Of a stretch of DNA of 64,000 bases, positions 1-64,000 are shown piece after piece. The notes beneath the pieces are model-generated. The model worked only from the letters and a program-made list of their open reading frames with translations, ran no database searches and was not told where the DNA came from. Made by a program: the position numbers and the translations under genes. Source of the DNA: Natrinema sp. SYSU A 869 (GTDB lineage: Archaea > Halobacteriota > Halobacteria > Halobacteriales > Natrialbaceae); contig NZ_CP082249.1 of NCBI RefSeq assembly GCF_019879105.1, forward strand, positions 558,001-622,000, written 5' to 3'. Numbering within the stretch: the first letter of the stretch is position 1; each line of letters begins with the position of its first letter.

Positions 1-14
1 GATGCGTGAGTAAC

Positions 15-275
15 ATGCGCCGGGTTGGCGCAGTCGTCCGTACCGCACAGGGGCTCGCGATCTTGCGGGCGGACGAGGTTGACGGTGACGGGCCTACCAC
101 CGATATCGAGGTCCACCGCGACGAGATCGGCACGATGGTCATCGATGACGATCTCGAGACGGTCGGCCGCGTCGTCGACGTCTTCGGGCCCGTCTCGCGG
201 CCCTATCTGGCGGTGACGCCCGATGACGGCGTTCACCTGCCGTCGCTGGTCGGATCGACGCTGTACACACGGTAG
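15..275 (+). CDS. gar1: H/ACA snoRNP protein Gar1
   Basis: Small RNA-binding beta-barrel protein of the H/ACA ribonucleoprotein that guides pseudouridylation of rRNA. The 86 residues start MRRVGAVVRTAQG and carry the family signature GRVVDVFGPVSRPYLAV near residues 50-67, with no extra RGG tails, as in archaeal Gar1. The ATG at 15 matches the usual N-terminus; a GTG at 6 would add three residues. In haloarchaea this gene commonly follows srp19, which would lie off the left edge, and precedes the presenilin-like protease found here at 426. The call rests on motif recognition and conserved gene order. Confidence 0.85.
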   Translation: MRRVGAVVRTAQGLAILRADEVDGDGPTTDIEVHRDEIGTMVIDDDLETVGRVVDVFGPVSRPYLAVTPDDGVHLPSLVGSTLYTR

Positions 276-425
276 CGTCCAGACCGTTCGGCCGTCGATC
301 ATCCGACCGTCCGGCTGTCCGGCCGTTCCTGTCCGGGTTCGGTCCGCTCGGTCCAGAGATTCGGCCGCAGTTTTCGCGAACGCGGAGTGGAAAAACCAAT
401 AGGAGCGGGGTGCAAACGCCGCGCT

Positions 426-1520
426 ATGAACGACCGAACCCGGATCCTCGCCGCAGTCGGCGCGACGGTCCTCCTGTTTCTCGGCGTCCAGCTCGGCGCG
501 CTGGCGTTGGTCGACCCGTTCAGCGAATCGGGCCGGCAGGCCGTCGAGAATCCCGAGGATCCGACCAATAGTATCCTCTACGTCGGCGTCATGCTCGTCG
601 CGACCGGGCTCATGCTCGCCGCGTTCAAGTACGACCTCGACTGGCTCATCAGGCTCTTGCTTATCGGCGTCAGCGTGATGATCTCGTGGTACGTCTTCGC
701 CGAACTCGTCCCCTCGATTGTCGGACCGTTCGTCTCGAACGGGGTTGCAAGTGGCCTTGCAATCGTCGCCTCGCTGGCCGTCGGGGGCGCACTGCTGTGG
801 TATCCCGAGTGGTACGTTATCGACAGCGCGGGCGTGATCATGGGGGGCGGTGCCGCCGCCCTGTTCGGGATCAGCTTCGGCCTCCTCCCCGCACTGCTAT
901 TGCTCTCCGTGCTCGCGATTTATGACGCCATCAGCGTCTACGGCACCGAACACATGCTCGACCTCGCCGAGGGCGTCATGGACCTCAAGATCCCCGTCGT
1001 GCTCGTCATCCCAATGACGCTCTCGTATTCATACCTCGCGGCCGGCAGCACTGACGACGTCCTCGAGGACGGCGGCACTGAGACTGAGACTGAGGCCGAG
1101 ACCAACGGCGATATCCCCAGTGATACTCCCGGCAACGACACCACTGACGAGACGACCGGCGGTGCAGCCCAAACCGACGATACTGCCACGGCCGAAAACG
1201 ACGGCCAGACCGAGGAGGGCGCGCTCGATCGCGACGCGCTGTTCATCGGCCTCGGCGACGCCGTCATTCCGACGGTCCTCGTCGCCAGTGCAGCCGCCTT
1301 CCTCGACGTCGGAACCCTCGCCGTCCCCGTTATCACGCTGAACCTGCCGGCACTCGGCGCGGCGCTCGGAACGATCGCCGGCCTGCTCGCGCTCATGTAC
1401 ATGGTGCTCGAGGGGCGAGCCCATGCCGGACTGCCGCTGCTCAACGGCGGTGCAATCGGTGGCTACCTGCTCGGCGCGCTCGCGAGCGGGCTCTCGCTCG
1501 CCGCCGCGATCGGCCTCTGA
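426..1520 (+). CDS. Presenilin/signal peptide peptidase-family intramembrane aspartyl protease
   Basis: Polytopic membrane protein of 364 residues belonging to the archaeal presenilin homologues (family A22), which cut transmembrane helices or leftover signal peptides within the membrane. The two catalytic aspartates are visible: Asp167 in the IYDAIS motif and Asp278 in the IGLGDA motif, followed by the conserved PAL (residues in LPALGAALG). The two halves are separated by a hydrophilic, Glu/Thr-rich loop (about residues 215-270), a typical haloarchaeal insertion. The ATG at 426 opens with a hydrophobic helix; an upstream in-frame GTG at 387 would add 13 unlikely residues. It lies 150 bp after gar1. 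Confidence 0.88.
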   Translation: MNDRTRILAAVGATVLLFLGVQLGALALVDPFSESGRQAVENPEDPTNSILYVGVMLVATGLMLAAFKYDLDWLIRLLLIGVSVMISWYVFAELVPSIVGPFVSNGVASGLAIVASLAVGGALLWYPEWYVIDSAGVIMGGGAAALFGISFGLLPALLLLSVLAIYDAISVYGTEHMLDLAEGVMDLKIPVVLVIPMTLSYSYLAAGSTDDVLEDGGTETETEAETNGDIPSDTPGNDTTDETTGGAAQTDDTATAENDGQTEEGALDRDALFIGLGDAVIPTVLVASAAAFLDVGTLAVPVITLNLPALGAALGTIAGLLALMYMVLEGRAHAGLPLLNGGAIGGYLLGALASGLSLAAAIGL

Positions 1521-1594
1521 ACGTAATCGTGAAATCGCGGGTCACATCGGTATCGCGTCGCCGAGAATTGCCGGCCGTCGATCACCGATCTCGT

Positions 1595-2299
1595 TCACTC
1601 CTCGTCGCCGTCCCCACCGTTCTCGACGATATCGACTTCGAGGTCGTCGTAGCTCTCGAGGCCGCGGATCAGCGTATCGATTCGCTCTCGCTCCGACCCG
1701 CCGGGAAGGACATTGTCGGCGGGGTAGACGGCGGCCACGACGATGTGGTCGTCTTCATGTTCGCGCTGGACGATCTCGAGGACGACATCGACTTCGTATT
1801 CATCTTGTAGCATCGCCGTACCGGCGTACGACTGCAACGAAAAGCGTTCGCCCAGCGCCTCGAGCGCGCGGCCGCCGACGGCCCGGTCGATCTCGAGTCC
1901 CTTGTAGTCGTTCTGAAGGCGACTGGCGATCTCCCGGTTCGAGAGGTCGCTGACCGGGTTGAAGTCCTCGTCACCGACGCGGACCTGCGGTGTCGTGAGC
2001 ACGCCGAACGCGCCGGAGCGAACCGGCTCCTCGCCGAACCGATCGGCCGGCAGGTCGATCGCCCGATCGTACGTACTGATGTAGCTCGTCGCCTCGACGT
2101 CTTCGCCGCCGACGCGTTCCTCGTCGACCCGCCGTCTCGTGCCCTGATACTCATAGCCGGCCTCCGCGGCCGCCGCCTCGGCGACGCGCGCCGGCGCTGC
2201 GGAAAACGTCGTCGCGTCGTCGACGATGTCGCTGAGGCAGCCGGCCGCCGTCCCGATACTGCCGACCGCGAGCGCACTGATGAACTGCCGTCGATCCAT
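1595..2299 (-). CDS. Tat-exported lipoprotein, DUF6517-like
   Basis: Predicted secreted lipoprotein of 234 residues. The N-terminus MDRRQFISALAVGSIGTAAGC has a twin-arginine motif, a hydrophobic stretch and a lipobox cysteine, so it is probably exported folded and lipid-anchored outside the membrane. The mature part begins with an F-S-A-A-P-A-R-V segment and a Gly-Tyr-Glu-Tyr element that resemble the haloarchaeal DUF6517 family; no enzymatic motif is visible. The ATG at 2299 is chosen because it places the Arg-Arg motif next to the start; an upstream in-frame start at 2380 would bury the signal. Function unknown. Confidence 0.75.
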   Translation of the reverse strand: MDRRQFISALAVGSIGTAAGCLSDIVDDATTFSAAPARVAEAAAAEAGYEYQGTRRRVDEERVGGEDVEATSYISTYDRAIDLPADRFGEEPVRSGAFGVLTTPQVRVGDEDFNPVSDLSNREIASRLQNDYKGLEIDRAVGGRALEALGERFSLQSYAGTAMLQDEYEVDVVLEIVQREHEDDHIVVAAVYPADNVLPGGSERERIDTLIRGLESYDDLEVDIVENGGDGDEE

Positions 2300-2591
2300 A
2301 TCACTCACTCCGACCAGCGTCGAGGGAATAAGCGCCGCGCCGATCTTCACAGTCTGATGAACATTCGAACGCGATTTCACTGCCGTCGCCTACGCGCCGA
2401 TCGTCGAGACTCCGCGAACGCGGCTCTGGAACGCCGTTAGCCCGTCGTCACTACGGATCACTTTCCACGAGCGCGTCACACTCGAGACGCGTTGCTACCG
2501 GTGTAGTCTCATCGAGCACTAACCGGTCGACCGAACAGAGTGCCTCGATCACTGGTCGGCCACGGCAGGGTCGGTCCCCGCGAAACCGAAC

Positions 2592-4115
2592 TCACTCCCT
2601 GGATGGCAGCCGATACGTCGAGCCGTCGTCCGTATCCTGAACTTCGATTCCCAGCGTCTCGAGTTCGTCGCGCAACTCGTCGGCGCGTTCGTAGTTACCG
2701 GCCTCGCGCTCCTGCTCGCGGACGTCAAGCACGAGGTTGACGACGTCGCCCGCAAGCGCCGCGGATCCGGTCGTATCGCCGGTAAAGGAGAGGCCGAGGA
2801 TACCGCCCAGTTCCTCGAGAGTCTCGACGGCCTGCCGAAGCCCGCGGTAATCGTACCCGCCGGGATCGATGTCCTGGCCGCTATCGTCGTTTGCGTCCTC
2901 GAGATGGCGGTTGATCGCCGTCGCGATCGACAGCAGCGCGGACTGGGCTTCCCGCGTGTTGAAGTCGTCGTTCATCGCGGTCGTAAACGCTTCGCGAGCG
3001 CCGTTGATCTCGTCGCGTAAGGAGTCATCCGTGGCCTTCGAACTCGCCGCCGGGGAGTCCAGCGCCTCGACGGCCGCCTCGTAGCCCCGCTCGAGTTGGT
3101 CCCACCGCTCCTCTGCCTCGGAAATCGTCTCGTCGGAGTAGAGCTGTTTGCTGTTGTAGGAACCGGCAGTGAGGAACGTTCGCACGATATTCGTCCCCCA
3201 GCGGTCGATCGCCTCCTCAACTGTGACGAAGTTGCCCAGACTCGAGGACATCTTCTCTTCGTCCATCTGGAACAGCTCGCAGTGGAGCCAGTAGTTCGCG
3301 AACTGCTGGTCGGTTGCGGCTTCCGACTGTGCGATTTCGTTTTCGTGGTGGGGAAAGACTAGATCTCGGCCCCCGACGTGGATATCTAGGGTCTCGTCGA
3401 GGTGGGTCATGCTCATCGCCGAGCACTCGATGTGCCAGCCGGGGCGACCCTCGCTCCACGGCGAGTCCCAGGTCAGGCCCTCGGGCGTGTCGCCGCCGTG
3501 GTCGACGCCTTCGTGACGGTGCTCTTCGACCGCGTCGGAATCGACGCCGCCGGCCTTCCAGAGCGCGAAGTCCGCCGGGTTGCGCTTCTCGGTGCGCTCG
3601 TCGGGATCGCCCTGAGACTCGATCTCGTCGAGTTCCTGGTTCGAGAGCTTGCCGTACTCGTCGAACCCGCTCACGTCGAAATAGACCGAGCCGTTGGACT
3701 CGTAGGCGTAGCCCTTCTCGATCAGGGTCTCGACGAGGTCGATGATCTCGGGGACGTGTTCGGAGACGCGGGGGTAGACCTCGGCGCGCAGGAGGTTCAG
3801 CGATCGCATGTCGTCGATCGTCCGTTGGATGTAGGTCTCCGCAACTGCGGCCTCGCTCTCGCCGAGATCGTCCTCGCCGACGCGAGCAACGATCTTCTCG
3901 TTGACGTCGGTGAAGTTCTCGACGTGACGCACGTCGTATGAGAGGTGCTCAAGCCAGCGATGCATGACGTCGACGTGGACCCACGAGCGCGCGTGGCCCA
4001 GGTGTGGCGGGTCCGAAACCGTCAGGCCACAGTAGTAAAGGAGAACGTTCTCGGGATCCCGTGGCTCGAACGGCTCTTTCTCGCCCGTCAACGTGTTCGT
4101 CACGTGCAGGGTCAT
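2592..4115 (-). CDS. cysS: Cysteinyl-tRNA synthetase
   Basis: Class I aminoacyl-tRNA synthetase (507 residues) that charges tRNA-Cys with cysteine using ATP in the cytoplasm. The HIGH signature appears as HLGH at residues 38-41, the zinc-ligand cysteine as YYCG near residue 29, a second zinc region as HIECSAMSM with VFPHHENE, and the KMSKS loop as KMSSS. The C-terminal part contains the helical DALR-type and anticodon-binding region ending in an extended [17 protein letters not shown]-type tail. The ATG at 4115 gives the usual start [11 protein letters not shown]; the longer frame from 4172 has an atypical leader. Length is normal for the family. Confidence 0.95.
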
Positions 4116-4394
4116 TACCCTCACTTCCCCCGGACGAAAGTTAAACGGTGTGATACCGCCCGAACGCGGCACTTGCCCTCTTTACGACGCGCCGCGTGCC
4201 GAACCGGGCGAGACGTTTGGACGCGTTCATGAGATTTTCTTTTTTCATATCAGACGGGGTCGAAGCCGAGACTGATTCGGAACGACGTCCCCATCTCCGC
4301 AGCCGTCCACGCGGATGACGGCACGACCGTCGACGAGCCCGATTGATATCGAACGGAGACGTGAATCGGCCGGCTTCCCCGGGGTCGATCGCCG

Positions 4395-5015
4395 TCACTC
4401 GAGTGCCTCGAGATCGCCGAACCGTTCGCGATTCATCGTCGTGACGACGAACCGCCGCACCGTATCGATCAGTTCCGCTTCCGTCTCGTACGTTTCGAGA
4501 CGGAGGTCCCAGCGGCGTCGTGCCGACCGGATCATCTCGCTGGTCACGTTCGCCTCGTGAACGAAGACGATCCTGTCGCCGTGTGTTTCGGCGATATTCT
4601 CGAGGATACTCCCCGCTTCCTCCCCGATGCCGAAGTTGTGTCCAAGGAAGGGGAGGACGAAGACGGTCGTGTTCGCCCGTCGGGCGTACTCGATGCTCTG
4701 GGTCACTGCATCGATCTCATCCGTATCGATATCGACGTCGACCGCGAGAAAGGCGTTTACCCCCGGATCGGTCCGAAGCGTTCCCTGCACCCGCCGGAGC
4801 AGGGCCGCTGCCTCGTCGATCGCGTCCTCGTTCTGGAAGAGTTTCCTGAACGGGCCGGGAAGGTCCGCGACCGAAATCTCCTCGAGTTCCTCGTCGCTCA
4901 ACACGTAGTTTAGGTTGAACGATTTGTACGGCCCCATCAGATAGAGGAGGAACCGATCGTACGCCACGTCACCGAGTCGATTCGCAATGAGATCCCGCGT
5001 AATATTCCGGGCCAT
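4395..5015 (-). CDS. Conserved haloarchaeal protein, DUF7509-like
   Basis: Soluble 206-residue protein of unknown function. A predicted helical N-terminal third (MARNITRDLIANRLGDVAY) is followed by an alpha/beta region with hydrophobic strands such as TTVFVLPFLGHNFGIG and RIVFVHEANVTSEMI, which looks like a Rossmann-type or TIR-like fold without a recognisable catalytic motif. It resembles a family I recall as DUF7509. A TATA-like element at 5038-5047 lies at the right distance for a leaderless transcript starting at the ATG. It is divergent from the winged-helix regulator at 5115, so the two may share regulation. Confidence 0.6.
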   Translation of the reverse strand: MARNITRDLIANRLGDVAYDRFLLYLMGPYKSFNLNYVLSDEELEEISVADLPGPFRKLFQNEDAIDEAAALLRRVQGTLRTDPGVNAFLAVDVDIDTDEIDAVTQSIEYARRANTTVFVLPFLGHNFGIGEEAGSILENIAETHGDRIVFVHEANVTSEMIRSARRRWDLRLETYETEAELIDTVRRFVVTTMNRERFGDLEALE

Positions 5016-5037
5016 GTCCGGGATGATCCGCCCCGAA

Positions 5038-5047
5038 GTATATAAAG
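5038..5047. promoter_or_regulatory. TATA element in divergent intergenic region
   Basis: The sequence GTATATAAAG sits 22-32 nt upstream of the ATG at 5015 on the minus strand, the normal archaeal TATA to start distance for a leaderless mRNA. Because TATATA is near-palindromic it could also serve the plus-strand regulator at 5115, whose mRNA would then have a leader of roughly 45 nt. Confidence 0.55.
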
Positions 5048-5114
5048 AATGGCGTTTTCAGTAACAACTGGCTTGACAAGGACTAAGAGCCGAGAGCGAG
5101 TACTCCTCGGTACG

Positions 5115-5522
5115 ATGGGGACGAAACACACGCGGATCACCGACGATGCCCCGGAGGATCCGGCCGACCTCCTCCCGGAGCGGAGCGTACTCTCCCTCGA
5201 GGAGTACCTCGAGATGCAGGCCGCGATCGGGAACCGGACCCGGTTCGAGATCCTCTACCGGCTCTCTCACACGGACGAACTGACGCCCACGGAACTCGAT
5301 TCGGTTCTGGACGTCGACGACAGCACGCTCCACTACCATCTCGGGAAGCTCCGGGACGTAGGACTCGTCGAGAAACGCGTGCAGACCGACCGTGACAGCG
5401 AGGGACTCTATGCGTACTACCGGGCGACGATCCTCGGCGATGTCCTCCTCGAGCACGGCGTCGAAGAACTCCTCCGACGCGAACGGGATTTCAGCGAGGC
5501 GTACGATAGCGACGCGGCATAA
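5115..5522 (+). CDS. ArsR-like winged-helix transcriptional regulator
   Basis: Predicted DNA-binding protein of 135 residues. Central segments GNRTRFEILYRLSHTDELTP and DVDDSTLHYHLGKLRDVGLV form a typical helix-turn-helix and recognition helix of the archaeal ArsR/winged-helix class, followed by a beta wing (VQTDRDSEGLYAYYRAT). No metal-binding cysteines are present, so a metal-sensing role is unlikely. The ATG at 5115 (MGTKHTR) is preferred over the upstream frame from 5049, which reads through the promoter region. It is divergent from the DUF7509-like gene. Confidence 0.75.
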   Translation: MGTKHTRITDDAPEDPADLLPERSVLSLEEYLEMQAAIGNRTRFEILYRLSHTDELTPTELDSVLDVDDSTLHYHLGKLRDVGLVEKRVQTDRDSEGLYAYYRATILGDVLLEHGVEELLRRERDFSEAYDSDAA

Positions 5523-5576
5523 CTGAGCGTCCGGGAATGAGTCCGAACGAGCGATCAGCAGGTATTTTCTCGGCCG

Positions 5577-6080
5577 TTACTCGGACCGAACGGTCGCTCG
5601 CTCGAGCGCGTTCTCGATCGCCCGAAGGGCGTTCGCTCCCTCGAGTCGATCGACCACGATCACCAGCGTTCCGTCAGCGACGCCGGCCGCATCCGGTGAA
5701 ATATCCTCGACGGAGAGTCGTACGAGCGTGTCGGCAAGCGCGGACGCATCAACGTCACCGGTCGCGACGATAGCCGTCCGGCCGCCACCGTCGGGACCGA
5801 AGGCCGCGCCACCGATCGTGACGAGCGCGTCACCGTCCGGCTCTCCGGCCTCGAGCGGGCCGATTCCGCTTTCCATCCGGACGCGGACGTCTCGTGACTC
5901 GGTTTCGTGCGACGGCAACTCGTCGGCGTATCGGCGCAGCGCCGTCGCGATCGCGTCTGTCTCGCCGTCGACCGCGAGAAACCGGGCGGCGGCGGTGTAG
6001 TTGATGACGCCGGCTCGCAGGGCAGTCCGGAGGAACGGATGCCGATCGACCACGCGACGCGTCTCGGCTGCCAGTGACAT
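5577..6080 (-). CDS. Conserved haloarchaeal protein, DUF7523-like
   Basis: Soluble 167-residue protein of unknown function. The N-terminal part has a helical, HTH-like segment (MSLAAETRRVVDRHPFLRTALRAGVINYTAAARFLA), and the C-terminal half reads as two short alpha/beta units (for example TAIVATGDVDASALADTLV and LVIVVDRLEGANALRAIE), suggestive of an ACT-like or ferredoxin-like fold. I recall the family as DUF7523. The TATA box at 6101-6110 supports the ATG at 6080. It is convergent with the regulator ending at 5522. Confidence 0.6.
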   Translation of the reverse strand: MSLAAETRRVVDRHPFLRTALRAGVINYTAAARFLAVDGETDAIATALRRYADELPSHETESRDVRVRMESGIGPLEAGEPDGDALVTIGGAAFGPDGGGRTAIVATGDVDASALADTLVRLSVEDISPDAAGVADGTLVIVVDRLEGANALRAIENALERATVRSE

Positions 6081-6100
6081 ATCGAGGACGGGGTCTCGAG

Positions 6101-6110
6101 TCGATATAAA
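6101..6110 (-). promoter_or_regulatory. TATA box for the gene at 5577-6080
   Basis: On the minus strand the motif CTTTATATCG ends about 21 nt before the ATG at 6080, consistent with a leaderless transcript. Confidence 0.5.
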
Positions 6111-6190
6111 GTCGCCGTCATCGGGTCGGACGGCTCACAGCCGCTCGGTCCATGCCGTTTCCGACGCTCGGGGGTACCGGTTCGCCCGAC

Positions 6191-6200
6191 AGTATATATC
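6191..6200 (+). promoter_or_regulatory. TATA box for the NifU-like gene
   Basis: AGTATATATC ends 23 nt before the ATG at 6223, the expected spacing for a leaderless haloarchaeal mRNA; this also supports that start over longer in-frame alternatives. Confidence 0.6.
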
Positions 6201-6222
6201 GCTCCAGTCCCTCGTCTCTCCC

Positions 6223-6549
6223 ATGAGCGAGTCCGACACGGAGCAGTCCCCTGAGGATGCGGTCCGCGAAGAGGTATCGCTGTTCCTCCGACGGAACTTC
6301 CCCCAGATCGAGATGCACGGCGGCGACTCCTCGATTACCGATGTCGATCTGGACGAGCGTCGCGTCTCGATCAACCTCAGCGGCGCGTGCAGTGGCTGCG
6401 GGGTCAGCCCGATGACGACCCAGGCGATTCAACAGCGGCTCCCCGACGAAATCGACCCGATCGACCACGTCTCCGTGAGCACCGGACTCGAGGGGCTGGC
6501 CGACGAGGGGTCTTCGGGCCGCGATGTCCCGCCGGATACGCCGTTCTGA
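6223..6549 (+). CDS. NifU C-terminal-domain iron-sulfur scaffold protein
   Basis: Single-domain 108-residue protein of the NifU-C/NfuA type that holds and passes on iron-sulfur clusters. The fold signature is seen in FLRRNFPQIEMHGGDSSI and in GACSGCGVSPMT, where the CSGC cysteine pair is the cluster ligand; a homodimer would bind one 4Fe-4S cluster. The start at 6223 fits the TATA box at 6191. It lies 70 bp upstream of a BolA-family gene, a partnership known in cluster trafficking elsewhere, so a joint role in cluster delivery is inferred. Confidence 0.88.
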   Translation: MSESDTEQSPEDAVREEVSLFLRRNFPQIEMHGGDSSITDVDLDERRVSINLSGACSGCGVSPMTTQAIQQRLPDEIDPIDHVSVSTGLEGLADEGSSGRDVPPDTPF

Positions 6550-6618
6550 ATCGCTCGGGCCACCGTCTCGTTGGCCGCGACCGCGGTGCTTTTGGCTCGA
6601 GCGGTTCAGTTACCCAGT

Positions 6619-6879
6619 ATGAACCCGACTGCAGTCGAGGAACTTATCGAATCGAATCTCGAGGACGCTGAGGCAACGGTCACTCACGCGCGCGACGAAC
6701 ATGACGAGGACCACCTCGCCGCGACGGTTGTCTCGCCGGTCTTCGACGACCTGCCGCTCGTCCAGCAACATCAGGAAGTGTACGACGCGCTCGGCGACCA
6801 CATGACGACCGACATTCACGCCCTCGAACTCTCGACGTACACGCCCGAGGAGTACGAGGACCTCGAGGCCGACCAGTAG
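6619..6879 (+). CDS. BolA family protein
   Basis: Small 86-residue protein with the BolA class II KH-like fold: VEELIESNLEDAEATV, then DHLAATVVSPVFDDLPLVQQHQ and VYDALGDHM. BolA proteins work with monothiol glutaredoxins and NifU-type proteins in iron-sulfur cluster transfer. A histidine in the conserved position (DDLPLVQQHQEVY) is a plausible cluster ligand. It follows the NifU-C gene in the same direction with a 70 bp gap. The ATG at 6619 is the start used by homologues; the longer frame has no support. Confidence 0.85.
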   Translation: MNPTAVEELIESNLEDAEATVTHARDEHDEDHLAATVVSPVFDDLPLVQQHQEVYDALGDHMTTDIHALELSTYTPEEYEDLEADQ

Positions 6880-7100
6880 GGACGGTACGTTTTCGCCCTG
6901 CTCTCAGTGGCGTCGCAGGCGGGCGAGAGCCGTTGCGTGTCCAAACCACCAGTGATGATGAGCAGCGCTTCGACCGCGGAGCCCGATAGCGGGAGCGAAA
7001 ACCAATCAGGAGCGCCGCTTTCACACCGTGAATCGGATTCATTGTCCGAAACTGCTTCAGGAAGTGAAAAAGCGAACAACTATGCGTGATTTTCTGGACA

Positions 7101-7110
7101 ATTATATATC
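7101..7110 (+). promoter_or_regulatory. TATA box for the universal stress protein gene
   Basis: ATTATATATC ends 23 nt before the ATG at 7134, indicating a leaderless transcript and deciding that start over an earlier in-frame ATG at 7086. Confidence 0.6.
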
Positions 7111-7133
7111 GTCTCTGCCCGTACGATGTACTA

Positions 7134-7637
7134 ATGGCATCGTCATCTCTCGGAACGACGGAATCGACCGTCCTTGAGGATCACGATTCCGCGGACGCGA
7201 CAGCGAGCGACCGCGGATCGTTCGACCGCATCCTCGTCGCGATCGACGGCGATACTGACGACGACGTCGGTGCTGCGGGCGTCTCGCTGGCCGCCCGTCA
7301 CGGCGCTCGAGTCGACGCGCTGTCGGTCGTTCAGATGAACGCGTCCGTCGATCACTGGGACATGCGGGTCGAGCGACGGGAGGCGAGCGCTGAAGCGGCG
7401 CTGGATGCGGTCGGCGACGTCGCCACCGAAACCGACATATCGGTCGCGAAGCGGCTCCGATACGGCGACCCGGCCAAGGAAATAGAATTGTACGCGAGTC
7501 ACAACGACGTCGACCTCATCGTCGTCGGTAAACCGACTCGGACTGGCCTCCGACGATACCTGTCTCCGACGAGCGTCACCGAGCGAGTCCACCGATCGGC
7601 GTCAGTGCCCGTGCTCACGGTCCCCACCGCCGACTGA
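7134..7637 (+). CDS. Universal stress protein (UspA family)
   Basis: Protein of 167 residues with a low-complexity N-terminal 28 residues followed by one Usp domain: FDRILVAIDGDTDD (strand 1 and the acidic loop), LAARHGARVDALSVV, and the C-terminal DVDLIVVGKPTRTGLRRYLSPTSVTERVHRSASVPVLTV. The ATP-binding pattern G-x2-G-x9-G is degenerate (GKPTRTGLRRYLSPTS), so nucleotide binding is uncertain. Start chosen from the TATA box at 7101. Role: general stress response, partner unknown. Confidence 0.85.
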   Translation: MASSSLGTTESTVLEDHDSADATASDRGSFDRILVAIDGDTDDDVGAAGVSLAARHGARVDALSVVQMNASVDHWDMRVERREASAEAALDAVGDVATETDISVAKRLRYGDPAKEIELYASHNDVDLIVVGKPTRTGLRRYLSPTSVTERVHRSASVPVLTVPTAD

Positions 7638-7759
7638 CCCGCACCGGTCCCTGCTGCCGATTGACTCGTACCGGTCCCTACCGCGACTAATTCGCACTCG
7701 AGACGCCGTCCCCGTCACTGAGCCCAATCACTGCGCTGTGTGATCGGTCGGAGCCGTAG

Positions 7760-7767
7760 CTTTATCC
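7760..7767 (+). promoter_or_regulatory. TATA-like element for the first YdbS/YdbT pair
   Basis: CTTTATCC lies 23 nt upstream of the ATG at 7791, consistent with a leaderless transcript of the two-gene unit. Confidence 0.45.
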
Positions 7768-7790
7768 ACTAGCATTGACATGATACGAAC

Positions 7791-8252
7791 ATGGAGTCGC
7801 TTCATCCCCGCATCCGGTTGCTCTGGATCGCCCGCGGCGCGCTCGCGGTGGTCGTCCTCGCCATCGCTCTCGCCGCTCTCAACCAGTGGGTGGTCACCGT
7901 ACCGCCGGCCGCGATCGGCGTCGTCGTTGCGCTCGCGCTCGTCCTCGGAATCGGCTACGTCGTCCGCCTCTATCAGGTCTGGCGGTTCGAACTGCAGGAC
8001 GACGCCCTCTACCTCGAGCGAGGCGTCGTCACCTTCGTCGAGACGGCCGTCCCGTTCGTCCGGGTCCAGCACGTTGACACCCAGTTCGGGCCCATTGAGC
8101 GGGTCCTCGGGCTCTCGAGCGTCGTGGTCTACACGGCCGGCTCCCGGAACGCCGACGTTCGCATTCCGGGGTTGACGCCGGATCGGGCCCGAAGTCTGCA
8201 GGACACGCTCCGCGAACTGGCCGTCGAGAGCGAGGCCGAGGACGCCGTCTAA
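7791..8252 (+). CDS. PH-domain membrane protein, YdbS-like (copy 1)
   Basis: Membrane protein of 153 residues with two N-terminal transmembrane helices (about residues 9-30 and 36-57), then a bacterial PH domain of the bPH2 (old DUF304) type: YQVWRFELQDDALYLERGVV, VPFVRVQHVDTQFGPIERVLGLSSVVVYTAGS and a final IPGLTPDRARSLQDTLREL. In bacteria YdbS and YdbT form a pair at the membrane. Here the stop is followed after one base by the ATG of the YdbT-like gene, so the two are translationally coupled. A second pair lies at 14734-16807. Confidence 0.82.
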   Translation: MESLHPRIRLLWIARGALAVVVLAIALAALNQWVVTVPPAAIGVVVALALVLGIGYVVRLYQVWRFELQDDALYLERGVVTFVETAVPFVRVQHVDTQFGPIERVLGLSSVVVYTAGSRNADVRIPGLTPDRARSLQDTLRELAVESEAEDAV

Positions 8253-8253
8253 T

Positions 8254-9876
8254 ATGAATCGCTTACACCCGTTCAGTGCGGTGACGATGGCACTTCAGCG
8301 CGGCGTCACCGGGCTCTCGATGCCGTTTTTCGTTGTCATGATCCTCTCGAGCGTCTTCGACGTCGTGGACGTCGGCTGGACGTTCGTGCTGGCTCCGATC
8401 GGATTCGTCGCCGGCGTCGCCTACGGCCTCACCTACTACTATCGGTTTACGTACACGGTCACATCGGAGACGTTCGACGTCACCTCGGGCGTCCTCTCTC
8501 GGCGCTCCCGCGAGATCCCATACCGGCGCATTCAGAACGTCGACGTCTCGCAGGGCATCCTCCAGCGGCTCTTTGGACTCGCCGCTGTCTCGATCGAGAC
8601 CGCCGGCGGCGGCGACACCGAGGCGACCCTGAACTTCGTCAGCGAGGACGAAGCAGAGCGGCTTCGATCCGAGATCCGCCGACTGACGGCGCGAACCGAT
8701 ACGACTGAGACGACCGAGGTGACGGCAGACAACGAGGATCGGGCAGTGTCAGCGGACACATCCGACTCCTCCACCAACAGCGAAACCGCACGGGACGAGC
8801 GGTCTCGAGACGAGGGTGCACCGACCCTCCTGTTCGACCTCGAGTTCCGGGAACTCCTGCTCTATGCCCTGACCTCGTTCCGATGGGGCGCAGCGGTCTT
8901 CCCGATCGCGATACTGTTCTTCCTGGGTGGTGCAGATTCCGGCTCGAGTTTCGTCCCCGCGTTCGTTCTTGATATTGCCCGTCCCTTCGGGGGTCCGGAC
9001 ACGCTTGACGGTACCGGTGTGGGACCACTCCTCGTGCTGATCGGGATTACCGCCATCCAGTGGTCGGTCGCTACGTACGTCGCGAGTGCGATCTACACGG
9101 TGGCAAACTACTACGGGTTCCGCCTCGGTCGGGCCGGGGACGATTTCGTCTACGAGCGCGGACTGGTCCAGCGCTACAGCGGCTCGATCCCCGCCGAGAA
9201 AGTCCAGTCGGTCACCGTCACCGAGAACCCGCTCCAGCGATTGGTCGGCTACGCCGGGCTCTGGGTCGAAACCGCGGGATACGGTCCCGACAGCGGCGGT
9301 GGCAACCAGTCAGCCGTCCCACTGGCCGGAACCGATCGCGTCTATCAGTTCGCCGAGAACCTCACTGGCGTCGAATCGCCCCGATTCCGGCGTCCGCCGA
9401 CACTGGCCCGCCGACGATACCTCGTTCGGTACGCCATCGTCGCGGCCGCCGTCGTTACCGCGGCGTTCGGACTCGCGCAGGTCTCCGACCTCGAGAAGTG
9501 GTATCTCACCGCGATCGTCTTCGCCGCCGTTCCCCCTGCGGCACACTGCAGGTACGTCAACCTCGGCTACTTCGTCGGTGACCACCACCTCGTGATCCGG
9601 AGCGGGTTCTGGAAACGCCGGACGACCGTCATTCCCTACTACCGGATTCAGACGGTCTCGACGCGGCGGTCGGTCTTCCAGCGCCGACTCGGGCTGGCGT
9701 CGCTGGCCGTCGACACCGCCAGTTCCCGGACGTTCGCCTGGGGGACGCCGACGATCGACGATATCGACCTCGAGACGGCCCGCGAGATTCACGGCACGGG
9801 CCGGGAACAGCTTCAGTCGGCGCTGCGTAAACGCGCCCGCAAAGACGATCTCGGGCTTTCGGTGGATTTTACGTGA
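8254..9876 (+). CDS. PH-domain membrane protein, YdbT-like (copy 1)
   Basis: Membrane protein of 540 residues with three PH (bPH2) repeats, each preceded by hydrophobic helix pairs. The first repeat contains IPYRRIQNVDVSQGILQRLFGL, the second IPAEKVQSVTVTENPLQRLVGY and the third IPYYRIQTVSTRRSVFQRRLGL, showing the shared I-P-x3-x-Q-x-V core. A hydrophilic, Thr/Ser/Glu-rich linker lies near residues 145-190. Partner of the preceding YdbS-like protein; likely a membrane-bound complex. In Bacillus such proteins affect sensitivity to antimicrobial amyloliquecidin-type peptides; a role here is unknown. Confidence 0.82.
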   Translation: MNRLHPFSAVTMALQRGVTGLSMPFFVVMILSSVFDVVDVGWTFVLAPIGFVAGVAYGLTYYYRFTYTVTSETFDVTSGVLSRRSREIPYRRIQNVDVSQGILQRLFGLAAVSIETAGGGDTEATLNFVSEDEAERLRSEIRRLTARTDTTETTEVTADNEDRAVSADTSDSSTNSETARDERSRDEGAPTLLFDLEFRELLLYALTSFRWGAAVFPIAILFFLGGADSGSSFVPAFVLDIARPFGGPDTLDGTGVGPLLVLIGITAIQWSVATYVASAIYTVANYYGFRLGRAGDDFVYERGLVQRYSGSIPAEKVQSVTVTENPLQRLVGYAGLWVETAGYGPDSGGGNQSAVPLAGTDRVYQFAENLTGVESPRFRRPPTLARRRYLVRYAIVAAAVVTAAFGLAQVSDLEKWYLTAIVFAAVPPAAHCRYVNLGYFVGDHHLVIRSGFWKRRTTVIPYYRIQTVSTRRSVFQRRLGLASLAVDTASSRTFAWGTPTIDDIDLETAREIHGTGREQLQSALRKRARKDDLGLSVDFT

Positions 9877-9896
9877 CCGGTCCCGAGGCTCCGCGT

Positions 9897-11312
9897 ATGG
9901 CAGACAGAGACGATTACCGAATCGAGGAGGACAGCCTCGGCGAGATGCAGGTACCATCGGACGCCTACTGGGGTGCACAGACCCAGCGTGCGATCCAGAA
10001 CTTCCCCATCTCGGGGATCACGTTCAGCCGACGGTTCGTCCGCGGGCTTGGCGTCGTCAAAAAGGCCGCCGCACAGGCCAACCGCGACCTCGGTCTGGTC
10101 GAGGACGACGTCGCCGAGGCGATCATCGAGGCCGCCGACGAGGTCATCGCCGGCGAACACGACGACCAGTTCCCGGTCGACATCTTCCAGACCGGCTCCG
10201 GGACGTCTTCGAACATGAACGCCAACGAGGTCATCGCCAACCGCGCCGCCGAGCTCATGGGCAGCGAGATCGGCGACCGCGTCGTCCACCCCAACGACCA
10301 CGTCAACTACGGCCAGTCGTCGAACGACGTCATCCCGACCGCGATGCACGTCGCCTCCCTTGAGGCCGTCGAGAAGGACGTTATTCCGGCCCTCGACACC
10401 CTCCGCGAGGCGCTCGAGGAGAAGGAAGATGAGTTCGACGATGTCGTCAAAACGGGGCGCACGCACCTGCAGGACGCGACGCCGGTCACGCTCGGCCAAG
10501 AGTTCAGCGGGTATCGCACCCAGGTCGAGAAAGGACTGGCTCGCGTCGATCAGGTCCGCGACCACCTCGGGGAACTCGCGCTCGGCGGGACCGCGACCGG
10601 GACCGGCCTAAATACCCACGAGGAGTTCCCCGGCCGCGCCGCGGAGTACATCACGAAGGAGACTGGTGTCCAGTTCCGTGAGGCCGACAATCACTTCGAG
10701 GCCCAGGCCGCCCACGACGCAATGAGCGAGGCTCACGGCGCGCTCCGGACGATCGCTGGCTCGCTGAACAAGATCGCCAACGACCTCCGCCTGCTGGCCT
10801 CCGGCCCGCGTAACGGGCTCGGCGAAATCGAACAGCCCGAGAACCAGCCCGGCTCCTCAATCATGCCCGGCAAGATCAACCCGGTCGTCGCTGAGGCCGT
10901 CAACCAGGTCCACAAGCAGGTCGTCGGTAACGACGCCGCCGTCTCCGCCGGCGCTGCGGAGGGCCAGATCGACCTCAACCTCTACAAGCCCGTGTTGGCC
11001 CACAACTTCCTCGAGTCGGCCGAACTCATCTCGAACGCGAGCCAGGTCTTCGGCGAACGCTTCGTCCGCAAGCTCGAGGCCAACGAGGAGTACTGCGAGG
11101 ACCGCGTCGAGCAGTCGATGGCGATGGCTACCTCGCTGAACGTCCACATCGGCTACGACAAGGCCAGCGAGGTCGCCAAGACCGCGCTCAAGGAGGACAA
11201 GACCGTCCGCGAGGTCGTCCTTGAGAAGGGGTACCTCGACGAGGAGGAAGCTGACGAGGTGCTCGACCCCCGGAAGATGGCCGAGCGCGGCATCCTTGGG
11301 CAGGACGACTAA
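9897..11312 (+). CDS. fumC: Class II fumarate hydratase
   Basis: Cytoplasmic TCA-cycle enzyme that interconverts fumarate and malate; 471 residues, iron-independent class II. Visible motifs are TGSGTSSNMNANEV (substrate binding), PNDHVNYGQSSND, KTGRTHLQDATPVTLGQE and the superfamily signature GSSIMPGKINP, where the flexible serine loop carries the catalytic base. The ATG at 9897 gives MADRDDYRIEEDSLG; a GTG at 9873 overlaps the previous stop. Aspartase is the main alternative for this superfamily, but haloarchaeal fumarases have this exact N-terminal pattern (LGEMQVPSDAYWGAQTQRA). Confidence 0.92.
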   Translation: MADRDDYRIEEDSLGEMQVPSDAYWGAQTQRAIQNFPISGITFSRRFVRGLGVVKKAAAQANRDLGLVEDDVAEAIIEAADEVIAGEHDDQFPVDIFQTGSGTSSNMNANEVIANRAAELMGSEIGDRVVHPNDHVNYGQSSNDVIPTAMHVASLEAVEKDVIPALDTLREALEEKEDEFDDVVKTGRTHLQDATPVTLGQEFSGYRTQVEKGLARVDQVRDHLGELALGGTATGTGLNTHEEFPGRAAEYITKETGVQFREADNHFEAQAAHDAMSEAHGALRTIAGSLNKIANDLRLLASGPRNGLGEIEQPENQPGSSIMPGKINPVVAEAVNQVHKQVVGNDAAVSAGAAEGQIDLNLYKPVLAHNFLESAELISNASQVFGERFVRKLEANEEYCEDRVEQSMAMATSLNVHIGYDKASEVAKTALKEDKTVREVVLEKGYLDEEEADEVLDPRKMAERGILGQDD

Positions 11313-11356
11313 GACGGATCGGACGCGACTCGTTTGGTTCGTCGGTTTGACGGTGT

Positions 11357-11362
11357 TTTTTC
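11357..11362 (+). terminator. T-run terminator after fumC
   Basis: A run of six T lies 45 nt after the fumC stop in the plus direction, typical of oligo-T archaeal termination; no hairpin is obvious. Confidence 0.4.
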
Positions 11363-11464
11363 GATTCGCTACGCTCTGGGTCATGCGATAAGGACCCCGA
11401 CGGACGAAAAGCGACAGTACAGCACCCGGTACGGGTTCTCCGTCAGCGTTCGTCCAACGGCCGA

Positions 11465-12586
11465 TCAGCCATCGACCGGCTCGAGCTGGGCCTGATCGAG
11501 CGGGTCCTCGATGTCGCCCATCACCGCCTCGAGCAGATCGGTGACGGTGACGAGGCCGACGACCGCACCGTCGTCGGACTGCGTCCGACTGCTCGAGGAA
11601 CGAAGTTCCTCGCTGTCCTCGATCACTAAGGCGAGTTCCTGATTCTCCGCCTGGAACTGGTCGACCGCGTCGCTGACGTCCGTGTCGGGCGAGAGCGTCA
11701 TTGGCGGCGCTGCCAGCTCCTCGAAGTCGACAGTGCCGTCGGCCAGTTCCTCACGGTGCCTGACGAGGATCGGCGTATAGAGGATGCCGCGGAAGTCGGT
11801 CAACTCGTCGCCGACCAGCGGATAGCGGGTCTGCGGTCGCTCCTCCATTTCCCGGATGTTCTCCGCGGGATCGTTTTCGGTCGACAGTGCGACAATCTCC
11901 TCGGCGGGCACCAGTAACTCGCTGATAGACCGTTCGCCGATCCGGAACGTGTTCATCACCTCCTCGCGGCGCTCCTCGGTGAGGTCGCCCTCCTCGAGGA
12001 TCGAGCCGAGCCGATTCCGGAGGTCGGCACGGGACTCGATGACATCCTCCTCGGTCTCGAGCCACGCGCCGGTCATCTCGATCCCGAAGAGTTTGAGCGT
12101 CAGTTTCGCGATCCCGTCTCCGAGCGTGATGACTGGCGAAATAATCCAGTAGAACCAGTACAGCGGTGTAGCACCGTACCGACAGACCATCCGCGACCGC
12201 TCGACGCCCAGATACGTCGGCGTCTGCTCGCCATGGGTCAGGTGGACGAGGTTGATGATGAGGAATGCGAGGATCGCCCCGCTCCCGACCGTAGCCAGCA
12301 CCGTGTTCTCGAACAGCGGCTCGAAGATGGCCGCCAGCGCGGGTTCGGCGACGATGCCGACCGCGATGCTCGAGGCCGTAATCCCCACCTGACAGGTCGT
12401 GAGATAGAGTTCGAGGTCGTCGGTCATCGCCCAGGCCCGCTCGAGTGCGGGGTCGTCGCCGACGAACTCCTCCTCAGTGAACTGTCGAGCGCGAGTCAGC
12501 GCGAACTCGATGGTGACGAAGAAGGCGTTCGCCAGAATGAGCAAGACGCCCGCGAACAGCCGCCCACCGATGACGAGCGAGTTCAT
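11465..12586 (-). CDS. CNNM (DUF21) and CBS-pair membrane protein, hemolysin C/CorC-like
   Basis: Membrane protein of 373 residues. The CNNM transmembrane domain occupies roughly residues 1-175 (for example FAGVLLILANAFFVTIEFALTRAR and TCQVGITASSIAVGIVAEPAL), followed by an acidic helical bundle with RIGERSISELLVP and two CBS motifs (IVALSTENDPAENIREMEERPQTRYPLV and the C-terminal VVGLVTVTDLLEAVMGDIEDP). Such proteins are linked to Mg2+/Na+ transport and its control by adenosine nucleotides at the CBS pair. No CorC_HlyC domain follows. The ATG at 12586 is directly preceded by an in-frame GTG at 12589, either of which could be used. Confidence 0.86.
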   Translation of the reverse strand: MNSLVIGGRLFAGVLLILANAFFVTIEFALTRARQFTEEEFVGDDPALERAWAMTDDLELYLTTCQVGITASSIAVGIVAEPALAAIFEPLFENTVLATVGSGAILAFLIINLVHLTHGEQTPTYLGVERSRMVCRYGATPLYWFYWIISPVITLGDGIAKLTLKLFGIEMTGAWLETEEDVIESRADLRNRLGSILEEGDLTEERREEVMNTFRIGERSISELLVPAEEIVALSTENDPAENIREMEERPQTRYPLVGDELTDFRGILYTPILVRHREELADGTVDFEELAAPPMTLSPDTDVSDAVDQFQAENQELALVIEDSEELRSSSSRTQSDDGAVVGLVTVTDLLEAVMGDIEDPLDQAQLEPVDG

Positions 12587-12887
12587 CACCTACCCGTTGT
12601 CTCGCCGAACACAAATCGGTCGGGGAATTCTACCCGAACGAAATCGGCTGGGAAATGATCAGACTACCAGTACAGTGACAGTCTCTCAGCGGGTATGTTC
12701 ACACGGAACACTGTTCATTCAATCTCCCACCCGACGGACTACTCGAGAGCGGGTAAACACGTCGGTTGAGCTGTCTTTTTTCCCAAGCTGTCGTCGGCAA
12801 ATCGGGATAGTGACGCCGAATCAGGCCTGAATCGGGCGGAATAAAAGAACCCAAGCAGTTTTGGCGGATGCTCGCATCAGACGAAAT

Positions 12888-13121
12888 ATGCACACCTGTC
12901 GTGACTGCAACCAGTCGTTTCGGACCGAGCTCGCCCTCGAGTTACACCGCGATACGTGTACAAACGGACAACTTCTCTGTGAAGTATGTGGGGAGCAATT
13001 CCAGGAGGGGACGGCAACTCAGGACGGCTGGCACTACGAGTGTCCAAACGAGGACTGTGACGGGGATGGACTCCAAGAAGACCTCTATCGTGTCGGGGAC
13101 GTCCGAACGGCGACGCAGTAA
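12888..13121 (+). CDS. Small zinc-finger protein
   Basis: Acidic 77-residue protein with two putative zinc sites. The first, CRDCNQSFRTELALELHRDTC, follows a C-x2-C-x12-H-x4-C spacing reminiscent of C2H2 fingers; the second is CEVCGEQF followed by HYECPNEDC, a zinc-ribbon-like pair. Small zinc proteins of this kind are frequent in haloarchaea and often regulatory, but the function here is unknown. The ATG at 12888 is chosen because it begins directly before the first finger; an in-frame TTG at 12861 is less likely. Confidence 0.72.
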   Translation: MHTCRDCNQSFRTELALELHRDTCTNGQLLCEVCGEQFQEGTATQDGWHYECPNEDCDGDGLQEDLYRVGDVRTATQ

Positions 13122-13134
13122 CTCTCGAGGCGCG

Positions 13135-13139
13135 TTTTT
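13135..13139 (+). terminator. T-run terminator after the zinc-finger gene
   Basis: Five T residues 14 nt after the stop at 13121, in a GC-rich context; a plausible oligo-T terminator. Confidence 0.35.
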
Positions 13140-13220
13140 GCTTCGTCTGCCGTATCGGACAACGATAATGCAACAGCAACGGGACCGGATCCGAGACCCA
13201 ACTGACGATCGATCGTTGGA

Positions 13221-13952
13221 TTAGGGACCGTCGTACGTCGTCTCGAGATACGCGATCAAGTCACCGACGATCGCCGGATCGTACGTCCAGAACCCGTAGT
13301 ACTGACCAGGATCGCGTTCTTCGGCGACCACTGCACAGCGGTGTTTCTCGCTCCCGCCGCCGTCGTATACCACGAGCCAGAAGGCGCCGAGTTCGCCACC
13401 GGTGTCCGTGATGACCGTCACAACGTCAGTGAGCGGCCCTTCGTACTCTCCGTCGAGGAATACTGTCACGGTGATCGAATCGTGTTCACCGAACCGCTCG
13501 TATACGTCGGTCTGGTCCCGAAGCGCAGCGGGGCGCTGGAAACCAGTGTACAACTGTCCCGTTCCGACGCGCCACGCCCGTTCTTCGATCTCTCGAGACG
13601 TGGCCACCATCTGTCGACGGTCGTACGACGAAAACAGCGTGTTCTCGAGGAAGCTGAACAGGTCCTCGCTATCGAGCTCCGTTTCGGCGAGTTCCCACGG
13701 CGGATGGATCTCGGGTGAGAGGACCGCCTCGAACTGGTCGATCCCCAACGCACCCTGAAACTCGCCGTCGCTGTCCCGTACAATTACGAACCCCGTCTCG
13801 TCGATCGCACCCAGTGGCCGGTGAGTTACGTCGACGTTCCGCGTGTCGAACTGCTGTCGGAACTCCGCGACGACCGACTCCTCATCGGTGTGTATCTCGA
13901 GCGTTTTCCGCCGTTGGTCGACGGTCTCGATGGCGTCTCGAAGCGAGTGATG
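13221..13952 (-). pseudogene. DICT-domain sensory protein lacking a start codon
   Basis: The open frame encodes 243 residues beginning HHSLRDAIETVDQRRKTLE, which matches the N-terminus of haloarchaeal DICT-domain sensors (usual form M-S-L-R), and runs on through GFVIVRDSDGEFQGALGID to a C-terminal GQYYGFWTYDPAIVGDLIAYL. Between the in-frame stop at 13953-13955 and the TTG at 13748 there is no ATG, GTG or TTG, so initiation at the expected place is impossible. One extra G between 13949 and 13950 would create ATG-CAC-TCG and restore a 5 bp spacing from the previous gene. Translation from the TTG at 13748 would give a 175-residue fragment that lacks half of the DICT domain. It belongs with the DUF7344 gene upstream. 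Confidence 0.6.
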
Positions 13953-13956
13953 TTAG

Positions 13957-14319
13957 TCAGTCGTCGATCCCCAGTGCGGCAGTGACCGCTCCCGGAATCG
14001 ACGTCTCGGTCACGGTGTTCGTCTCGCTGTCGAACGAAATGAATCCCAGTTCGTCGAGTTGCGGGAGAATCACGTGATACAGTCGGATCCGAATCCGATC
14101 GCGATCCGACGGCGTCGCGATCGTCTCGTCGCTACTGGCGGCCGCGGCCACGAGAACGTCGGCAAGTTCGTCGACCGTCACCGTCTGGTGATCGTGGAGG
14201 GTGACAATCGCGTTTCGAGCGTGGTACTTTCCGAGGAGGCGGATTACGTGGTCGACCGGAACGTCATCGGCTGCCGTTCGGAGGGCAAACAAATCGGGGG
14301 TGACGTGATCATTGCCCAT
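13957..14319 (-). CDS. DUF7344-type HTH protein
   Basis: Soluble 120-residue protein resembling the winged-helix DUF7344 domain of haloarchaea: LFALRTAADDVPVDHVIRLLGKYHARNAIVTLHDHQ, TVTVDELADVLV and IRLYHVILPQLDELGFISFDSETNTV. Such proteins are usually paired with a DICT-domain gene, as seen here immediately downstream. The ATG at 14319 (MGNDHV) is preferred; the longer frame from 14517 runs into a decayed gene fragment. Probable transcriptional regulator. Confidence 0.7.
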   Translation of the reverse strand: MGNDHVTPDLFALRTAADDVPVDHVIRLLGKYHARNAIVTLHDHQTVTVDELADVLVAAAASSDETIATPSDRDRIRIRLYHVILPQLDELGFISFDSETNTVTETSIPGAVTAALGIDD

Positions 14320-14394
14320 TACCGAAGCTGTATGACAACTATGCACAAATAGCTGTGGATTGCCGGCAGAGCGGCACACTCTCTCGGAAACGGA

Positions 14395-14629
14395 TGTCTT
14401 CGATTGCAGTTCGCTGCCCACGTCTCCGTCGTGATCGACGATTCCGCCGACGAAGTCGCGTCCGCTCCTCGACGCGTTCGGTGACGACTCGGTTGGCCAC
14501 TCCCAGTCCGCGAACACGTTCCGGGTCGATCGCCTCGCCGGTGAGAACGACTTCGTTCGCGGCTCTGGTCTCTATCCCTCGAGAGAGGAGTTGTGTGCGT
14601 CGCGGCAATACTGAACTGTACAGTCTCAA
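14395..14629 (-). pseudogene. Decayed enoyl-CoA hydratase/isomerase fragment
   Basis: Minus-strand translation gives TRAANEVVLTGEAIDPERV then RGLGVANRVV, which is the characteristic mid-to-C-terminal segment of enoyl-CoA hydratases (A-x-E-L-x-L-T-G-x-x-I-D). After about position 14480 the reading continues only in another frame (DFVGGIVDHDGDVGSELQSK). No start, no N-terminal half and no proper C-terminus are present, so this is a remnant. It lies between the DUF7344 gene and a short tandem repeat. Confidence 0.5.
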
Positions 14630-14647
14630 ACCTGTACAGTCTCAAAC
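14616..14647. repeat. Perfect 16-bp tandem duplication
   Basis: CTGTACAGTCTCAAAC occurs twice in direct succession (14616-14631 and 14632-14647), each copy containing the palindrome CTGTACAG. It sits at the edge of the decayed hydratase fragment and about 85 bp upstream of the second YdbS-like gene; it could be a replication slip product or a pair of regulator sites. Confidence 0.8.
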
Positions 14648-14702
14648 GATACCGCCGGATCGCCCTCCTTTCAAGCCGTGAGAACCGCCGCCGCTTTCCC
14701 AC

Positions 14703-14710
14703 CCTTTAAT
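14703..14710 (+). promoter_or_regulatory. TATA-like element for the second YdbS/YdbT pair
   Basis: CCTTTAAT ends 23 nt before the ATG at 14734, the spacing of a leaderless transcript. Confidence 0.45.
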
Positions 14711-14733
14711 CCGGTTGTGTCCTCACAGTACGT

Positions 14734-15222
14734 ATGGAACGGCTCACTCCGCGAGTGCGTGTCGTCTGGCTGCTCCTCTCGCTCGTTCGAGCCACGATTT
14801 TCGGTGGGATCATCGTCGGTGCGGCACTCGGTCTCACCCGCACAGACATCTGGGAGTCAGCGCCGGACGCCCTCGTGCCTGCCGCCGTCGCGATCGCCGT
14901 CGTTCTCGCTCTCCTGCGCGTCGTCGTGGCCTGGCTGCGCTACGGCGTCTGGCGGTTCGAACTCCGGAACGACGATCTCTATATCAAACGCGGCGTCTTC
15001 ACGCGCATCAAAACGGTCGTCCCCTACGTTCGGGTCCAGCACGTCGACTCCCGGCGGTCGCCGCTCGAGCGAATGACCGGGCTCGCGACAGTTGTCGTCT
15101 ATACGGCCGGCTCTCGGAGCTCCGACGTTGCGATCCCAGGACTCACGCCGGCTCGAGCCGAGGACCTGCAGGAGTCGCTTCGCCAACTCGCGATCGAGAG
15201 CGCGGGTGAGGATGCCGTATGA
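14734..15222 (+). CDS. PH-domain membrane protein, YdbS-like (copy 2)
   Basis: Paralogue of the protein at 7791 with 162 residues: two N-terminal membrane helices and one bPH2 domain carrying YGVWRFELRNDDLYIKRGVF, VPYVRVQHVDSRRSPLERMTGL and IPGLTPARAEDLQESLRQLAIES. The stop codon overlaps the ATG of the next gene (ATGA), showing tight coupling to its YdbT-like partner. The two copies share the same order and the same C-terminal ending (GEDAV versus AEDAV), pointing to duplication of the whole pair. Confidence 0.82.
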   Translation: MERLTPRVRVVWLLLSLVRATIFGGIIVGAALGLTRTDIWESAPDALVPAAVAIAVVLALLRVVVAWLRYGVWRFELRNDDLYIKRGVFTRIKTVVPYVRVQHVDSRRSPLERMTGLATVVVYTAGSRSSDVAIPGLTPARAEDLQESLRQLAIESAGEDAV

Positions 15223-16807
15223 AGACGCTCCATCCGGCGTCGGTTGCCGTCCGCTCGCTCTCGCGGAGCCTCAACACCGGCTTTCTGTTCTTCGTCGTGG
15301 GGATCGTCGCCTCGCCCGGCGGGAACGGGACCGACCTGCTGTCCGTGTTCGGACTCGTCGCAATCGGCATCGTCATCGGCATCATCTACGAGTTCGCCTA
15401 CTACCAACGGTTCCGGTACGAACTCACTGACGATACGTTCGACGTTACCTCGGGGGTACTCGCACGTAGGGACCGCGAGCTCCCCTTAGGACGAGTCCAG
15501 AACGTCGATATCAGACAGAACGTCCTCGGCCGCGTCCTCGGGATCGCCGCCGTCCACATCGAGACCGCGGGCGGGGGGCAGACCGAAGTCAGTTTGGAGT
15601 ATGTCGGCGAGGCGGAAGCCCACCACCTCAGGCGACAGCTCCGCGGTGGTGCGAGTGCCAGCGAACCCGACTCGGATACCTCCGTGTCGGAGACTCAGGC
15701 CGATGACTTCGAAACAGGGACGGGCGATGATGAGGAGGTCCTATTCGAGATTCAGCCGCACGAACTCACAATCTTGAGTGTCTTTACCATCGATCCGGGG
15801 GCAAGTTTGTTGGGCGGCATCGCGCTCTCGTTCGCCAGCGGCCTCGATCCCGTGGCGCTGGTTCCGACAGACCGTATCGGCGGGCTTCCAGGCCCGGAAA
15901 CGGGCCTGTTTGCGCTCGTCTGGGGCCTCCTGCTCTTCCTGCTCGCAGCCTGGGTCATCAGCGCCGCCCTCACGTTCACCCGATACTACGGCTTTCGGCT
16001 CACCCGTGTCGGCGACGAACTCTACTACGAACGCGGCCTCCTCCAGCGCTACAGCGGGACGATCCCCTCGAGAAGGTCCAGACGCTCACCGTCTCGGAGT
16101 CGATCCCGTTCCGGTGGTTCGGCTACGCCGCACTGAGCGTCGAGACAGCCGGATACGCGCCCGGTCAGTCCGACTCCCGCGGGGCGGAGTCCGCGATTCC
16201 GCTCGCCGACGCCGATCGGGTCGCCGAACTCGCCCGTGCGATCGAACCGTTCGGCCCGGTTGACCTCGAGTCGCCGCCGCGCCGTGCTCGTGAGCGGTAC
16301 GCGGTCCGATACCTGCTCGTCGTGGGTGCCATCGTCGGCATCGCGTATCTGCTGGCGCGATATACGGGGATCGTCCGTCAGTGGTACGTCATCGCCGCCC
16401 TCGTCATACTCGCCCCAATCGCGGCGCACCTGAAGTGGCGGAATCGGGGCTACCGCATCGACGACCGGTACTTCCTCACGCGCACGGGGTTCTGGCGGCG
16501 GACAACGAAGGTTGTCCCCTACTACCGGGTCCAGGCCGTCCTCCACCAGGAGACGATCTTCCAGCGCCGACGACGACTCGCCAGCGTCACCGCCGACACC
16601 GCTAGCTCCGCCTCGCTGCTCGGCCGGGCCGCGACCGCCTACGACGTGGATACGGATCGGGGCCTCGAGATGCAGGCCGTCATTGAGGAGCGGTTACAGG
16701 ACCGGCTCCGGGCGCGTCAGCGCCAGCGGACGGTCGGGCGGTGGTTTCGGGACTCAAGCGATTCGTCGGACGAGGACTCGTCGACTGAGAGCGACGACGA
16801 GCGGTGA
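15219..16807 (+). pseudogene. PH-domain membrane protein, YdbT-like (copy 2), frameshifted
   Basis: Paralogue of the protein at 8254, broken by a single missing base. The first frame gives a normal N-terminal two thirds up to LYYERGLLQRYSGTIP and then nonsense ending at 16136. Adding one C to the CCCC run at 16064-16067 restores LEKVQTLTVSESIPFRWFGY and a continuous protein of 529 residues with the third PH repeat (VVPYYRVQAVLHQETIFQRR) and an acidic, Ser-rich tail ending at 16807. The match of the repaired protein to copy 1 is full length, so this is a recent frameshift or a sequencing undercall. Confidence 0.8.
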
Positions 16808-16968
16808 TTCACCGGTGGCAAGTGCCTGCTGCTCGAGCGGATCGGGGCACTACCTCAGCGGTTCGGACTATCCTGCCGTCGAAATCGAGCGGGGACCAAC
16901 GGCAAACCGTCCGGGTCGTTCTACACTGCCAGGAACGCTGACCAGCTCTGGCGCGGCTACGATGAGAA

Positions 16969-17844
16969 TCAGTACGTCAGGCTCATCCCGCCCTCGTGGG
17001 TCATATCGCCGCCGTTGAGATGCGCGCTGTGATGCGAACAGCCCATCACGAACAGGTTCGCGACTTCGTACGGTTCCATCATCTCTTTGACCTGGGTATG
17101 CTCGAGCATCACGTTCTCGACGACCTCGTCGACGGTCATATCACGGCGGTCGGCCGTATCCGGGAGCTGTTTCGCGACGAGCGCCGTCTTGACGTAGGCG
17201 GTGCTGACGGTAAACGCTCGGACGTCGCCCTCGCCTTCAGCCGCGATCGACTGCGTGAGTCCCCGGAGCCCGAATTTCGTCGTGTTGTAAGCCACCTTGT
17301 CCTGGGTCACGATATGGCCGTGGACCGAACACATGTTCCCGACGACGCCCTTCCCGTCCTCGTTGTCTCGGAAATGTGGCAGGCAGTGTTTCGTGAGTAC
17401 CATCGGTGCGCGCTGCATGACGTCGTGCATCAAATCGTACTTCTCGAGCGGGAACGATTCGATCGGCGCGACCGTCTGGATCCCGGCGATGTTGGCCAGA
17501 TAGCGGACATTGCCCTGCTCGGCCGCCTCGTCGACGATCCGCTCGAGGGCTGTGTCGTCGGTCAGATCGCCGACGACCGTGACGAGTTCCCCCGACAGGG
17601 ACAGCTCCTCGGCCTGGCTCTGCGTCTCGTCGAGGCCCTCTTCGTCGCGGTCCGTCGCGATGACGGTCAGTTCGTTCGCCGCGAACGCCAGCGCAGTGGC
17701 CTGTCCGATACCGGACCCCGCTCCCGTCACGATCGCGACGTTCTCGGCGGTGTACTGTGGGTCCTCGAGTTTCAGCAGATCGTCGCGCGTGAGTTCGGAC
17801 GGGCCGTACTTCGCCAGGGCCTCGTTCACGGTCATGTCAGCCAT
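16969..17844 (-). CDS. SDR family oxidoreductase, 3-hydroxybutyrate-dehydrogenase-like
   Basis: Short-chain dehydrogenase of 291 residues with a 33-residue N-terminal extension. NAD(P) binding is seen in VAIVTGAGSGIGQATALAFA followed by an acidic residue after strand 2 (VIATDRDEEG), which favours NAD; the active site is represented by NMCSVHGHI (Ser) and YNTTKFG (Tyr-x3-Lys). The C-terminus CSHHSAHLNGGDMTHEGGMSL resembles the Ser-x-x-x-G-G-D-x-x-x-G-G ending of D-beta-hydroxybutyrate dehydrogenases. Substrate is not certain; a hydroxyacid or secondary alcohol is inferred. It stands alone, 3 kb from the catabolic cluster that begins at 20912. Confidence 0.8.
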   Translation of the reverse strand: MADMTVNEALAKYGPSELTRDDLLKLEDPQYTAENVAIVTGAGSGIGQATALAFAANELTVIATDRDEEGLDETQSQAEELSLSGELVTVVGDLTDDTALERIVDEAAEQGNVRYLANIAGIQTVAPIESFPLEKYDLMHDVMQRAPMVLTKHCLPHFRDNEDGKGVVGNMCSVHGHIVTQDKVAYNTTKFGLRGLTQSIAAEGEGDVRAFTVSTAYVKTALVAKQLPDTADRRDMTVDEVVENVMLEHTQVKEMMEPYEVANLFVMGCSHHSAHLNGGDMTHEGGMSLTY

Positions 17845-19117
17845 ATCGATTCGGACGGCAACCAGCAGGGAATAACTACCGCCAATGGGAAGTCACGGTA
17901 CGCATGAGTAACTCGAACGAACTCCTCCGAACCTGACCGGAATTCGACCGCCTCATCCCATTCCGACAGTCCGTTTTCGGACACCTATCGAATAGTCGCT
18001 GCCGCGATGGGTCTACACTCTAGACTGAATATAGCGACATATGATTCATCAGTCTAGGTTCGGACAGCGATCCAGTGTGAAAATCGGGATCAAATCGACT
18101 ATACCGTCGAATGCAGGACTGTTCGAGACTGTTACTGTACTACAAGTATGTCGAACCAATACGGATCGGACGGGCCGGTTTCGATGTCGATCACCGGTCT
18201 ACTGCTCTGGAACCCTCTCAGTGGCGTTCTGAGCGGATTCGATCGAATGGTACTGATGGCTACGCAGATGGGTCTACTCCAACGAGTGTCTCCGTCAGGG
18301 GAGTGAACGGCTTATTATAGTCGGATCGAGACCCCCGAATCACGGCTGATTACTACGACGGGATAGCAGATAACCACCGAGGCCAACGTCCTGCCGACGA
18401 GTCCTCGTAGCGAGCAATCGATCCTGAGTCACAGAAATACCGATGAATTCGAGAACGAAGTACAGAGAGTGAATCGTGATGCCACAGCAGGGAGGGTTCC
18501 GGTGGGCAGGGCCAAGACGACCGACATCAACCGGCAACATCAATTTCGATTGACGGCCGGACAGTTCCCGTGACAGCGCCAAAGTCACTGGTGCTTGAGG
18601 TCAGTAACACGGCGACTCGTAAAGTCGACGGGCACACACGCTGTCACCATCCGGATAGCGGTCGAATCAGCTTCGAGAGCCGGTCTCGGGATCCGGTATC
18701 GTGCTGGTCCGTACCGACAGATGGTATTTCTGCCCGATGGAGGGGAACAGGTCGACTCGAGTCGCTAGAGCCACTCTCCCAATCATACCGTTCGACAAAT
18801 CGACGATCGAACTGCGGCGCTCGAACGGAGGGCGGAACGGGAACTCGAGCCGACGTCCCAACCCGAATTGATCGACGATCACAACTTCTCGGTAGCCAGT
18901 CGACTGAGTCGACGGCCGTACTAACTGAGGAGAAATCGTGGTTCCTCGAGTGGCTTTGAAATCCTCCATTCGAGTTGGTGATCCCCACTCAAGTAACGCA
19001 TGAGAGTGAAGGTGATCGCATTTACTGGCCGGCAAGTGAGTGATAGATGACGCGAGTGACGGCGAGAGATTGATCGCTGATTATCTGCCCTACGATATAT
19101 ATCTCAAATTGTGGCCC

Positions 19118-19134
19118 TACATCTCAGGGATGTA
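19118..19134. repeat. Inverted repeat upstream of DUF5805 gene
   Basis: TACATC and GATGTA arms separated by TCAGG form a perfect 6-bp palindrome about 145 bp upstream of the ATG at 19279; possible operator or recombinase site. Confidence 0.4.
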
Positions 19135-19157
19135 CATCTGCATTCATAGGCCTGCTA

Positions 19158-19180
19158 CTGCAGTTAATATCTAACTACAG
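19158..19180. repeat. Imperfect palindrome with operator-like geometry
   Basis: Arms CTGCAGTTA and TAACTACAG (one mismatch) flank a 5-bp ATATC centre, about 100 bp before the ATG at 19279. The geometry of two 9-bp arms around a short AT-rich centre would suit a dimeric regulator or a tyrosine recombinase. Confidence 0.45.
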
Positions 19181-19278
19181 TACCATACTTCGCACAATAT
19201 GGGCCCCGTAGATTGAGATAAACTCACTTAGCTCGAATAATGGGTAGATTGAATATCCTCGCGTCTGATGGATGGCGT

Positions 19279-19674
19279 ATGAGCGATTCGGCGGATACGT
19301 CTAAAACTTCTGTCAAAACGTACGTCCCGGCCTACCAGAAAGATGAGTGGGAATCCCACGCCGACGAACTCGATATGAGCCAGAGCGAGTTTGTTCGAAC
19401 GATGGTCCAGGCGGGGCGTCAGGGGTTCGAATCCGGCTCAGCGGAACCCGATTCCTCGGACCCAGACCCTGGGGGTAACGGCCTCGAGACACGGGTCCTT
19501 AAATTACTCTCTAGTGACACGTATTCCTGGGACGAGCTCCTCGAGGCAGTTGCGGACGACATCGAGTCGCGGTTGGACGAGCTCCTCGAGGAACTGCAGT
19601 CGGCAAACCGAATTCGATACAGCGGACGCCACGGTGGGTACACGACCGTCGACGGTGGTGGCGATGGCGACTGA
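19279..19674 (+). CDS. DUF5805 family protein, RHH-like
   Basis: Acidic 131-residue protein of the haloarchaeal DUF5805 type. The N-terminal part (TSKTSVKTYVPAYQKDEW, then DELDMSQSEFVRTMVQAGRQGF) looks like a ribbon-helix-helix DNA-binding unit; the C-terminal part (LLSSDTYSWDELLEAVADDIESRLDELLEELQSANRIRYSGRHGGY) resembles a winged helix. Its last 11 bases overlap the ATG of the recombinase gene, so the pair is co-translated and probably works together. The ATG at 19279 is chosen over an upstream frame from 19240 because the N-terminus fits the family. Confidence 0.75.
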   Translation: MSDSADTSKTSVKTYVPAYQKDEWESHADELDMSQSEFVRTMVQAGRQGFESGSAEPDSSDPDPGGNGLETRVLKLLSSDTYSWDELLEAVADDIESRLDELLEELQSANRIRYSGRHGGYTTVDGGGDGD

Positions 19675-20710
19675 ACCCGGACCCGACGCCCCGGCGGACG
19701 TGACGGATCCGATCGAGTACTTCCTCGACGATCAGCGATACCACGGGAAGAGCGAGCGAACCCTCGAGGCCTACGACCGCGTGCTCCGGCGGTTCGAGGC
19801 GTTTGTCCGGGAGCGCTTCGACGTCGAGGCGGTCGGGGCGACCCAGCGTCGTGAATGCATGGCCTGGATTCACTCGCTGCGCGGCGAGTTCGAATCCAGC
19901 ACGATCGCGACCTACGCCTCGTATCTCAACCGGTTCTACGATTACATGACCCGCGTCGGCGTCTTCGACGACAACCCGATGGGGTTGGTTATGGAGGAGA
20001 TGTCCGAATCGATCGATACGAACCCGACGAGACGGGACATCTCGGTCGGCGAAATGCGATCGTTCGTCGGCTCGATCGACCATCCCCTCGAGCGGGCCGT
20101 CGTCGTCACTCTCCTGAAGACGGGGATGCGCGTCGGCGAACTGTGTAATCTCGATCTGCGGGACCTCCATCTCGAGATGCCAGAACTTGACCTTGAGTGG
20201 ACGCCTCGCGTCGGACTCGAACGGCGGCCGTCGTCGCTGTTCGTCTCATCCGAACCGGCCCGCGGAACGACCGTCAACGGCGAGGAACGGACGGCATCGA
20301 ACAAGCGAAAGCGGGACACGGTGGTTCCCGTCGACGCTGAACTTCGGCGCGTACTGCTCGAGTGGCTAGCAATCCGGCCGGACGCGGTCTCGGGGGCGCG
20401 GCCGTTCTTTCTCGACACTCGCGACTCGTGGGGCGAGCGGCTCACGCCGTCGGACGTGCGCTATATCGTCGAGAAACACGCTCGAGAGCACGGCTGGTAC
20501 CGGACCGGCGGCGGGACCCAGGAGAACGTCACGCCCCACTACTTTCGGCACTTCTTCACCACCCATCTGCGGGATCGGACCGGCGATCGGGGGATTGTCC
20601 AGTACCTCCGGGGCGACGTCGCCGGCGACGTGATCGACACCTACACCCATAATTGGGGTGACCGAGTCCGCGAGACCTACCTTGAGTGCATCTACCGTGT
20701 AACTCAGTAG
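19664..20710 (+). CDS. Tyrosine recombinase/integrase (XerC/D-like)
   Basis: Site-specific recombinase of 348 residues. The SAM-like core-binding domain (IEYFLDDQRYHGKSERTLEAYDRVLRRF) is followed by a catalytic domain with the first Arg in LKTGMRVGELCNLDLRDLHL, the H-x-x-R box in HYFRHFFTTHL, and the nucleophile Tyr in VIDTYTHNW. A hydrophilic insertion (about residues 195-225) separates catalytic parts. The start at 19664 overlaps the DUF5805 stop. No flanking direct repeat or tRNA attachment site is visible, so this looks like a resident chromosomal recombinase rather than an element integrase; that is inference. Confidence 0.88.
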   Translation: MATEPGPDAPADVTDPIEYFLDDQRYHGKSERTLEAYDRVLRRFEAFVRERFDVEAVGATQRRECMAWIHSLRGEFESSTIATYASYLNRFYDYMTRVGVFDDNPMGLVMEEMSESIDTNPTRRDISVGEMRSFVGSIDHPLERAVVVTLLKTGMRVGELCNLDLRDLHLEMPELDLEWTPRVGLERRPSSLFVSSEPARGTTVNGEERTASNKRKRDTVVPVDAELRRVLLEWLAIRPDAVSGARPFFLDTRDSWGERLTPSDVRYIVEKHAREHGWYRTGGGTQENVTPHYFRHFFTTHLRDRTGDRGIVQYLRGDVAGDVIDTYTHNWGDRVRETYLECIYRVTQ

Positions 20711-20911
20711 CGAGACAGCGACAATGTGGGCGACGAGGGACACAGTTTCGGAGAATTCGATGCAGACGCTTCGGTCGCTTCTTGCCGAATCGGTTCGTGA
20801 GCCACTGAGAATTTACTACACATCGACTCAATCGTGGCGTCCCAAACACGACTCATAAATCCCATTGTGCTATACCGATATGGTGCCATCCGGGACGAAA
20901 ACGGGGACCCG

Positions 20912-21379
20912 CTATTCGACGAGCGAGGTCATCTCACAGGAAAGGACCGTCGTCTCGTCGGCTTTGATAACATCGACCTGATAGCGAACCGTGCCAGTAC
21001 CCGGCGCGTCGGGCGTTCGCTCCGTCTCGAGGACCTCGCGTTCGACGCGTATCGTGTCGCCGATGAACGTCGGCGCGGTGAATCGGAGATTATCCATGCC
21101 GTAGAAGGCGACGATCGACTCGCGCTCGAGGGCGGTGCGGCTCTGCCAGATCAGGCCCGTCGCGGCCGAGAGGACGAGCATGCCGTGGGCGATCCGCTCG
21201 CCGAACGCCGAGTCGGCCATCCGGGAACCGTCGGTGTGGAGGTGGTTGAAGTCGCCGGAGACGCCAGCGAAGTTCGTCACGTCGGCCTCGGTGATCGTCC
21301 GGCCCTGAGTGACCATGCGATCGCCGACCGCGGCCCGCTCGAAGAAACTGTCTGCTTCAGGGTCGGTTCCGGCGCTCAT
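20912..21379 (-). CDS. MaoC-family (R)-specific enoyl-CoA hydratase
   Basis: Hot-dog-fold hydratase of 155 residues. The hydratase-2 signature is present: DVTNFAGVSGDFNHLHTD contains the catalytic Asp (D) and His (H) five residues apart, and AFGERIAHGMLVLSAATGL is the conserved substrate loop. It hydrates trans-2-enoyl-CoA to (R)-3-hydroxyacyl-CoA in fatty acid or polyhydroxyalkanoate metabolism. It opens a group of genes for CoA-thioester metabolism that runs to 32111. Confidence 0.87.
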   Translation of the reverse strand: MSAGTDPEADSFFERAAVGDRMVTQGRTITEADVTNFAGVSGDFNHLHTDGSRMADSAFGERIAHGMLVLSAATGLIWQSRTALERESIVAFYGMDNLRFTAPTFIGDTIRVEREVLETERTPDAPGTGTVRYQVDVIKADETTVLSCEMTSLVE

Positions 21380-21674
21380 CGGCCGGCCTCCGCGACGGAC
21401 CCGCCCGCGTTCTCGAGGGGTCGCACCCCAGATTTGGCTGCGACCGTTCTTCCTGCTTCTCGTCGACGAGTCGTCTGCTCGACCGCCGTTGGTGTCGGAT
21501 CTGACATACGTCCATACCCCATGATCGGTCTGTTAAGCGTTGTGGCGGACGTGATGCGCTGGCCGTCCGATTACGTCGCTCACCGGGGACGGATGACGGC
21601 TGCAGATCTCGAGCGGTGGCTCGCGTCGGTGGTTCACGAGCGGGTAACCGTCGCTGTGGATTCCGACTGACGAG

Positions 21675-22853
21675 TCACTCGACTGGAGTCGGGTTCGAGT
21701 CGCTCGTCAGGAACAGGACGCCGATGCCGGCGATCCCGATGCAGGCGTACAGGAGAAACGTCGTCTCCCAGGAGAACGCACCAATCAGCCAGCCGCCGAG
21801 CGTCGGCGAGACGAGCGTTCCGGTGAACGCGATCGACGTGAATACTGCGAGACTCGTCCCGCCGGACCCGGCCGCCGCGAGTTCCCGCGTGTACACGTAG
21901 TAGACGCCCATCCCGAACTGGAGCGAGAAACCGACGCCGAGCAGAATAATCGAAAAGAGGACCGTCGAGATGGTCCGTGAGACGACGAAGAACGCCGGTA
22001 GCGCGAAGGCGAGCGAGCAGACGACGACAAGCCGGCGACGGTAGCCAACGTAGTCCGAGAGCCAGCCACCGACGGGTCGGGCAATCATGCCGATTGCGGG
22101 CAATAGCGCCGTTATCGCGCCCGCCTCGCCGAGCGACAGCGGAAGCCGTTCTGTCGCGTAGGTCGGCATCCACGAGTTCATGAAGATATAGAGGAGATAT
22201 GAACAGAACCCGGAGAGCGAGACGAGCAGTACCGATCGGTTCCGCAGCGCGTCCCCGAACTCGCCGAACGTGATCTGGTCGTCGGTCTGGATCGCCGTCG
22301 GTTGCGAGAGGCGAAAAACGAGGTACCCGACCGCCGAGAGCAGCGGCGAGACGATGAACACGGTCGCCCAGCCGAACGCCGATGCGACGATCGGACCGCC
22401 GAACTGGCTGATGGCGAACCCCAGCGGCGCGCTCGCGATGAACACCGTCGTCACGAACCCCTGCCGGGGACCGCTGTAGACCTGCGCGACGACGTTAGTA
22501 CTGAGGACGAACAGCGCACCGCCGGCGATTCCCGCGACGGCTCGAGTCACGAGGAAGAGCGGATACGTGCCTGCGAACGATCCGACAATCGCGACGGGAA
22601 CGAAGATGACCGTGCCGAAAGTCATCAGCCGCCGGTTGTCGTAGTGATCCATCAGATAGCCGAAAGGGAGCTGGATGAGAACGGAGCCGAGGATGGCCGC
22701 GCTGATCGCCAGTCCGGCGCTGGCCTTGTCGATTCCAAAGGCTGCCTCGAGCAGTGGCACGATGCTTGCCGGGGCGATCATGTACGCGTTCGCGCCAACC
22801 GAGACGAGGAAACACGCCGCGAAGATACCGGCTCGAGACTGCTGGGTCCCCAT
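21675..22853 (-). CDS. MFS transporter
   Basis: Major facilitator with 392 residues and about 12 membrane helices. The first cytoplasmic loop carries GYLMDHYDNRRLMTFG and the loop between helices 8 and 9 GGWLSDYVGYRRRLVV, both MFS signature A variants. The N-terminal helix holds SVGANAYMIAPASIVPLLEAAFG. Close families carry nitrate, oxalate/formate or organic acids; the substrate is unknown, but the next genes suggest a carboxylate. Start 22853 (MGTQQSRAG) is preferred over the longer frame from 22895. It is divergent from the acyl-CoA ligase at 23087. Confidence 0.8.
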   Translation of the reverse strand: MGTQQSRAGIFAACFLVSVGANAYMIAPASIVPLLEAAFGIDKASAGLAISAAILGSVLIQLPFGYLMDHYDNRRLMTFGTVIFVPVAIVGSFAGTYPLFLVTRAVAGIAGGALFVLSTNVVAQVYSGPRQGFVTTVFIASAPLGFAISQFGGPIVASAFGWATVFIVSPLLSAVGYLVFRLSQPTAIQTDDQITFGEFGDALRNRSVLLVSLSGFCSYLLYIFMNSWMPTYATERLPLSLGEAGAITALLPAIGMIARPVGGWLSDYVGYRRRLVVVCSLAFALPAFFVVSRTISTVLFSIILLGVGFSLQFGMGVYYVYTRELAAAGSGGTSLAVFTSIAFTGTLVSPTLGGWLIGAFSWETTFLLYACIGIAGIGVLFLTSDSNPTPVE

Positions 22854-23086
22854 TCCGTCACACCCACCGAATCGACCGCCGAGAGTCGTGTCCACACATA
22901 CTGTACTAATTGGGCCCCTTTCATACTCGTCTACTTATATTTATCCCGAATTGATCTCAGCGCGAAGGGTTCCGATTTCGACTTCCGACTTCTTTTCCGA
23001 AATACTGCGCTTGAAACACTAATCGACGGAGTGGGTTGGTATGTCTCACCATAAATTGTATTACCAGCCTAGTAATTCAGTAGAAT

Positions 23087-24772
23087 ATGACAGCTACGGA
23101 CAAACTCGAGGGGTACCACTTTTACGACGACGGCTGGGACGACTACGACAGCCTCCGCGAGGCGTTCGAGTGGGAGGTTCCGGAGACGTTCAACATGGCG
23201 AGGTACGTCTGTGACCGGTGGGCCGATGAGAAGGGGCGGGTCGCGATGTTTGCCGACGACGGCGAGGGCGGTCGGGAAACGTACACGTTCTGGCGACTCC
23301 GAAATGCCGCTAACGCGATCGCGAACGCGTTGCGGAGCCGCGGGGTCGAGCGGGGCGACCGGGTCGCGATCAACTTGCGCCAGCGGCCGGAGACGGTCGT
23401 TGCCCACATTGCCTGCTGGAAGCTCGGCGCAGTCTCGGTCCCGCTGAGTACACTGTTCGGGACGGAGGCCGTCTCCTACCGGCTGAACGACGCCGATGCG
23501 GTCGCCTGTTTCGTCGACGACTCGAACGTCGAGACGCTTCGAGACGTCGCAAGCGGTGCGCCGTCACTCGAGACGGTCGTCGCGGTCGGTGACGTTGAAC
23601 CCGAGAGAGATGAACTCGCCTTCCGGGACCTAGTCGACTCGCATTCGCGGGAGTTCGAAACCGTGGAGACGGCCGCTGGGGACGACGCCATCATCATCTA
23701 CACGTCGGGGACGACGGGCGACCCGAAGGGCGTCAGGCACGCACATCGGGTGCTCCTCGGGAACCTCCCGCTGGTCGTCAGCGGGTTCTGTAACATGGAA
23801 CTGCGGGAGAGCGATGTGTTCTGGACGCCATCGGAGTGGGCCTGGGTAGCGACGCTGTTCGACGTGGTCTTCCCGGCGCTGTTCTACGGGAAACCGGTGG
23901 TCGCCCACACCGCCGACGAGTCGTTCGATCCCGAGACCGCGATGGAGATCATCGAACGCCACGGCGTCTCGGTCTTCTTCGGCCCCGCGACGGCGCTCCG
24001 AATGCTGGAGCGACTAGACGATCCCGGTCAGTGGGACGTCTCCAGCATTCGATGCTTGCCCAGCGGTGGCGAGTCGCTCGGCCGGACGATCGTCGAGTGG
24101 GCGCGAAACGTCTTCGACGGCGCTGCCGTCCACGAAGCATACGGCCAGACCGAAGCGAACATGCTCGCCGGGGACTGTACAGCACTGACCGAGTTCCGTG
24201 ACGGCAAGATCGGCCGCGCCGCGCCGGGCCACGAGATCGCGATCGTCGATCCGGACACCGCAGAGGAGACGGTCGAAACCGGTGAAGTCGGCGAGATCGC
24301 CGTCCGATACGAGGGGAACCCGGTCTGCTTCAAAGAGTACTGGAACAAACCCGAGCAGACGAATCGGAAGGTCCACAACGGCTGGCTGCTCACTGAGGAC
24401 CTTGGACGAATGGACGAGGACGGCTACCTGGAGTTCGTTTCGCGGAAAGACAGCGTCATCATCAGTGCGGGCTATCGCATCGGCCCCGTCGAGATCGAGG
24501 AGGCGCTGGCGAACAGTGACGCGGTCGCGGACGCCGGCGTCATCGGCGTTCCCGACGACGAGCGCGGGGAAGTTCCGAAGGCCTTCGTCGTGCTCGCCGA
24601 GGGCTACGAGGCATCTCCCGAGCTCAAGGAGCGCCTCCGTCAGGAAATCCGCGACCGACTCGCGAAGTACGAATATCCACAGGACATCGAGTTCCTCGCA
24701 GAACTCCCGAAGACCTCGTCCGGCAAGATCCGTCGGACCTCGCTCGAGGAACGCGAGGGGATCCTCGAATAA
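23087..24772 (+). CDS. AMP-forming acyl-CoA synthetase, medium-chain type
   Basis: Adenylate-forming ligase of 561 residues that activates a carboxylate to its CoA thioester with ATP. The P-loop motif is IIIYTSGTTGDPKGVRH, A5 is AYGQTE, A7 is WLLTEDLGRMDEDGYLEFVSRKDSVI, A8 follows in ISAGYRIGPVEIEEAL, and the A10 lysine is in KTSSGKIRR. Placement of the WTPSEWAWVAT segment is typical of the ACSM-like group, which uses medium-chain, branched or aromatic acids rather than acetate. It lies 150 bp upstream of the ABC importer and shares its direction. Confidence 0.88.
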   Translation: MTATDKLEGYHFYDDGWDDYDSLREAFEWEVPETFNMARYVCDRWADEKGRVAMFADDGEGGRETYTFWRLRNAANAIANALRSRGVERGDRVAINLRQRPETVVAHIACWKLGAVSVPLSTLFGTEAVSYRLNDADAVACFVDDSNVETLRDVASGAPSLETVVAVGDVEPERDELAFRDLVDSHSREFETVETAAGDDAIIIYTSGTTGDPKGVRHAHRVLLGNLPLVVSGFCNMELRESDVFWTPSEWAWVATLFDVVFPALFYGKPVVAHTADESFDPETAMEIIERHGVSVFFGPATALRMLERLDDPGQWDVSSIRCLPSGGESLGRTIVEWARNVFDGAAVHEAYGQTEANMLAGDCTALTEFRDGKIGRAAPGHEIAIVDPDTAEETVETGEVGEIAVRYEGNPVCFKEYWNKPEQTNRKVHNGWLLTEDLGRMDEDGYLEFVSRKDSVIISAGYRIGPVEIEEALANSDAVADAGVIGVPDDERGEVPKAFVVLAEGYEASPELKERLRQEIRDRLAKYEYPQDIEFLAELPKTSSGKIRRTSLEEREGILE

Positions 24773-24890
24773 TTACTGACGGTCAAGCTGGTTGAACTCC
24801 TCGAAATCACCGGAAACAGCTATCGTTTCTAGATTGCTGTGACTATCCTAAGGTGAACGATCGTGCGAAATAACATTTCAACTAGGGATA

Positions 24891-24899
24891 ATATTTATT
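24891..24899 (+). promoter_or_regulatory. TATA box for the ABC importer operon
   Basis: ATATTTATT ends 25 nt before the ATG at 24925. This spacing favours 24925 as the leaderless start and argues against the ATG at 24910, which would lie too close. Confidence 0.55.
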
Positions 24900-24924
24900 G
24901 TGGGGTATAATGTCATGGCACGGT

Positions 24925-26286
24925 ATGGCATCGTCGTTCGATCCTGATGGCAAAATCGTGAAGCGTGGGATCCCAAATATCAAAGAAAAGATTGGTCGGC
25001 GACGGTTCATGAAGGGTGCCGGAACCGCGACCGTCGCGGCGTCGATGGGGCTCGCCGGGTGTAGCAACCCCGCAGACCAGGGCGAGGACGGGTCGGGCGG
25101 CGGCCCGATCCCCGACGAACCGCTCCGAATCGCTTGCATTGGCTTTACGTCCGGCTCGGCGTCCGTCTTCGGCGTCCCGATGATGCAATCGGCCAGGATG
25201 ACCGTCGATCGGATCAACGAGAGCGGTGGGATCTTGGGCGAACGCGAGATCGAAATGGAAGAGTTCGACGAAAACGTCGACGAGGTCGTCCAACAGTACC
25301 GGCGGCTGGCGACCCGCGAGGACTTTGACGTGATCTTCGGATACATCTCGAGCGCAAACGTGCTGTCGGTCGCACCCATCGCGGAGGAACTCGAGCAGCC
25401 GACGGTCGTCTGGGACACGGGGACGACGGACCTGTTCGACGACGCGGTGACGGACCCGCAGTACGTCTTCCGGACGTGTGCGAGCAGTTCGACCGACGCG
25501 GTCGGCGCGGCGCGGCTCTTGCAAAACGCCCTCCCCGAGGTCGGGACCGTCGCGGGAGTCAATCAGGACTACGCTTTCGGGCGGAATAACTGGGATCTGT
25601 TCGAACGAGCCGTCGAGAGTCTCGGTATCGACGTTGAACTCGTCGACGCGCGGTTCACGCCGTTCCCGAACGACGACTACAGTTCGACGATCAGCGCGCT
25701 CAACAGCACCAATCCGGACTTCATCTACTCGAGCCACTGGGGCGGCGACGCAGTGAATTTCATCACACAAGCGAACAATCAGGGGCTGTTTGACGACACA
25801 ATCCCCTGTTTCACCGCGGGGAGTCACGTGATGGGGAACATTCCGGACGAGATTCCAGAGGGGATCATTTTCGGCGCTCGCGGCCCGCACTACCCCTTCG
25901 GCACCCAGCAGTGGAACACGCTCCACGAGGAGTTCGTCCAGAATTACCAGGACGAGTACGACGAACCGCCGTATGCACACGGCGCGTTCCACGCATGGCA
26001 GGCGATCTGGGCGTACGTCTACTCGGTCGAGCGGGCGTACAACCTGAGCGGCGAGTACCCCTCGAAAGACCAGTGGGTGGAGTCGATGGAGGGGATCGGC
26101 TTCAACTCGCCCAGCGGCTTCGTCAACATGCCACAGGGGAGCCACAATGTCACCGAACCCTCCTTCTACGGGTTCTCGGATCCCCAAGAGGATCGGGTCG
26201 CTCTCAGGGATACCGTCTGGATCACTCCCGAACAGGTCAACCCGCCCGCGTCGATGACCACCGGCGAGTGGATCGACCAACTGTAG
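24925..26286 (+). CDS. Branched-chain-type ABC transporter substrate-binding lipoprotein
   Basis: Periplasmic-type solute receptor of 453 residues, family of Leu/Ile/Val, amide and urea receptors (Peripla_BP_6). It has a Tat signal with GRRRFMKGAGTATVAASMGL and a lipobox cysteine in LAGCSN, so it would be lipid-anchored outside the membrane. The receptor domain starts at LRIACIGFTSGSASVFGVPM and has the ligand-pocket strand VVWDTGTTDLFDD. Unusually, 22 or more residues precede the twin-arginine motif. Start choice follows the TATA box at 24891; alternatives at 24910 and 24898 are in frame. First gene of a five-gene importer. Confidence 0.9.
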   Translation: MASSFDPDGKIVKRGIPNIKEKIGRRRFMKGAGTATVAASMGLAGCSNPADQGEDGSGGGPIPDEPLRIACIGFTSGSASVFGVPMMQSARMTVDRINESGGILGEREIEMEEFDENVDEVVQQYRRLATREDFDVIFGYISSANVLSVAPIAEELEQPTVVWDTGTTDLFDDAVTDPQYVFRTCASSSTDAVGAARLLQNALPEVGTVAGVNQDYAFGRNNWDLFERAVESLGIDVELVDARFTPFPNDDYSSTISALNSTNPDFIYSSHWGGDAVNFITQANNQGLFDDTIPCFTAGSHVMGNIPDEIPEGIIFGARGPHYPFGTQQWNTLHEEFVQNYQDEYDEPPYAHGAFHAWQAIWAYVYSVERAYNLSGEYPSKDQWVESMEGIGFNSPSGFVNMPQGSHNVTEPSFYGFSDPQEDRVALRDTVWITPEQVNPPASMTTGEWIDQL

Positions 26287-26307
26287 CCCACAGCCAGTAT
26301 ACAACTC

Positions 26308-27231
26308 ATGGTTCAACAACTCATCAGCGAACAACTGGTAATCCTTCTCAACGGCCTATCGGGAGCGGCGACGCTGTTCCTGCTTGGCACCGGCCTATCC
26401 CTAATTTACGGGATGCTCAACTTCCTGAACCTCGCCCACGCGGCTTTCCTACCACTCGGGGCGTATCTGGCCGCTAGCCTCGTCCACGCGACCGTCGACG
26501 CGGTCGGCGGGAGCCTCGGGTTCGTCGGCCTGTTCGTCGTCTTTCTCGTCTTGCTCCTCGTCGTCGTCCCGGCCGTCGTCTCGGCGATTGGCCTGGTGAT
26601 GGAACGGACCGCGTTCAAGCCGCTGTACGGCCTTGAGGACGATTACCAGCTGCTAGCAACGTTCGGGATCATCCTGATGATGGAGGATGCGATGAAGTTC
26701 ATCTGGAGTGGCGAGCCGGTGAGCGCGACGGCACCCTCAAACCTGCTCGGTACGTTCACCCTCCCCGGAGGAACGTACCCGTGGTGGTCAGTGCTGACAA
26801 TCCTCGTCACCGCCCTGGTCGCCGGCACGCTCTACTACTTCTTCGAGGAGACCCGCCTCGGAAAGATCACGCTCGCGATGGCCGAGGACGAGGAAGCCGT
26901 CAGCTTCGCCGGGATCGACACGCGGTCGATCCACCTCAAAGTGTTCGTCATCGGCATCGCGCTGGCGGCACTCGGCGGCGCGCTCTACCTCCCGACCGCC
27001 TCTATGACGACCGGGTTGGCACTCGAGTTTGTCATTCTCGCGTTCGCGGTGCTCGTCATCGGCGGCCTCGGGAGTCTCAAGGGTGCCATCGCTGCCTCGC
27101 TAACTATTGGCATGGTACAGGCCTACGGGGCGTACTACGTGCCGGTCCTCGAGTTGGCGCTCGTCTTCCTCCTGATGGCCGTCGTAATGTTGATTAAACC
27201 AACCGGACTGTTCGGAGAGATCGAAGCATGA
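26308..27231 (+). CDS. ABC transporter permease, LivH type
   Basis: Integral membrane permease of 307 residues with about eight helices. The family start SGAATLFLLGTGLSLIYGMLNFLNLAHAAFLPLGAYLA and the EAA-like loop AMAEDEEAVSFAGIDTRSIHLKVFVIG mark it as LivH. It pairs with the following LivM to form the channel. Its stop overlaps the start of livM by four bases (ATGA), showing operon organisation. Confidence 0.92.
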   Translation: MVQQLISEQLVILLNGLSGAATLFLLGTGLSLIYGMLNFLNLAHAAFLPLGAYLAASLVHATVDAVGGSLGFVGLFVVFLVLLLVVVPAVVSAIGLVMERTAFKPLYGLEDDYQLLATFGIILMMEDAMKFIWSGEPVSATAPSNLLGTFTLPGGTYPWWSVLTILVTALVAGTLYYFFEETRLGKITLAMAEDEEAVSFAGIDTRSIHLKVFVIGIALAALGGALYLPTASMTTGLALEFVILAFAVLVIGGLGSLKGAIAASLTIGMVQAYGAYYVPVLELALVFLLMAVVMLIKPTGLFGEIEA

Positions 27232-28268
27232 GTCAGGACACGAAAACCGGAGTTGCGGTCGGTATCAGACAGCGGTTCGGCAATCTCTCGAGCGCCGCCG
27301 GTGCCCTGCTGCTGGTCGGCGCGTTCGCCTTCCCGTACCTGCCCGGAACGGGGCAGTACGAGGTGTTCTTGCTGGGGCAGATACTCGCGTTCGCTATCGC
27401 GGCGCTGGCGTACAACGTGCTCTTGGGCTACACCGGCCTGCTCTCGTTCGGGCACGCTGCCTTCTTCGGCGGGTCGGCGTACGCGGTCGGACTCGCGATG
27501 CAGTTCTACGGGATAACCGAACTGCTCCTGTTGATCCCGTTCGGCGTCCTCGTCGCGGGGACCATCGCGGTCGTCATCGGCTTCATCTCGGTTCGCCACA
27601 CCGAGGTGTACTACGCGCTGTTGATGCTGGCGCTCGCACACCTGATCTACGTGCTGACGGTGAAGATGTACACCGTCACCGGGGGTACCGACGGCGTCGC
27701 GATCACGACGCCAACCATCGCCGGCATCAACTACCTCACGGTATGGGGGTACGCAGGCTACCTGATGGGGATCCTCTACTACGTCATCCTGATCGCGTTC
27801 GTGGTGACGGTCGTGTTGCTGTGGACGTTCATGCACTCGCCGTTCGGCCTCACGCTCAAGACCATCCGGGACGACCCGGAGCGAGCGCGCGCCATCGGCA
27901 TCCCGGTCCGGCGCTACCGGTGGTACGCGAGCATCATGTCCGGCGTCTTCACCGGTCTTGGAGGCGCGATGTACGCGTTCCTCAACGGCCACGTCACGCC
28001 GGACACGGTGCTCCACTGGGCGCGTTCTGGCGAGCTAGCCTTCATGACCGTCCTCGGTGGCACAGGCTGGTTCTTCGGCCCGATCACCGGCGCGGGCGCG
28101 TTCATCCTCATCCGCAGCCAGGCCCAGCAGTTGACCGAGTACTGGCACTTCATGATGGGCCTCGTCCTGTTCCTCGTGATCGTGTTCGAGCCTGAGGGCA
28201 TCTCAGGCATCGGCGCACGGATCCGTCGCAGGGTTCGCGACTGGCGAGACGGCGGAGGTGAGAAGTGA
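27228..28268 (+). CDS. ABC transporter permease, LivM type
   Basis: Second permease of the importer, 346 residues. Signature segments are AYNVLLGYTGLLSFGHAAFFGGSAYAVG and the cytoplasmic loop TIRDDPERARAIGIPVRRYRWYASIMSG. The C-terminus is a basic cytoplasmic tail (ARIRRRVRDWRDGG). The stop overlaps the livG start (TGATG). Confidence 0.92.
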   Translation: MSQDTKTGVAVGIRQRFGNLSSAAGALLLVGAFAFPYLPGTGQYEVFLLGQILAFAIAALAYNVLLGYTGLLSFGHAAFFGGSAYAVGLAMQFYGITELLLLIPFGVLVAGTIAVVIGFISVRHTEVYYALLMLALAHLIYVLTVKMYTVTGGTDGVAITTPTIAGINYLTVWGYAGYLMGILYYVILIAFVVTVVLLWTFMHSPFGLTLKTIRDDPERARAIGIPVRRYRWYASIMSGVFTGLGGAMYAFLNGHVTPDTVLHWARSGELAFMTVLGGTGWFFGPITGAGAFILIRSQAQQLTEYWHFMMGLVLFLVIVFEPEGISGIGARIRRRVRDWRDGGGEK

Positions 28269-29014
28269 TGTCCGTCCTCGAGACCCAGGGGCTGACCAAG
28301 GAGTTCGGCGATCTCAGGGCCGTCGACGGGATGGACTTCGAAGTTGACAGCGGCGAGATCGTCGGCATCATCGGCCCGAACGGTGCCGGCAAGACGACCT
28401 TCGTCAACCTGCTGACCGGCGTGCTCGACGCGACATCCGGCGAGATCGTCTTCGACGGGAAATCGCTGCAGGGGTCGCCGGTCTACAACCGTGCTCAAGC
28501 GGGACTCGTCCGCTCATTTCAGATCCCACGGGTCTGCGACGACCTCACGCTCGTCGAGAACGTCCGCTCGGCGATCCTCTCCCGGGATCAGAAGAATAAT
28601 TCCCTGTTTACCGTGCTCGACTGGGAGAACGACACCCGCGCCGAAGCGGTCGACCTGCTCGACGAATTCGGCCTCGCAGAGAAGCGGGAGACGGAGGCCG
28701 AAGCGATCCCGCACGGGGACAAGAAGATCCTCGACGTCTGCATGAGTGTCGCGATGCGACCGAAACTGCTCATCCTCGACGAGCCGACCAGCGGTGTCGC
28801 GACGGAGAACAAGTACGCCATCATGGACCGACTACAGAACTACTTCGAGACCTCCGACTCGGCGGTACTGTTCATCGAACACGACATGGAACTCGTCGCC
28901 GATTACGCCGAACGCGTCGTCGCGATGGACCAGGGGCGCAAGCTCATCGACGGCACGCCCGAGGAAGTACTCGAGGATCAAACGGTCAAACAGCGCATCC
29001 GGGGTGAGGAGTAA
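28268..29014 (+). CDS. ABC transporter ATP-binding protein, LivG type
   Basis: ATPase of 248 residues. Walker A is GPNGAGKTTF, the ABC signature region is the LivG-type variant PHGDKKILDVCMSVAMRPKL, Walker B is LLILDEPTSGVA, and the H-loop is LFIEHDMELVADYAERVV. The classical LSGGQ is therefore replaced by a PHGDK form, which is common in this subfamily. The ATG at 28268 is used; an in-frame GTG at 28265 precedes it. Stop and next start overlap (TAATG). Confidence 0.92.
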   Translation: MSVLETQGLTKEFGDLRAVDGMDFEVDSGEIVGIIGPNGAGKTTFVNLLTGVLDATSGEIVFDGKSLQGSPVYNRAQAGLVRSFQIPRVCDDLTLVENVRSAILSRDQKNNSLFTVLDWENDTRAEAVDLLDEFGLAEKRETEAEAIPHGDKKILDVCMSVAMRPKLLILDEPTSGVATENKYAIMDRLQNYFETSDSAVLFIEHDMELVADYAERVVAMDQGRKLIDGTPEEVLEDQTVKQRIRGEE

Positions 29015-29730
29015 TGTTGCTCGAACTCGACGGCGTCGACGCCTCGATCGAGGACATCACCGTGCTGCGGGACATCGACCTCGCGGTCGACGAGAGCGAA
29101 ACCGTTGGCATCATCGGTCGGAACGGGGCCGGCAAGACCTCGACGTTCCGCTCCGTCATGGGGCTCCAGACCGTCCAGCAGGGGTCCGTGTCGTTCCGCG
29201 GCGAGGACATCACGAATGCCCCGACCCACGAACGCAAGCGTCTCGGGATCGGCTTCGCACCCGAGGACCGCCGTCTCATCTCGAAGCTGACGTCTCGAGA
29301 GAACATCGAAATGGCGCTGTGGGGCGGTGAGAGCGACGCGATCGATTTCGATGACCGACTCTCGGTCGTCCTCGACATCTTCCCCGCGATGGAGAGCTTC
29401 CTCGACCAGCCGGCCGGGAAACTCTCCGGGGGACAACAGCAGATGGTCACCGTCTCCCGCGCGCTCGTCGCCGAACCGGAACTGGTCCTGTTAGACGAAC
29501 CGTTCGAGGGGCTCGCACCGAGCATCAAGCAGGACCTGATCGAGAGCATTCCGAGAATCCGCGAGGAGTTCGACGCCGCCGTCTTCGTCGCCGAATCCCA
29601 GATCAATCAGGTCAAGGACTTCGTCGACCGGTTGTACGTCATCGAGCGCGGCGAGATCATCGCCGAGACGGACGACGCCGCGGCGGTCACCAAAGACGAG
29701 GAACTGATGCAGATTATCGGCGGCGCTTGA
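29014..29730 (+). CDS. ABC transporter ATP-binding protein, LivF type
   Basis: Second ATPase of the importer, 238 residues, with Walker A GRNGAGKTST, full signature LSGGQQQMVTVSRALVAEPEL, Walker B LVLLDEPFEGLAPS and a divergent H-loop in AAVFVAESQINQVKDFVDR, where the usual His is replaced by Ser or Gln. Asymmetric ATPase pairs with one weak site are known, so LivG may carry the main hydrolysis. It ends the importer genes. Confidence 0.9.
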   Translation: MLLELDGVDASIEDITVLRDIDLAVDESETVGIIGRNGAGKTSTFRSVMGLQTVQQGSVSFRGEDITNAPTHERKRLGIGFAPEDRRLISKLTSRENIEMALWGGESDAIDFDDRLSVVLDIFPAMESFLDQPAGKLSGGQQQMVTVSRALVAEPELVLLDEPFEGLAPSIKQDLIESIPRIREEFDAAVFVAESQINQVKDFVDRLYVIERGEIIAETDDAAAVTKDEELMQIIGGA

Positions 29731-29784
29731 CTGACGCCACCGCTGATCGTCGCTTCTACCGTCCGCCGTCCCGTCTCTTCGACC

Positions 29785-30468
29785 ATGACCGATGACCCAC
29801 CCCACACGGACTGGATCGACCTCACCCAGCCGTTCGACGGCGACATCCCACACTCGGCGGCGCTTCCGGCCCCCGAGTTCGAGACGATAAGCGATGTCGA
29901 TCGCGACGGGGTCAACGCCCAGTGGGTTGGGACACCGACCCACGTCGGCACGCACGTCGATGCGCCCCGACACATGATCGCCGACGGCGCGACAATCGAC
30001 GAGTTCCCGCTCGAGCGATTCGCCGGTCCCGCGACGGTCATCGACGTGGCCCGCGAGGAATCCGAACCGATCACCGCAGCCGAACTGGCGGCGGCTACGG
30101 ACGACGTTCGATCCGGCGATATCCTCCTCATCCGGACCGGCTGGGGCGACCGATACGACTGCGAGGAGTACGAGCGGTACCCGTGGCTCGCCGCCGACGT
30201 CGGCGACTGGCTGCTCGAGCAGGGGGTGAAACTGCTGGCCGTCGACACGCCGAGTCCGGACCGGCCCCGCGCTACGCGACCCGACGGCTGGGACGAGTAT
30301 CCGATCCATTACGCACTGCTGTCGGAGGGTGTGCTCATCGCAGAGCACCTCAGCATCCCGGCCTCGCTGGCCGGCACCCGTCCGACCGTCTTCGGATTTC
30401 CGCTGTCCCTCGACGGGGGCGACGGTGCGCCCGCTCGGTTCGTCGCGACCCCGACGGCCTCGCCGTAA
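29785..30468 (+). CDS. Cyclase family protein (kynurenine formamidase-like metal hydrolase)
   Basis: Protein of 227 residues with the family motif H-x-G-T-H-x-D-x-P-x-H in PTHVGTHVDAPRHM, binding two metal ions, and a second conserved block in DILLIRTGWGDRYDCEEYERYPWL. Members hydrolyse N-formylkynurenine, isatin and similar cyclic or amide substrates. The position 55 bp after the importer suggests it acts on the imported compound or an early product. Exact substrate unknown. Confidence 0.85.
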   Translation: MTDDPPHTDWIDLTQPFDGDIPHSAALPAPEFETISDVDRDGVNAQWVGTPTHVGTHVDAPRHMIADGATIDEFPLERFAGPATVIDVAREESEPITAAELAAATDDVRSGDILLIRTGWGDRYDCEEYERYPWLAADVGDWLLEQGVKLLAVDTPSPDRPRATRPDGWDEYPIHYALLSEGVLIAEHLSIPASLAGTRPTVFGFPLSLDGGDGAPARFVATPTASP

Positions 30469-30564
30469 TTCGTCTCGAGACGCGGTCGCGTCTCATCGAC
30501 GACGGAACCTGTCTCTCAGACAGACCTGGAAAACGCTTTTACTGCTCCCTGATGAGGGGGTCGT

Positions 30565-31353
30565 ATGTCCGAAATCGGAAACAGTCACGTTCGGATCGAG
30601 CGCGACGGGAAGCGTGCCGACGTGATTATCGACCGCCCGGCAAAACGCAACGCGATGAACGAGGCGACCGTCGCGGATCTCACCGCTGCCATCAGCGAGG
30701 TTGACGAGGACGACGACGTCCGCGCCGCGACCCTGCTGGGCGAGGGCTCGGTGTTCTGTGCCGGCTTCCAACTCGAGATGATGCACGAGAAGGACGTCGA
30801 CGAGCACGACGAGTTCCACCGCGCATTCCGCGAACTACTGGATACGATTGACGAGACGACGACGCCGGTCGTCGCGGGCATCAAGGGTGCCGGCATCGCC
30901 GGCGGGTTCGAACTCACGCTCCCGGCGGACCTCCGTGTGCTGGGTGCAGAGACGAAGTACGGCATCATCGAGGTGAACCTGGGCATCTTCCCGCATCAGG
31001 GCTCGACCCAGCGCCTGCCCCGAATTGTCGGCATCGGGAAGGCCAAGGAACTCGTGCTGACGGGCGACTACGTCGACCCCGAGGAGGCGGCACAGTGTAA
31101 CCTCGTTACCGAGGTCGTCGCCGAGGACGCCGTCGACGACCGCGCGAAGGAACTAGCCGACGAACTGACCGAGAAGGCACCGCTGGGCATCGCGAACGCG
31201 CTCGAGGCGTTTCAGGCGACGTTCGACGTGCCCCTTGAGGACGGTCTCTCTACCGAGCACCGGCTGGCGATGCAGGTGTATGGAACCCGCGACCGGAAAG
31301 AAGGGTTCGAGGCGCAGTTAGAGCGACGGGAGCCGGAGTTCGAGGGTCGGTAG
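30565..31353 (+). CDS. Enoyl-CoA hydratase/isomerase family protein
   Basis: Crotonase-fold enzyme of 262 residues. The oxyanion-hole elements are SVFCAGFQLEMM and IKGAGIAGGFELTL, and both catalytic-type glutamates are present (GGFEL and YGIIEVNLGIFPHQGSTQ), so hydratase activity on enoyl-CoA is plausible. It follows the cyclase by about 100 bp in the same direction and may act on the CoA ester made by the ligase at 23087. Related crotonases (isomerase, aldolase type) cannot be excluded. Confidence 0.87.
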   Translation: MSEIGNSHVRIERDGKRADVIIDRPAKRNAMNEATVADLTAAISEVDEDDDVRAATLLGEGSVFCAGFQLEMMHEKDVDEHDEFHRAFRELLDTIDETTTPVVAGIKGAGIAGGFELTLPADLRVLGAETKYGIIEVNLGIFPHQGSTQRLPRIVGIGKAKELVLTGDYVDPEEAAQCNLVTEVVAEDAVDDRAKELADELTEKAPLGIANALEAFQATFDVPLEDGLSTEHRLAMQVYGTRDRKEGFEAQLERREPEFEGR

Positions 31354-31398
31354 CACCTTGGGTCGACGTTCGAAGGTCGATAGCACCGCCGGAGTCGG

Positions 31399-32111
31399 TC
31401 AGTCGTCGAAGAAGTCGGCGACCCGCCGCTGGGTCTCGTCTTCCTGATAGGCGGCGATCGCGTGGTGAATTACCTGCTGCATCGCCTCCTCGAGGTTCAG
31501 CGGTCGGGCCGAGTGAATCTGGCGTTTGGCGAGCCCGTGGACGTAGGTGGGTTTGCTCGCCAGGTCGTCCTCGAGGGCCCGCAACTCGTCCTCGAACGCC
31601 GCGGGATGTGGACTTCCTCGATCAGCCCCGCGTCGAACGCGCGGTCGGCGTCGATTGTTCGACCGGTCATGACGAGGTACTTGGTCAGTCCTTCGCCGAC
31701 GAATCCCGGTAGCTTCTGTGCGCCGCCTAAATCCATCGCGAGTCCCATCTCGGACTCCGGGAGGCCGAACTCCGTGGAACTGTCGGCGATACGGACGTCA
31801 CAGGTCAGCGCCAGTTCGAGGCCGCCACCGAGGACGTGGCCCTCCAGCGCGGCGACGACGGGCGCGTCCAGTCGCTCGATGGCCCGCAAGTCCTCGTGGA
31901 TCGACTCGAGCTGATCGCGGACGACGAGCGGGTCGGCCGTGCCCCACTCCGGCATGTCCGACATGTCCACGCCGGCGGAGAAGGTCCCGTCCGCACCGCG
32001 GATCGTCACCACGTCGACATCCTCGACCGCGAACTCGGCGAACGCGTCACCGAGCGCGGCGAACATCTCGCCAGTCAACGAATTGGCCTTTTCCGGTCGG
32101 TCGAGCGTCAC
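31399..32111 (-). pseudogene. Second enoyl-CoA hydratase, frameshifted
   Basis: A crotonase with TFSAGVDMSDMPEWG, LGGGLELALTCDVRIA and GLPESEMGLAMDLGG (both catalytic-type Glu present) runs to VHIP, then loses frame; adding one base in the GGG run at 31603-31605 restores the C-terminal ELRALEDDLASKPTYVHGLAKRQ and the final QRRVADFFDD. The N-terminus is also abnormal: homologues would begin about 15 residues earlier (SDILVERSNGRATVTLDRP), but no start codon is in frame there; the GTG at 32111 is the only option. Two defects make real decay more plausible here than elsewhere. It is convergent with the hydratase ending at 31353. Confidence 0.75.
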
Positions 32112-32342
32112 CGTCGCACGGCCGTTCGATCGCTCTACGAGAATGTCACTCTCACTCGTGGGTGTTCGTACCTCAGGCCGAGTGTGAGTGTTTCCCCAGA
32201 ATTGACTCGCCTCCCGGTTGTCGGTAGTCGCATCGGCTTGAAGAGTTCGTCGCTACTCGAGACGAACGATCACTATCGAATCGCTCCGAAAAAGCGATAC
32301 TGACGAACTCGGCGGTCTCACAGCGACCGAACGGTACGATGC

Positions 32343-33269
32343 CTATCGACCGACGGCGAGTTCCGTCTCGAGGTCGCCACCGTTTAACAGTGATCGGACA
32401 AGTTCGACAGTCTGAGTCGTCTCCGCCGTGTTCTCAAGCAATACCGTCTCGCTAGGGAACAACTGTTCGCCCAGCAAGAGTCCGTGTTCGCGCGCGGTCG
32501 ATCCGGTGACGGTTAGGTAGACACCTATCCCTGCGTCGGCGATGGCCGCCTCCTCCTCGCGTCCCTCCTCGGGGTAGCGGAAGTCGATGCCCTCGAGCGC
32601 CCGCGTGCCGAGCACGGCCTGAACGAGCCGTTCGTATCTCGGCTCGATACAGAGCGGTCCCTCGTAGCGCTCGAGGAAGTCGCGATCGAGCGATCCCGAG
32701 GCCGGGACGATCTCAGGCGCGGCCAACAGCGTGTGGTAGACGGTATCGCCGAGCCCGGTGACGACCTGAACGTCGGTGTCGGAGGGGTTTATCCGGGCGT
32801 TGATGTCGGCGATCCGGCCGAGCGGCTCCGATCGGAGTTCGACGACCTCCTCAAGGACGAGATCGGCGCTGTCGAAGCCGAGCGCGAACTCGTGGGTGCG
32901 CAGGGAGCGGAACGGCTCCTCGCGACCCACGAGTTGGATCGTCGCGTCGTCAGGGGCTCCCTCGACGGCCGTCAGTGGGATCGTCACGCTGTCGAAGACG
33001 ATCCGCCGTGGTTTGCCGGCCCGATCATCCCGCAAGAGCGTGTACTCGGGTTCGGTCGGATCATCCACGGTGCTGTAGTCAGCGAGACGATGGTAGACGT
33101 CCTCCTCGTCAGGATTGATCGATCCCTTCGTGAGTGCCTTTTCGTGGCGAAGCGTCGACGTGATGTCGTCCGCGAGTTCGGGGACGTTGAGGCGGTCCGC
33201 GAGTCGGTCGAGTACCGACTCGAGGGGTCGCCCCTTACGTGGAACAGCGATCGGTATCGTCTCGCCCAT
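32343..33269 (-). CDS. Conserved haloarchaeal protein, HisG-like N-terminus
   Basis: Soluble 308-residue protein of unknown function. The start GETIPIAVPRKGRPLESVLD is reminiscent of ATP phosphoribosyltransferase (HisG; I-A-V-P-x-K-G-R), and the segment VVTGLGDTVYHTLLAAPEIV fits the D-I-G-I-V-G region of a type 2 periplasmic-binding fold, but typical HisG phosphate-binding residues are not obvious. A role in histidine synthesis is therefore not claimed. The ATG at 33269 is chosen over an upstream one at 33284. It lies 80 bp from the coiled-coil gene, in the same direction. Confidence 0.6.
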   Translation of the reverse strand: MGETIPIAVPRKGRPLESVLDRLADRLNVPELADDITSTLRHEKALTKGSINPDEEDVYHRLADYSTVDDPTEPEYTLLRDDRAGKPRRIVFDSVTIPLTAVEGAPDDATIQLVGREEPFRSLRTHEFALGFDSADLVLEEVVELRSEPLGRIADINARINPSDTDVQVVTGLGDTVYHTLLAAPEIVPASGSLDRDFLERYEGPLCIEPRYERLVQAVLGTRALEGIDFRYPEEGREEEAAIADAGIGVYLTVTGSTAREHGLLLGEQLFPSETVLLENTAETTQTVELVRSLLNGGDLETELAVGR

Positions 33270-33350
33270 CGACCGATATTCCACTGCCGACGGATAAACG
33301 AGTTGTGTTTCCGGAATAGCTCTACGTTGGGCCGATAGTGACGACTCGGC

Positions 33351-35516
33351 TCAGTCCGAGAACATCGAGCCGAGTTGGTCGCGCCACTCCTGAATATCCG
33401 TTACGTCCGCCTTCACGTCCTCGAGTTCGTCCTCGACGGATTCGACATCGTCTTCGACGTCCTCGAGATTCTCCGCGACGTTCTCGACGTCCGATTCGAC
33501 GGATCCAACGTCTTCCTCCACGGACTCGATGTCGGCTTCGACCGCTTCGACATCCGATTTGACCGATTCGACGTCTTCCTCCACGAACTCGACGTCCGAT
33601 TCAACCGACTCAACGTCTGATTCGACGATTTCCAGATCTCCCTCGACCGTCTCGAGCCCGTCCGACACCGTTTCGACTTCGTCGTCGACTCCATCGATAT
33701 CTGCTGCGAGGTCGTCGACGGTCGCCTCGAGGTCGCCGACATCGTCGTCGACCGCGTTCAGATTTGCCTCGATATCGGCGTTCCAGTCGCTAAGATCGGC
33801 AATATCCTCGTCGAGTTCGCCGACCTGTGACTCCGTTCCCGCGAGTCGCTCGTCCATCGACGCGAAGTCGGACTCGAGTGCGTCGATATCGGTCTGGAGT
33901 TCCTCGATGAGCTGTGCACCAGTGCCGCTCTCCTTGAGGAACGTCTCGATCGCGTCGGTGTAGGCGGTGACCTCCTCGACGCGGCGCTGGAGGTGCTCGA
34001 CTTTCGCGATCGCGGGCCCCGATGGCTCGAGGTCGAGTGCCGTCTGGATGGTCTCGAGATCGTCGTCGTCGACCGTCTCGTCACTGATCTCGGTTGCGAG
34101 ACGAGTCGCGATCGACTCGTCGACATCGGGCTCGGGGGTCGGCGCTGTATCGGTCGGTTCCGCCTCGGCTGCCACGGCCGCGTCCTCGGCGTCGGCATCG
34201 TCGACCTCGGCTACCGCGTCTTCGGACTCCGGCTCGAGGTCGGGCTCAGTCGCCGTCTCGCTTGAGTCGTCCGCAACGCCATCGTCCGTCACGGGTTCGT
34301 CGTCCATGGCTTCCCGTTCGTCGTCTTCGACGGTCGGTTCGGAATCGGCAGCCGGTTTGCTGTCGCTCTCGTCCGTCTCGACAGCCGGCTCGTCGGTATC
34401 CATTTCGTCTGCATCGACAGCCGGCTCGTCAGCATCCGTTTCATCTGCGTCAGCGTCGGTCTCGGAACCGGCGTCGAGCTCCAGTTCGGGCGACTCGCTA
34501 TCGCCGTCCTCGGCCTCGTCGTCCGATTCGTCGACCCCGTCAATGGACTCGGCGGCATCAGGTTCGGTCTCCGCGGCCGTCTCGTCTTCGTCAGCGGTGT
34601 CCGCCGCCTCCTCGAGACCGAGATCGATTGCGGGTTCGGCCTCCTCGTCCGCCTCGGCGTCGTCTTCGAGCGTCTCGTCGGTGTCGTCAGCCTCGAGACC
34701 GCCCAGTCCGGCGTCGTCAGTCCCTGTCTCGTCCGTATCGGTACCGAGATCGAGTTCGACTGCGGACTCGTCGGGCTCGTCGGTTCCGTCGTCGTCCGCG
34801 TCGACATCGGTCGTGGGGTCGTCGTCGCTGTCCGGCTCCGGGATCTCCTCTTCCTCGAATCCGAGGTCGATGTCGGGCGTATCCGTTTCTTCCTCGGTGT
34901 CGTCCGCGTTGGTACCGGCCGGGTCAGGGCCGGGATCGACGTTGCCGAGATCGAGATCGAGTCCGCTCGACTCCTCGTCGGAATCCTCGCTAGAGTCGGT
35001 CGCCGCGTCGGACTCGTCGTCCTCGAGTCCCGGAACGGCGTCGGAGTCGCCGGCGATCATGTCTTTGACGGCCTGATTGCGGTCCTCGGAGACGATATTG
35101 TCTATGACCTCGTCGTCGACTTCGTCGGCCTCTACCGTCCCGTCGTTGCCGGTCTCGCGTTCAACGATCGTCGGTTCCGTGAGGAACTCCGCGGCTTGAC
35201 TCTCGTCGTCGATCTGAATGCCGTAGACCGTCTCGAGTCGTTCGCCGGGCTCGAGCGTGGCGATAAACTCGACGTGGTGGTCCTGATAGGCTGTCCAGTC
35301 GTCGCTGTGAAAGTCGGGATGAAACCCCACCTTGTCCATCGGGAACGACTCAGGAACGTCCTCTGAGAGCTGAAACGTTACCGGATCGTCGCGATTCGAC
35401 TCGATCTCGAATCGGATCGCGGGGACGGGAAACTCGTCCGCCGTGAACGTCTTTCGGACGGCTATCCCGTTAGTACTAACCTCGATCACGTCGTCCGTGT
35501 CGGCGGTGCTACTCAT
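33351..35516 (-). CDS. Large acidic coiled-coil protein
   Basis: Protein of 721 residues with three parts. Residues 1-125 form a globular, beta-rich domain (IEVSTNGIAVRKTFTADEFP and VEFIATLEPGERLETVYGI). Residues 125-480 are a low-complexity, Asp/Glu/Thr/Ser-rich and probably disordered segment. From about residue 495 to 710 the sequence is a long coiled coil; the last 100 residues are a chain of heptads of the form V-E-x-V-E-x-D. No membrane helix or signal is present. Architecture suggests a scaffolding or filament-associated role, but no function is known. A TATA box at 35541 supports the start. Confidence 0.75.
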   Translation of the reverse strand: MSSTADTDDVIEVSTNGIAVRKTFTADEFPVPAIRFEIESNRDDPVTFQLSEDVPESFPMDKVGFHPDFHSDDWTAYQDHHVEFIATLEPGERLETVYGIQIDDESQAAEFLTEPTIVERETGNDGTVEADEVDDEVIDNIVSEDRNQAVKDMIAGDSDAVPGLEDDESDAATDSSEDSDEESSGLDLDLGNVDPGPDPAGTNADDTEEETDTPDIDLGFEEEEIPEPDSDDDPTTDVDADDDGTDEPDESAVELDLGTDTDETGTDDAGLGGLEADDTDETLEDDAEADEEAEPAIDLGLEEAADTADEDETAAETEPDAAESIDGVDESDDEAEDGDSESPELELDAGSETDADADETDADEPAVDADEMDTDEPAVETDESDSKPAADSEPTVEDDEREAMDDEPVTDDGVADDSSETATEPDLEPESEDAVAEVDDADAEDAAVAAEAEPTDTAPTPEPDVDESIATRLATEISDETVDDDDLETIQTALDLEPSGPAIAKVEHLQRRVEEVTAYTDAIETFLKESGTGAQLIEELQTDIDALESDFASMDERLAGTESQVGELDEDIADLSDWNADIEANLNAVDDDVGDLEATVDDLAADIDGVDDEVETVSDGLETVEGDLEIVESDVESVESDVEFVEEDVESVKSDVEAVEADIESVEEDVGSVESDVENVAENLEDVEDDVESVEDELEDVKADVTDIQEWRDQLGSMFSD
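33400..33720 (-). repeat. 21-bp periodic repeats encoding heptads
   Basis: The 3' end of the coiled-coil gene consists of degenerate 21-bp units (7 codons, V-E-S-V-E-S-D type) about 14 times in succession. The repeats differ at silent and some amino acid positions, so they are old, but they still offer homology for slippage. Confidence 0.7.
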
Positions 35517-35540
35517 ATGGAACCAACGTTACCATACCAT

Positions 35541-35550
35541 TACTATAAAT
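35541..35550 (-). promoter_or_regulatory. TATA box for the coiled-coil gene
   Basis: On the minus strand ATTTATAGTA lies 24 nt before the ATG at 35516, the distance for a leaderless transcript. Confidence 0.55.
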
Positions 35551-35574
35551 TGTGCGGACGGACTTATATCTGAT

Positions 35575-36411
35575 CTACGACAGGTCGACCCGATCGCCAA
35601 TCTCGACGACCTCGAGTCGCTGCGGATACTCGAAGCTGTTCGTGTGGTGGTGCAGCGCCGTCGGATCGGCGGTGAGTCCCTTCCACATGTCCCAGTGGCT
35701 CGGCAGGAGCCGCTCGCACTCGAGGGCGTCGGCGCACTCAACGATCTGGTTCTCGTCGTTGTACCAGCGAGTTCGCGTTAGTTCGCGGGTCTGTTTGTCT
35801 GGAACCCGCCCGACGGTGCCGAACGCGAGCGCCGCAAGGTCGATTTCGTACTCCTCGCCGATCCGCTCGAACTCGTCGGTTGGCTTCGTGTCTCCGCCGT
35901 GGAAGAAAGTTCCCGCCTCGTGCTCGAGTACGTAACTCACGGGGTGGGTCGAATCGGGGTCGTTCGCCTGCTCGACGTGGACGGTGAACTCACCGATCTC
36001 GAGGGTCTCGCCTTCGGTGACTTCGGTTAGCTGGTCGTCGGTTACCTCCCACTCGTCGGTCCACGCCTCGTCTTCGCGGGCGACTGCGACGCTGTCGTCG
36101 GGCGCATAGAAGGACGCACCCGTGTTCGCGAGGATCGGTGCTTGGCTCGGCCCGTGAACGTGGTCGGTGTGTTCGTGGGTCGCCAGCAGCGCGTCAGCTT
36201 CGGCCACGTCGTCCGGATTGAACGGCACGGGAATCATGCGGACGGTCCGCGGCGGACTTCCCAGTCCGAGGTACGGGTCGATGTAGATCGTCGTTCCTTC
36301 GCGGCCCTTGACGATGAAGCCGTTACAGCCGAGATACCAGACCGCGACGCCGTCCGGATTCGCGTCTTCGATCTCGCGAACGAGCCAGTCACCCCAGTCG
36401 CTTGCGATCAT
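35575..36411 (-). CDS. MBL-fold metallo-hydrolase, UlaG-like
   Basis: Metallo-beta-lactamase-fold protein of 278 residues. The metal-binding motif H-x-H-x-D-H is in LLATHEHTDHVHGP; further ligands are the His in STHPVSYVL and the Asp in FFHGGDTKPTDE, with a late His in LLPSHWDMWKG. This pattern (GGDT and SHWD) fits UlaG-type lactonases or phosphodiesterases rather than beta-lactamases. The N-terminal GVAVWYLGCNGFIVKGREGTTIYIDPYL is typical of the group. Substrate unknown. Confidence 0.85.
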   Translation of the reverse strand: MIASDWGDWLVREIEDANPDGVAVWYLGCNGFIVKGREGTTIYIDPYLGLGSPPRTVRMIPVPFNPDDVAEADALLATHEHTDHVHGPSQAPILANTGASFYAPDDSVAVAREDEAWTDEWEVTDDQLTEVTEGETLEIGEFTVHVEQANDPDSTHPVSYVLEHEAGTFFHGGDTKPTDEFERIGEEYEIDLAALAFGTVGRVPDKQTRELTRTRWYNDENQIVECADALECERLLPSHWDMWKGLTADPTALHHHTNSFEYPQRLEVVEIGDRVDLS

Positions 36412-36542
36412 ACTCGAGGATGCGAGGACCGACTGGGTAAGTGTTGTCGTCTTCGCTGATGGGTCAGACCGCGCCGACAGTACAATGTGGCGTGATTAGG
36501 CCGTGAGAAAACAGATGGTGTGACTGGATTCGCAGTCACAGG

Positions 36543-37754
36543 TTACAGCGGAAACTGCGAGCAGCGGTCCGCACGCTGCGCGTCGAGTTCGTCGAGTCGC
36601 GAGCCGAGCATCTGGTTCATGAGGACGACGAGGCCGTTGTCCGGACCATCTCCCACGAGTGCCGTTTCAGCGTACTCGTCGTCGCCTGGAGCCCGCTGTC
36701 CGAGCGTGCCGATCATGACCGCTTCGCGGTCGGCAAACACCAGCCGACCGACCGATTCGCCCTCCGGCGGCAGGGTGAGCCAGTCCACTTGGGGCTCCCA
36801 GAGCTCGACTTCGGGCACGCGTTCACGGACGAGGTCGCGAACGCGCGGATCTCGCGATCCGAGGGTGACGTCGACGCCGCGGTCGACCGCGTCCTCGATC
36901 CGGCGGAAACAGCCCTCTTCGAGCAATCCGGTCGTCGTGAACAGCAAGAAGAGTTCGTCGTCGGCCTGCTCACAGAGTGACTGTCCAGTCGCGATGATCG
37001 TATCCCGACCCTCGAGGGATCGAACGTCCGACTGACCGACTTCCGTGTCCTCAGCAGCTGTCCTGACGTCCGTCGCTGGCGCACTGTCTGCGGGTCGGAT
37101 CCACTCTGTGCGAACGGCGGGATGGCCCTCGTAGGAGACGCGATCCGTGTCGTCGTCGTAGCCAACGAGCGTGGCGTCGTGCAACAGCGGGAGGTGAACG
37201 TGAACGAGCGATGCCAGCACCTTGTCGACGTGCTCCTGAGAGACGTCACGCTCGCTCGCGTCGATCTCTCGCGCCGCGACGTCGCGGGCGAGTGTTTCGG
37301 TCGCGATCGGATGATACTGATCGCTGAGCACCGTGAGGATCATCCGTCGGCGGTCGTTGGTGAGAGCCTCAAAGACGGCATCAATATTGTCCGCATCAGC
37401 CGTCCCGTGATCCGACATGATGGTCTCGAACACGGGCTCATGGAACGCCCAGTGATCGGTGGTCCGGATCAGTCCATCATCGGTCTCCTCGAGCAGCCCC
37501 GCGTCCGTCAGGCGGGGCACGAGCCGGTGGTGGAGCGCGATGAGAGCTCGCTGGTGGTCGTCGTCGGTCACTGCAGCGAGTTGTTTATCAGATGTTACTG
37601 CCGCGAGCCGGAACGCAAGATCGTTTTTCCCAATTTCCTGGGGCCTTCGATCGCGAATGAGACGGAGGACGGTCCGTCGGTGGGCGTCGGCGAGGGCGGC
37701 GAAGAGATCGTCGCGGGTAGCGGCCGCGGATCCGCTCTGGGCTGAGTTACTCAT
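36543..37754 (-). CDS. Transcriptional regulator with two DUF7344-type winged helices and a C-terminal sensor region
   Basis: Protein of 403 residues. Two similar HTH modules are visible: DDLFAALADAHRRTVLRLIRDR (residues about 15-105) and NIDAVFEALTNDRRRMILTVLSDQYH (about 122-215). The C-terminal 170 residues, with TIIATGQSLCEQADDELFLLFTTTGLLEEGCFRRIEDAVDRGVDVTLG and later RLVFADREAVMIG, resemble the phospholipase-D-like sensor domain seen in TrmB-type archaeal regulators. An AT-rich promoter region of about 250 bp lies upstream. The signal sensed is unknown. Confidence 0.72.
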   Translation of the reverse strand: MSNSAQSGSAAATRDDLFAALADAHRRTVLRLIRDRRPQEIGKNDLAFRLAAVTSDKQLAAVTDDDHQRALIALHHRLVPRLTDAGLLEETDDGLIRTTDHWAFHEPVFETIMSDHGTADADNIDAVFEALTNDRRRMILTVLSDQYHPIATETLARDVAAREIDASERDVSQEHVDKVLASLVHVHLPLLHDATLVGYDDDTDRVSYEGHPAVRTEWIRPADSAPATDVRTAAEDTEVGQSDVRSLEGRDTIIATGQSLCEQADDELFLLFTTTGLLEEGCFRRIEDAVDRGVDVTLGSRDPRVRDLVRERVPEVELWEPQVDWLTLPPEGESVGRLVFADREAVMIGTLGQRAPGDDEYAETALVGDGPDNGLVVLMNQMLGSRLDELDAQRADRCSQFPL

Positions 37755-38011
37755 CGACTACTGGTCAGGGACTAGCGTGCAAAAGGACTGCTCCAAACCA
37801 CTTTGGAATTAATATCTAATTACTCTTTTTGAGGCCTATACTCAACCATATATACCATTTTAGTCGAGAACGTATTACTCTATTTCCTCTCGATTGATGG
37901 ATATACAACTAATCAGTAGGGCCGTCTATCGCCGACAATCGTCAATATCAGGACGACACCGATACTGACCGACTCGGAAAACGAGCGAGGGACGACGAGT
38001 GATTCTCGTCG
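37755..38011. promoter_or_regulatory. AT-rich intergenic region
   Basis: Marked drop in GC between about 37800 and 37920 with several TATA-like stretches (for example TATATACC near 37850). It lies upstream of the minus-strand regulator at 36543-37754 and downstream of dph2, so it most likely holds the regulator promoter. Confidence 0.4.
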
Positions 38012-39012
38012 CTACCAGGTGCCGTGGAACGTATCGAACGAGAGGCTGTCGAGTGGCTCGTCGCCGACGGCGATTCGGTACTCGCCGGGGGTGAGCATCG
38101 GCTTGTGGAACTGCGGGCCGTCGTCGGTCGTGATCCGCGGACAACCGGTGTTAACGAACGCATCCATGTCGAAATTGCGCAAGCGATCCGGCGTCACCTC
38201 GTCCATCGTAATGAGGTAGGCGTTGTCGTTGTCGTCGACAATCTCCTGGGCCATGTCCCAGCGACCCTGGCCGATCTTGGTACAGAAGATGACGCCCCAC
38301 TTCTCGGCGTCCATCGCGCGGTGGACCGCGCCGTAGCGCTGTTTCAGGAACTTGTCCGTGTCAGCGACGGTGACGACATTGTTGACCGGGTCCGCGATAA
38401 CGACGTGTTTGTCGGGGTGTTCCATCGCCAGCCCGAGCGGGTGGAACTTCCCGCCGCCGACGTAGAGTATCTGATCCGCGGGCACGTCCGCGCTCGCGTA
38501 GTTGCACCCGAGCACCTGACCCTCGTTGGTCAGCCGCTCGTCACCGCGACGGCTGTGGACCTCGTAGCCCCGGTCCTCCAAGAACGCCTTCATCTCGTCG
38601 TAGAGATTCATGTGCTGGGCCGTCGTGACGAGGCCGATGCCCTCGGTCTCCTCGGGGGCTCTAAGGTGTCTAGCGACTCCTCCATGATCGGCGTGACGTT
38701 GACGTTCGAGAACAGCGGCACGTAGATTACCTTGTCCGTGTCCTTCATCGGCGAGTGGCCGAAGTGAACGAACACGTCGGTGCGTTTCATCAGATACGTA
38801 TCGAGATCACAGGCACCATAACACGGCTGGCCCGAGAGCATGAAGGTGACGTCGTCGTCGGCCAGCTTCCGGAGATCATCCGCGACGGCTGGTCCGCGAC
38901 GCTTCAACCCTTCAGGGAACTGCAATCCGACTTTCGTCGCGTCCCGCTCCTCGATCGCGTTGACGATTTCCTCGAGTTCGTAGTCCCACTCCCGATCGTG
39001 CTTAAGACTCAT
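38012..39012 (-). pseudogene. dph2: Diphthamide biosynthesis enzyme Dph2, frameshifted
   Basis: Radical enzyme of diphthamide synthesis, which adds the 3-amino-3-carboxypropyl group of SAM to a histidine of elongation factor 2. The first frame (KVGLQFPEGLKRRGPAVADDL, SGQPCYGACDLDTYL) carries the first cluster Cys, the second (LGCNYASADV and VNTGCPRITTDDG) the others, matching the three-cysteine 4Fe-4S set of archaeal Dph2. The frames join if one G is added to the run of five G at 38654-38658, giving 333 residues (linking LDTLEP to EETEGIGLVTTAQHMNLYDE). Start at 39012 is MSLKHDREWDYE. As the gene is nearly universal in archaea, a sequencing error is the simplest cause. Confidence 0.88.
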
Positions 39013-39186
39013 TCCCGTATTCCGGAGGTCCCCTCGGTGTACTCCGACTCCTGACTCATTGAGCGTCCTAACGCCCACGGACGTATATACTGCACGCTGT
39101 ACAGAAACGCGTGTGTTCACCGTACACTGGCGAATCCGCGGCTGGTCCCGGAATGGTGTCTCCCGACAGCGTCTTACTGACTGCGA

Positions 39187-39786
39187 TCAGGAAAGTTCGC
39201 TGGCCCGCCTGGGCCGATTGGCGTCCCCGACCGTACACGTCTCGAACGCGGCACGGAAGTCGTCGCTGTCAAATGACTCTACCAGCTCGTCCAGCTCCGA
39301 AAACACCGCCTCGAGTCGTCGCTCGAGGGCCGTGTGCTCCGCGTCGCACTCGAGGGAGTCGTCCGCGTTCGAGCGGGCCTCGACCGTGCCGCGTTTCGCG
39401 GCGAGGGTCGTGCATTCGGCCATCAACTCGTCGTAACGGGCGCGGCGCATCAGGCAATCGACGGTCTCGCGGAGGTCGGCTTTTGTGAGTGGTTTGACGA
39501 GTGTTTCACCAGCCACATTGTGAGAATCCTCTCGCTCGCCGCTGCGAAGCGTCACCGTTGTTCCCGTCGCGGTTCGGCGCTCGACCTCCGCTGCAACGGC
39601 GGTTCCGGCCGCCGTCCGGAGGCCCTGCCCGACCAGTACGACATCGACATCGTCCAGTCCTGCGAGAGCGTCGTCGCCGTCTGTCGTCGTCTCGATGCGA
39701 TAGTCCTCCGCGAGCCATGACCGTATCCCCGTTACCACGCTGGGATCGTCATCCGCGACGAGGATTGTATTTGGATTACCAACCAT
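39187..39786 (-). CDS. HalX-type response regulator with degenerate receiver
   Basis: Protein of 199 residues with an N-terminal receiver (NTILVADDDPSVVTGIRSWL, VKPLTKADLRETV) and a C-terminal HalX-type helical domain (YDELMAECTTLAAKRGTVEA, ALERRLEAVFSELDELVESF). The acidic pocket and the late Lys are kept, but the phospho-acceptor at the end of strand 3 is missing: VDVVLVGQGL has Gly53 where Asp is expected. The protein thus probably does not take part in normal phosphotransfer. A TATA-rich stretch around 39830 lies upstream. The ATG at 39786 is chosen over 39801. Confidence 0.78.
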   Translation of the reverse strand: MVGNPNTILVADDDPSVVTGIRSWLAEDYRIETTTDGDDALAGLDDVDVVLVGQGLRTAAGTAVAAEVERRTATGTTVTLRSGEREDSHNVAGETLVKPLTKADLRETVDCLMRRARYDELMAECTTLAAKRGTVEARSNADDSLECDAEHTALERRLEAVFSELDELVESFDSDDFRAAFETCTVGDANRPRRASELS

Positions 39787-40059
39787 TATTCGGAACGGCA
39801 TCAGTTCGTGGTTCGACCAATATCAAACTATGGGATAATTTATAACTATTTACATAAACCTGAGCGATTCGGTTTGCGGAACCACCGTTCGGCGGCGGAA
39901 CGCCACACTAGTACAGGGGTGTCAGCAACGGAAACGGGCGTAGGAGCACTGCTCGCGGCATCTACTGGCCACTTTCCGGTTGACACGGAGTATACGGTCA
40001 CTTGCTCGGTTCGTTTTTCGTCCCAACAGTCATAGTACTGGAGTATATACAGAGGACTA

Positions 40060-40980
40060 ATGGCAGCGGAACAGGCCGCAGACGGCTATCTCTTCGACCT
40101 CTATCGTCGATACATCGGTGAACCGGAGGATCGGACCGACGTCTACGTCGGATTCGGTCTGTTCCTCGGCGGAATTGGGCTGGCGATCATCGGCCTCGTG
40201 CTCTTCCTCTGGGGCAGTACGTTCGAGGCGCGATCCGGGATCTACTTCGCGTGGGTCGGCCCCGCGTACGCGCTCGCGATGATGGCACTCCCAGTGACGA
40301 TGCTCGGAATCGTCGTGCTCTTGCCCTCGGAGCGTCGGATGCTGTACACGTCGATCGCCGGCGTCGCCATCACCGCCGGCGCGGTCGCCGGCTTCCTCTT
40401 CGTCTATCCCAAGGACTGGAACGGCTACGGCGCAGATTACACCGTTCAGGTCGTCGCAGTCTATGCCCTCGGGCTCGCCGGCATCACCGCCTCGACGGGT
40501 GCGGCACTGATTGCCCACTATCTCGACATGGCACAGCAGGCCGAGGTCGTCGCAACCAAAGACGACGAGGATGACGACGACCCCGAACACACCGATGCTG
40601 AGATCCAACAGGACATCGACGATGCGATGGACGGCGTCGAACTCTCGTGGGGCGGCGTCGAGCAAACCGAGCACAAACGACTGAACTTCGCGAGCGACGA
40701 TCTCGAGGAGGTCAGCATCGACTCCGATGCCGGCACCACGACCACCCGCTCGTCGGGCGTCGAGACACAGGTCGCCGGCCTCAAGGGACTGAAAGGCGGC
40801 GAAACGAAAGAGACTACCTCGAGTTCGACAGTCGACGACCAGACGGCGAAACTGAAAGAACTGCGCGAGCAACAGCGTGCAGAGGAACTGGCGACGGCCG
40901 ACGACAGTGCCGTCGACACCGTGACGAACCCGTTTTCAGGTCTGCTCGAGCGGTTGCGGAAGCTCGTAAAACGGAATTAA
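40060..40980 (+). CDS. Haloarchaeal membrane protein, DUF7139-like
   Basis: Protein of 306 residues. A conserved N-terminal cytosolic stretch ([29 protein letters not shown]) precedes about four membrane helices (residues 30-165), then a long acidic cytoplasmic tail with a predicted helix [19 protein letters not shown] and a basic end ([11 protein letters not shown]). I recall the family as DUF7139, with no assigned function. It lies 98 bp upstream of the actin homologue in the same direction, so a membrane anchor or regulator for it is conceivable, but this is inference. Confidence 0.65.
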
Positions 40981-41046
40981 GACCCCGCCCGCTAGAAGAA
41001 ATAGCGTGTTGTATCGTAATACCTGAAAGTGAAATTAATGCACATA

Positions 41047-41056
41047 GATTTATAAT
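41047..41056 (+). promoter_or_regulatory. TATA box for the salactin gene
   Basis: GATTTATAAT ends 22 nt before the ATG at 41079, indicating an own promoter and a leaderless mRNA. Confidence 0.6.
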
Positions 41057-41078
41057 CCGTCGGTGGCCTTGCCCACAT

Positions 41079-42109
41079 ATGGCCAAAGGCCTAGACGTCG
41101 GAACGATGAACATCCTGTCAGCACAGCAGGATGGGAACGATACGGTTTTCGTGCAACAGCGTAACTCATTCGTCGAGATCGAATACTCGGATATGGCCGA
41201 GCAGATGCTCTCGCGAAGCGAAGTGCTCCACATCCGCAAAGATGACAAGGTCTACGTCGTCGGTGACGATGCCCTGAACTTTGCGAACATTTCAACAAGG
41301 AGACTCGCCGTCCGATGAAACACGGGATCCTCTCAAACGACGAGCAGAGCGCGATCCCGATGATGAAGCTCATCATCGAGCAGGTCGTCGGCGAGCCCGC
41401 GTATCCCGACGAGAAACTCTACTTCTCGTCCCCTGCGGATCCGATTGACTCCGATCTCTCGACGCTGTACCACCAGAAGACAATCGAGTCGTTCCTCGAC
41501 GACATGGGGTACGACTCCGAACCAATCAACGAGGGGATGTCCGTCATCTACAGCGAACTCGCGGACAACAACTTCACCGGACTGGGGATCAGTTTCGGTG
41601 CCGGGATGACGAACGTCTGTCTCTCTTACTACGCGGTGCCCGTCATGAAGTTCTCCGTCGCCCGTGGTGGCGACTGGGTCGACGAGCAGGCTGCCCGTGC
41701 GACCGGCACGCCCGTCGACAAGGTCACCTCGATCAAGGAAGATGACTTCGAACTCGACTTTACGACCGATGTCGGCGGCGTTGAGGGCGCTCTCTCGATT
41801 TACTACGAGAACCTGCTCGACTACGTCATCGAGAACATCGTCAAAGAGGTCGACGAGGAAGACGTCGAGGAAGGGCTGGACGTCCCCGTCGTCGTCACCG
41901 GCGGCACCTCGAGCCCCAGTGGCTTCGAGGCGCTGTTCCGTGACCACCTGGAGGACGCGAACATTCCGTTCTCGATCAGCGGCGTAACCCACGCGAACGA
42001 ACCGCTGTACAGTGTCGCCCGTGGTGGCCTCGTCGCCGCGCGCTCCGACGAGGACGCCGAGCACCAATCGGACGACGAAGAAGCGGAAGCGGCAGCCGCG
42101 AACGAGTAA
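41079..42109 (+). pseudogene. Salactin-type actin homologue, frameshifted
   Basis: Actin/ParM-fold ATPase of haloarchaea, known in Halobacterium as salactin, which forms dynamically unstable filaments. The phosphate-1 motif is [13 protein letters not shown] at the N-terminus, phosphate-2 is [18 protein letters not shown], and the adenosine motif [17 protein letters not shown]. The first frame ends soon after NFANI; adding one T in the TTT run at 41290-41292 gives [19 protein letters not shown] and one continuous protein of 343 residues ending in an acidic tail. This repair is unambiguous because both sides are conserved. It has its own TATA box and follows the DUF7139-like membrane protein. 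Confidence 0.85.
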
Positions 42110-42170
42110 TTCGTCGGGGCTGGGTGTCGCGATTCTTTCGGTACTCGAGAAACACCAACGCGTCTCGAGG

Positions 42171-42353
42171 CTAGTCGTTAGCCGATTCCTTGTAGAAGCG
42201 ATTGAACGCGTCCCGCCAAGACTCGGGATCCTCGCCCTCAGGCTGGTGTTCGACGGGGACGTCGGCGAACCCACAGTGAGGGCACGTGACCGTCGACACC
42301 TCTCCGAGCGAGAATTCTTCGACGGCACCCCGACACCGCGGACACTGCTCCAT
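42171..42353 (-). CDS. Small zinc-ribbon protein
   Basis: Protein of 60 residues with two CxxC knuckles, CPRCRGAVEEF and CPHCGFADVP, forming a zinc ribbon, then an acidic helix (PESWRDAFNRFYKESAND). Function unknown; small zinc-ribbon proteins are frequent in haloarchaea. Convergent with the salactin gene. Confidence 0.75.
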   Translation of the reverse strand: MEQCPRCRGAVEEFSLGEVSTVTCPHCGFADVPVEHQPEGEDPESWRDAFNRFYKESAND

Positions 42354-42525
42354 ACGTGTAACTTTCCCGGGGCATCCTTAACTCTATTCGAACCTATCGT
42401 GGAACGGGAACGTTTCCATCGATCGAATCGGGTGTTCGGCACTGCAGACGGCATCGCGCCGACTCAAGTGTATTACTACTGCGTATTCAAAAAACTTTTG
42501 TATGCAAGCCATGTATGGTTCGGTA

Positions 42526-42921
42526 ATGAGTACGACATCGTCCCATAGATCCGCGATTGATCGCTGTCAGCCCGCAGACGCCACTCCTGTCGCCCTCGAG
42601 GCCGCGGCACTCGAGTCGACGGCACCAGAGTATCTCCGCGATCTCAAGGCCGAACTGACCGACGAGGGGATGGTTCTCGCCGAACTGACTGTCGACGCGT
42701 GTTTCGACGAGGATTGCTCGCTCGCGACGCAGGACGAAGTGGATCGCATCCGCGGCTACGTGCGCGCCGGTTCCTTCCTCGGCGTCGGCACCGTGTCCGT
42801 CACCGTTGACGACGTTGCGGATCCCGAGAAGGTCAAACCGGCGCTGGCGGCCTGTGCCGAACGGGCCGACCGCGAGGGGCTCGCGTTCGACCTCGAGGGA
42901 CCGATCGCCGTCAACGCCTGA
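42526..42921 (+). CDS. Conserved haloarchaeal protein coupled to a methyltransferase gene
   Basis: Soluble 131-residue protein that I do not recognise. It has an alpha/beta pattern with strands GMVLAELTVDACFDEDC, and SFLGVGTVSVTVDDV followed by a helix VKPALAACAERADREGL, consistent with a compact ferredoxin-like fold. The stop overlaps the start of the methyltransferase gene (TGATG), so the two are made together; a partner or specificity subunit is an attractive inference. The ATG at 42526 is favoured over 42502 because a TATA-like stretch lies near 42495. Confidence 0.6.
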   Translation: MSTTSSHRSAIDRCQPADATPVALEAAALESTAPEYLRDLKAELTDEGMVLAELTVDACFDEDCSLATQDEVDRIRGYVRAGSFLGVGTVSVTVDDVADPEKVKPALAACAERADREGLAFDLEGPIAVNA

Positions 42922-43562
42922 TGGCCGGTCCCTCGCGGCGTACGCTCGCCCGCCGACTCGAGTCGATCGCGGACTTTTCGGAGCCCGCCGTCGACCTCGA
43001 ACAGTATCTGACACCCGCGGAGCTGGCAGCACACATTTGCCATCTGGCCGGCTTACAGGATGATCTCGAACGGCGAGTCATCGATCTTGGAACCGGTACC
43101 GGAATGCTCGCGATCGCGGCGTCGCTCGCCGGTGCCAATCGGGTTTCGGGGATCGACGTGGATCCGGGCGCGCTCGAACTGGCTCGCCGGAACGAACGAA
43201 CAGTTCTGGACGATCGCAGAGACGGAAGCGACCGCGCTCTCGAGTGGCTCCGCGGGGACGTCACTCGGCATCCGTTTTCGACGACTGATGCGACAGTCCT
43301 CTCGAACCCCCCGTTCGGCGCTCAACGCGGGAATCGGCATGCAGATCGGGACTTCCTCGAGACGGCCAGCAAAATCGCTGCCGTCTCCTATACGATTCAC
43401 AACGAGGGCAGTCAGGAGTTCGTCGAGGCCTTCGCCGCAGACGAGGGCGGCGACGTGACCCACGCGTTCCGGGCCGAATTTCCCATCGCGAAGCGATTCG
43501 AGTTTCACACCGAAGCCCGGGAGACGCTCGAGGCCGAGGTCTTCCGAATCGAGTGGGAGTAA
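42921..43562 (+). CDS. METTL5-type SAM-dependent methyltransferase
   Basis: Methyltransferase of 213 residues. SAM binding is seen in VIDLGTGTGMLAIAASLAGA and GIDVDPGALELARRN; the catalytic motif N-P-P-F (LSNPPFGAQRGNRHADRDFL) is that of N6-adenine or N-specific enzymes. N-terminal LESIADFSEPAVDLEQYLTPAELAAHIC resembles the human rRNA m6A enzyme METTL5, which needs the TRMT112 partner. Likely acts on small-subunit rRNA in the cytoplasm. The coupled gene before it may supply a partner. Confidence 0.85.
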   Translation: MAGPSRRTLARRLESIADFSEPAVDLEQYLTPAELAAHICHLAGLQDDLERRVIDLGTGTGMLAIAASLAGANRVSGIDVDPGALELARRNERTVLDDRRDGSDRALEWLRGDVTRHPFSTTDATVLSNPPFGAQRGNRHADRDFLETASKIAAVSYTIHNEGSQEFVEAFAADEGGDVTHAFRAEFPIAKRFEFHTEARETLEAEVFRIEWE

Positions 43563-43567
43563 CAGTA

Positions 43568-44221
43568 TCAGGTTCGCTCGGGACGGATTCGGGGGCCGGA
43601 ATTACCGCGATCCTTGCCGACGACGCGTCGGACGCTGGCCCCCACGAGGTATCCGAGCACCGCGAGTGGGAGGCCGACAACGAGTGCAGCGCCCGTCCCA
43701 TCGGCGATTGCCTCGGGCAGTGAGACGATCAGGGTCATGTTTCCGACCGTGTATTCGGTTCCGTACCGTGCGAGTCCGATGCCGAACGGGACGCTGGCGA
43801 CCAGCGCGAACGTCGGGACGAACCCGGAATTGAGGGCGGCGCTCAGAGCGCCGACGCCGACGAGCAAGCAGGCGGCAACAACGATCTCGTGATGGAGTTC
43901 GGCTCCGCTCCACGTTTCGACGGCTGCGTTGGCGACGCGGTCGCTGCCGGCCGTCATCCCGACTCCCACCGCGGTTGCGAGTGCGAATATGGCTGCCAAG
44001 AGAACGAGAGACAGGGAGGCGATCGGACGGCGGCCGACGAGCACCGTCCGAACCGGCCCGCGGAGGGACTGCCCCGCTCGGCCGGACCACAGCGCAGTGA
44101 GTCGCGTGGTGACCCAACGGAGTCCCGATCGAGCGATGCTGACGACCCAAGACAGTACTGTGAGGACGAGTGAGTGCCCCTTCTCGGCGAGACGGCGAAG
44201 ATGCGCCCCATCTAATGACAT
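43568..44221 (-). CDS. Haloarchaeal membrane protein of unknown function
   Basis: Protein of 217 residues. A basic N-terminal region with one hydrophobic stretch is followed by about four membrane helices: IASLSLVLLAAIFALATAVG, EIVVAACLLVGVGALSAAL, VPTFALVASVPFGIGLARYG and a last one in AALVVGLPLAVLGYLVGASV, then a short basic tail. No family recognised. It is convergent with the METTL5-type gene, the two stops being only a few bases apart. TATA-like GCCGATAAAA lies near 44241 on the opposite strand. Confidence 0.55.
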   Translation of the reverse strand: MSLDGAHLRRLAEKGHSLVLTVLSWVVSIARSGLRWVTTRLTALWSGRAGQSLRGPVRTVLVGRRPIASLSLVLLAAIFALATAVGVGMTAGSDRVANAAVETWSGAELHHEIVVAACLLVGVGALSAALNSGFVPTFALVASVPFGIGLARYGTEYTVGNMTLIVSLPEAIADGTGAALVVGLPLAVLGYLVGASVRRVVGKDRGNSGPRIRPERT

Positions 44222-44283
44222 ACGAGTAACTATTTTGAAAGCCGATAAAAAGTATCGCCGATCGACCGCGTCACCGGGTACGC

Positions 44284-46128
44284 TTAGCCGACCGTATCGT
44301 ACGTTTCCTCGCTCGCGACCGCGACCCGCGTCCCATCGACGGCCGCATAGATCGACTCGTTCTCGTGGTCGAAGGTGACCCCGCCCGCCATCGTCGTTTC
44401 GTTTACGTCAGGAATCGGCGTCGTCGCGACGGCGTCGTTCTCGGTTGAGGCTACCTCGAGCACGAACGTCCCGTCGTCGGAGCCGATCGTCACGTTCCGG
44501 CCGGCGATCCGCGCCTCGGCCCGTGACTCGTTCGATTCGTATGCGAGCTCGTTTGTCTCGCCGTCTTCACCCAGCCAGACCTGATAGACGGTGTCGTTGC
44601 CGACTGGTTCCCAGCCGATGCGTTCAACGTGGGCCGTCTCGCGCCAGCCGGGACCTCCAACGGAGACCGTCTCCTCGCCGGTAAAGGCGAGGCGTTGTGC
44701 GCTGACCGCCTCGATCCAGATCTCCCGCTCGTCACTCGAGACAATCACCCCGCTCGACTCGAGGCCCTCGTCGCTCTCGAGGGCATCGATGCCGATGCCG
44801 CTGACGAGCCCGTTCTGGACGTCTTCGACGTACTCGATCGTGTAGTCCTCGATCTGGACGGCCGAATCCGAGGACGCGGTGGTCTCGTCGACAACGAGGA
44901 AATTGGTGGGGATGGCGATGCCGGCGAGGACCGCGAGGATGCAGATAACCGCCAGAAAGGCGGTCTGTTTGCGGCTGAGATCGAGCAGCGAACTCGAGTC
45001 GCGGGCTCGCGTTCGGGTGCCTGCGGCGATCTCGCGGACGCGGTCGATGCGTGCGGTGACGGCTCCGTCTCGATAACTGGCATCGGCCAGCTCGAGCACC
45101 CGATCGATCGACGGCCGACCGCTACCGTCCGACCGGGGTGTCGGCCGCGCTGACTGAGTGAACAGCCCCTCGAGTCGTCGGGGGACGAGCGGCCGCTCCG
45201 ACGCGGTCATCGAGAGCGTGACCACCAGTGCGAGTACCGACACGACGGCGACGCCCAGTCCCTGATAGAGGACGTACGTGTTCTCGCCGCCGAACCAGTA
45301 GATCGCCCACAGTCGCTTCGAAAACCCGAACAGGAGGACTGCGAGCCAGAGTCGCAGCGGATTCGGGCGCTCCCCCCGGCGCTCGAGGAGCGCAATGCCG
45401 AGGACGAAGCCGAGAAAGAGGCCCAGCGCGTGGCCCTGAATGGCGATGCCGGCCCACGACGGGGCAGAAGGCGGGCTTGGCTGGGCGGTGTAGACGCTGA
45501 TCGGATGCCGGAGCGCGTAAAAGAGTCGCAAGACCACGCTCTGGACGCCGAGGGTGCCGACGATCGTGACGATCGGGTAATGGGTAATTGTGAAGCCGGC
45601 GAAGGCGAAGACGACACCGGAGAAGCCGATTACGGGACCGAGCGCGAACAGGCTCGTCACTAGTCCAATGCCGATGACGACCAGCGGAAAGACCGCGAAC
45701 GCCCGCACTCGAGGATCGGTGTGCCAAGCGTTGGCCCGCGTCGGGTCGCTCTCGGCTGGGTAATGCCCCCAGATGAATTCTGCGAGCGGTGCAACGACGA
45801 CCGTTCCAGCCAGGTTTCCGATGAGGTGACTGGGACCGGCATGGGAAAACGCTGCCGTGGCCATCCCGAGCGGGTAGAAGTACGACCACGTTCGGTAGGG
45901 AATCGTCACCGGATCGTCGACGTTCGTGATCCCGTCCTGAACGAAGAGATAGACGCAGACCACGAACGCGATGACGATGAGCGATCCCCATGGGACGCCG
46001 TACACGAATCGTGACTGGAGCACATCACGCCAGCGCCGAGTCGGCCGATGGACCCGTCGAACGACCGCGATCGACCCCACCAGCACCGCGGCGACGAGGA
46101 CCGTCAGTAGGGCCGTAAGCGAGAGCAT
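44284..46128 (-). CDS. Rhomboid-family intramembrane serine protease
   Basis: Polytopic protein of 614 residues. The rhomboid core lies at about residues 30-300: [19 protein letters not shown] supplies the oxyanion Asn, [13 protein letters not shown] the G-x-S-G catalytic serine and [17 protein letters not shown] the histidine. The remaining C-terminal half, after one further helix ([19 protein letters not shown]), is an extracellular beta-rich domain (residues about 420-614). This extension is long for the family. The ATG at 46128 is chosen; the much longer frame from 46551 is antisense to rpoL. The gene is divergent from rpoL, 102 bp away. Confidence 0.87.
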
Positions 46129-46230
46129 ATCTCGTGGTTCGAACCGGGGCGTATAGTGATTTGCCTTCAGCGAGCCGCGACGAGCGGCGGCTTCGAAAGG
46201 TACAAGCAGCCGACGGCCGGACTGGATAAC

Positions 46231-46515
46231 ATGGAACTGCGGGTCACCGAGAGCACCGAGGATGAACTCTCGATCGAAATCGCCGGCGAGGACCACACCT
46301 TCATGAACGTGCTTAAGGGCGCATTGCTCGAGCACGATGACGTGAGCGCAGCGACCTACGACGTCAACCCCGAACAGTCGGGTGGGCAGACCGAGCCCAT
46401 CCTGACCGTCAAGACCGAGGGCGGCGCTGACCCCCTCGAATGCCTCGAGGACGGGGCCGTGACCGTCCGCGAGAAGGCAATGTCGTTCCGAGACGCGTTC
46501 GAAACGGCCGCCTGA
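46231..46515 (+). CDS. rpoL: DNA-directed RNA polymerase subunit L (Rpo11)
   Basis: Small 94-residue subunit that pairs with RpoD in the assembly platform of archaeal RNA polymerase. The Rpb11-like motif is seen in [31 protein letters not shown], with the H-T-F-x-N core. Length is normal. Start at 46231 (MELRVTEST) is supported by homologues. A T-run terminator follows. Confidence 0.93.
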
Positions 46516-46570
46516 AGGCACGGCCCGCAGTCGGCCGATAGCCGATCGCACGACTCGATTTCGGCTCTCG

Positions 46571-46575
46571 TTTTT
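46571..46575 (+). terminator. T-run terminator after rpoL
   Basis: Five T residues 55 nt after the rpoL stop in the plus direction. Confidence 0.35.
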
Positions 46576-46667
46576 CGCTCGAATCGGTTTGCCTGCCCGT
46601 CACCGACAGCGGTGACTCGATCACGGTCGTCGAGTGACGGCGACTCGTCAGTGCGTCGCATCCCTCG

Positions 46668-47549
46668 TCAGCACGTCGCATAAACGGTGTAGATGTCCCC
46701 GTTCGGGGCGGCGTGAACGTTGATTCCTTCCGCGTCGAACCCGGTTTGCATCTCGTCGCCGTACCGCGAGCGGTACTCTGCGGCGATCGCCTCGGCGAGG
46801 GCCGACTCATCGGTGTAGTCCGCAGCCGAGACGGCCGTAATGACGACCGGTACCTCCTGGGGTATCGCGTCGCCACATGCGTGATCGAACTCGTCGGCGG
46901 CTACGCTCTCGGGATCGGAATCCCCGAACTCGCGCTCGACGAGCCGCCGATTCTGGTACTCCGCGTAGGCCGAGAGGCCGCTGTCGACGGTTCGGCTCTC
47001 GGCGTCGTCTCGTTCGTCCTCGAGTCGGTCGTGAATTTCCTCTTCCGTGGCCTCGAGATCGAGACCCCCAGCCTCGGACCCCTCGCCGGGTGCATCTGGC
47101 GGCGACGGCGGTCCGAGCCCTGGTAGCACCGACAGTGGGACGATCCCCGTCGCGAACAGCGCGATGACGACGCCGAGGACGGCGAAAACGGGAAGATAGG
47201 GTTTCGCGACCTCGAACCAGCTCGGCGTCTCGAGGTCGCGTTCCAGACCCTCGTAGGTCCGCTCGACCTGCTCGAGGTCCGGGTTGCCACAGCGCGAACA
47301 CGGTGGGGTGTTTCGGACGTGCTCGCGGCCGCAGTTCGGACAGGCCCAGACGTACTCCGGGCCGGTTTCGACGGTTCCGGACGGTATCGGCTCGCGATCG
47401 GTGTCAGGAGCGCCGTCGCTCCCGGCCCCGGATTCGCTCTCCTCGTCGACGCGAACGATCGCCTTCTCGAAGCTGTTGTGACCGCAGGCGTCACAGGGAG
47501 GGTCGTTTTCCGCGTGCGGTTTCCCACACCGCGTACACCGCCAGTTCAC
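46668..47549 (-). CDS. Zinc-ribbon membrane protein with CAP-like domain (copy A)
   Basis: Protein of 293 residues. Two N-terminal zinc ribbons (CTRCGKPHAENDPPCDACG and CPNCGREHVRNTPPCSRCG) are followed by one membrane helix (YLPVFAVLGVVIALFATGIV) and an external domain of about 130 residues starting with EEEIHDRLEDERDDAESR that resembles a CAP/SCP domain, without the usual catalytic-like His and Glu being clear. The zinc ribbons would sit in the cytosol. GTG start at 47549, identical in context to its tandem paralogue at 47709. Function unknown. Confidence 0.68.
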   Translation of the reverse strand: MNWRCTRCGKPHAENDPPCDACGHNSFEKAIVRVDEESESGAGSDGAPDTDREPIPSGTVETGPEYVWACPNCGREHVRNTPPCSRCGNPDLEQVERTYEGLERDLETPSWFEVAKPYLPVFAVLGVVIALFATGIVPLSVLPGLGPPSPPDAPGEGSEAGGLDLEATEEEIHDRLEDERDDAESRTVDSGLSAYAEYQNRRLVEREFGDSDPESVAADEFDHACGDAIPQEVPVVITAVSAADYTDESALAEAIAAEYRSRYGDEMQTGFDAEGINVHAAPNGDIYTVYATC

Positions 47550-47708
47550 TGATAGAAGAGCACGACTGCGGAGGGATAAGCGTATTGGGCGGCCGAACGC
47601 ATCGGCCCGTGAATCGGCAGTCCCGACTCGACAGCATTCTTTCGGTCGCTCGGTCCGCGTTTCAGAGAGACAGACGGCTCGGATAGCGTTCGATCGAATA
47701 CGGTCCGG

Positions 47709-48533
47709 CTAGCACGTCGCGTAGAACACGTAGACCGATCCGTCGACGACGTGGATGTCCAGTCCCTCGCCGTCGTATCCGGGGCCGGTGACCCGATCGC
47801 TCGGAGCCATGATCGCCGCGAGGTCCGCCGCGAGCGATTCCGCGTCGTCATAATCGGTCACTGAGAAGCGGACCCGTACTTTGCCGGCGGTCGGTTCGCC
47901 ACGACAGTCGACACCGAAGTCACTCGAGTCCACCGAATCCGCCGTCCTGCCGTCATACTCGTGCGCCACGAACGCTCGGTTGTTGTACTCCGCGTACGCC
48001 GCGATCCCGTCGTCGTACGTCCGCGAGTACTCACGCTCGTCCTCGAGGAGGTCGTGGACCAGCTTTTCGGTCTCTTCGAGGTTGATACCCGCCGCCTCGG
48101 CTCCGTTGCCGGGCGCGTCGGGTGGTGACGGTTGGCCGATCCCGGGTAGCATCGACGGGGTGACGACTCCAGTCGCGAACAGCGCACCGATCAGGACGAC
48201 GACGGCGACTACGGGCAGGTACGGTTTAGTGACTCCCAGCCAGCCCGACGTGTTGAGTTCCCGGTCGACGTCGTCGTAGGTCTGCTCGGCCTTCTCGAGG
48301 GTTGGATTGCCACAGCGCGAGCAGGGTGGATTGTTCTTGACGTGCTCGCGGCCACAGCTCGTGCAGGCCCAGACGTAGGATGGTCCGGTATCTATTCCGC
48401 CAGCCGGCGAGGACGTCGACTCGCCGTCCCCCTCGCGGACGATCGCCTCCTCGAATGCGTTGTGCCCACACTCATCACAGGGTGGGTCGTTCTCCGCGTG
48501 CGGTTTCCCACACCACGTACACCGCCATTTCAC
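47709..48533 (-). CDS. Zinc-ribbon membrane protein with CAP-like domain (copy B)
   Basis: Tandem paralogue of the gene at 46668, 274 residues from a GTG start at 48533. It keeps both zinc ribbons (CTWCGKPHAENDPPCDECG; CTSCGREHVKNNPPCSRCG), the membrane helix (YLPVVAVVVLIGALFATGVV) and the external domain ending in the same VYxxYATC pattern. The longer frame with an ATG at 48590 is less likely because copy A uses the equivalent GTG. Spacers between the copies suggest an old duplication with divergence of the external part. Confidence 0.68.
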   Translation of the reverse strand: MKWRCTWCGKPHAENDPPCDECGHNAFEEAIVREGDGESTSSPAGGIDTGPSYVWACTSCGREHVKNNPPCSRCGNPTLEKAEQTYDDVDRELNTSGWLGVTKPYLPVVAVVVLIGALFATGVVTPSMLPGIGQPSPPDAPGNGAEAAGINLEETEKLVHDLLEDEREYSRTYDDGIAAYAEYNNRAFVAHEYDGRTADSVDSSDFGVDCRGEPTAGKVRVRFSVTDYDDAESLAADLAAIMAPSDRVTGPGYDGEGLDIHVVDGSVYVFYATC

Positions 48534-48619
48534 TGATACTAATCGGTAATCTCTCGAATATAAATGTATCGGATACTGAACGAAATCCATCGATCGAACG
48601 CGACTCGCTCGAGTTGGAG

Positions 48620-49435
48620 TCAGAGACGAACGGGAACGTCGTGCTCGTCGAGGTAGGCCTTCGTCTCCTCGATCGAGTACTCGTCGAAGTGGAAGATCGA
48701 GGCCGCGAGGCCGGCGTCGGCACCCGCTTCGGTGAATACGTCGTACATATCCTCGGGGCCGCCACAGCCCGAGGAGGCGATAACGGGCGTATCAACCGTG
48801 TCACAGACCGCCTCCGTCAGCGCCAGGTCGTAGCCGTCTTTCGTTCCGTCCTTGTCGATCGAGTTGACGAAGAGTTCGCCTGCACCGCGAGACTCGGCCT
48901 CTGCCGCCCACTCGAGGACGTCGATCCCGGTCCCTTCGCGGCCGCCCTTTTTGGTGCACTCGAACCAGCAGGACTCGCCGTCGACCTCGACGTAGTGTTC
49001 GCCCTGTTCGTCGAAGCGCCGTCTGGCGTCGACGCTGATGACGATACACTGGCTGCCGAACGCACGCGCGCCCTCGTTGATCAGTTCGGGTCGCTCGAGC
49101 GCGCCCGTGGTGATCGAGACCTTGTCCGCGCCGGCCCGCAGCGTCTCCTTGATGTCTTCGGTGGTGCGGATGCCGCCGCCCACGGTGAGGGGAATGAAGA
49201 CCTCGTCTGCGACGCGCTCGACGACGTCAAGCATCGTCTCGCGGCCTTCTGCGGAGGCGGTGATGTCGAGGAAGACGAACTCGTCTGCGCCGGCCTCGTT
49301 GTAGGCCTTGGCCATCTCGACCGGATCGCCGGTGTACTTCAGGTCCTCGAAGTTGACGCCGGTGTAGACCGCCGGGTTCCCATCCTCGTCGAGATCTACG
49401 TCGATACACGGGATGACTCGCTTGGTCAGTACCAT
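48620..49435 (-). CDS. hisF: Imidazole glycerol phosphate synthase subunit HisF
   Basis: Cyclase subunit of histidine biosynthesis (271 residues, TIM barrel). It converts PRFAR and ammonia (from HisH) to IGP and AICAR. Catalytic Asp in [13 protein letters not shown] and Asp in [14 protein letters not shown] are present, with the phosphate loops [10 protein letters not shown] and [12 protein letters not shown]. Archaeal length is normal. hisH and other his genes are not in the window. Confidence 0.95.
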
Positions 49436-49552
49436 GTGGTTCTTACGGGACCGTTCGCACCGGGGATAGTAAAGCGGTCTGGATCGGGTGTTGGGCGACC
49501 GTCCGTCTACGGATTCGCGACGGCGGACCCGGGTCGGCTCTGGACGGGCTAT

Positions 49553-50647
49553 TCAGGCCGACTGGAGCCGCTTGCGGAACGCCGTGACAGCGTCTAGGAG
49601 GACCTCGAACTGCGATCGCAGGCGTACGTACTCGCCGTATTCGTCGCCGAGCGAGACGGCAGTGTCGGCGTCGTTGTCCGCGGCTCGCCGTATCTGCTCG
49701 TCGGTCCACTCGAGCGATCGCAACGTCTCCGCGAGGACGTACGTCCCGAGCGAGGAATAGGGTAGCGACTCCCGCACCGACGCGGCCGCGTCGATCGCGG
49801 CTGTCCGTTCCGCGCGGATCTCGTCGACGGTGTCGGGGACCGAGACCGTCCCGTCCTCGATTCCGTCGCGGACGCGCTCGAGAGCCCGATACCGCTGTTC
49901 GAACCGGACGGCCTCGTGGAGGCCGATTCCCAGTCTCCCGTCCTCGATCGCCTCGCGCAGGCCGTTTCTCGCACTCAAGACTGGATCCACGATGCGCCAG
50001 AGCACGCGTTCGAGGTGGTCATCGAGATCCGAATCAACGCCATCGAGCCAGTCCCGATCGTTCCGCTGGGCCGGAAGGTCGGCGACGTCGACGCGATCGA
50101 TCGACGCCTCGAGTGCGGCGTCAAAGACCGATGACATATCCGCCGGCTCGTCGAGTCGGTCCCGGTAGCGCTCGTCGAGGATGGGTTCGACCAGTGCTTC
50201 ATCGTCGATCGCGGCGAAGGTAGTCGTCGCAACTCGGGCATTTTCTCGAGCGTCGCGCGTCGTGTGCAGCGCGTGGTACAGCTCGTCGCCGGTCGCCGCG
50301 GCGGCCTCAGCTCGGTGCTTGCGGGCGCTGTTTCGGCCGTCGCGGATCGCCTCCCTGACGACGCCGTTGGGAACCGTCTCGGCGTCGAGCGGGTCCGGCA
50401 CGTCAGCGAGCAGGGTGTCGACGCGCTCGAGGCCCTCGTCGACGGCGCTGGCGGCGGGGACGACCGGAACCGGCCACTCGATCGGCGGTGACGAGTCGGT
50501 GACGACGGCGGCGGCGTCGGCCGCAGTGAACGTCGACCCGGTATCGTCGCTCCAGGGCATGCCGTTGCAGCCGGCGACCGTCGCGCCGCCGATCGCGGCG
50601 AGTCCCGCGAGGAACTGCCGCCGGTGGCCGCCACGGTGTCCCGTCAT
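49553..50647 (-). CDS. Tat-exported lipoprotein, helical, unknown function
   Basis: Protein of 364 residues with Tat signal HRRQFLAGLAAIGGATVAGC, lipobox Cys at about residue 27. The mature part is almost wholly helical (REAIRDGRNSARKHRAEAAAATGDELYHAL; RYRALERVRDGIEDG), with no known motif. Its ATG overlaps the stop of the preceding gene (ATGA), so it is co-translated with the second lipoprotein at 50644. Confidence 0.68.
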   Translation of the reverse strand: MTGHRGGHRRQFLAGLAAIGGATVAGCNGMPWSDDTGSTFTAADAAAVVTDSSPPIEWPVPVVPAASAVDEGLERVDTLLADVPDPLDAETVPNGVVREAIRDGRNSARKHRAEAAAATGDELYHALHTTRDARENARVATTTFAAIDDEALVEPILDERYRDRLDEPADMSSVFDAALEASIDRVDVADLPAQRNDRDWLDGVDSDLDDHLERVLWRIVDPVLSARNGLREAIEDGRLGIGLHEAVRFEQRYRALERVRDGIEDGTVSVPDTVDEIRAERTAAIDAAASVRESLPYSSLGTYVLAETLRSLEWTDEQIRRAADNDADTAVSLGDEYGEYVRLRSQFEVLLDAVTAFRKRLQSA

Positions 50648-51378
50648 CGGTCGCTTACCTCGTTCGTCTCGTTTCTCTCGTCCGTTTTCCGGGATTCGTT
50701 TACCGTCGTCTCGTCGGTCGTCGTGTCGTTGGCTTCCGTCTCGTTGGTCGACTCTCCATCCGTCGCGTCGGCGGGAAGTCTGCCCGAACAGGACCTGCTT
50801 TCGCTGCTGCTCCGACTCGAGGGGTGGTCCTCGTAGGGGCGGTGAATGCGGACGAGGGTCGCTTCCAACACCGTCTTTTGGGCCTCACAGGCACTCGTCG
50901 GGGCCTTCAGTTCCCGACAGTAGCTCGTGCGGACGGAATCGTCCGCCGCGCGGACGCCAAGCAGACGTCGCCGGTAGCAGTCGTCGATCGACCGTTGGTC
51001 GACAAGGACGGATTCCGCGGCGAAGTCGGTCGCCTCGACGAACGATCGCACATCGGCCGCGTCGGCGTCGGGAGCGTCGATTCGCAGCGCCGCGGCGTCG
51101 TCCGTGTTGGTGACGAAGAACGAAGCGTGAAGCCGGGCTCCCAGACCATCCTCGGCGTGGTCGGCGGCCTCGTCGTTCGGATACACGAACGGAGAATCAC
51201 GTTCGACGCGGACGGCCTTTTTCTCGTACTCGTGGGACGATTCGACGCGGACACCGTCGTCGGCGGTCCCGGTCGCTGAATCGCTGCTTTCGGTGCCGGC
51301 ACAGCCTGCGGTCGCGACCGAGAGACAGCCACCGCTTGCGCTCAGCAACCGGCGGCGAGAGAGTAGCACGGAGGGCAT
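50644..51378 (-). CDS. Tat-exported lipoprotein with Thr/Glu-rich C-terminus
   Basis: Protein of 244 residues with Tat motif SRRRLLSASGGCLSVATAGC. The mature part has a compact cysteine-containing domain (SIDDCYRRRLLGVRAADDSV, SYCRELKAPTSACEAQKTVLEA), perhaps stabilised by disulfides, and a low-complexity, Asn/Glu/Thr-rich tail that may be glycosylated. First gene of the two-lipoprotein unit with 49553-50647. Function unknown. Confidence 0.66.
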   Translation of the reverse strand: MPSVLLSRRRLLSASGGCLSVATAGCAGTESSDSATGTADDGVRVESSHEYEKKAVRVERDSPFVYPNDEAADHAEDGLGARLHASFFVTNTDDAAALRIDAPDADAADVRSFVEATDFAAESVLVDQRSIDDCYRRRLLGVRAADDSVRTSYCRELKAPTSACEAQKTVLEATLVRIHRPYEDHPSSRSSSESRSCSGRLPADATDGESTNETEANDTTTDETTVNESRKTDERNETNEVSDR

Positions 51379-51499
51379 CGGCCCCCGATACGTAATACCC
51401 TGATAAATACTTGCTGTCTGACGTATCGGGGCTCAGAAAAGGCGACCCGAGTGCGCCGATCGCTCGAGCGGTGTATTCCCGCTCCGGCGAGAGAGGTGT

Positions 51500-51507
51500 C
51501 TTTAAGG
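51500..51507 (+). promoter_or_regulatory. TATA-like element for the small membrane protein gene
   Basis: CTTTAAGG ends 23 nt before the ATG at 51531, consistent with leaderless transcription. Confidence 0.45.
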
Positions 51508-51530
51508 CGTCGACCCGGCAATACGCACGT

Positions 51531-51719
51531 ATGACAGACGACGCAGAGCAGTCGGCGGACCAGGACACAGGAGCAGACGTCGGCCACGATCTCGAGGCCG
51601 ACCGAACGACCGCACCGATGAGCGACTACTCGTCGCGAGCCGTCCTGATCGGGACAATCGTCGCGCTGGTCGGCGTGGCGATTGCGTTCGGAATACCGTT
51701 GCTTGCAGTTGGCGTGTAA
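51531..51719 (+). CDS. Small single-helix membrane protein, DUF7550-like
   Basis: Protein of 62 residues: acidic N-terminus (MTDDAEQSADQDTGADVGHD), a conserved MSDYSSRAVLIG element, then one C-terminal membrane helix (TIVALVGVAIAFGIPLLAV). I recall the family as DUF7550; function unknown. Start supported by the TATA-like element. Convergent with the RHH gene, one base apart. Confidence 0.65.
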   Translation: MTDDAEQSADQDTGADVGHDLEADRTTAPMSDYSSRAVLIGTIVALVGVAIAFGIPLLAVGV

Positions 51720-51720
51720 G

Positions 51721-51951
51721 CTAGAAGACGTACTCGTCGTCGTGGCCCATCATGCCGTCGTCTTCGAAGCCGGTGCTGCCGGTACCTGTTCCCTCCTCTT
51801 CGTCCGAGGGTCCACTGGTCTTGTAGGCCTTGATGCCCGTCGAAAGGAGGTCCTCGATCGCCTCCTCGCGGTTGACGAACTCGCCGCGTTCGACCATCTG
51901 GGCGATCTGCATCTCGAGGTGCTCCGGTATGGTGATCTCTACTTTCGGCAT
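51721..51951 (-). CDS. Ribbon-helix-helix protein (CopG/ParD-like)
   Basis: Protein of 76 residues. The N-terminal 45 residues show the RHH pattern: strand KVEITIPEHL, helix EMQIAQMVERG, helix NREEAIEDLLSTGIKAY. The acidic, Gly-rich tail is not conserved. Similar haloarchaeal proteins bind DNA as dimers. No toxin gene lies next to it, so it is not an evident antitoxin. Confidence 0.75.
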   Translation of the reverse strand: MPKVEITIPEHLEMQIAQMVERGEFVNREEAIEDLLSTGIKAYKTSGPSDEEEGTGTGSTGFEDDGMMGHDDEYVF

Positions 51952-52108
51952 CTGATTCGGCTTTCGGCGAGGGGGTATTTAGGTTTGACGGGGACCCTAC
52001 AACGACTGGAACGAAACGATCAATCGTCGGACGGCAATGCGTCCCGTCGAACGAAGGCCGAAGTCGGCGGCGGGGCCCGTGGTGAGAAGTTGGGTAACTC
52101 GACTCGAC

Positions 52109-52408
52109 TTAGCGGTTGCCCATCATCGAGTCGAAGGCGTCTTTCAGCTTCATCCCGGGTTGGGTTAACGTCTCGAGTTGCTGGCGCATCCTACGCTGGT
52201 TGAAGTAGCTCGCGAACGCGAGGATGGTCGGTGGCCAGAGGCCGATGAACGTGCCGAGCTGGCGCTCTCCCCGGAGGAAGAAATAATAGAGCGAGAGGCC
52301 TACCGATGCGGCCGACGCGACGAATGCGGGTCCCATCGCCTGCTCGCCGACTTCTTCTGCTGCCTGTCCGGACGGTTCTTGTTCCATTAGTTGTTGTCTA
52401 CTCGCCAT
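52109..52408 (-). CDS. Small haloarchaeal membrane protein
   Basis: Protein of 99 residues with a polar N-terminus, two membrane segments (PAFVASAASVGLSLYYFFLRG and LGTFIGLWPPTILAFASYF) and a basic C-terminal helix (NQRRMRQQLETLTQPGMKLKDAFDSMMG). No function known. Confidence 0.62.
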   Translation of the reverse strand: MASRQQLMEQEPSGQAAEEVGEQAMGPAFVASAASVGLSLYYFFLRGERQLGTFIGLWPPTILAFASYFNQRRMRQQLETLTQPGMKLKDAFDSMMGNR

Positions 52409-52738
52409 GCACTGCTATCTCTCGGCCAGACCGTACTAAGGGATGGCGAGGGTTTCGCCGGAAACTCGCGAGTTGGGACCGCGACGAGATCGTTTCGATC
52501 AGTTTCGGTCCCGATTCCGTCCCACTAATCCGGCGTTGCTCGAGCAAGAACGGTCTCGGTCGCCGCGGAACCCGTGAACAGGTCCCGAATCAGTTTGATT
52601 GGATCGGATTGGATGCCCCGGATTCAAGCACGACCATCGATGTGGCCGACTCGAACGGACAGAATGTATCGACTCGAACCGGTTTCAGACGTCAGACGAT
52701 GGCGTCACATCTACGTTTATCGGGACCTACCCACGAGT
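52409..52738. promoter_or_regulatory. Intergenic region with TATA box for the molybdoenzyme
   Basis: No convincing gene in these 330 bases. CGTTTATCG at 52714-52722 lies 16-24 nt before the ATG at 52739, a TATA-like element for a leaderless transcript. A near-duplicate of GATTGGATCG/GATTGGATG occurs around 52598-52616. Confidence 0.4.
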
Positions 52739-53335
52739 ATGAATACGACGGACGTTACGGACCTCTATCAGGAGTTTGGCGACGAGCGACTGCCGCCGGG
52801 ACAGCGCGAGACGTCCGCGTTTCCCGTCCTCTCGAAGAGCGGGACGCCCGACTGGGACCCCGAGACCTGGGAGTTTACCGTGACCGGCGCGGTCGACGAG
52901 GAACTATCCTTTTCGTGGGACGAGTTCCAGGAGCTGCCGACCGTTACCCAACAACAGGACTTTCACTGCGTGACCGGCTGGAGTAAGTTCGACTGCGAGT
53001 TTACGGGCGTTCCGTTCCCTGAACTCGCCGAGCGAGCCGGCGTTCACGACGACGCCGTCCACGTCATGTTCTCCGCGCTCGACGATTACACGACAGATCT
53101 ACCCCTCGAGGACTGCATGCGCGAGGAAGTCCTCTTCACCTGGGAATTTGACGGTGAACCGCTCCCCGAGGACCACGGCGGTCCGCTTCGCGTCGTCACA
53201 CCACACAGGTACGCCTACAAGGGCGCGAAGTGGGTCGACGGCGTCGAGTTCCTCACCGAACCCCAGCGGGGCTACTGGGAGCGGCGGGGCTACTCGCAGA
53301 CGGCGGACCCGTGGCAGGAGGAGCGGTACAGTTAA
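52739..53335 (+). CDS. Sulfite oxidase/YedY-like molybdopterin oxidoreductase
   Basis: Protein of 198 residues with the sulfite-oxidase molybdopterin fold. The Mo-ligating Cys lies in QQDFHCVTGWSKFDCEFTGV; substrate and cofactor region LPLEDCMREEVLFTWEFDGEPLPEDHGGPLRVVTPHRYAYKGAKWV is family-typical. No signal peptide is visible, so it may be cytoplasmic, unlike periplasmic MsrP. Electron partner not in the neighbourhood. Start at 52739 is MNTTDVTDLYQEFGDE. Confidence 0.85.
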   Translation: MNTTDVTDLYQEFGDERLPPGQRETSAFPVLSKSGTPDWDPETWEFTVTGAVDEELSFSWDEFQELPTVTQQQDFHCVTGWSKFDCEFTGVPFPELAERAGVHDDAVHVMFSALDDYTTDLPLEDCMREEVLFTWEFDGEPLPEDHGGPLRVVTPHRYAYKGAKWVDGVEFLTEPQRGYWERRGYSQTADPWQEERYS

Positions 53336-53400
53336 CGCGACCGTCCCCGCCGGTCAGCAAATAGTTAGGCTGAAGGCCGGGCGGTCCTGACGTGCGGTCG

Positions 53401-54744
53401 ATGGATCGATCGTCGGGCGATGGACGACTGACGGGTGAGATGGGTTCGGTGGACAACGCCGTCGATCTCGTCAGTCGGAGTCGCGAACTCGAAGGTGTTT
53501 CTTTCAGTGCGATTCTCGATGGCAGCGCCGAGTCACGCGTCCAGTGGGCCACGCCCGGCGGTCTCGAACTCGTCGGTCGAGGTGTCGCCGCTCGCTTCAC
53601 CGCCGGCGGCATCGACCGATTCGATCGCATTCGAACGCAGGCGAGTCGCGCCTTCGACGGCCTCGAACACGAGGGGCCCGACGCGGCCCGGCCGCGAGCC
53701 TTTGGCGGCGTCTCGTTTCACGACGGTCACGAACCGGACCCGCCCTGGACCGGCTTCGACGCGGCGTCCTTCGTCGTCCCGCAGGTGCTCGTCACTCGGA
53801 CCGACGACGGGACGTGGCTGACGGCCGTCGGCAATCGGAGTGACGAAGCCGACGACCTCCTCGAGCGATGGCACGACCGCCTGACGGCGCTACCGGCGAT
53901 GCGACCGAGCGGTTCGACGCCCGGCGTCGCCGCAACACGGCGGACGACCTCGCCAGCCCAGTGGACCAGCCAGGTCGAGATCGCGCTCGAGCGGATCGCC
54001 GACGGCCGATTGACGAAAGTCGTCCTCGCGCAGGCCCTCTCAGTCGAACTCGAGGGGCCGGTCGACGTGCCCGCGACCCTCGAGCGGCTGCGCCGCCAGT
54101 ATCCGAACTGTTACCGATTTCTGGTCGGTCACGAGATCGGTGGCATCTTCTTCGGCGCGCCGCCCGAGCGACTGGTCTCGAAACGCGGCCAGCGCGTCGA
54201 GACGGAAGCCCTCGCCGGGTCGGTGCCCCGCGGCGAGACGCCGGCAGAAGACGAGGAGTACGTCGAGCGGATGCGAGCGGACGAGAAGTTCCAGCGCGAA
54301 CACGGGCTCGTCGTGGACGCGATCCGGGAGCAACTCGCCCCGCTCACGCGCGATCTCACCGTGTGCGAACAGACGATCCGCCGATTGGCGACGATTCAGC
54401 ACCTCCAGACCCCGATCGAGGCGACGCTTTCGGGTGATAGCCACGTTCTCGAGATCGTCGAGGCGTTGCATCCGACGCCCGCGGTCGGCGGCGTCCCGCC
54501 CGACGTGGCCTGGGAGACGATCCGGGACACGGAGACGTTCGAACGGGGCTGGTACGCCGCGCCGGTGGGCTGGTTCGACGGCGATGGCGACGGCGAGTTC
54601 GCGGTCGCTATTCGCTCCGGCATCGCGGCCGACGGAACGGTGACGCTCTTCGCCGGGAACGGCATCGTCGCCGACAGCGATCCCGAGGAAGAGTGGGACG
54701 AAGTACAGCTGAAGTACCGACCGATCCTCGATGAACTACGGTAG
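53401..54744 (+). CDS. menF: Isochorismate synthase
   Basis: First enzyme of menaquinone synthesis (447 residues), chorismate to isochorismate. The chorismate-binding C-terminal domain includes KVVLAQALSVELEGPVDV, ALAGSVPRGETPAEDEEY, HPTPAVGGVPPDVAW and FAVAIRSGIAADGTVTLFAGNGIV. Immediately followed by menD, 11 bp apart, which settles the menF call over anthranilate or salicylate synthases. ATG at 53401 chosen; an in-frame GTG at 53392 is possible. Confidence 0.92.
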   Translation: MDRSSGDGRLTGEMGSVDNAVDLVSRSRELEGVSFSAILDGSAESRVQWATPGGLELVGRGVAARFTAGGIDRFDRIRTQASRAFDGLEHEGPDAARPRAFGGVSFHDGHEPDPPWTGFDAASFVVPQVLVTRTDDGTWLTAVGNRSDEADDLLERWHDRLTALPAMRPSGSTPGVAATRRTTSPAQWTSQVEIALERIADGRLTKVVLAQALSVELEGPVDVPATLERLRRQYPNCYRFLVGHEIGGIFFGAPPERLVSKRGQRVETEALAGSVPRGETPAEDEEYVERMRADEKFQREHGLVVDAIREQLAPLTRDLTVCEQTIRRLATIQHLQTPIEATLSGDSHVLEIVEALHPTPAVGGVPPDVAWETIRDTETFERGWYAAPVGWFDGDGDGEFAVAIRSGIAADGTVTLFAGNGIVADSDPEEEWDEVQLKYRPILDELR

Positions 54745-54754
54745 TCCCTGACCG

Positions 54755-56596
54755 ATGTCCGCACCGAACCGCGCGACCCTATGGGGTCGCGTTCTCGCCG
54801 ACGAACTCGCAACGGGCGGCCTCGAGGCCGTCTGTATCGCCCCCGGGAGCCGCTCGACGCCGTTAACGGTCGCGTTCGCCGAGCACCCCGAGATCGACGT
54901 CTACTCGCATTTAGACGAGCGCTCGGCGGCCTATTTCGCGCTCGGTCGCGCCCGCCGGACCGGCGAGCCGACGGCGCTGGTCTGTACCTCCGGCACGGCA
55001 GCGGCGAACTTTCACCCTGCCGTGATGGAGGCCGACCGGGCCCGCGTCCCGCTGCTCGTCCTCACGGCCGATCGGCCGCCCGAACTCCGGGATAGCGGCG
55101 CGAACCAGACCGTCGACCAGGTCAAACTCTACGGCGATGCGGTCCGGTGGGATGCCGAACTCCCGGAGCCGGAAGCCGACGAACGGAAAGTGCGGAGCCT
55201 CCGGACGACCGCCGCGCGGGCGCTCTCGGAAACGACCGGCGTCGAACCCGGTCCCGTTCACCTCAACTGTCCGTTCCGCAAGCCCCTCGAGCCGATCGAG
55301 GTGCCGGGCGACGTACCCGACTCGTTCGCCGAGACGACGGCCGGACGGGGGCGGGACGGCCCCTTCGTCGACACCACCGACGGAACGCGGGCGCTCGCCG
55401 ACAACGACCACCGACGGCTGCTGCGAGCGCTCGCGGCCGCCGACCGACCGTTGATCGTCGCGGGCCCTGCTGATCCAGCGACGCTCGCGACTCTCGAACC
55501 CGCGGCCGTCACCGAACTCGCGGACCGGCTCGGTGCACCGATCCTCGCGGACCCACTTTCGGGACTGCGCTTTGGCCCCCACGTCGGCGAGGAGAGCGAA
55601 AGCGACGACGGAAATGAGGGACCACGGACGATCTACGGCGGCTACGATACCTATGTTGCCGAATTACCAGCCCCGGACGTCGTGCTCCGGTTCGGGGCCT
55701 CTCCGACATCGAAACCGCTCCGCCACTGGCTGCGGGACGCCGACGCCCGGCAGTTCCTCGTCGATCCTGCAGGATCCTGGCGCGAGGCGACCTTTACTGC
55801 GACGGACCTGCTGGCGGCCGAGCCCGATGCCGTCGTCGACGGACTGCTCGAGGCGTTCGAAACCATCGAGAGCGAGACCGAGACCGAGGAAACTGGGACC
55901 GACAACGCATGGCGCACCCGGTTCGATGCGGCCGAACGCCGCCACTGGTCGATCCGCAACGAAGCATTGACCGCGGACACACTCGAGTCTGACCCCTTCG
56001 AGGGGGCGATCCTCGCGTCGGTGGTGTCGAACGCGCCGGATCCGGCGACGGTGTTCGTCTCTAACAGTATGCCGATTCGGGACGCCGACCGGTTCGCTCG
56101 GCCGCGAGCGGCCGACCTGACGGTGCTTGCGAATCGCGGCGCGAGCGGAATCGACGGGATTGCCAGCACGGCGCTCGGGGCCGGCAGCGCGACCGACGAA
56201 CCGCTGGTTCTCGTGACCGGCGACCTCGCCTTTTACCACGATTCGAACGGTCTGCTCGCGATCGATAGATGTGACGTCGACGCCACGATCGTCCTCCTAG
56301 ACAACGACGGCGGCGGTATCTTCCACGAACTCCCGATCGAAGAGTTCGATCCACCTTTTACGGACCAGTTCAAGACGCCCCACGGCGTCGCGTTCGACGC
56401 GCTCGCCGATGCACACGGCCTCGAGTTCGAGCGCGTCGCGCCCGCGGCGTTCGCGGACGCCTACCGACAGTCACTCGAGCGTACGGGAACGCAGGTGCTC
56501 TCCGTCGAATTCGATTCGGAAGCGAGTCACCGACGGCGCGAGGTCCTCGAGGAGCGTGTCGAGAAGGCAGTCAGAACAGGGATCGAATCCGACTAG
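54755..56596 (+). CDS. menD: SEPHCHC synthase
   Basis: Thiamine diphosphate enzyme of 613 residues that joins isochorismate and 2-oxoglutarate. The N-terminal motif LATGGLEAVCIAPGSRSTPL, SHLDERSAAYFALG (catalytic Glu) and the ThDP/metal motif GDLAFYHDSNGL through ATIVLLDNDGGGIFHELPI are visible. Follows menF in one unit. Length slightly above typical because of an acidic insertion in the middle (about residues 270-280). Confidence 0.94.
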   Translation: MSAPNRATLWGRVLADELATGGLEAVCIAPGSRSTPLTVAFAEHPEIDVYSHLDERSAAYFALGRARRTGEPTALVCTSGTAAANFHPAVMEADRARVPLLVLTADRPPELRDSGANQTVDQVKLYGDAVRWDAELPEPEADERKVRSLRTTAARALSETTGVEPGPVHLNCPFRKPLEPIEVPGDVPDSFAETTAGRGRDGPFVDTTDGTRALADNDHRRLLRALAAADRPLIVAGPADPATLATLEPAAVTELADRLGAPILADPLSGLRFGPHVGEESESDDGNEGPRTIYGGYDTYVAELPAPDVVLRFGASPTSKPLRHWLRDADARQFLVDPAGSWREATFTATDLLAAEPDAVVDGLLEAFETIESETETEETGTDNAWRTRFDAAERRHWSIRNEALTADTLESDPFEGAILASVVSNAPDPATVFVSNSMPIRDADRFARPRAADLTVLANRGASGIDGIASTALGAGSATDEPLVLVTGDLAFYHDSNGLLAIDRCDVDATIVLLDNDGGGIFHELPIEEFDPPFTDQFKTPHGVAFDALADAHGLEFERVAPAAFADAYRQSLERTGTQVLSVEFDSEASHRRREVLEERVEKAVRTGIESD

Positions 56597-56604
56597 GGCT
56601 AATT

Positions 56605-57618
56605 TCAGGGCCGCAAGACCCACCAGAGCGCGACCGCGTACCCGAACGGAACCCAGGCGAAGGCCAGCGCCAGCAGGCCGAACAGGGAGAGAAACTCGAC
56701 CGGTGCGAACCGAACGATGCCCACGGGAAAGAGCACGCTCCAGACGCCGAACGTCACGGCCGCGATCCGCGGCATCGTTAACAGGTAGCCGATCAGTGCG
56801 AGCGTACAGACGACGATGATCGCGTTGATCGGCAGCGAAAACATCGGCGTCAGGCTCGCGGCGACGAAGAGCGGATACAGGAGAGCAACGGTACCGAGCG
56901 AAATTACCGCGGTCTGATCGATCGTCGGCCCCTCCCACTCGAGGTCGACCTCATCGTCCCAGTCGTGGACGGAGTACCCGGCTCCCTCGGGGTCCCCAGT
57001 GTCAGTCGCGGTCCCCGACGCCGTTGCCGTTTCGGTGGTCGAACTCCCGGACTCGTCCGCGTCGAACGGACCGCCGTTCGCCGCTCGCTGTTTTGCTCGT
57101 TGTCGGCGACGTTTGGACCGTTGCCGTGCGTGACGGCTCCCCGTCTGAGCGGAGTCTCTGTTCCCGGTTCGTTCGCTCGTCCGTCGGCCGTTTGCGGTCG
57201 TCCGTCCGCCGGCCGTGTCGGACCCGGCTGTTCCCGTCTCGGTCGCCGTCCCCGAGCTGGTGGCCGTTTTCCCCTCGGCTCCCGTCTCGCGGCCGGTCGA
57301 CGCCTGTCGAGTACCCGTTCGGCTCGACGCCGCGGCCGACCGCGCGGACTCGTCGCTCGCAGCACTCGGGTCGTTGGTGGTCGTTCCGTCGCCGAGTCCG
57401 ACGTACGCCTCGTGGCTGAGTCGGTCGTACCGTGCGCGTTCCGTCCCGTCCGTGAGTACCGATTTCGCGGTCATCACCCGCTGGAACTTCTCGGTCGCGT
57501 CGGGGTCGTCGGAGTGGTCCGGATGCGTCTCGAGGACGCGCTCGCGATAGGCCGACTCGATTTCGTCCTGTGTCGCATCCGGATCGACCTCAAGGACATC
57601 GTAGTACGTCTCCCCCAT
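56605..57618 (-). CDS. J-domain membrane protein
   Basis: Protein of 337 residues. The N-terminal J domain (MGETYYDVLEVDPDATQDEIESAYRERV, HPD in LETHPDHSD) would stimulate Hsp70/DnaK. A long Thr/Arg/Gly/Ser-rich, low-complexity linker (about residues 75-200) leads to a C-terminal segment with about four membrane helices (VISLGTVALLYPLFVAASL; AIIVVCTLALIGYLL). No zinc fingers or client-binding domain, so it is not a canonical DnaJ. Convergent with menD. Confidence 0.82.
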   Translation of the reverse strand: MGETYYDVLEVDPDATQDEIESAYRERVLETHPDHSDDPDATEKFQRVMTAKSVLTDGTERARYDRLSHEAYVGLGDGTTTNDPSAASDESARSAAASSRTGTRQASTGRETGAEGKTATSSGTATETGTAGSDTAGGRTTANGRRTSERTGNRDSAQTGSRHARQRSKRRRQRAKQRAANGGPFDADESGSSTTETATASGTATDTGDPEGAGYSVHDWDDEVDLEWEGPTIDQTAVISLGTVALLYPLFVAASLTPMFSLPINAIIVVCTLALIGYLLTMPRIAAVTFGVWSVLFPVGIVRFAPVEFLSLFGLLALAFAWVPFGYAVALWWVLRP

Positions 57619-58060
57619 CGCCTACGGAGTTGAACGGCGGCTAAAAAAATCAATCGGACTAGATGATCGGCGCGCGAACTCGAGCGGAGACCCGAAGCTG
57701 TGTTCAATTTCGTCGAGACTCAGACTAATAAACTACATACCGATATACAAAATTGGGGTGAGAACGGAGCCGGATCTCTGCGTCTCTGTCGGCATATAGC
57801 AGCCGCTTGCCGACCTGAGACCGACGAATTCGGAGGAGTGTCGATTCGTACCGCTATCGCCTCGAGCACTCAGTTGGAACTTGGCTCGAGGTCGGCAGAT
57901 CGAACAGTTCGGCGACGCTGGCGACGGTCGAACTGTATGTCTATTTGAACGGGATCGATATACAACCGTCAGGATTGGTATGTTCCATACAATGGGGGTG
58001 GGAATTCAACTATATGAGTGTTATAAGGACCTATTGCGGACCCATCGGCAGTGACGGGTG
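57619..58060. promoter_or_regulatory. AT-richer intergenic region with inverted repeat
   Basis: No recognisable gene in 440 bases; an 82-codon frame at 57700 has no family features. GTATG and CATAC arms around TTC at 57978-57990 form a perfect short palindrome, and TTATAAGG near 58021 is a TATA-like element for the beta-helix gene at 58061. Confidence 0.4.
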
Positions 58061-59431
58061 ATGTCAAACGATACCAACGACACCAGTGGCCAGCGAGCCG
58101 GAATCGGACAGTCGACGCGACGAACGTTTCTGGGTGGACTCGGGGCGACCGCCGGCCTCGGCACGTTGACCGGATTCGCCGAGGCACGGGGAGGCGACGG
58201 CGGGGGGCTTTCGAATGCCGTCTACTACGTCGTCCGTTCCGACGGCCGTAGACCGAACGGTCACGGGTCGAACGGACACGGCCAGTGGTCGAATCGCGAC
58301 TCCGGACGTGGCCGCGATGAAGACGGCGAGGCTAGCTACCACGTCCTCGAGGGTGAGACTGGATCGGTCGCGTTCACGACCGATGGAACTGCAGAGGAGG
58401 CGTTCCAGTACGCGTTCGACGACCTTCCAACCGGCGGAACCGTCGTCGCGAGCGGCGACGACTTCCAGTTCGGCAGCCCGGCCACGCTCGGCGACGACAC
58501 CGCGCTGGTTGGCCAGCAGGGAACGCGGTTCGTCGTGTCCCGGACGGGAATGCGAGATGACCAGACAACCGACGAGCAGTCGGGACACGACCTGATCCGT
58601 GCCCGCGGCGACGACGTGGCGATCGCCAACATCGCGTTCGACGCGAACGGAACGCAACTCGACAACCACGCGATACAGGCCGACGAGTGTGACGGCCTGC
58701 TGGTGGCGAACAACCGCACCGTCGACGGCTTCCAGATGGCAATCTCGTTCTCGCGGTGTACGAACGTGCAGATCGTCGGCAACGAGGTTCTCGACCCCAA
58801 CTGGTACGGAATCACCAGTCGCAGCGCCCCGACCGGCAGCGACCGGGACCTGCGCCGCTCCGAAAACGTCGTCATCGCGCGGAACTACGTCGCCGGCGTG
58901 ACGTACAACAACATTGCCACCTACAACGTCAGCAACTTCTCGGTCTCCAACAACGTGGTCGTTGACGGCGGCCACAGTCTCATCGCCTGTTCGCCCGCTC
59001 AGCAGGGCGCGATCGTCGGGAACGTCTGTCGCGACCTCACGGAGTACGCCCCTGACCCCGGCGGTGAGGCAGGAATCGAAATCGAGTACAAGGAAACCCA
59101 CGTCCGCGAGGAGATCGCTGGCACGCCGCTGGCGCGCTCGTTCGATATCACCATCTCGGGCAATCAGGTCGACAACTGTCCGGTCGGCGTGCTCGCGCGG
59201 ACCGTTCCGTCCGACAGCGACGATCAGGCCGCCCGCGAGACGGAGCGCCCCTACAGCTTCACCGTAACGGGGAACACGATCAGTGACGCCGCGGATGCGG
59301 GCATCCGAATCCGGTCGGGCGAGGCTGGCGTCGTCGCGACGAACACAGTCCGGAACAGTCCCGCGCCCATCGAGGTCGACGAGAGTTATGCCGTCGATAT
59401 TCAGCAGGGACTGAACGCCACGCGGGAGTGA
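58061..59431 (+). CDS. Tat-exported right-handed parallel beta-helix protein
   Basis: Secreted protein of 456 residues. The Tat signal (STRRTFLGGLGATAGLGTL) has no lipobox, so the protein is probably released or attached otherwise. The mature part consists of repeated short coils with N-N-x-V and G-N-x-V/I turns (GNEVLDPNWYGI, RNYVAGVTYNNIATYNVSNFSVSNNVVVDGG, GNQVDNCPVGV, GNTISDAADAGIRI), the PbH1/NosD-like fold seen in pectate lyases and other carbohydrate enzymes or adhesins. An N-terminal low-complexity stretch rich in Gly, Asn, Arg and His follows the signal. No catalytic motif was identified. Confidence 0.78.
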   Translation: MSNDTNDTSGQRAGIGQSTRRTFLGGLGATAGLGTLTGFAEARGGDGGGLSNAVYYVVRSDGRRPNGHGSNGHGQWSNRDSGRGRDEDGEASYHVLEGETGSVAFTTDGTAEEAFQYAFDDLPTGGTVVASGDDFQFGSPATLGDDTALVGQQGTRFVVSRTGMRDDQTTDEQSGHDLIRARGDDVAIANIAFDANGTQLDNHAIQADECDGLLVANNRTVDGFQMAISFSRCTNVQIVGNEVLDPNWYGITSRSAPTGSDRDLRRSENVVIARNYVAGVTYNNIATYNVSNFSVSNNVVVDGGHSLIACSPAQQGAIVGNVCRDLTEYAPDPGGEAGIEIEYKETHVREEIAGTPLARSFDITISGNQVDNCPVGVLARTVPSDSDDQAARETERPYSFTVTGNTISDAADAGIRIRSGEAGVVATNTVRNSPAPIEVDESYAVDIQQGLNATRE

Positions 59432-59524
59432 GCGCTGATATTCCGTAAGGCTCTCAGAGGCGTTTCTCGGGAACAGAATCGACGTTCGCCGGGTGGCGTC
59501 GTGATGAGCGTTCGCCGGGGCAGT

Positions 59525-60387
59525 TCACGTGGTCCGCCCGGCGAACCGACCGCCGTCCCAGCCGCGGAATCGGGATCGGAGCGCCAACTCGAGCGCCCCG
59601 AGGAGCAACAAGCCAACGGAAAGGAACAGAAACAGCAGTTCCGGGTGCGTGTGATACTCCGGCGACGGGTGCGGCGGAAACACCGTGGAAGCGACGATAC
59701 CCTGTGCCCAGTAGGCGTACAGGGCGAGCGGTGCAATGAGTCCTCGGGACAGCAGTGCGCTGAGAGCGATCGCCGTGGCGATCGTTCCCGGGACAAAGAC
59801 GGCGAGCACGGTCGATACATCGGTCTGATAGTATGCCGTGGGGTCCAGCAGCCCGACACCGAGACCGACAAGAACGCTGACGCCGAGAACGATCGTCGAA
59901 AACTGCGACCGGGACAGTGGAACCTCTGGACAATGCCGCAGACGCTCATCCCGAGGCCGTACCCGCGTCGAAGCGCGAACTCGGCGACGGCGGCGACCAG
60001 TAACAGGGGGAGCCATGCATACCACGACTTCGCGTAGTTCGTCGCGTAGAATGGTCCTTCGATCAGGTTTTCGGCCACCTGTTCGGGCACCGGCGCGGTC
60101 AGGACGATGTACGCGACGCCGCCGAGAAGGGCCGCGAACCCGCCGGTCGGTGCGAGCAGTCTGGTGACGGCCGTGACGAACAGCGGAAGGAAGCCGAGCG
60201 CGAACACGCCCAGCCAGACGTGGGGCGCGTCGGCAACCGAGCCGATGACCGCCGGGTTGAGGGTCGTCTCCCGCCCCGACTCGAACAGCGGGGAGTCCAC
60301 GCGCTCGAGCAACTCGAGGGTCACCGCGACATTCGCGAGACCGCCGAGGATCCCAGCGACGATCGAACCGACGAGGGTTCGGTTCAT
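59525..60387 (-). pseudogene. Haloarchaeal polytopic membrane protein, frameshifted
   Basis: The N-terminal frame gives helices TLVGSIVAGILGGLANVAVT, WLGVFALGFLPLFVTAVTRL, ALLGGVAYIVLTAPVPEQ and WYAWLPLLLVAAVAEFALR, then turns into nonsense after about 59930; the other frame supplies FSTIVLGVSVLVGLGVGLL, TVLAVFVPGTIATAIALSALL and ELLFLFLSVGLLLLGALELAL. One missing base near 59923-59935 separates them; repaired, the protein has 287 residues. ATG at 60387 chosen; one at 60489 would add a Cys/His-rich 34-residue extension. Function unknown. Confidence 0.65.
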
Positions 60388-60666
60388 ACTGACCCGTGCT
60401 CCATTCGGATCGGTTGACTGGACTGTTCGATCGCTCCGTTCGCTATCACAGGCACAGCTGTGACCGTGGGAGGACTGCGAGCCATTCATTCTGAACTCGA
60501 TATGTTAGGGTAAAAATCCTCATCGGTCGTCACGATCCGCGCGTTCCGATCGGATCACCGAAACCCACCACGACTCGCGGTCCCGCCGTGGCAGCAAGAG
60601 ACTCGCCTCGAGTCGGCCGAGCGCGACGCGAACCTATTTCATGTCCGGCACACCAACGTCGAACCA

Positions 60667-61557
60667 ATGGTTTCGGAACTCTTTGATCCCGAGCAATGGG
60701 GCCCCACGGAGCTAAACGACGAGTTTGAGGACATTACCTACCACCGAGCGGTCGACTCAGGCACGGTCCGGATCGCGTTCGACCGGCCCGACGTACGCAA
60801 CGCCTTCCGACCCGGCACTGTCGACGAACTCTACGATGCACTCGACCACGCCAAGCGCCAGACCGACGTGGGCTGTATCCTGCTGACCGGGAACGGTCCC
60901 TCCTCGAAGGACGACGGCTGGGCGTTCTGTTCCGGCGGGGATCAGACAATTCGGGGTGAAGACGGCTACCAGTACGAGGGCGACGAAGAGCGGGCATCGG
61001 AGCAGGGCCGGCTCCACATTCTCGAGGTCCAGCGCCTCATTCGCCACATTCCGAAGGTGGTCGTCGCCGTGGTGCCGGGCTGGGCTGTCGGCGGGGGCCA
61101 CTCGCTGCACGTCGTCTGCGATCTCACGCTCGCGAGTGAGGAGCACGCGAAGTTCCTCCAGACCGACCCGGACGTGGCGAGCTACGACGCCGGCTTCGGC
61201 TCGGCCTACCTCGCGAAACAGATCGGCCAGAAGAAAGCCCGCGAGGTGTTCTTCCTCGGGAAGACCTACGACGCCGAGGAGGCCGCGGAGATGGGCATGG
61301 TTAACGAAGCGGTCCCCCACGAGGAGTTAGAGGAGACCGCCCTCGAGTGGGGCGACCGAATCAACTCGAAGAGCCCGACGGCGATGCGGATGCTCAAGTA
61401 CGCGTTCAACATGACCGACGACGGGATGGTCGGCCAGCAGGTCTTCGCCGGCGAGGCGACGCGACTGGGCTACATGACCGACGAGGCGAAGGAGGGGCGG
61501 GACGCGTTCGTCGAAGGTCGCGAGCCGGACTTCGACGATTTCCCGTGGCACTACTGA
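60667..61557 (+). CDS. menB: 1,4-dihydroxy-2-naphthoyl-CoA synthase
   Basis: Crotonase-fold enzyme of menaquinone synthesis (296 residues) that closes the naphthoquinone ring of OSB-CoA. MenB-specific features are WAFCSGGDQTIRGEDGYQY, VVAVVPGWAVGGGHSLHVVCDLTLAS and DAGFGSAYLAKQIGQKKAREVFFLG, with the C-terminal GREPDFDDFPWHY. Same direction as menA and menC further right. Confidence 0.93.
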   Translation: MVSELFDPEQWGPTELNDEFEDITYHRAVDSGTVRIAFDRPDVRNAFRPGTVDELYDALDHAKRQTDVGCILLTGNGPSSKDDGWAFCSGGDQTIRGEDGYQYEGDEERASEQGRLHILEVQRLIRHIPKVVVAVVPGWAVGGGHSLHVVCDLTLASEEHAKFLQTDPDVASYDAGFGSAYLAKQIGQKKAREVFFLGKTYDAEEAAEMGMVNEAVPHEELEETALEWGDRINSKSPTAMRMLKYAFNMTDDGMVGQQVFAGEATRLGYMTDEAKEGRDAFVEGREPDFDDFPWHY

Positions 61558-61599
61558 TGCGACCGAGCGGTCGCGGCGTTACTCGAGGCCACAGCTGAT

Positions 61600-62808
61600 A
61601 TGAACCGACGAACGATCCTCCGGCGGACGACCGCGCTCCCGGCGGCACTGGCCGTCGCGGGCTGTGCGGCACCGGGCACTGAATCCGGCGAGAGCGACGG
61701 CAGCGCCGATGACGGCGGGAACGGGACCGACTCTCCGGACGTCTCGGGGACCGCACCGATCCCGCGGATCGAGGACCCACCCGAGGCGGTCTATCTCCCC
61801 GGCCACCGGAAGTCGATGCGGGTACTTGAGCAGGTCACGGCCGGCGATTACACGCTCGTGCCGATGCTCTCGTATCCGCATCCGTTCTGGACCGTCACCG
61901 GGACCGACCGTCACCTCGTCGAACCGGCGGCCGGTCACGGCGTCCATCTCATGCTCATCTGCTGGGATCGGGAGACGGGCGTCGTCCTCCCCGGGGACGC
62001 CGAGCCGAGAGTGACGATCACTCAGCGGGGAGAGCAGGTCACGTCCCGACAGCTCTGGCCCATGCTCTCTCAGGAGATGGGCGTCCACTTCGGTGACAAC
62101 GTCTCCCTGCCAGCGGATGACACCTACACCGCCAGCGTCAACCTCCCGCCGCTCCCGACGCGTCGAACCGGCTCCCTCGCGGGACGGTTCACCGACGGCG
62201 GATCCGCGACGTTCGAGTTCACGTACGACCGGGCGTTCCGCGAGGAGGTCGTCGAGGGGATAGATCTGCTCGAGCGAGAGCGCTGGGGAGAACGGGGGGC
62301 GCTCGAGCCGATGGCACACGGCGACGATGGGAGTATGGACGCCGAGCTACCGTACTCCGCGCTACCGCCGGCCGCCGACGTCCCCGGCACGCGGCTAGTC
62401 GAGTCGAACGCGGAGGCCGACACGAATGTCGACGACGGCCGTCCCAGCAGCGGCGACGCGGCGGTCATCGTCACGCTGCTCGAGTCCGACTCTCGCCTGG
62501 CCGACGGTGAGGATCGATACCTGCTCGTCTCGCCGCGAACGCCGTACAACCGCGTGCCGCTGGTGAACATGTCACTACGCGCTACCGTCCGACGGGACGG
62601 TTCGATCGTTGGCAACGGGGAACTCGAATTGACGCAAACGCTCGATGCCGAGGTCGGCCTACACTACGGACGATCGGTAACGGACATCCGGCCGGGCGAT
62701 TCGGTCACGCTCGAGGTCGAATCACCGCCACAAGCGGCCCGCCATCAGGGGTACGAGACGGCCTTTTTCGACATGCCACCGCTCGAGTTGGTGGTCCCCG
62801 CAGCGTGA
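61600..62808 (+). CDS. Tat-exported lipoprotein, P19/DUF7350-like
   Basis: Protein of 402 residues with Tat motif RRTILRRTTALPAALAVAGC and lipobox Cys. The mature part after an acidic linker has two Ig-like halves; the first contains TLVPMLSYPHPFWTVTG and GHGVHLMLICWDRETGVVLPG, reminiscent of P19/Tp34 iron-binding periplasmic proteins, including Met/His residues that could bind a metal. I recall related haloarchaeal proteins annotated as iron transporter or DUF7350. The position inside the men cluster, between menB and menA, may be fortuitous. Confidence 0.68.
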   Translation: MNRRTILRRTTALPAALAVAGCAAPGTESGESDGSADDGGNGTDSPDVSGTAPIPRIEDPPEAVYLPGHRKSMRVLEQVTAGDYTLVPMLSYPHPFWTVTGTDRHLVEPAAGHGVHLMLICWDRETGVVLPGDAEPRVTITQRGEQVTSRQLWPMLSQEMGVHFGDNVSLPADDTYTASVNLPPLPTRRTGSLAGRFTDGGSATFEFTYDRAFREEVVEGIDLLERERWGERGALEPMAHGDDGSMDAELPYSALPPAADVPGTRLVESNAEADTNVDDGRPSSGDAAVIVTLLESDSRLADGEDRYLLVSPRTPYNRVPLVNMSLRATVRRDGSIVGNGELELTQTLDAEVGLHYGRSVTDIRPGDSVTLEVESPPQAARHQGYETAFFDMPPLELVVPAA

Positions 62809-62874
62809 GCACTCGGTCGGGGCGGCGACTCGCAATGCCAACGTTGACACTCTCTCGAGTGGGACACTCGAGCA

Positions 62875-63819
62875 ATGAGTTCGGCTGAGGTCGAAATTTC
62901 ACGGACGAAGGCGTGGCTGATGGCGGCCCGCCCCCAGACCTTGCCCGCGGCTGCGGCTCCGATCATCGTGGGGACGGGGTTGGCAGTTCACGAGGGTGTG
63001 TTCGCGCCGCTGCCGGCGGTAATGGCGTTCGTCGGTGCGGCGCTGATTCAGGTCGGGACGAATTTCGCGAATGACTACTACGACGCGGTCAAGGGTGCCG
63101 ACACCGAGGACCGCGAGGGCTTTACCCGCGTCACCCAATCGGGGCTCATCTCCCCCGGACAGGTCAAGCTCGCGACCGTCGTGACGTTCGGGCTGGCGAT
63201 CCTCACCGGCACCTATCTCGTCTACGTCGGGGGGCTCCCGATCCTCGTCGTGGGGGTCGTGAGCGTCTTCTGCGGCTGGGCCTACACCGGCGGCCCCTAC
63301 CCGCTGGGCTATCACGGGCTGGGTGACCTCTTCGTGTTCGTCTTCTTCGGCCTCGTCGCCGTGACGGGGACCTACTACGTTCAGGCCGTGGCGGTTCTCG
63401 CAGAGCCGCTCGCGACGACGGTTCCCGACGGAACGGTCACGCGCGAAGCCCTCGCAGCGAGCCTGCCGGTTGCCGGGCTCTCGACGGCCATCATCATCGT
63501 GAACAACATCCGCGACAGGGAGACCGACGCCGAGACCGGTAAGCGGACTCTGGCGGTCCGACTCGGCTACCGGTGGAGCCGCCTCGAGTACGTCGCCATG
63601 CTCGCGCTCGCCTACCTCGTGCCCGTCTGGTTCTGGCTCCGTGCGGACTTCGGCCCCGGCGCGTTGCTCCCGCTGGTGACCCTTCCCTATGCCGCGATGG
63701 TCGCCCGAACGGTCTGTACGCGAACTGACGGCGAGGCGCTCAACCCGGCGCTCGAGCAGACGGGCAAACTGCTCGCGATGTACGCGATCTGTTTCGCCGG
63801 AGGACTGGTGGTGCTATGA
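62875..63819 (+). CDS. menA: 1,4-dihydroxy-2-naphthoate polyprenyltransferase
   Basis: UbiA-family membrane enzyme (314 residues, about eight to nine helices) that attaches the polyprenyl chain to DHNA. The two Asp-rich motifs are NFANDYYDAVKGADTEDR and NNIRDRETDAETGKRTLAVRLG, binding prenyl diphosphate via Mg2+. The stop overlaps the start of the next gene (ATGA), menC-like. Confidence 0.93.
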   Translation: MSSAEVEISRTKAWLMAARPQTLPAAAAPIIVGTGLAVHEGVFAPLPAVMAFVGAALIQVGTNFANDYYDAVKGADTEDREGFTRVTQSGLISPGQVKLATVVTFGLAILTGTYLVYVGGLPILVVGVVSVFCGWAYTGGPYPLGYHGLGDLFVFVFFGLVAVTGTYYVQAVAVLAEPLATTVPDGTVTREALAASLPVAGLSTAIIIVNNIRDRETDAETGKRTLAVRLGYRWSRLEYVAMLALAYLVPVWFWLRADFGPGALLPLVTLPYAAMVARTVCTRTDGEALNPALEQTGKLLAMYAICFAGGLVVL

Positions 63820-64000
63820 GCCCGAACGACGACCTCGCCCTGGAGTACCGGTCGTTCTCGCTGGAGTTGGCCGACCCCCTCGAGACGGCAGACGGGACGA
63901 TCAACTCCCGTGACGGCTTTCTCGTTCGGTTGATCGACGGTGCGACGGGTGGGGATGGACCCGGCGACGATCCGGCCGTCGGCTACGGCGAAGCGACACC
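63816..64000 (+). CDS. menC: o-Succinylbenzoate synthase (partial)
   Basis: The first 61 codons of an enolase-superfamily protein run off the right edge. The visible part, LALEYRSFSLELADPLETAD then SRDGFLVRLIDG and GYGEATP, is the typical capping-domain start of MenC (compare G-x-G-E-A-x-P). Its overlap with menA and the surrounding men genes support the call; the barrel with the catalytic lysines is outside the window. Confidence 0.8.
   Translation, partial: MSPNDDLALEYRSFSLELADPLETADGTINSRDGFLVRLIDGATGGDGPGDDPAVGYGEAT

Follow-up and report, generated by a model that had tools for sequence, protein, structure and literature searches.

A conserved haloarchaeal protein with a predicted immunoglobulin-like head, an acidic disordered linker and a valine-rich coiled coil is a candidate cytoplasmic scaffold

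The window analyzed here, a stretch of 64,000 nucleotides from Natrinema sp. SYSU A 869, carries on its minus strand a gene for a highly acidic protein flanked by two conserved neighbors. A sequence-only reading had proposed a 721-residue protein at 33351–35516, and an uninterrupted frame of 721 codons with an ATG start lies exactly there. The features of the locus are as follows.

33351–35516, minus strand: whole gene, encoding a coiled-coil protein with a predicted Ig-like head
35517–35562, minus strand: conserved promoter, with a TATA box at 35544–35549 and TAATGGTATGGTAACGTT at 35525–35542
35154–35492, minus strand: head (residues 9–121), a predicted immunoglobulin-like beta-sandwich with a near-invariant GFHPxY..W motif
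34119–35147, minus strand: acidic linker predicted to be disordered (residues 124–466)
35022–35069, minus strand: short conserved linear motif VKDMI...VPGLE (residues 150–165)
34617–34955, minus strand: four [LI]DLG motifs (residues 188–191, 216–219, 255–258 and 297–300)
33873–34115, minus strand: conserved helical block (residues 468–548), confined to this family in the genomes tested
33384–33908, minus strand: unbroken heptad coiled coil (residues 537–711)
33354–33398, minus strand: C-terminal end (residues 707–721) with a WRDQLGSMF motif
35575–36411, minus strand: neighboring MBL-fold hydrolase (UlaG/UPF0173-like; Lactamase_B_2, 71.9 bits), conserved upstream
32343–33266, minus strand: neighboring conserved 307-residue protein, unassigned to any named family (Pfam and NCBIfam searches gave no match)

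The whole protein has 269 aspartate and glutamate residues against 20 lysines and arginines. Acidic residues make up 37% of its length, 44% of residues 131–470 (which contain only four K/R) and 51% of its most acidic 100 residues. Since none of the other 38 long, non-overlapping open reading frames of the window exceeds 21% over its whole length or 30% in its best 100 residues, this is far above ordinary haloarchaeal acidity. The protein contains no long hydrophobic stretch (best 19-residue mean hydropathy 0.35), which suggests a cytoplasmic location.

The small beta-rich head described in the sequence-only reading is recovered as a beta-sandwich in structure predictions. Modeled alone with AlphaFold2 (residues 9–121, 55 sequences), it has a mean pLDDT of 95.0 and a pTM of 0.87; in a full-length model built from 45 sequences, residues 10–120 form a domain of beta-strands, for the most part with pLDDT over 90 (87–95 per ten-residue block over residues 11–120). 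Across the 55 aligned members, neither Pfam nor NCBIfam has a family that matches the head convincingly, no adaptor family of these databases matched any of the 55 heads, and sequence searches against solved structures returned none for it. Its best solved matches in Foldseek were delta-COP mu-homology domains (E 1.5e-3, TM 0.63–0.66, 12–14% identity), and no solved match fell below E 0.001. In VIA-align comparisons, which speak for the families within the fold listings and leave families outside them possible, the head aligned with the delta-COP mu-homology domain at Z 9.4 (rmsd 2.9, 100 aligned residues) and with AP2 mu at Z 8.4 (rmsd 3.2, 98 aligned), compared with Z 8.8 for a cellulose-binding domain (rmsd 3.3, 94 aligned) and Z 8.7 for topoisomerase VI-B (rmsd 2.5, 85 aligned). 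Because these other Ig-like folds match nearly as well as the mu-homology domains, we assign the modeled head an Ig-like fold and treat adaptor-like binding as a lead.

An Ig-like beta-sandwich would be common to the predicted head and to the mu-homology and appendage Ig domains of delta-COP and AP2 mu (Z 9.4/8.9 in VIA-align). The head, however, is one small domain compared with the larger mu domain of adaptor complexes, and no vesicle machinery is known here. Adaptin-like Ig domains have been described from ESCRT loci of haloarchaea (Halobacteriales), where the Halo_adaptin proteins are proposed cargo binders (PMC10936438). This makes an adaptor role for the head less odd, but the system is a different one: as described there, Halo_adaptin proteins combine several Ig domains with a beta-propeller and are encoded in Vps4 loci (PMC10936438), whereas the 721-residue protein has one Ig head and a coil, and no Vps4 was found among the window neighbors scanned. 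The head also occurs in frames of 150–161 codons (G043:C6:92114, G069:C1:1609649 and G079:C4:270155), which may encode a stand-alone protein.

Behind the head follow about 340 residues predicted to be disordered, in agreement with the extreme acidic core of some 350 residues first noted. Nearly all of residues 164–466 have pLDDT below 50 in the full-length AlphaFold2 model, which places two short helices at 135–154. The linker varies from 42 to 446 residues among 54 family members. Short motifs recur in the same 54 members: V[RK]xhh is present in 40 and a PGL-type motif in 37, and 47 carry WRxx[LIMV] close to the C-terminus. The window protein has four [LI]DLG motifs in its linker where shuffles of that linker give 0.14, and the looser pattern [LIVF][DE][LIV]G occurs 54 times over the 54 members against 5.0 expected from shuffled linkers, concentrated in part of the members.

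The C-terminal part is predicted to be helical over residues 469–720, weakly interrupted at 634–644. Of the 200-residue coil of regular heptads originally claimed, the heptads stand: residues 537–711 keep a single register over 175 residues, with 96% hydrophobic core positions, mostly valine. The extent does not, as the helical part already starts at 469 and covers about 250 residues, and residues 469–530 form a separate conserved block that is not built of regular heptads. Over residues 549–721 the 3.5-residue hydrophobic periodicity is 6.29, a value reached by none of 2,000 shuffles (maximum 1.77), and the two core positions are 92% and 96% V/I/L/M/F/W; the protein thus has the heptads with hydrophobic a and d positions of a coiled coil. 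In the middle block, the pair AY is invariant across an alignment of 49 sequences, and searches of the protein's own genome and of nine other gene-bearing genomes gave no match to the block outside the family. According to the GCN4 core rules, trimers are favored when both core positions hold beta-branched residues, and the valine-type core would accordingly favor a trimer. An antiparallel hairpin within one chain is possible as well, because the helix is broken at 634–644 in the single-chain model. Long, unbroken valine heptads could also build an intermediate-filament-like cytoskeletal polymer. We consider this improbable, as coil length ranges from tens to about 250 residues among relatives, and a brush would accommodate a charged tether of 300 residues on every subunit more readily than a packed filament would.

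In public annotation, the copy in Natrinema thermotolerans (CP031304; 10001–12190 of locus L223) is named “AAA family ATPase”, and the coil of the window protein matches SMC_prok_B at 54.9 bits, which would fit an SMC/Rad50-type ATPase. The cut-off of that model is 567 bits, however, and the window protein lacks a nucleotide site: the Walker A pattern [AG]x4GK[ST] is absent, as is the dipeptide GK altogether, and the predicted head is a beta-sandwich. We therefore reject an ATPase of this type, and with it the annotated name. The SMC-like Sph3 and coiled-coil-rich proteins of Haloferax, discussed in PMC10869688, share with the 721-residue protein a haloarchaeal coiled coil and a possibly structural role, whereas the latter has no SMC head or ATP site. 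Other profile matches were set aside. FlaC_arch scored 30.5 bits (cut-off 27.8) over just 39 coil residues; because COG6_N and DUF1664 pass their Pfam cut-offs on the coil as well, these matches reflect generic coil similarity. The locus is moreover not an archaellum operon, its neighbors being the MBL hydrolase, the 307-residue protein, an HTH protein, a response regulator and Dph2. DUF7310 reached 18.5 bits against a cut-off of 40, and the genome's match above that cut-off is a different gene.

Upstream of the gene, the 46 bases before the ATG (−46 to −1) have a mean identity of 89% in 28 relatives, compared with 48% for the 24 bases above them. TTTATA is found at −33 in 24 of these relatives and GTAACGTT in all 28. 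A TATA-like box, counted with a loose pattern and no shuffle control, lies 22–35 nucleotides before an in-frame ATG in 76 of 84 members. This arrangement fits a gene with its own transcript and a very short leader or none. Allowing up to three mismatches, the block that follows the TATA box has a single occurrence in the genome, and we consequently found no regulon sharing it. A sigma-70 promoter scan was discarded as meaningless for an archaeon.

The family is widespread within its order. Relatives of the full protein are present in 57 of 61 near genomes, some of the matches covering the coil alone. Of 146 genomes drawn from the order, 125 contain the head (111 among the 122 of good quality), mostly in one copy, as do all 20 drawn genomes of the window's own family; one genome missed by this search (G118) has a diverged copy. 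Among 392 genomes drawn from the phylum, 76 match, all of them within the order. Five listed misses also lie within it, the other 311 non-matching genomes (15 shown) appear to lie outside, and no head was found beyond the order in this draw. Of 53 pattern matches in viral contigs, none is a relative. As far as tested, the family appears to be limited to haloarchaea, and we found no paper on the protein in the open-access literature.

Selection acts unevenly along the protein. In 28 sequences of the genus, with pairs of saturated or very small distance excluded, the last 15 residues have the lowest median dN/dS (0.10), followed by the head (0.14) and then by the motif region behind the head and the middle helical block (0.20 each); the coil (0.41) and the acidic core (0.44) have the highest values. 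Gaps take up 48% of the alignment in the acidic core and 29% in the coil, and total length ranges from 313 to 828 residues in 54 members. Purifying selection constrains the two ends and the middle block; the linker and the coil are drifting. A fast-evolving, poorly conserved frame had been named as the observation that would speak against a structural role. The protein as a whole is not of this kind, as its head, block and C-terminal end show; the acidic core and the coil have higher dN/dS and undergo large length changes. With low dN/dS at the ends and block and higher values in core and coil, we regard this as a conserved family with a variable linker and rod.

The gene keeps constant company. 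In 40 regions of 12 kb from 39 genomes (three are second copies), 32 have the MBL hydrolase upstream in the same orientation and 27 have the 307-residue protein downstream. Among 80 named loci, which range from Natrinema to Haloferax and Halorussus, 77 have the hydrolase and 72 the 307-residue protein; the hydrolase gene is in opposite orientation in three. In four genomes without the gene these neighbors are 72–133 bases apart. Two further such genomes have a gap of 474–477 bases with a small frame that by eye resembles a GNAT acetyltransferase, and one has an 835-base gap without such a frame. As the gene is cleanly gone and its neighbors stand side by side, it is dispensable in some genomes; the kept neighborhood together with these clean gaps shows that it is old, vertically inherited and sometimes cleanly lost. 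The stable arrangement could mean that the protein is a scaffold holding the hydrolase and the 307-residue protein as an enzyme pair. This is unlikely, given that the two stay adjacent after the gene is lost and that the gene has its own promoter, which is what a common position with no common function would produce.

The 307-residue protein itself is highly conserved, with a mean column identity of 68% in 22 sequences. Only its first residues, beginning AVPRKGR, resemble HisG, and we rejected that identity for the protein, as it has no Pfam or NCBIfam match, the true HisG is encoded elsewhere and the profile match spans just 18 residues. A MinD3 lead, taken from HVO_1634, was likewise dropped; visual inspection of the Haloferax denitrificans locus, where a 677-residue copy of the coiled-coil protein lies in the same neighborhood, showed no MinD-like gene in the interval from dph2 to the MBL gene.

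The actin homolog of the window is not salactin, as the sequence-only reading had it. The gene, at 41079 to about 42109 on the plus strand, matches Volactin in Pfam at 350.5 bits and the salactin model at 14.5 bits (cut-off 400), and the 20 drawn genomes from the window's own family contain no salactin match. Among the 146 genomes drawn from the order, 70 have a volactin match above the cut-off and 39 a salactin match. The first 78 residues of the window gene are in a different frame from the rest, and the genome's second volactin-type gene is likewise split (674556–674693 and 674696–675505); the splits are either assembly errors or real damage.

A role for the 721-residue protein as partner or regulator of volactin would be in line with the 5.6 kb between the two genes in the window and with their lying within 20 kb of each other in 29 of the 62 genomes carrying the pair, in four families. 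The genes are, however, on opposite strands with several others between them, and 33 of the 62 genomes have them unlinked. The linkage exceeds chance placement, but a slow-moving block that includes dph2 would account for it equally, so it is suggestive at most. Co-occurrence, which the earlier reading had proposed for salactin, gives weak support at best, because the protein persists where volactin is missing: volactin is absent from 63 of 125 genomes with the gene and present in 8 of the 20 listed, out of 21, without a head match (Fisher p 0.48). Taken together, we give a volactin partnership little credence. A difference for salactin (38 of 125 against 1 of 20, p 0.015) was set aside, as the gene-less genomes include many incomplete ones and relatedness was uncontrolled.

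Two observations concern volactin itself. A DUF7139 membrane protein (40060–40980) is encoded directly upstream of it on the same strand and is a possible volactin partner; it is also present in 38 of the 42 named loci with volactin in view. Frames of 893–1,225 codons were also seen in which a volactin-type actin domain (399 bits in one, L264) is followed by several hundred coiled-coil residues and a C-terminal hydrophobic stretch that looks like a membrane anchor. They occur in the window's own genome from 674556 onwards, outside the window, and in three other genomes, and more of the kind were seen. Such a fusion of an actin fold with a coiled coil and a membrane anchor would be striking; a literature search on haloarchaeal actin-plus-coil proteins, judged by titles and abstract openings, gave nothing that fits.

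Our main reading, to which we assign a probability of roughly 45%, is that the protein is a cytoplasmic coiled-coil scaffold or tether with Ig-like binding heads, acidic tethers and linear motifs. The unusual architecture and the structural role proposed from the start are thereby retained as the likeliest account from sequence. The valine-rich coil, about 26 nm long if fully helical, would join at least two copies, probably in a parallel arrangement. From every copy would extend a long, negatively charged disordered tether with one Ig-like head that may bind a partner protein. VKDMI..VPGLE and [LI]DLG in the tether and WRDQL..F at the C-terminus could serve as extra docking points. Tether and rod would work by length and charge and be free to change, whereas head, middle block and tip would provide specific binding. 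The usual single copy per genome, a conserved promoter of its own, a confidently predicted and conserved head, fold matches that include adaptor domains binding short peptides, the lack of a hydrophobic segment and of a Walker A motif, conserved ends and middle block beside a linker and rod of free length, motifs above shuffled expectation and one heptad register speak for such a scaffold. Against it, the gene is dispensable in some genomes, the single-chain model leaves room for an antiparallel hairpin, the co-directional conserved neighbors look like enzymes rather than cytoskeleton, and Ig-like sandwiches are common, with adaptor matches no clearer than those to the cellulose-binding domain or topoisomerase VI-B.

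The same order of parts, a folded end, an acidic disordered middle and C-terminal helices, together with the multivalent motifs, would also suit a polar organizer or condensate former resembling bacterial PopZ or DivIVA, in which coils form a network, the acidic tether sets fluidity and clients are recruited at the poles; published work on haloarchaeal polarity exists (PMC6509185). An acidic disordered linker (as in PopZ) and helices that could oligomerize would be shared with these proteins, but PopZ and DivIVA are not known to carry an Ig head, and the PopZ tether is rich in proline. We judge this unlikely. A more far-reaching variant of the scaffold reading, a lineage-wide adaptor hub whose heads on rods catch short peptides in the manner of eukaryotic adaptor domains and bind the family's own [LI]DLG or WRDQL motifs, giving a self-assembling scaffold possibly tied to volactin, is unlikely.

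The public name “AAA family ATPase” misleads. The protein is found across the order, usually in a single copy, and has a domain for which Pfam and NCBIfam offer no model. The family is a strong example of how an acidic disordered linker can drift while the ends that it joins stay conserved. Little is known of the internal organization of haloarchaea, and the protein is a concrete candidate for clustering proteins in their molar-salt cytoplasm.
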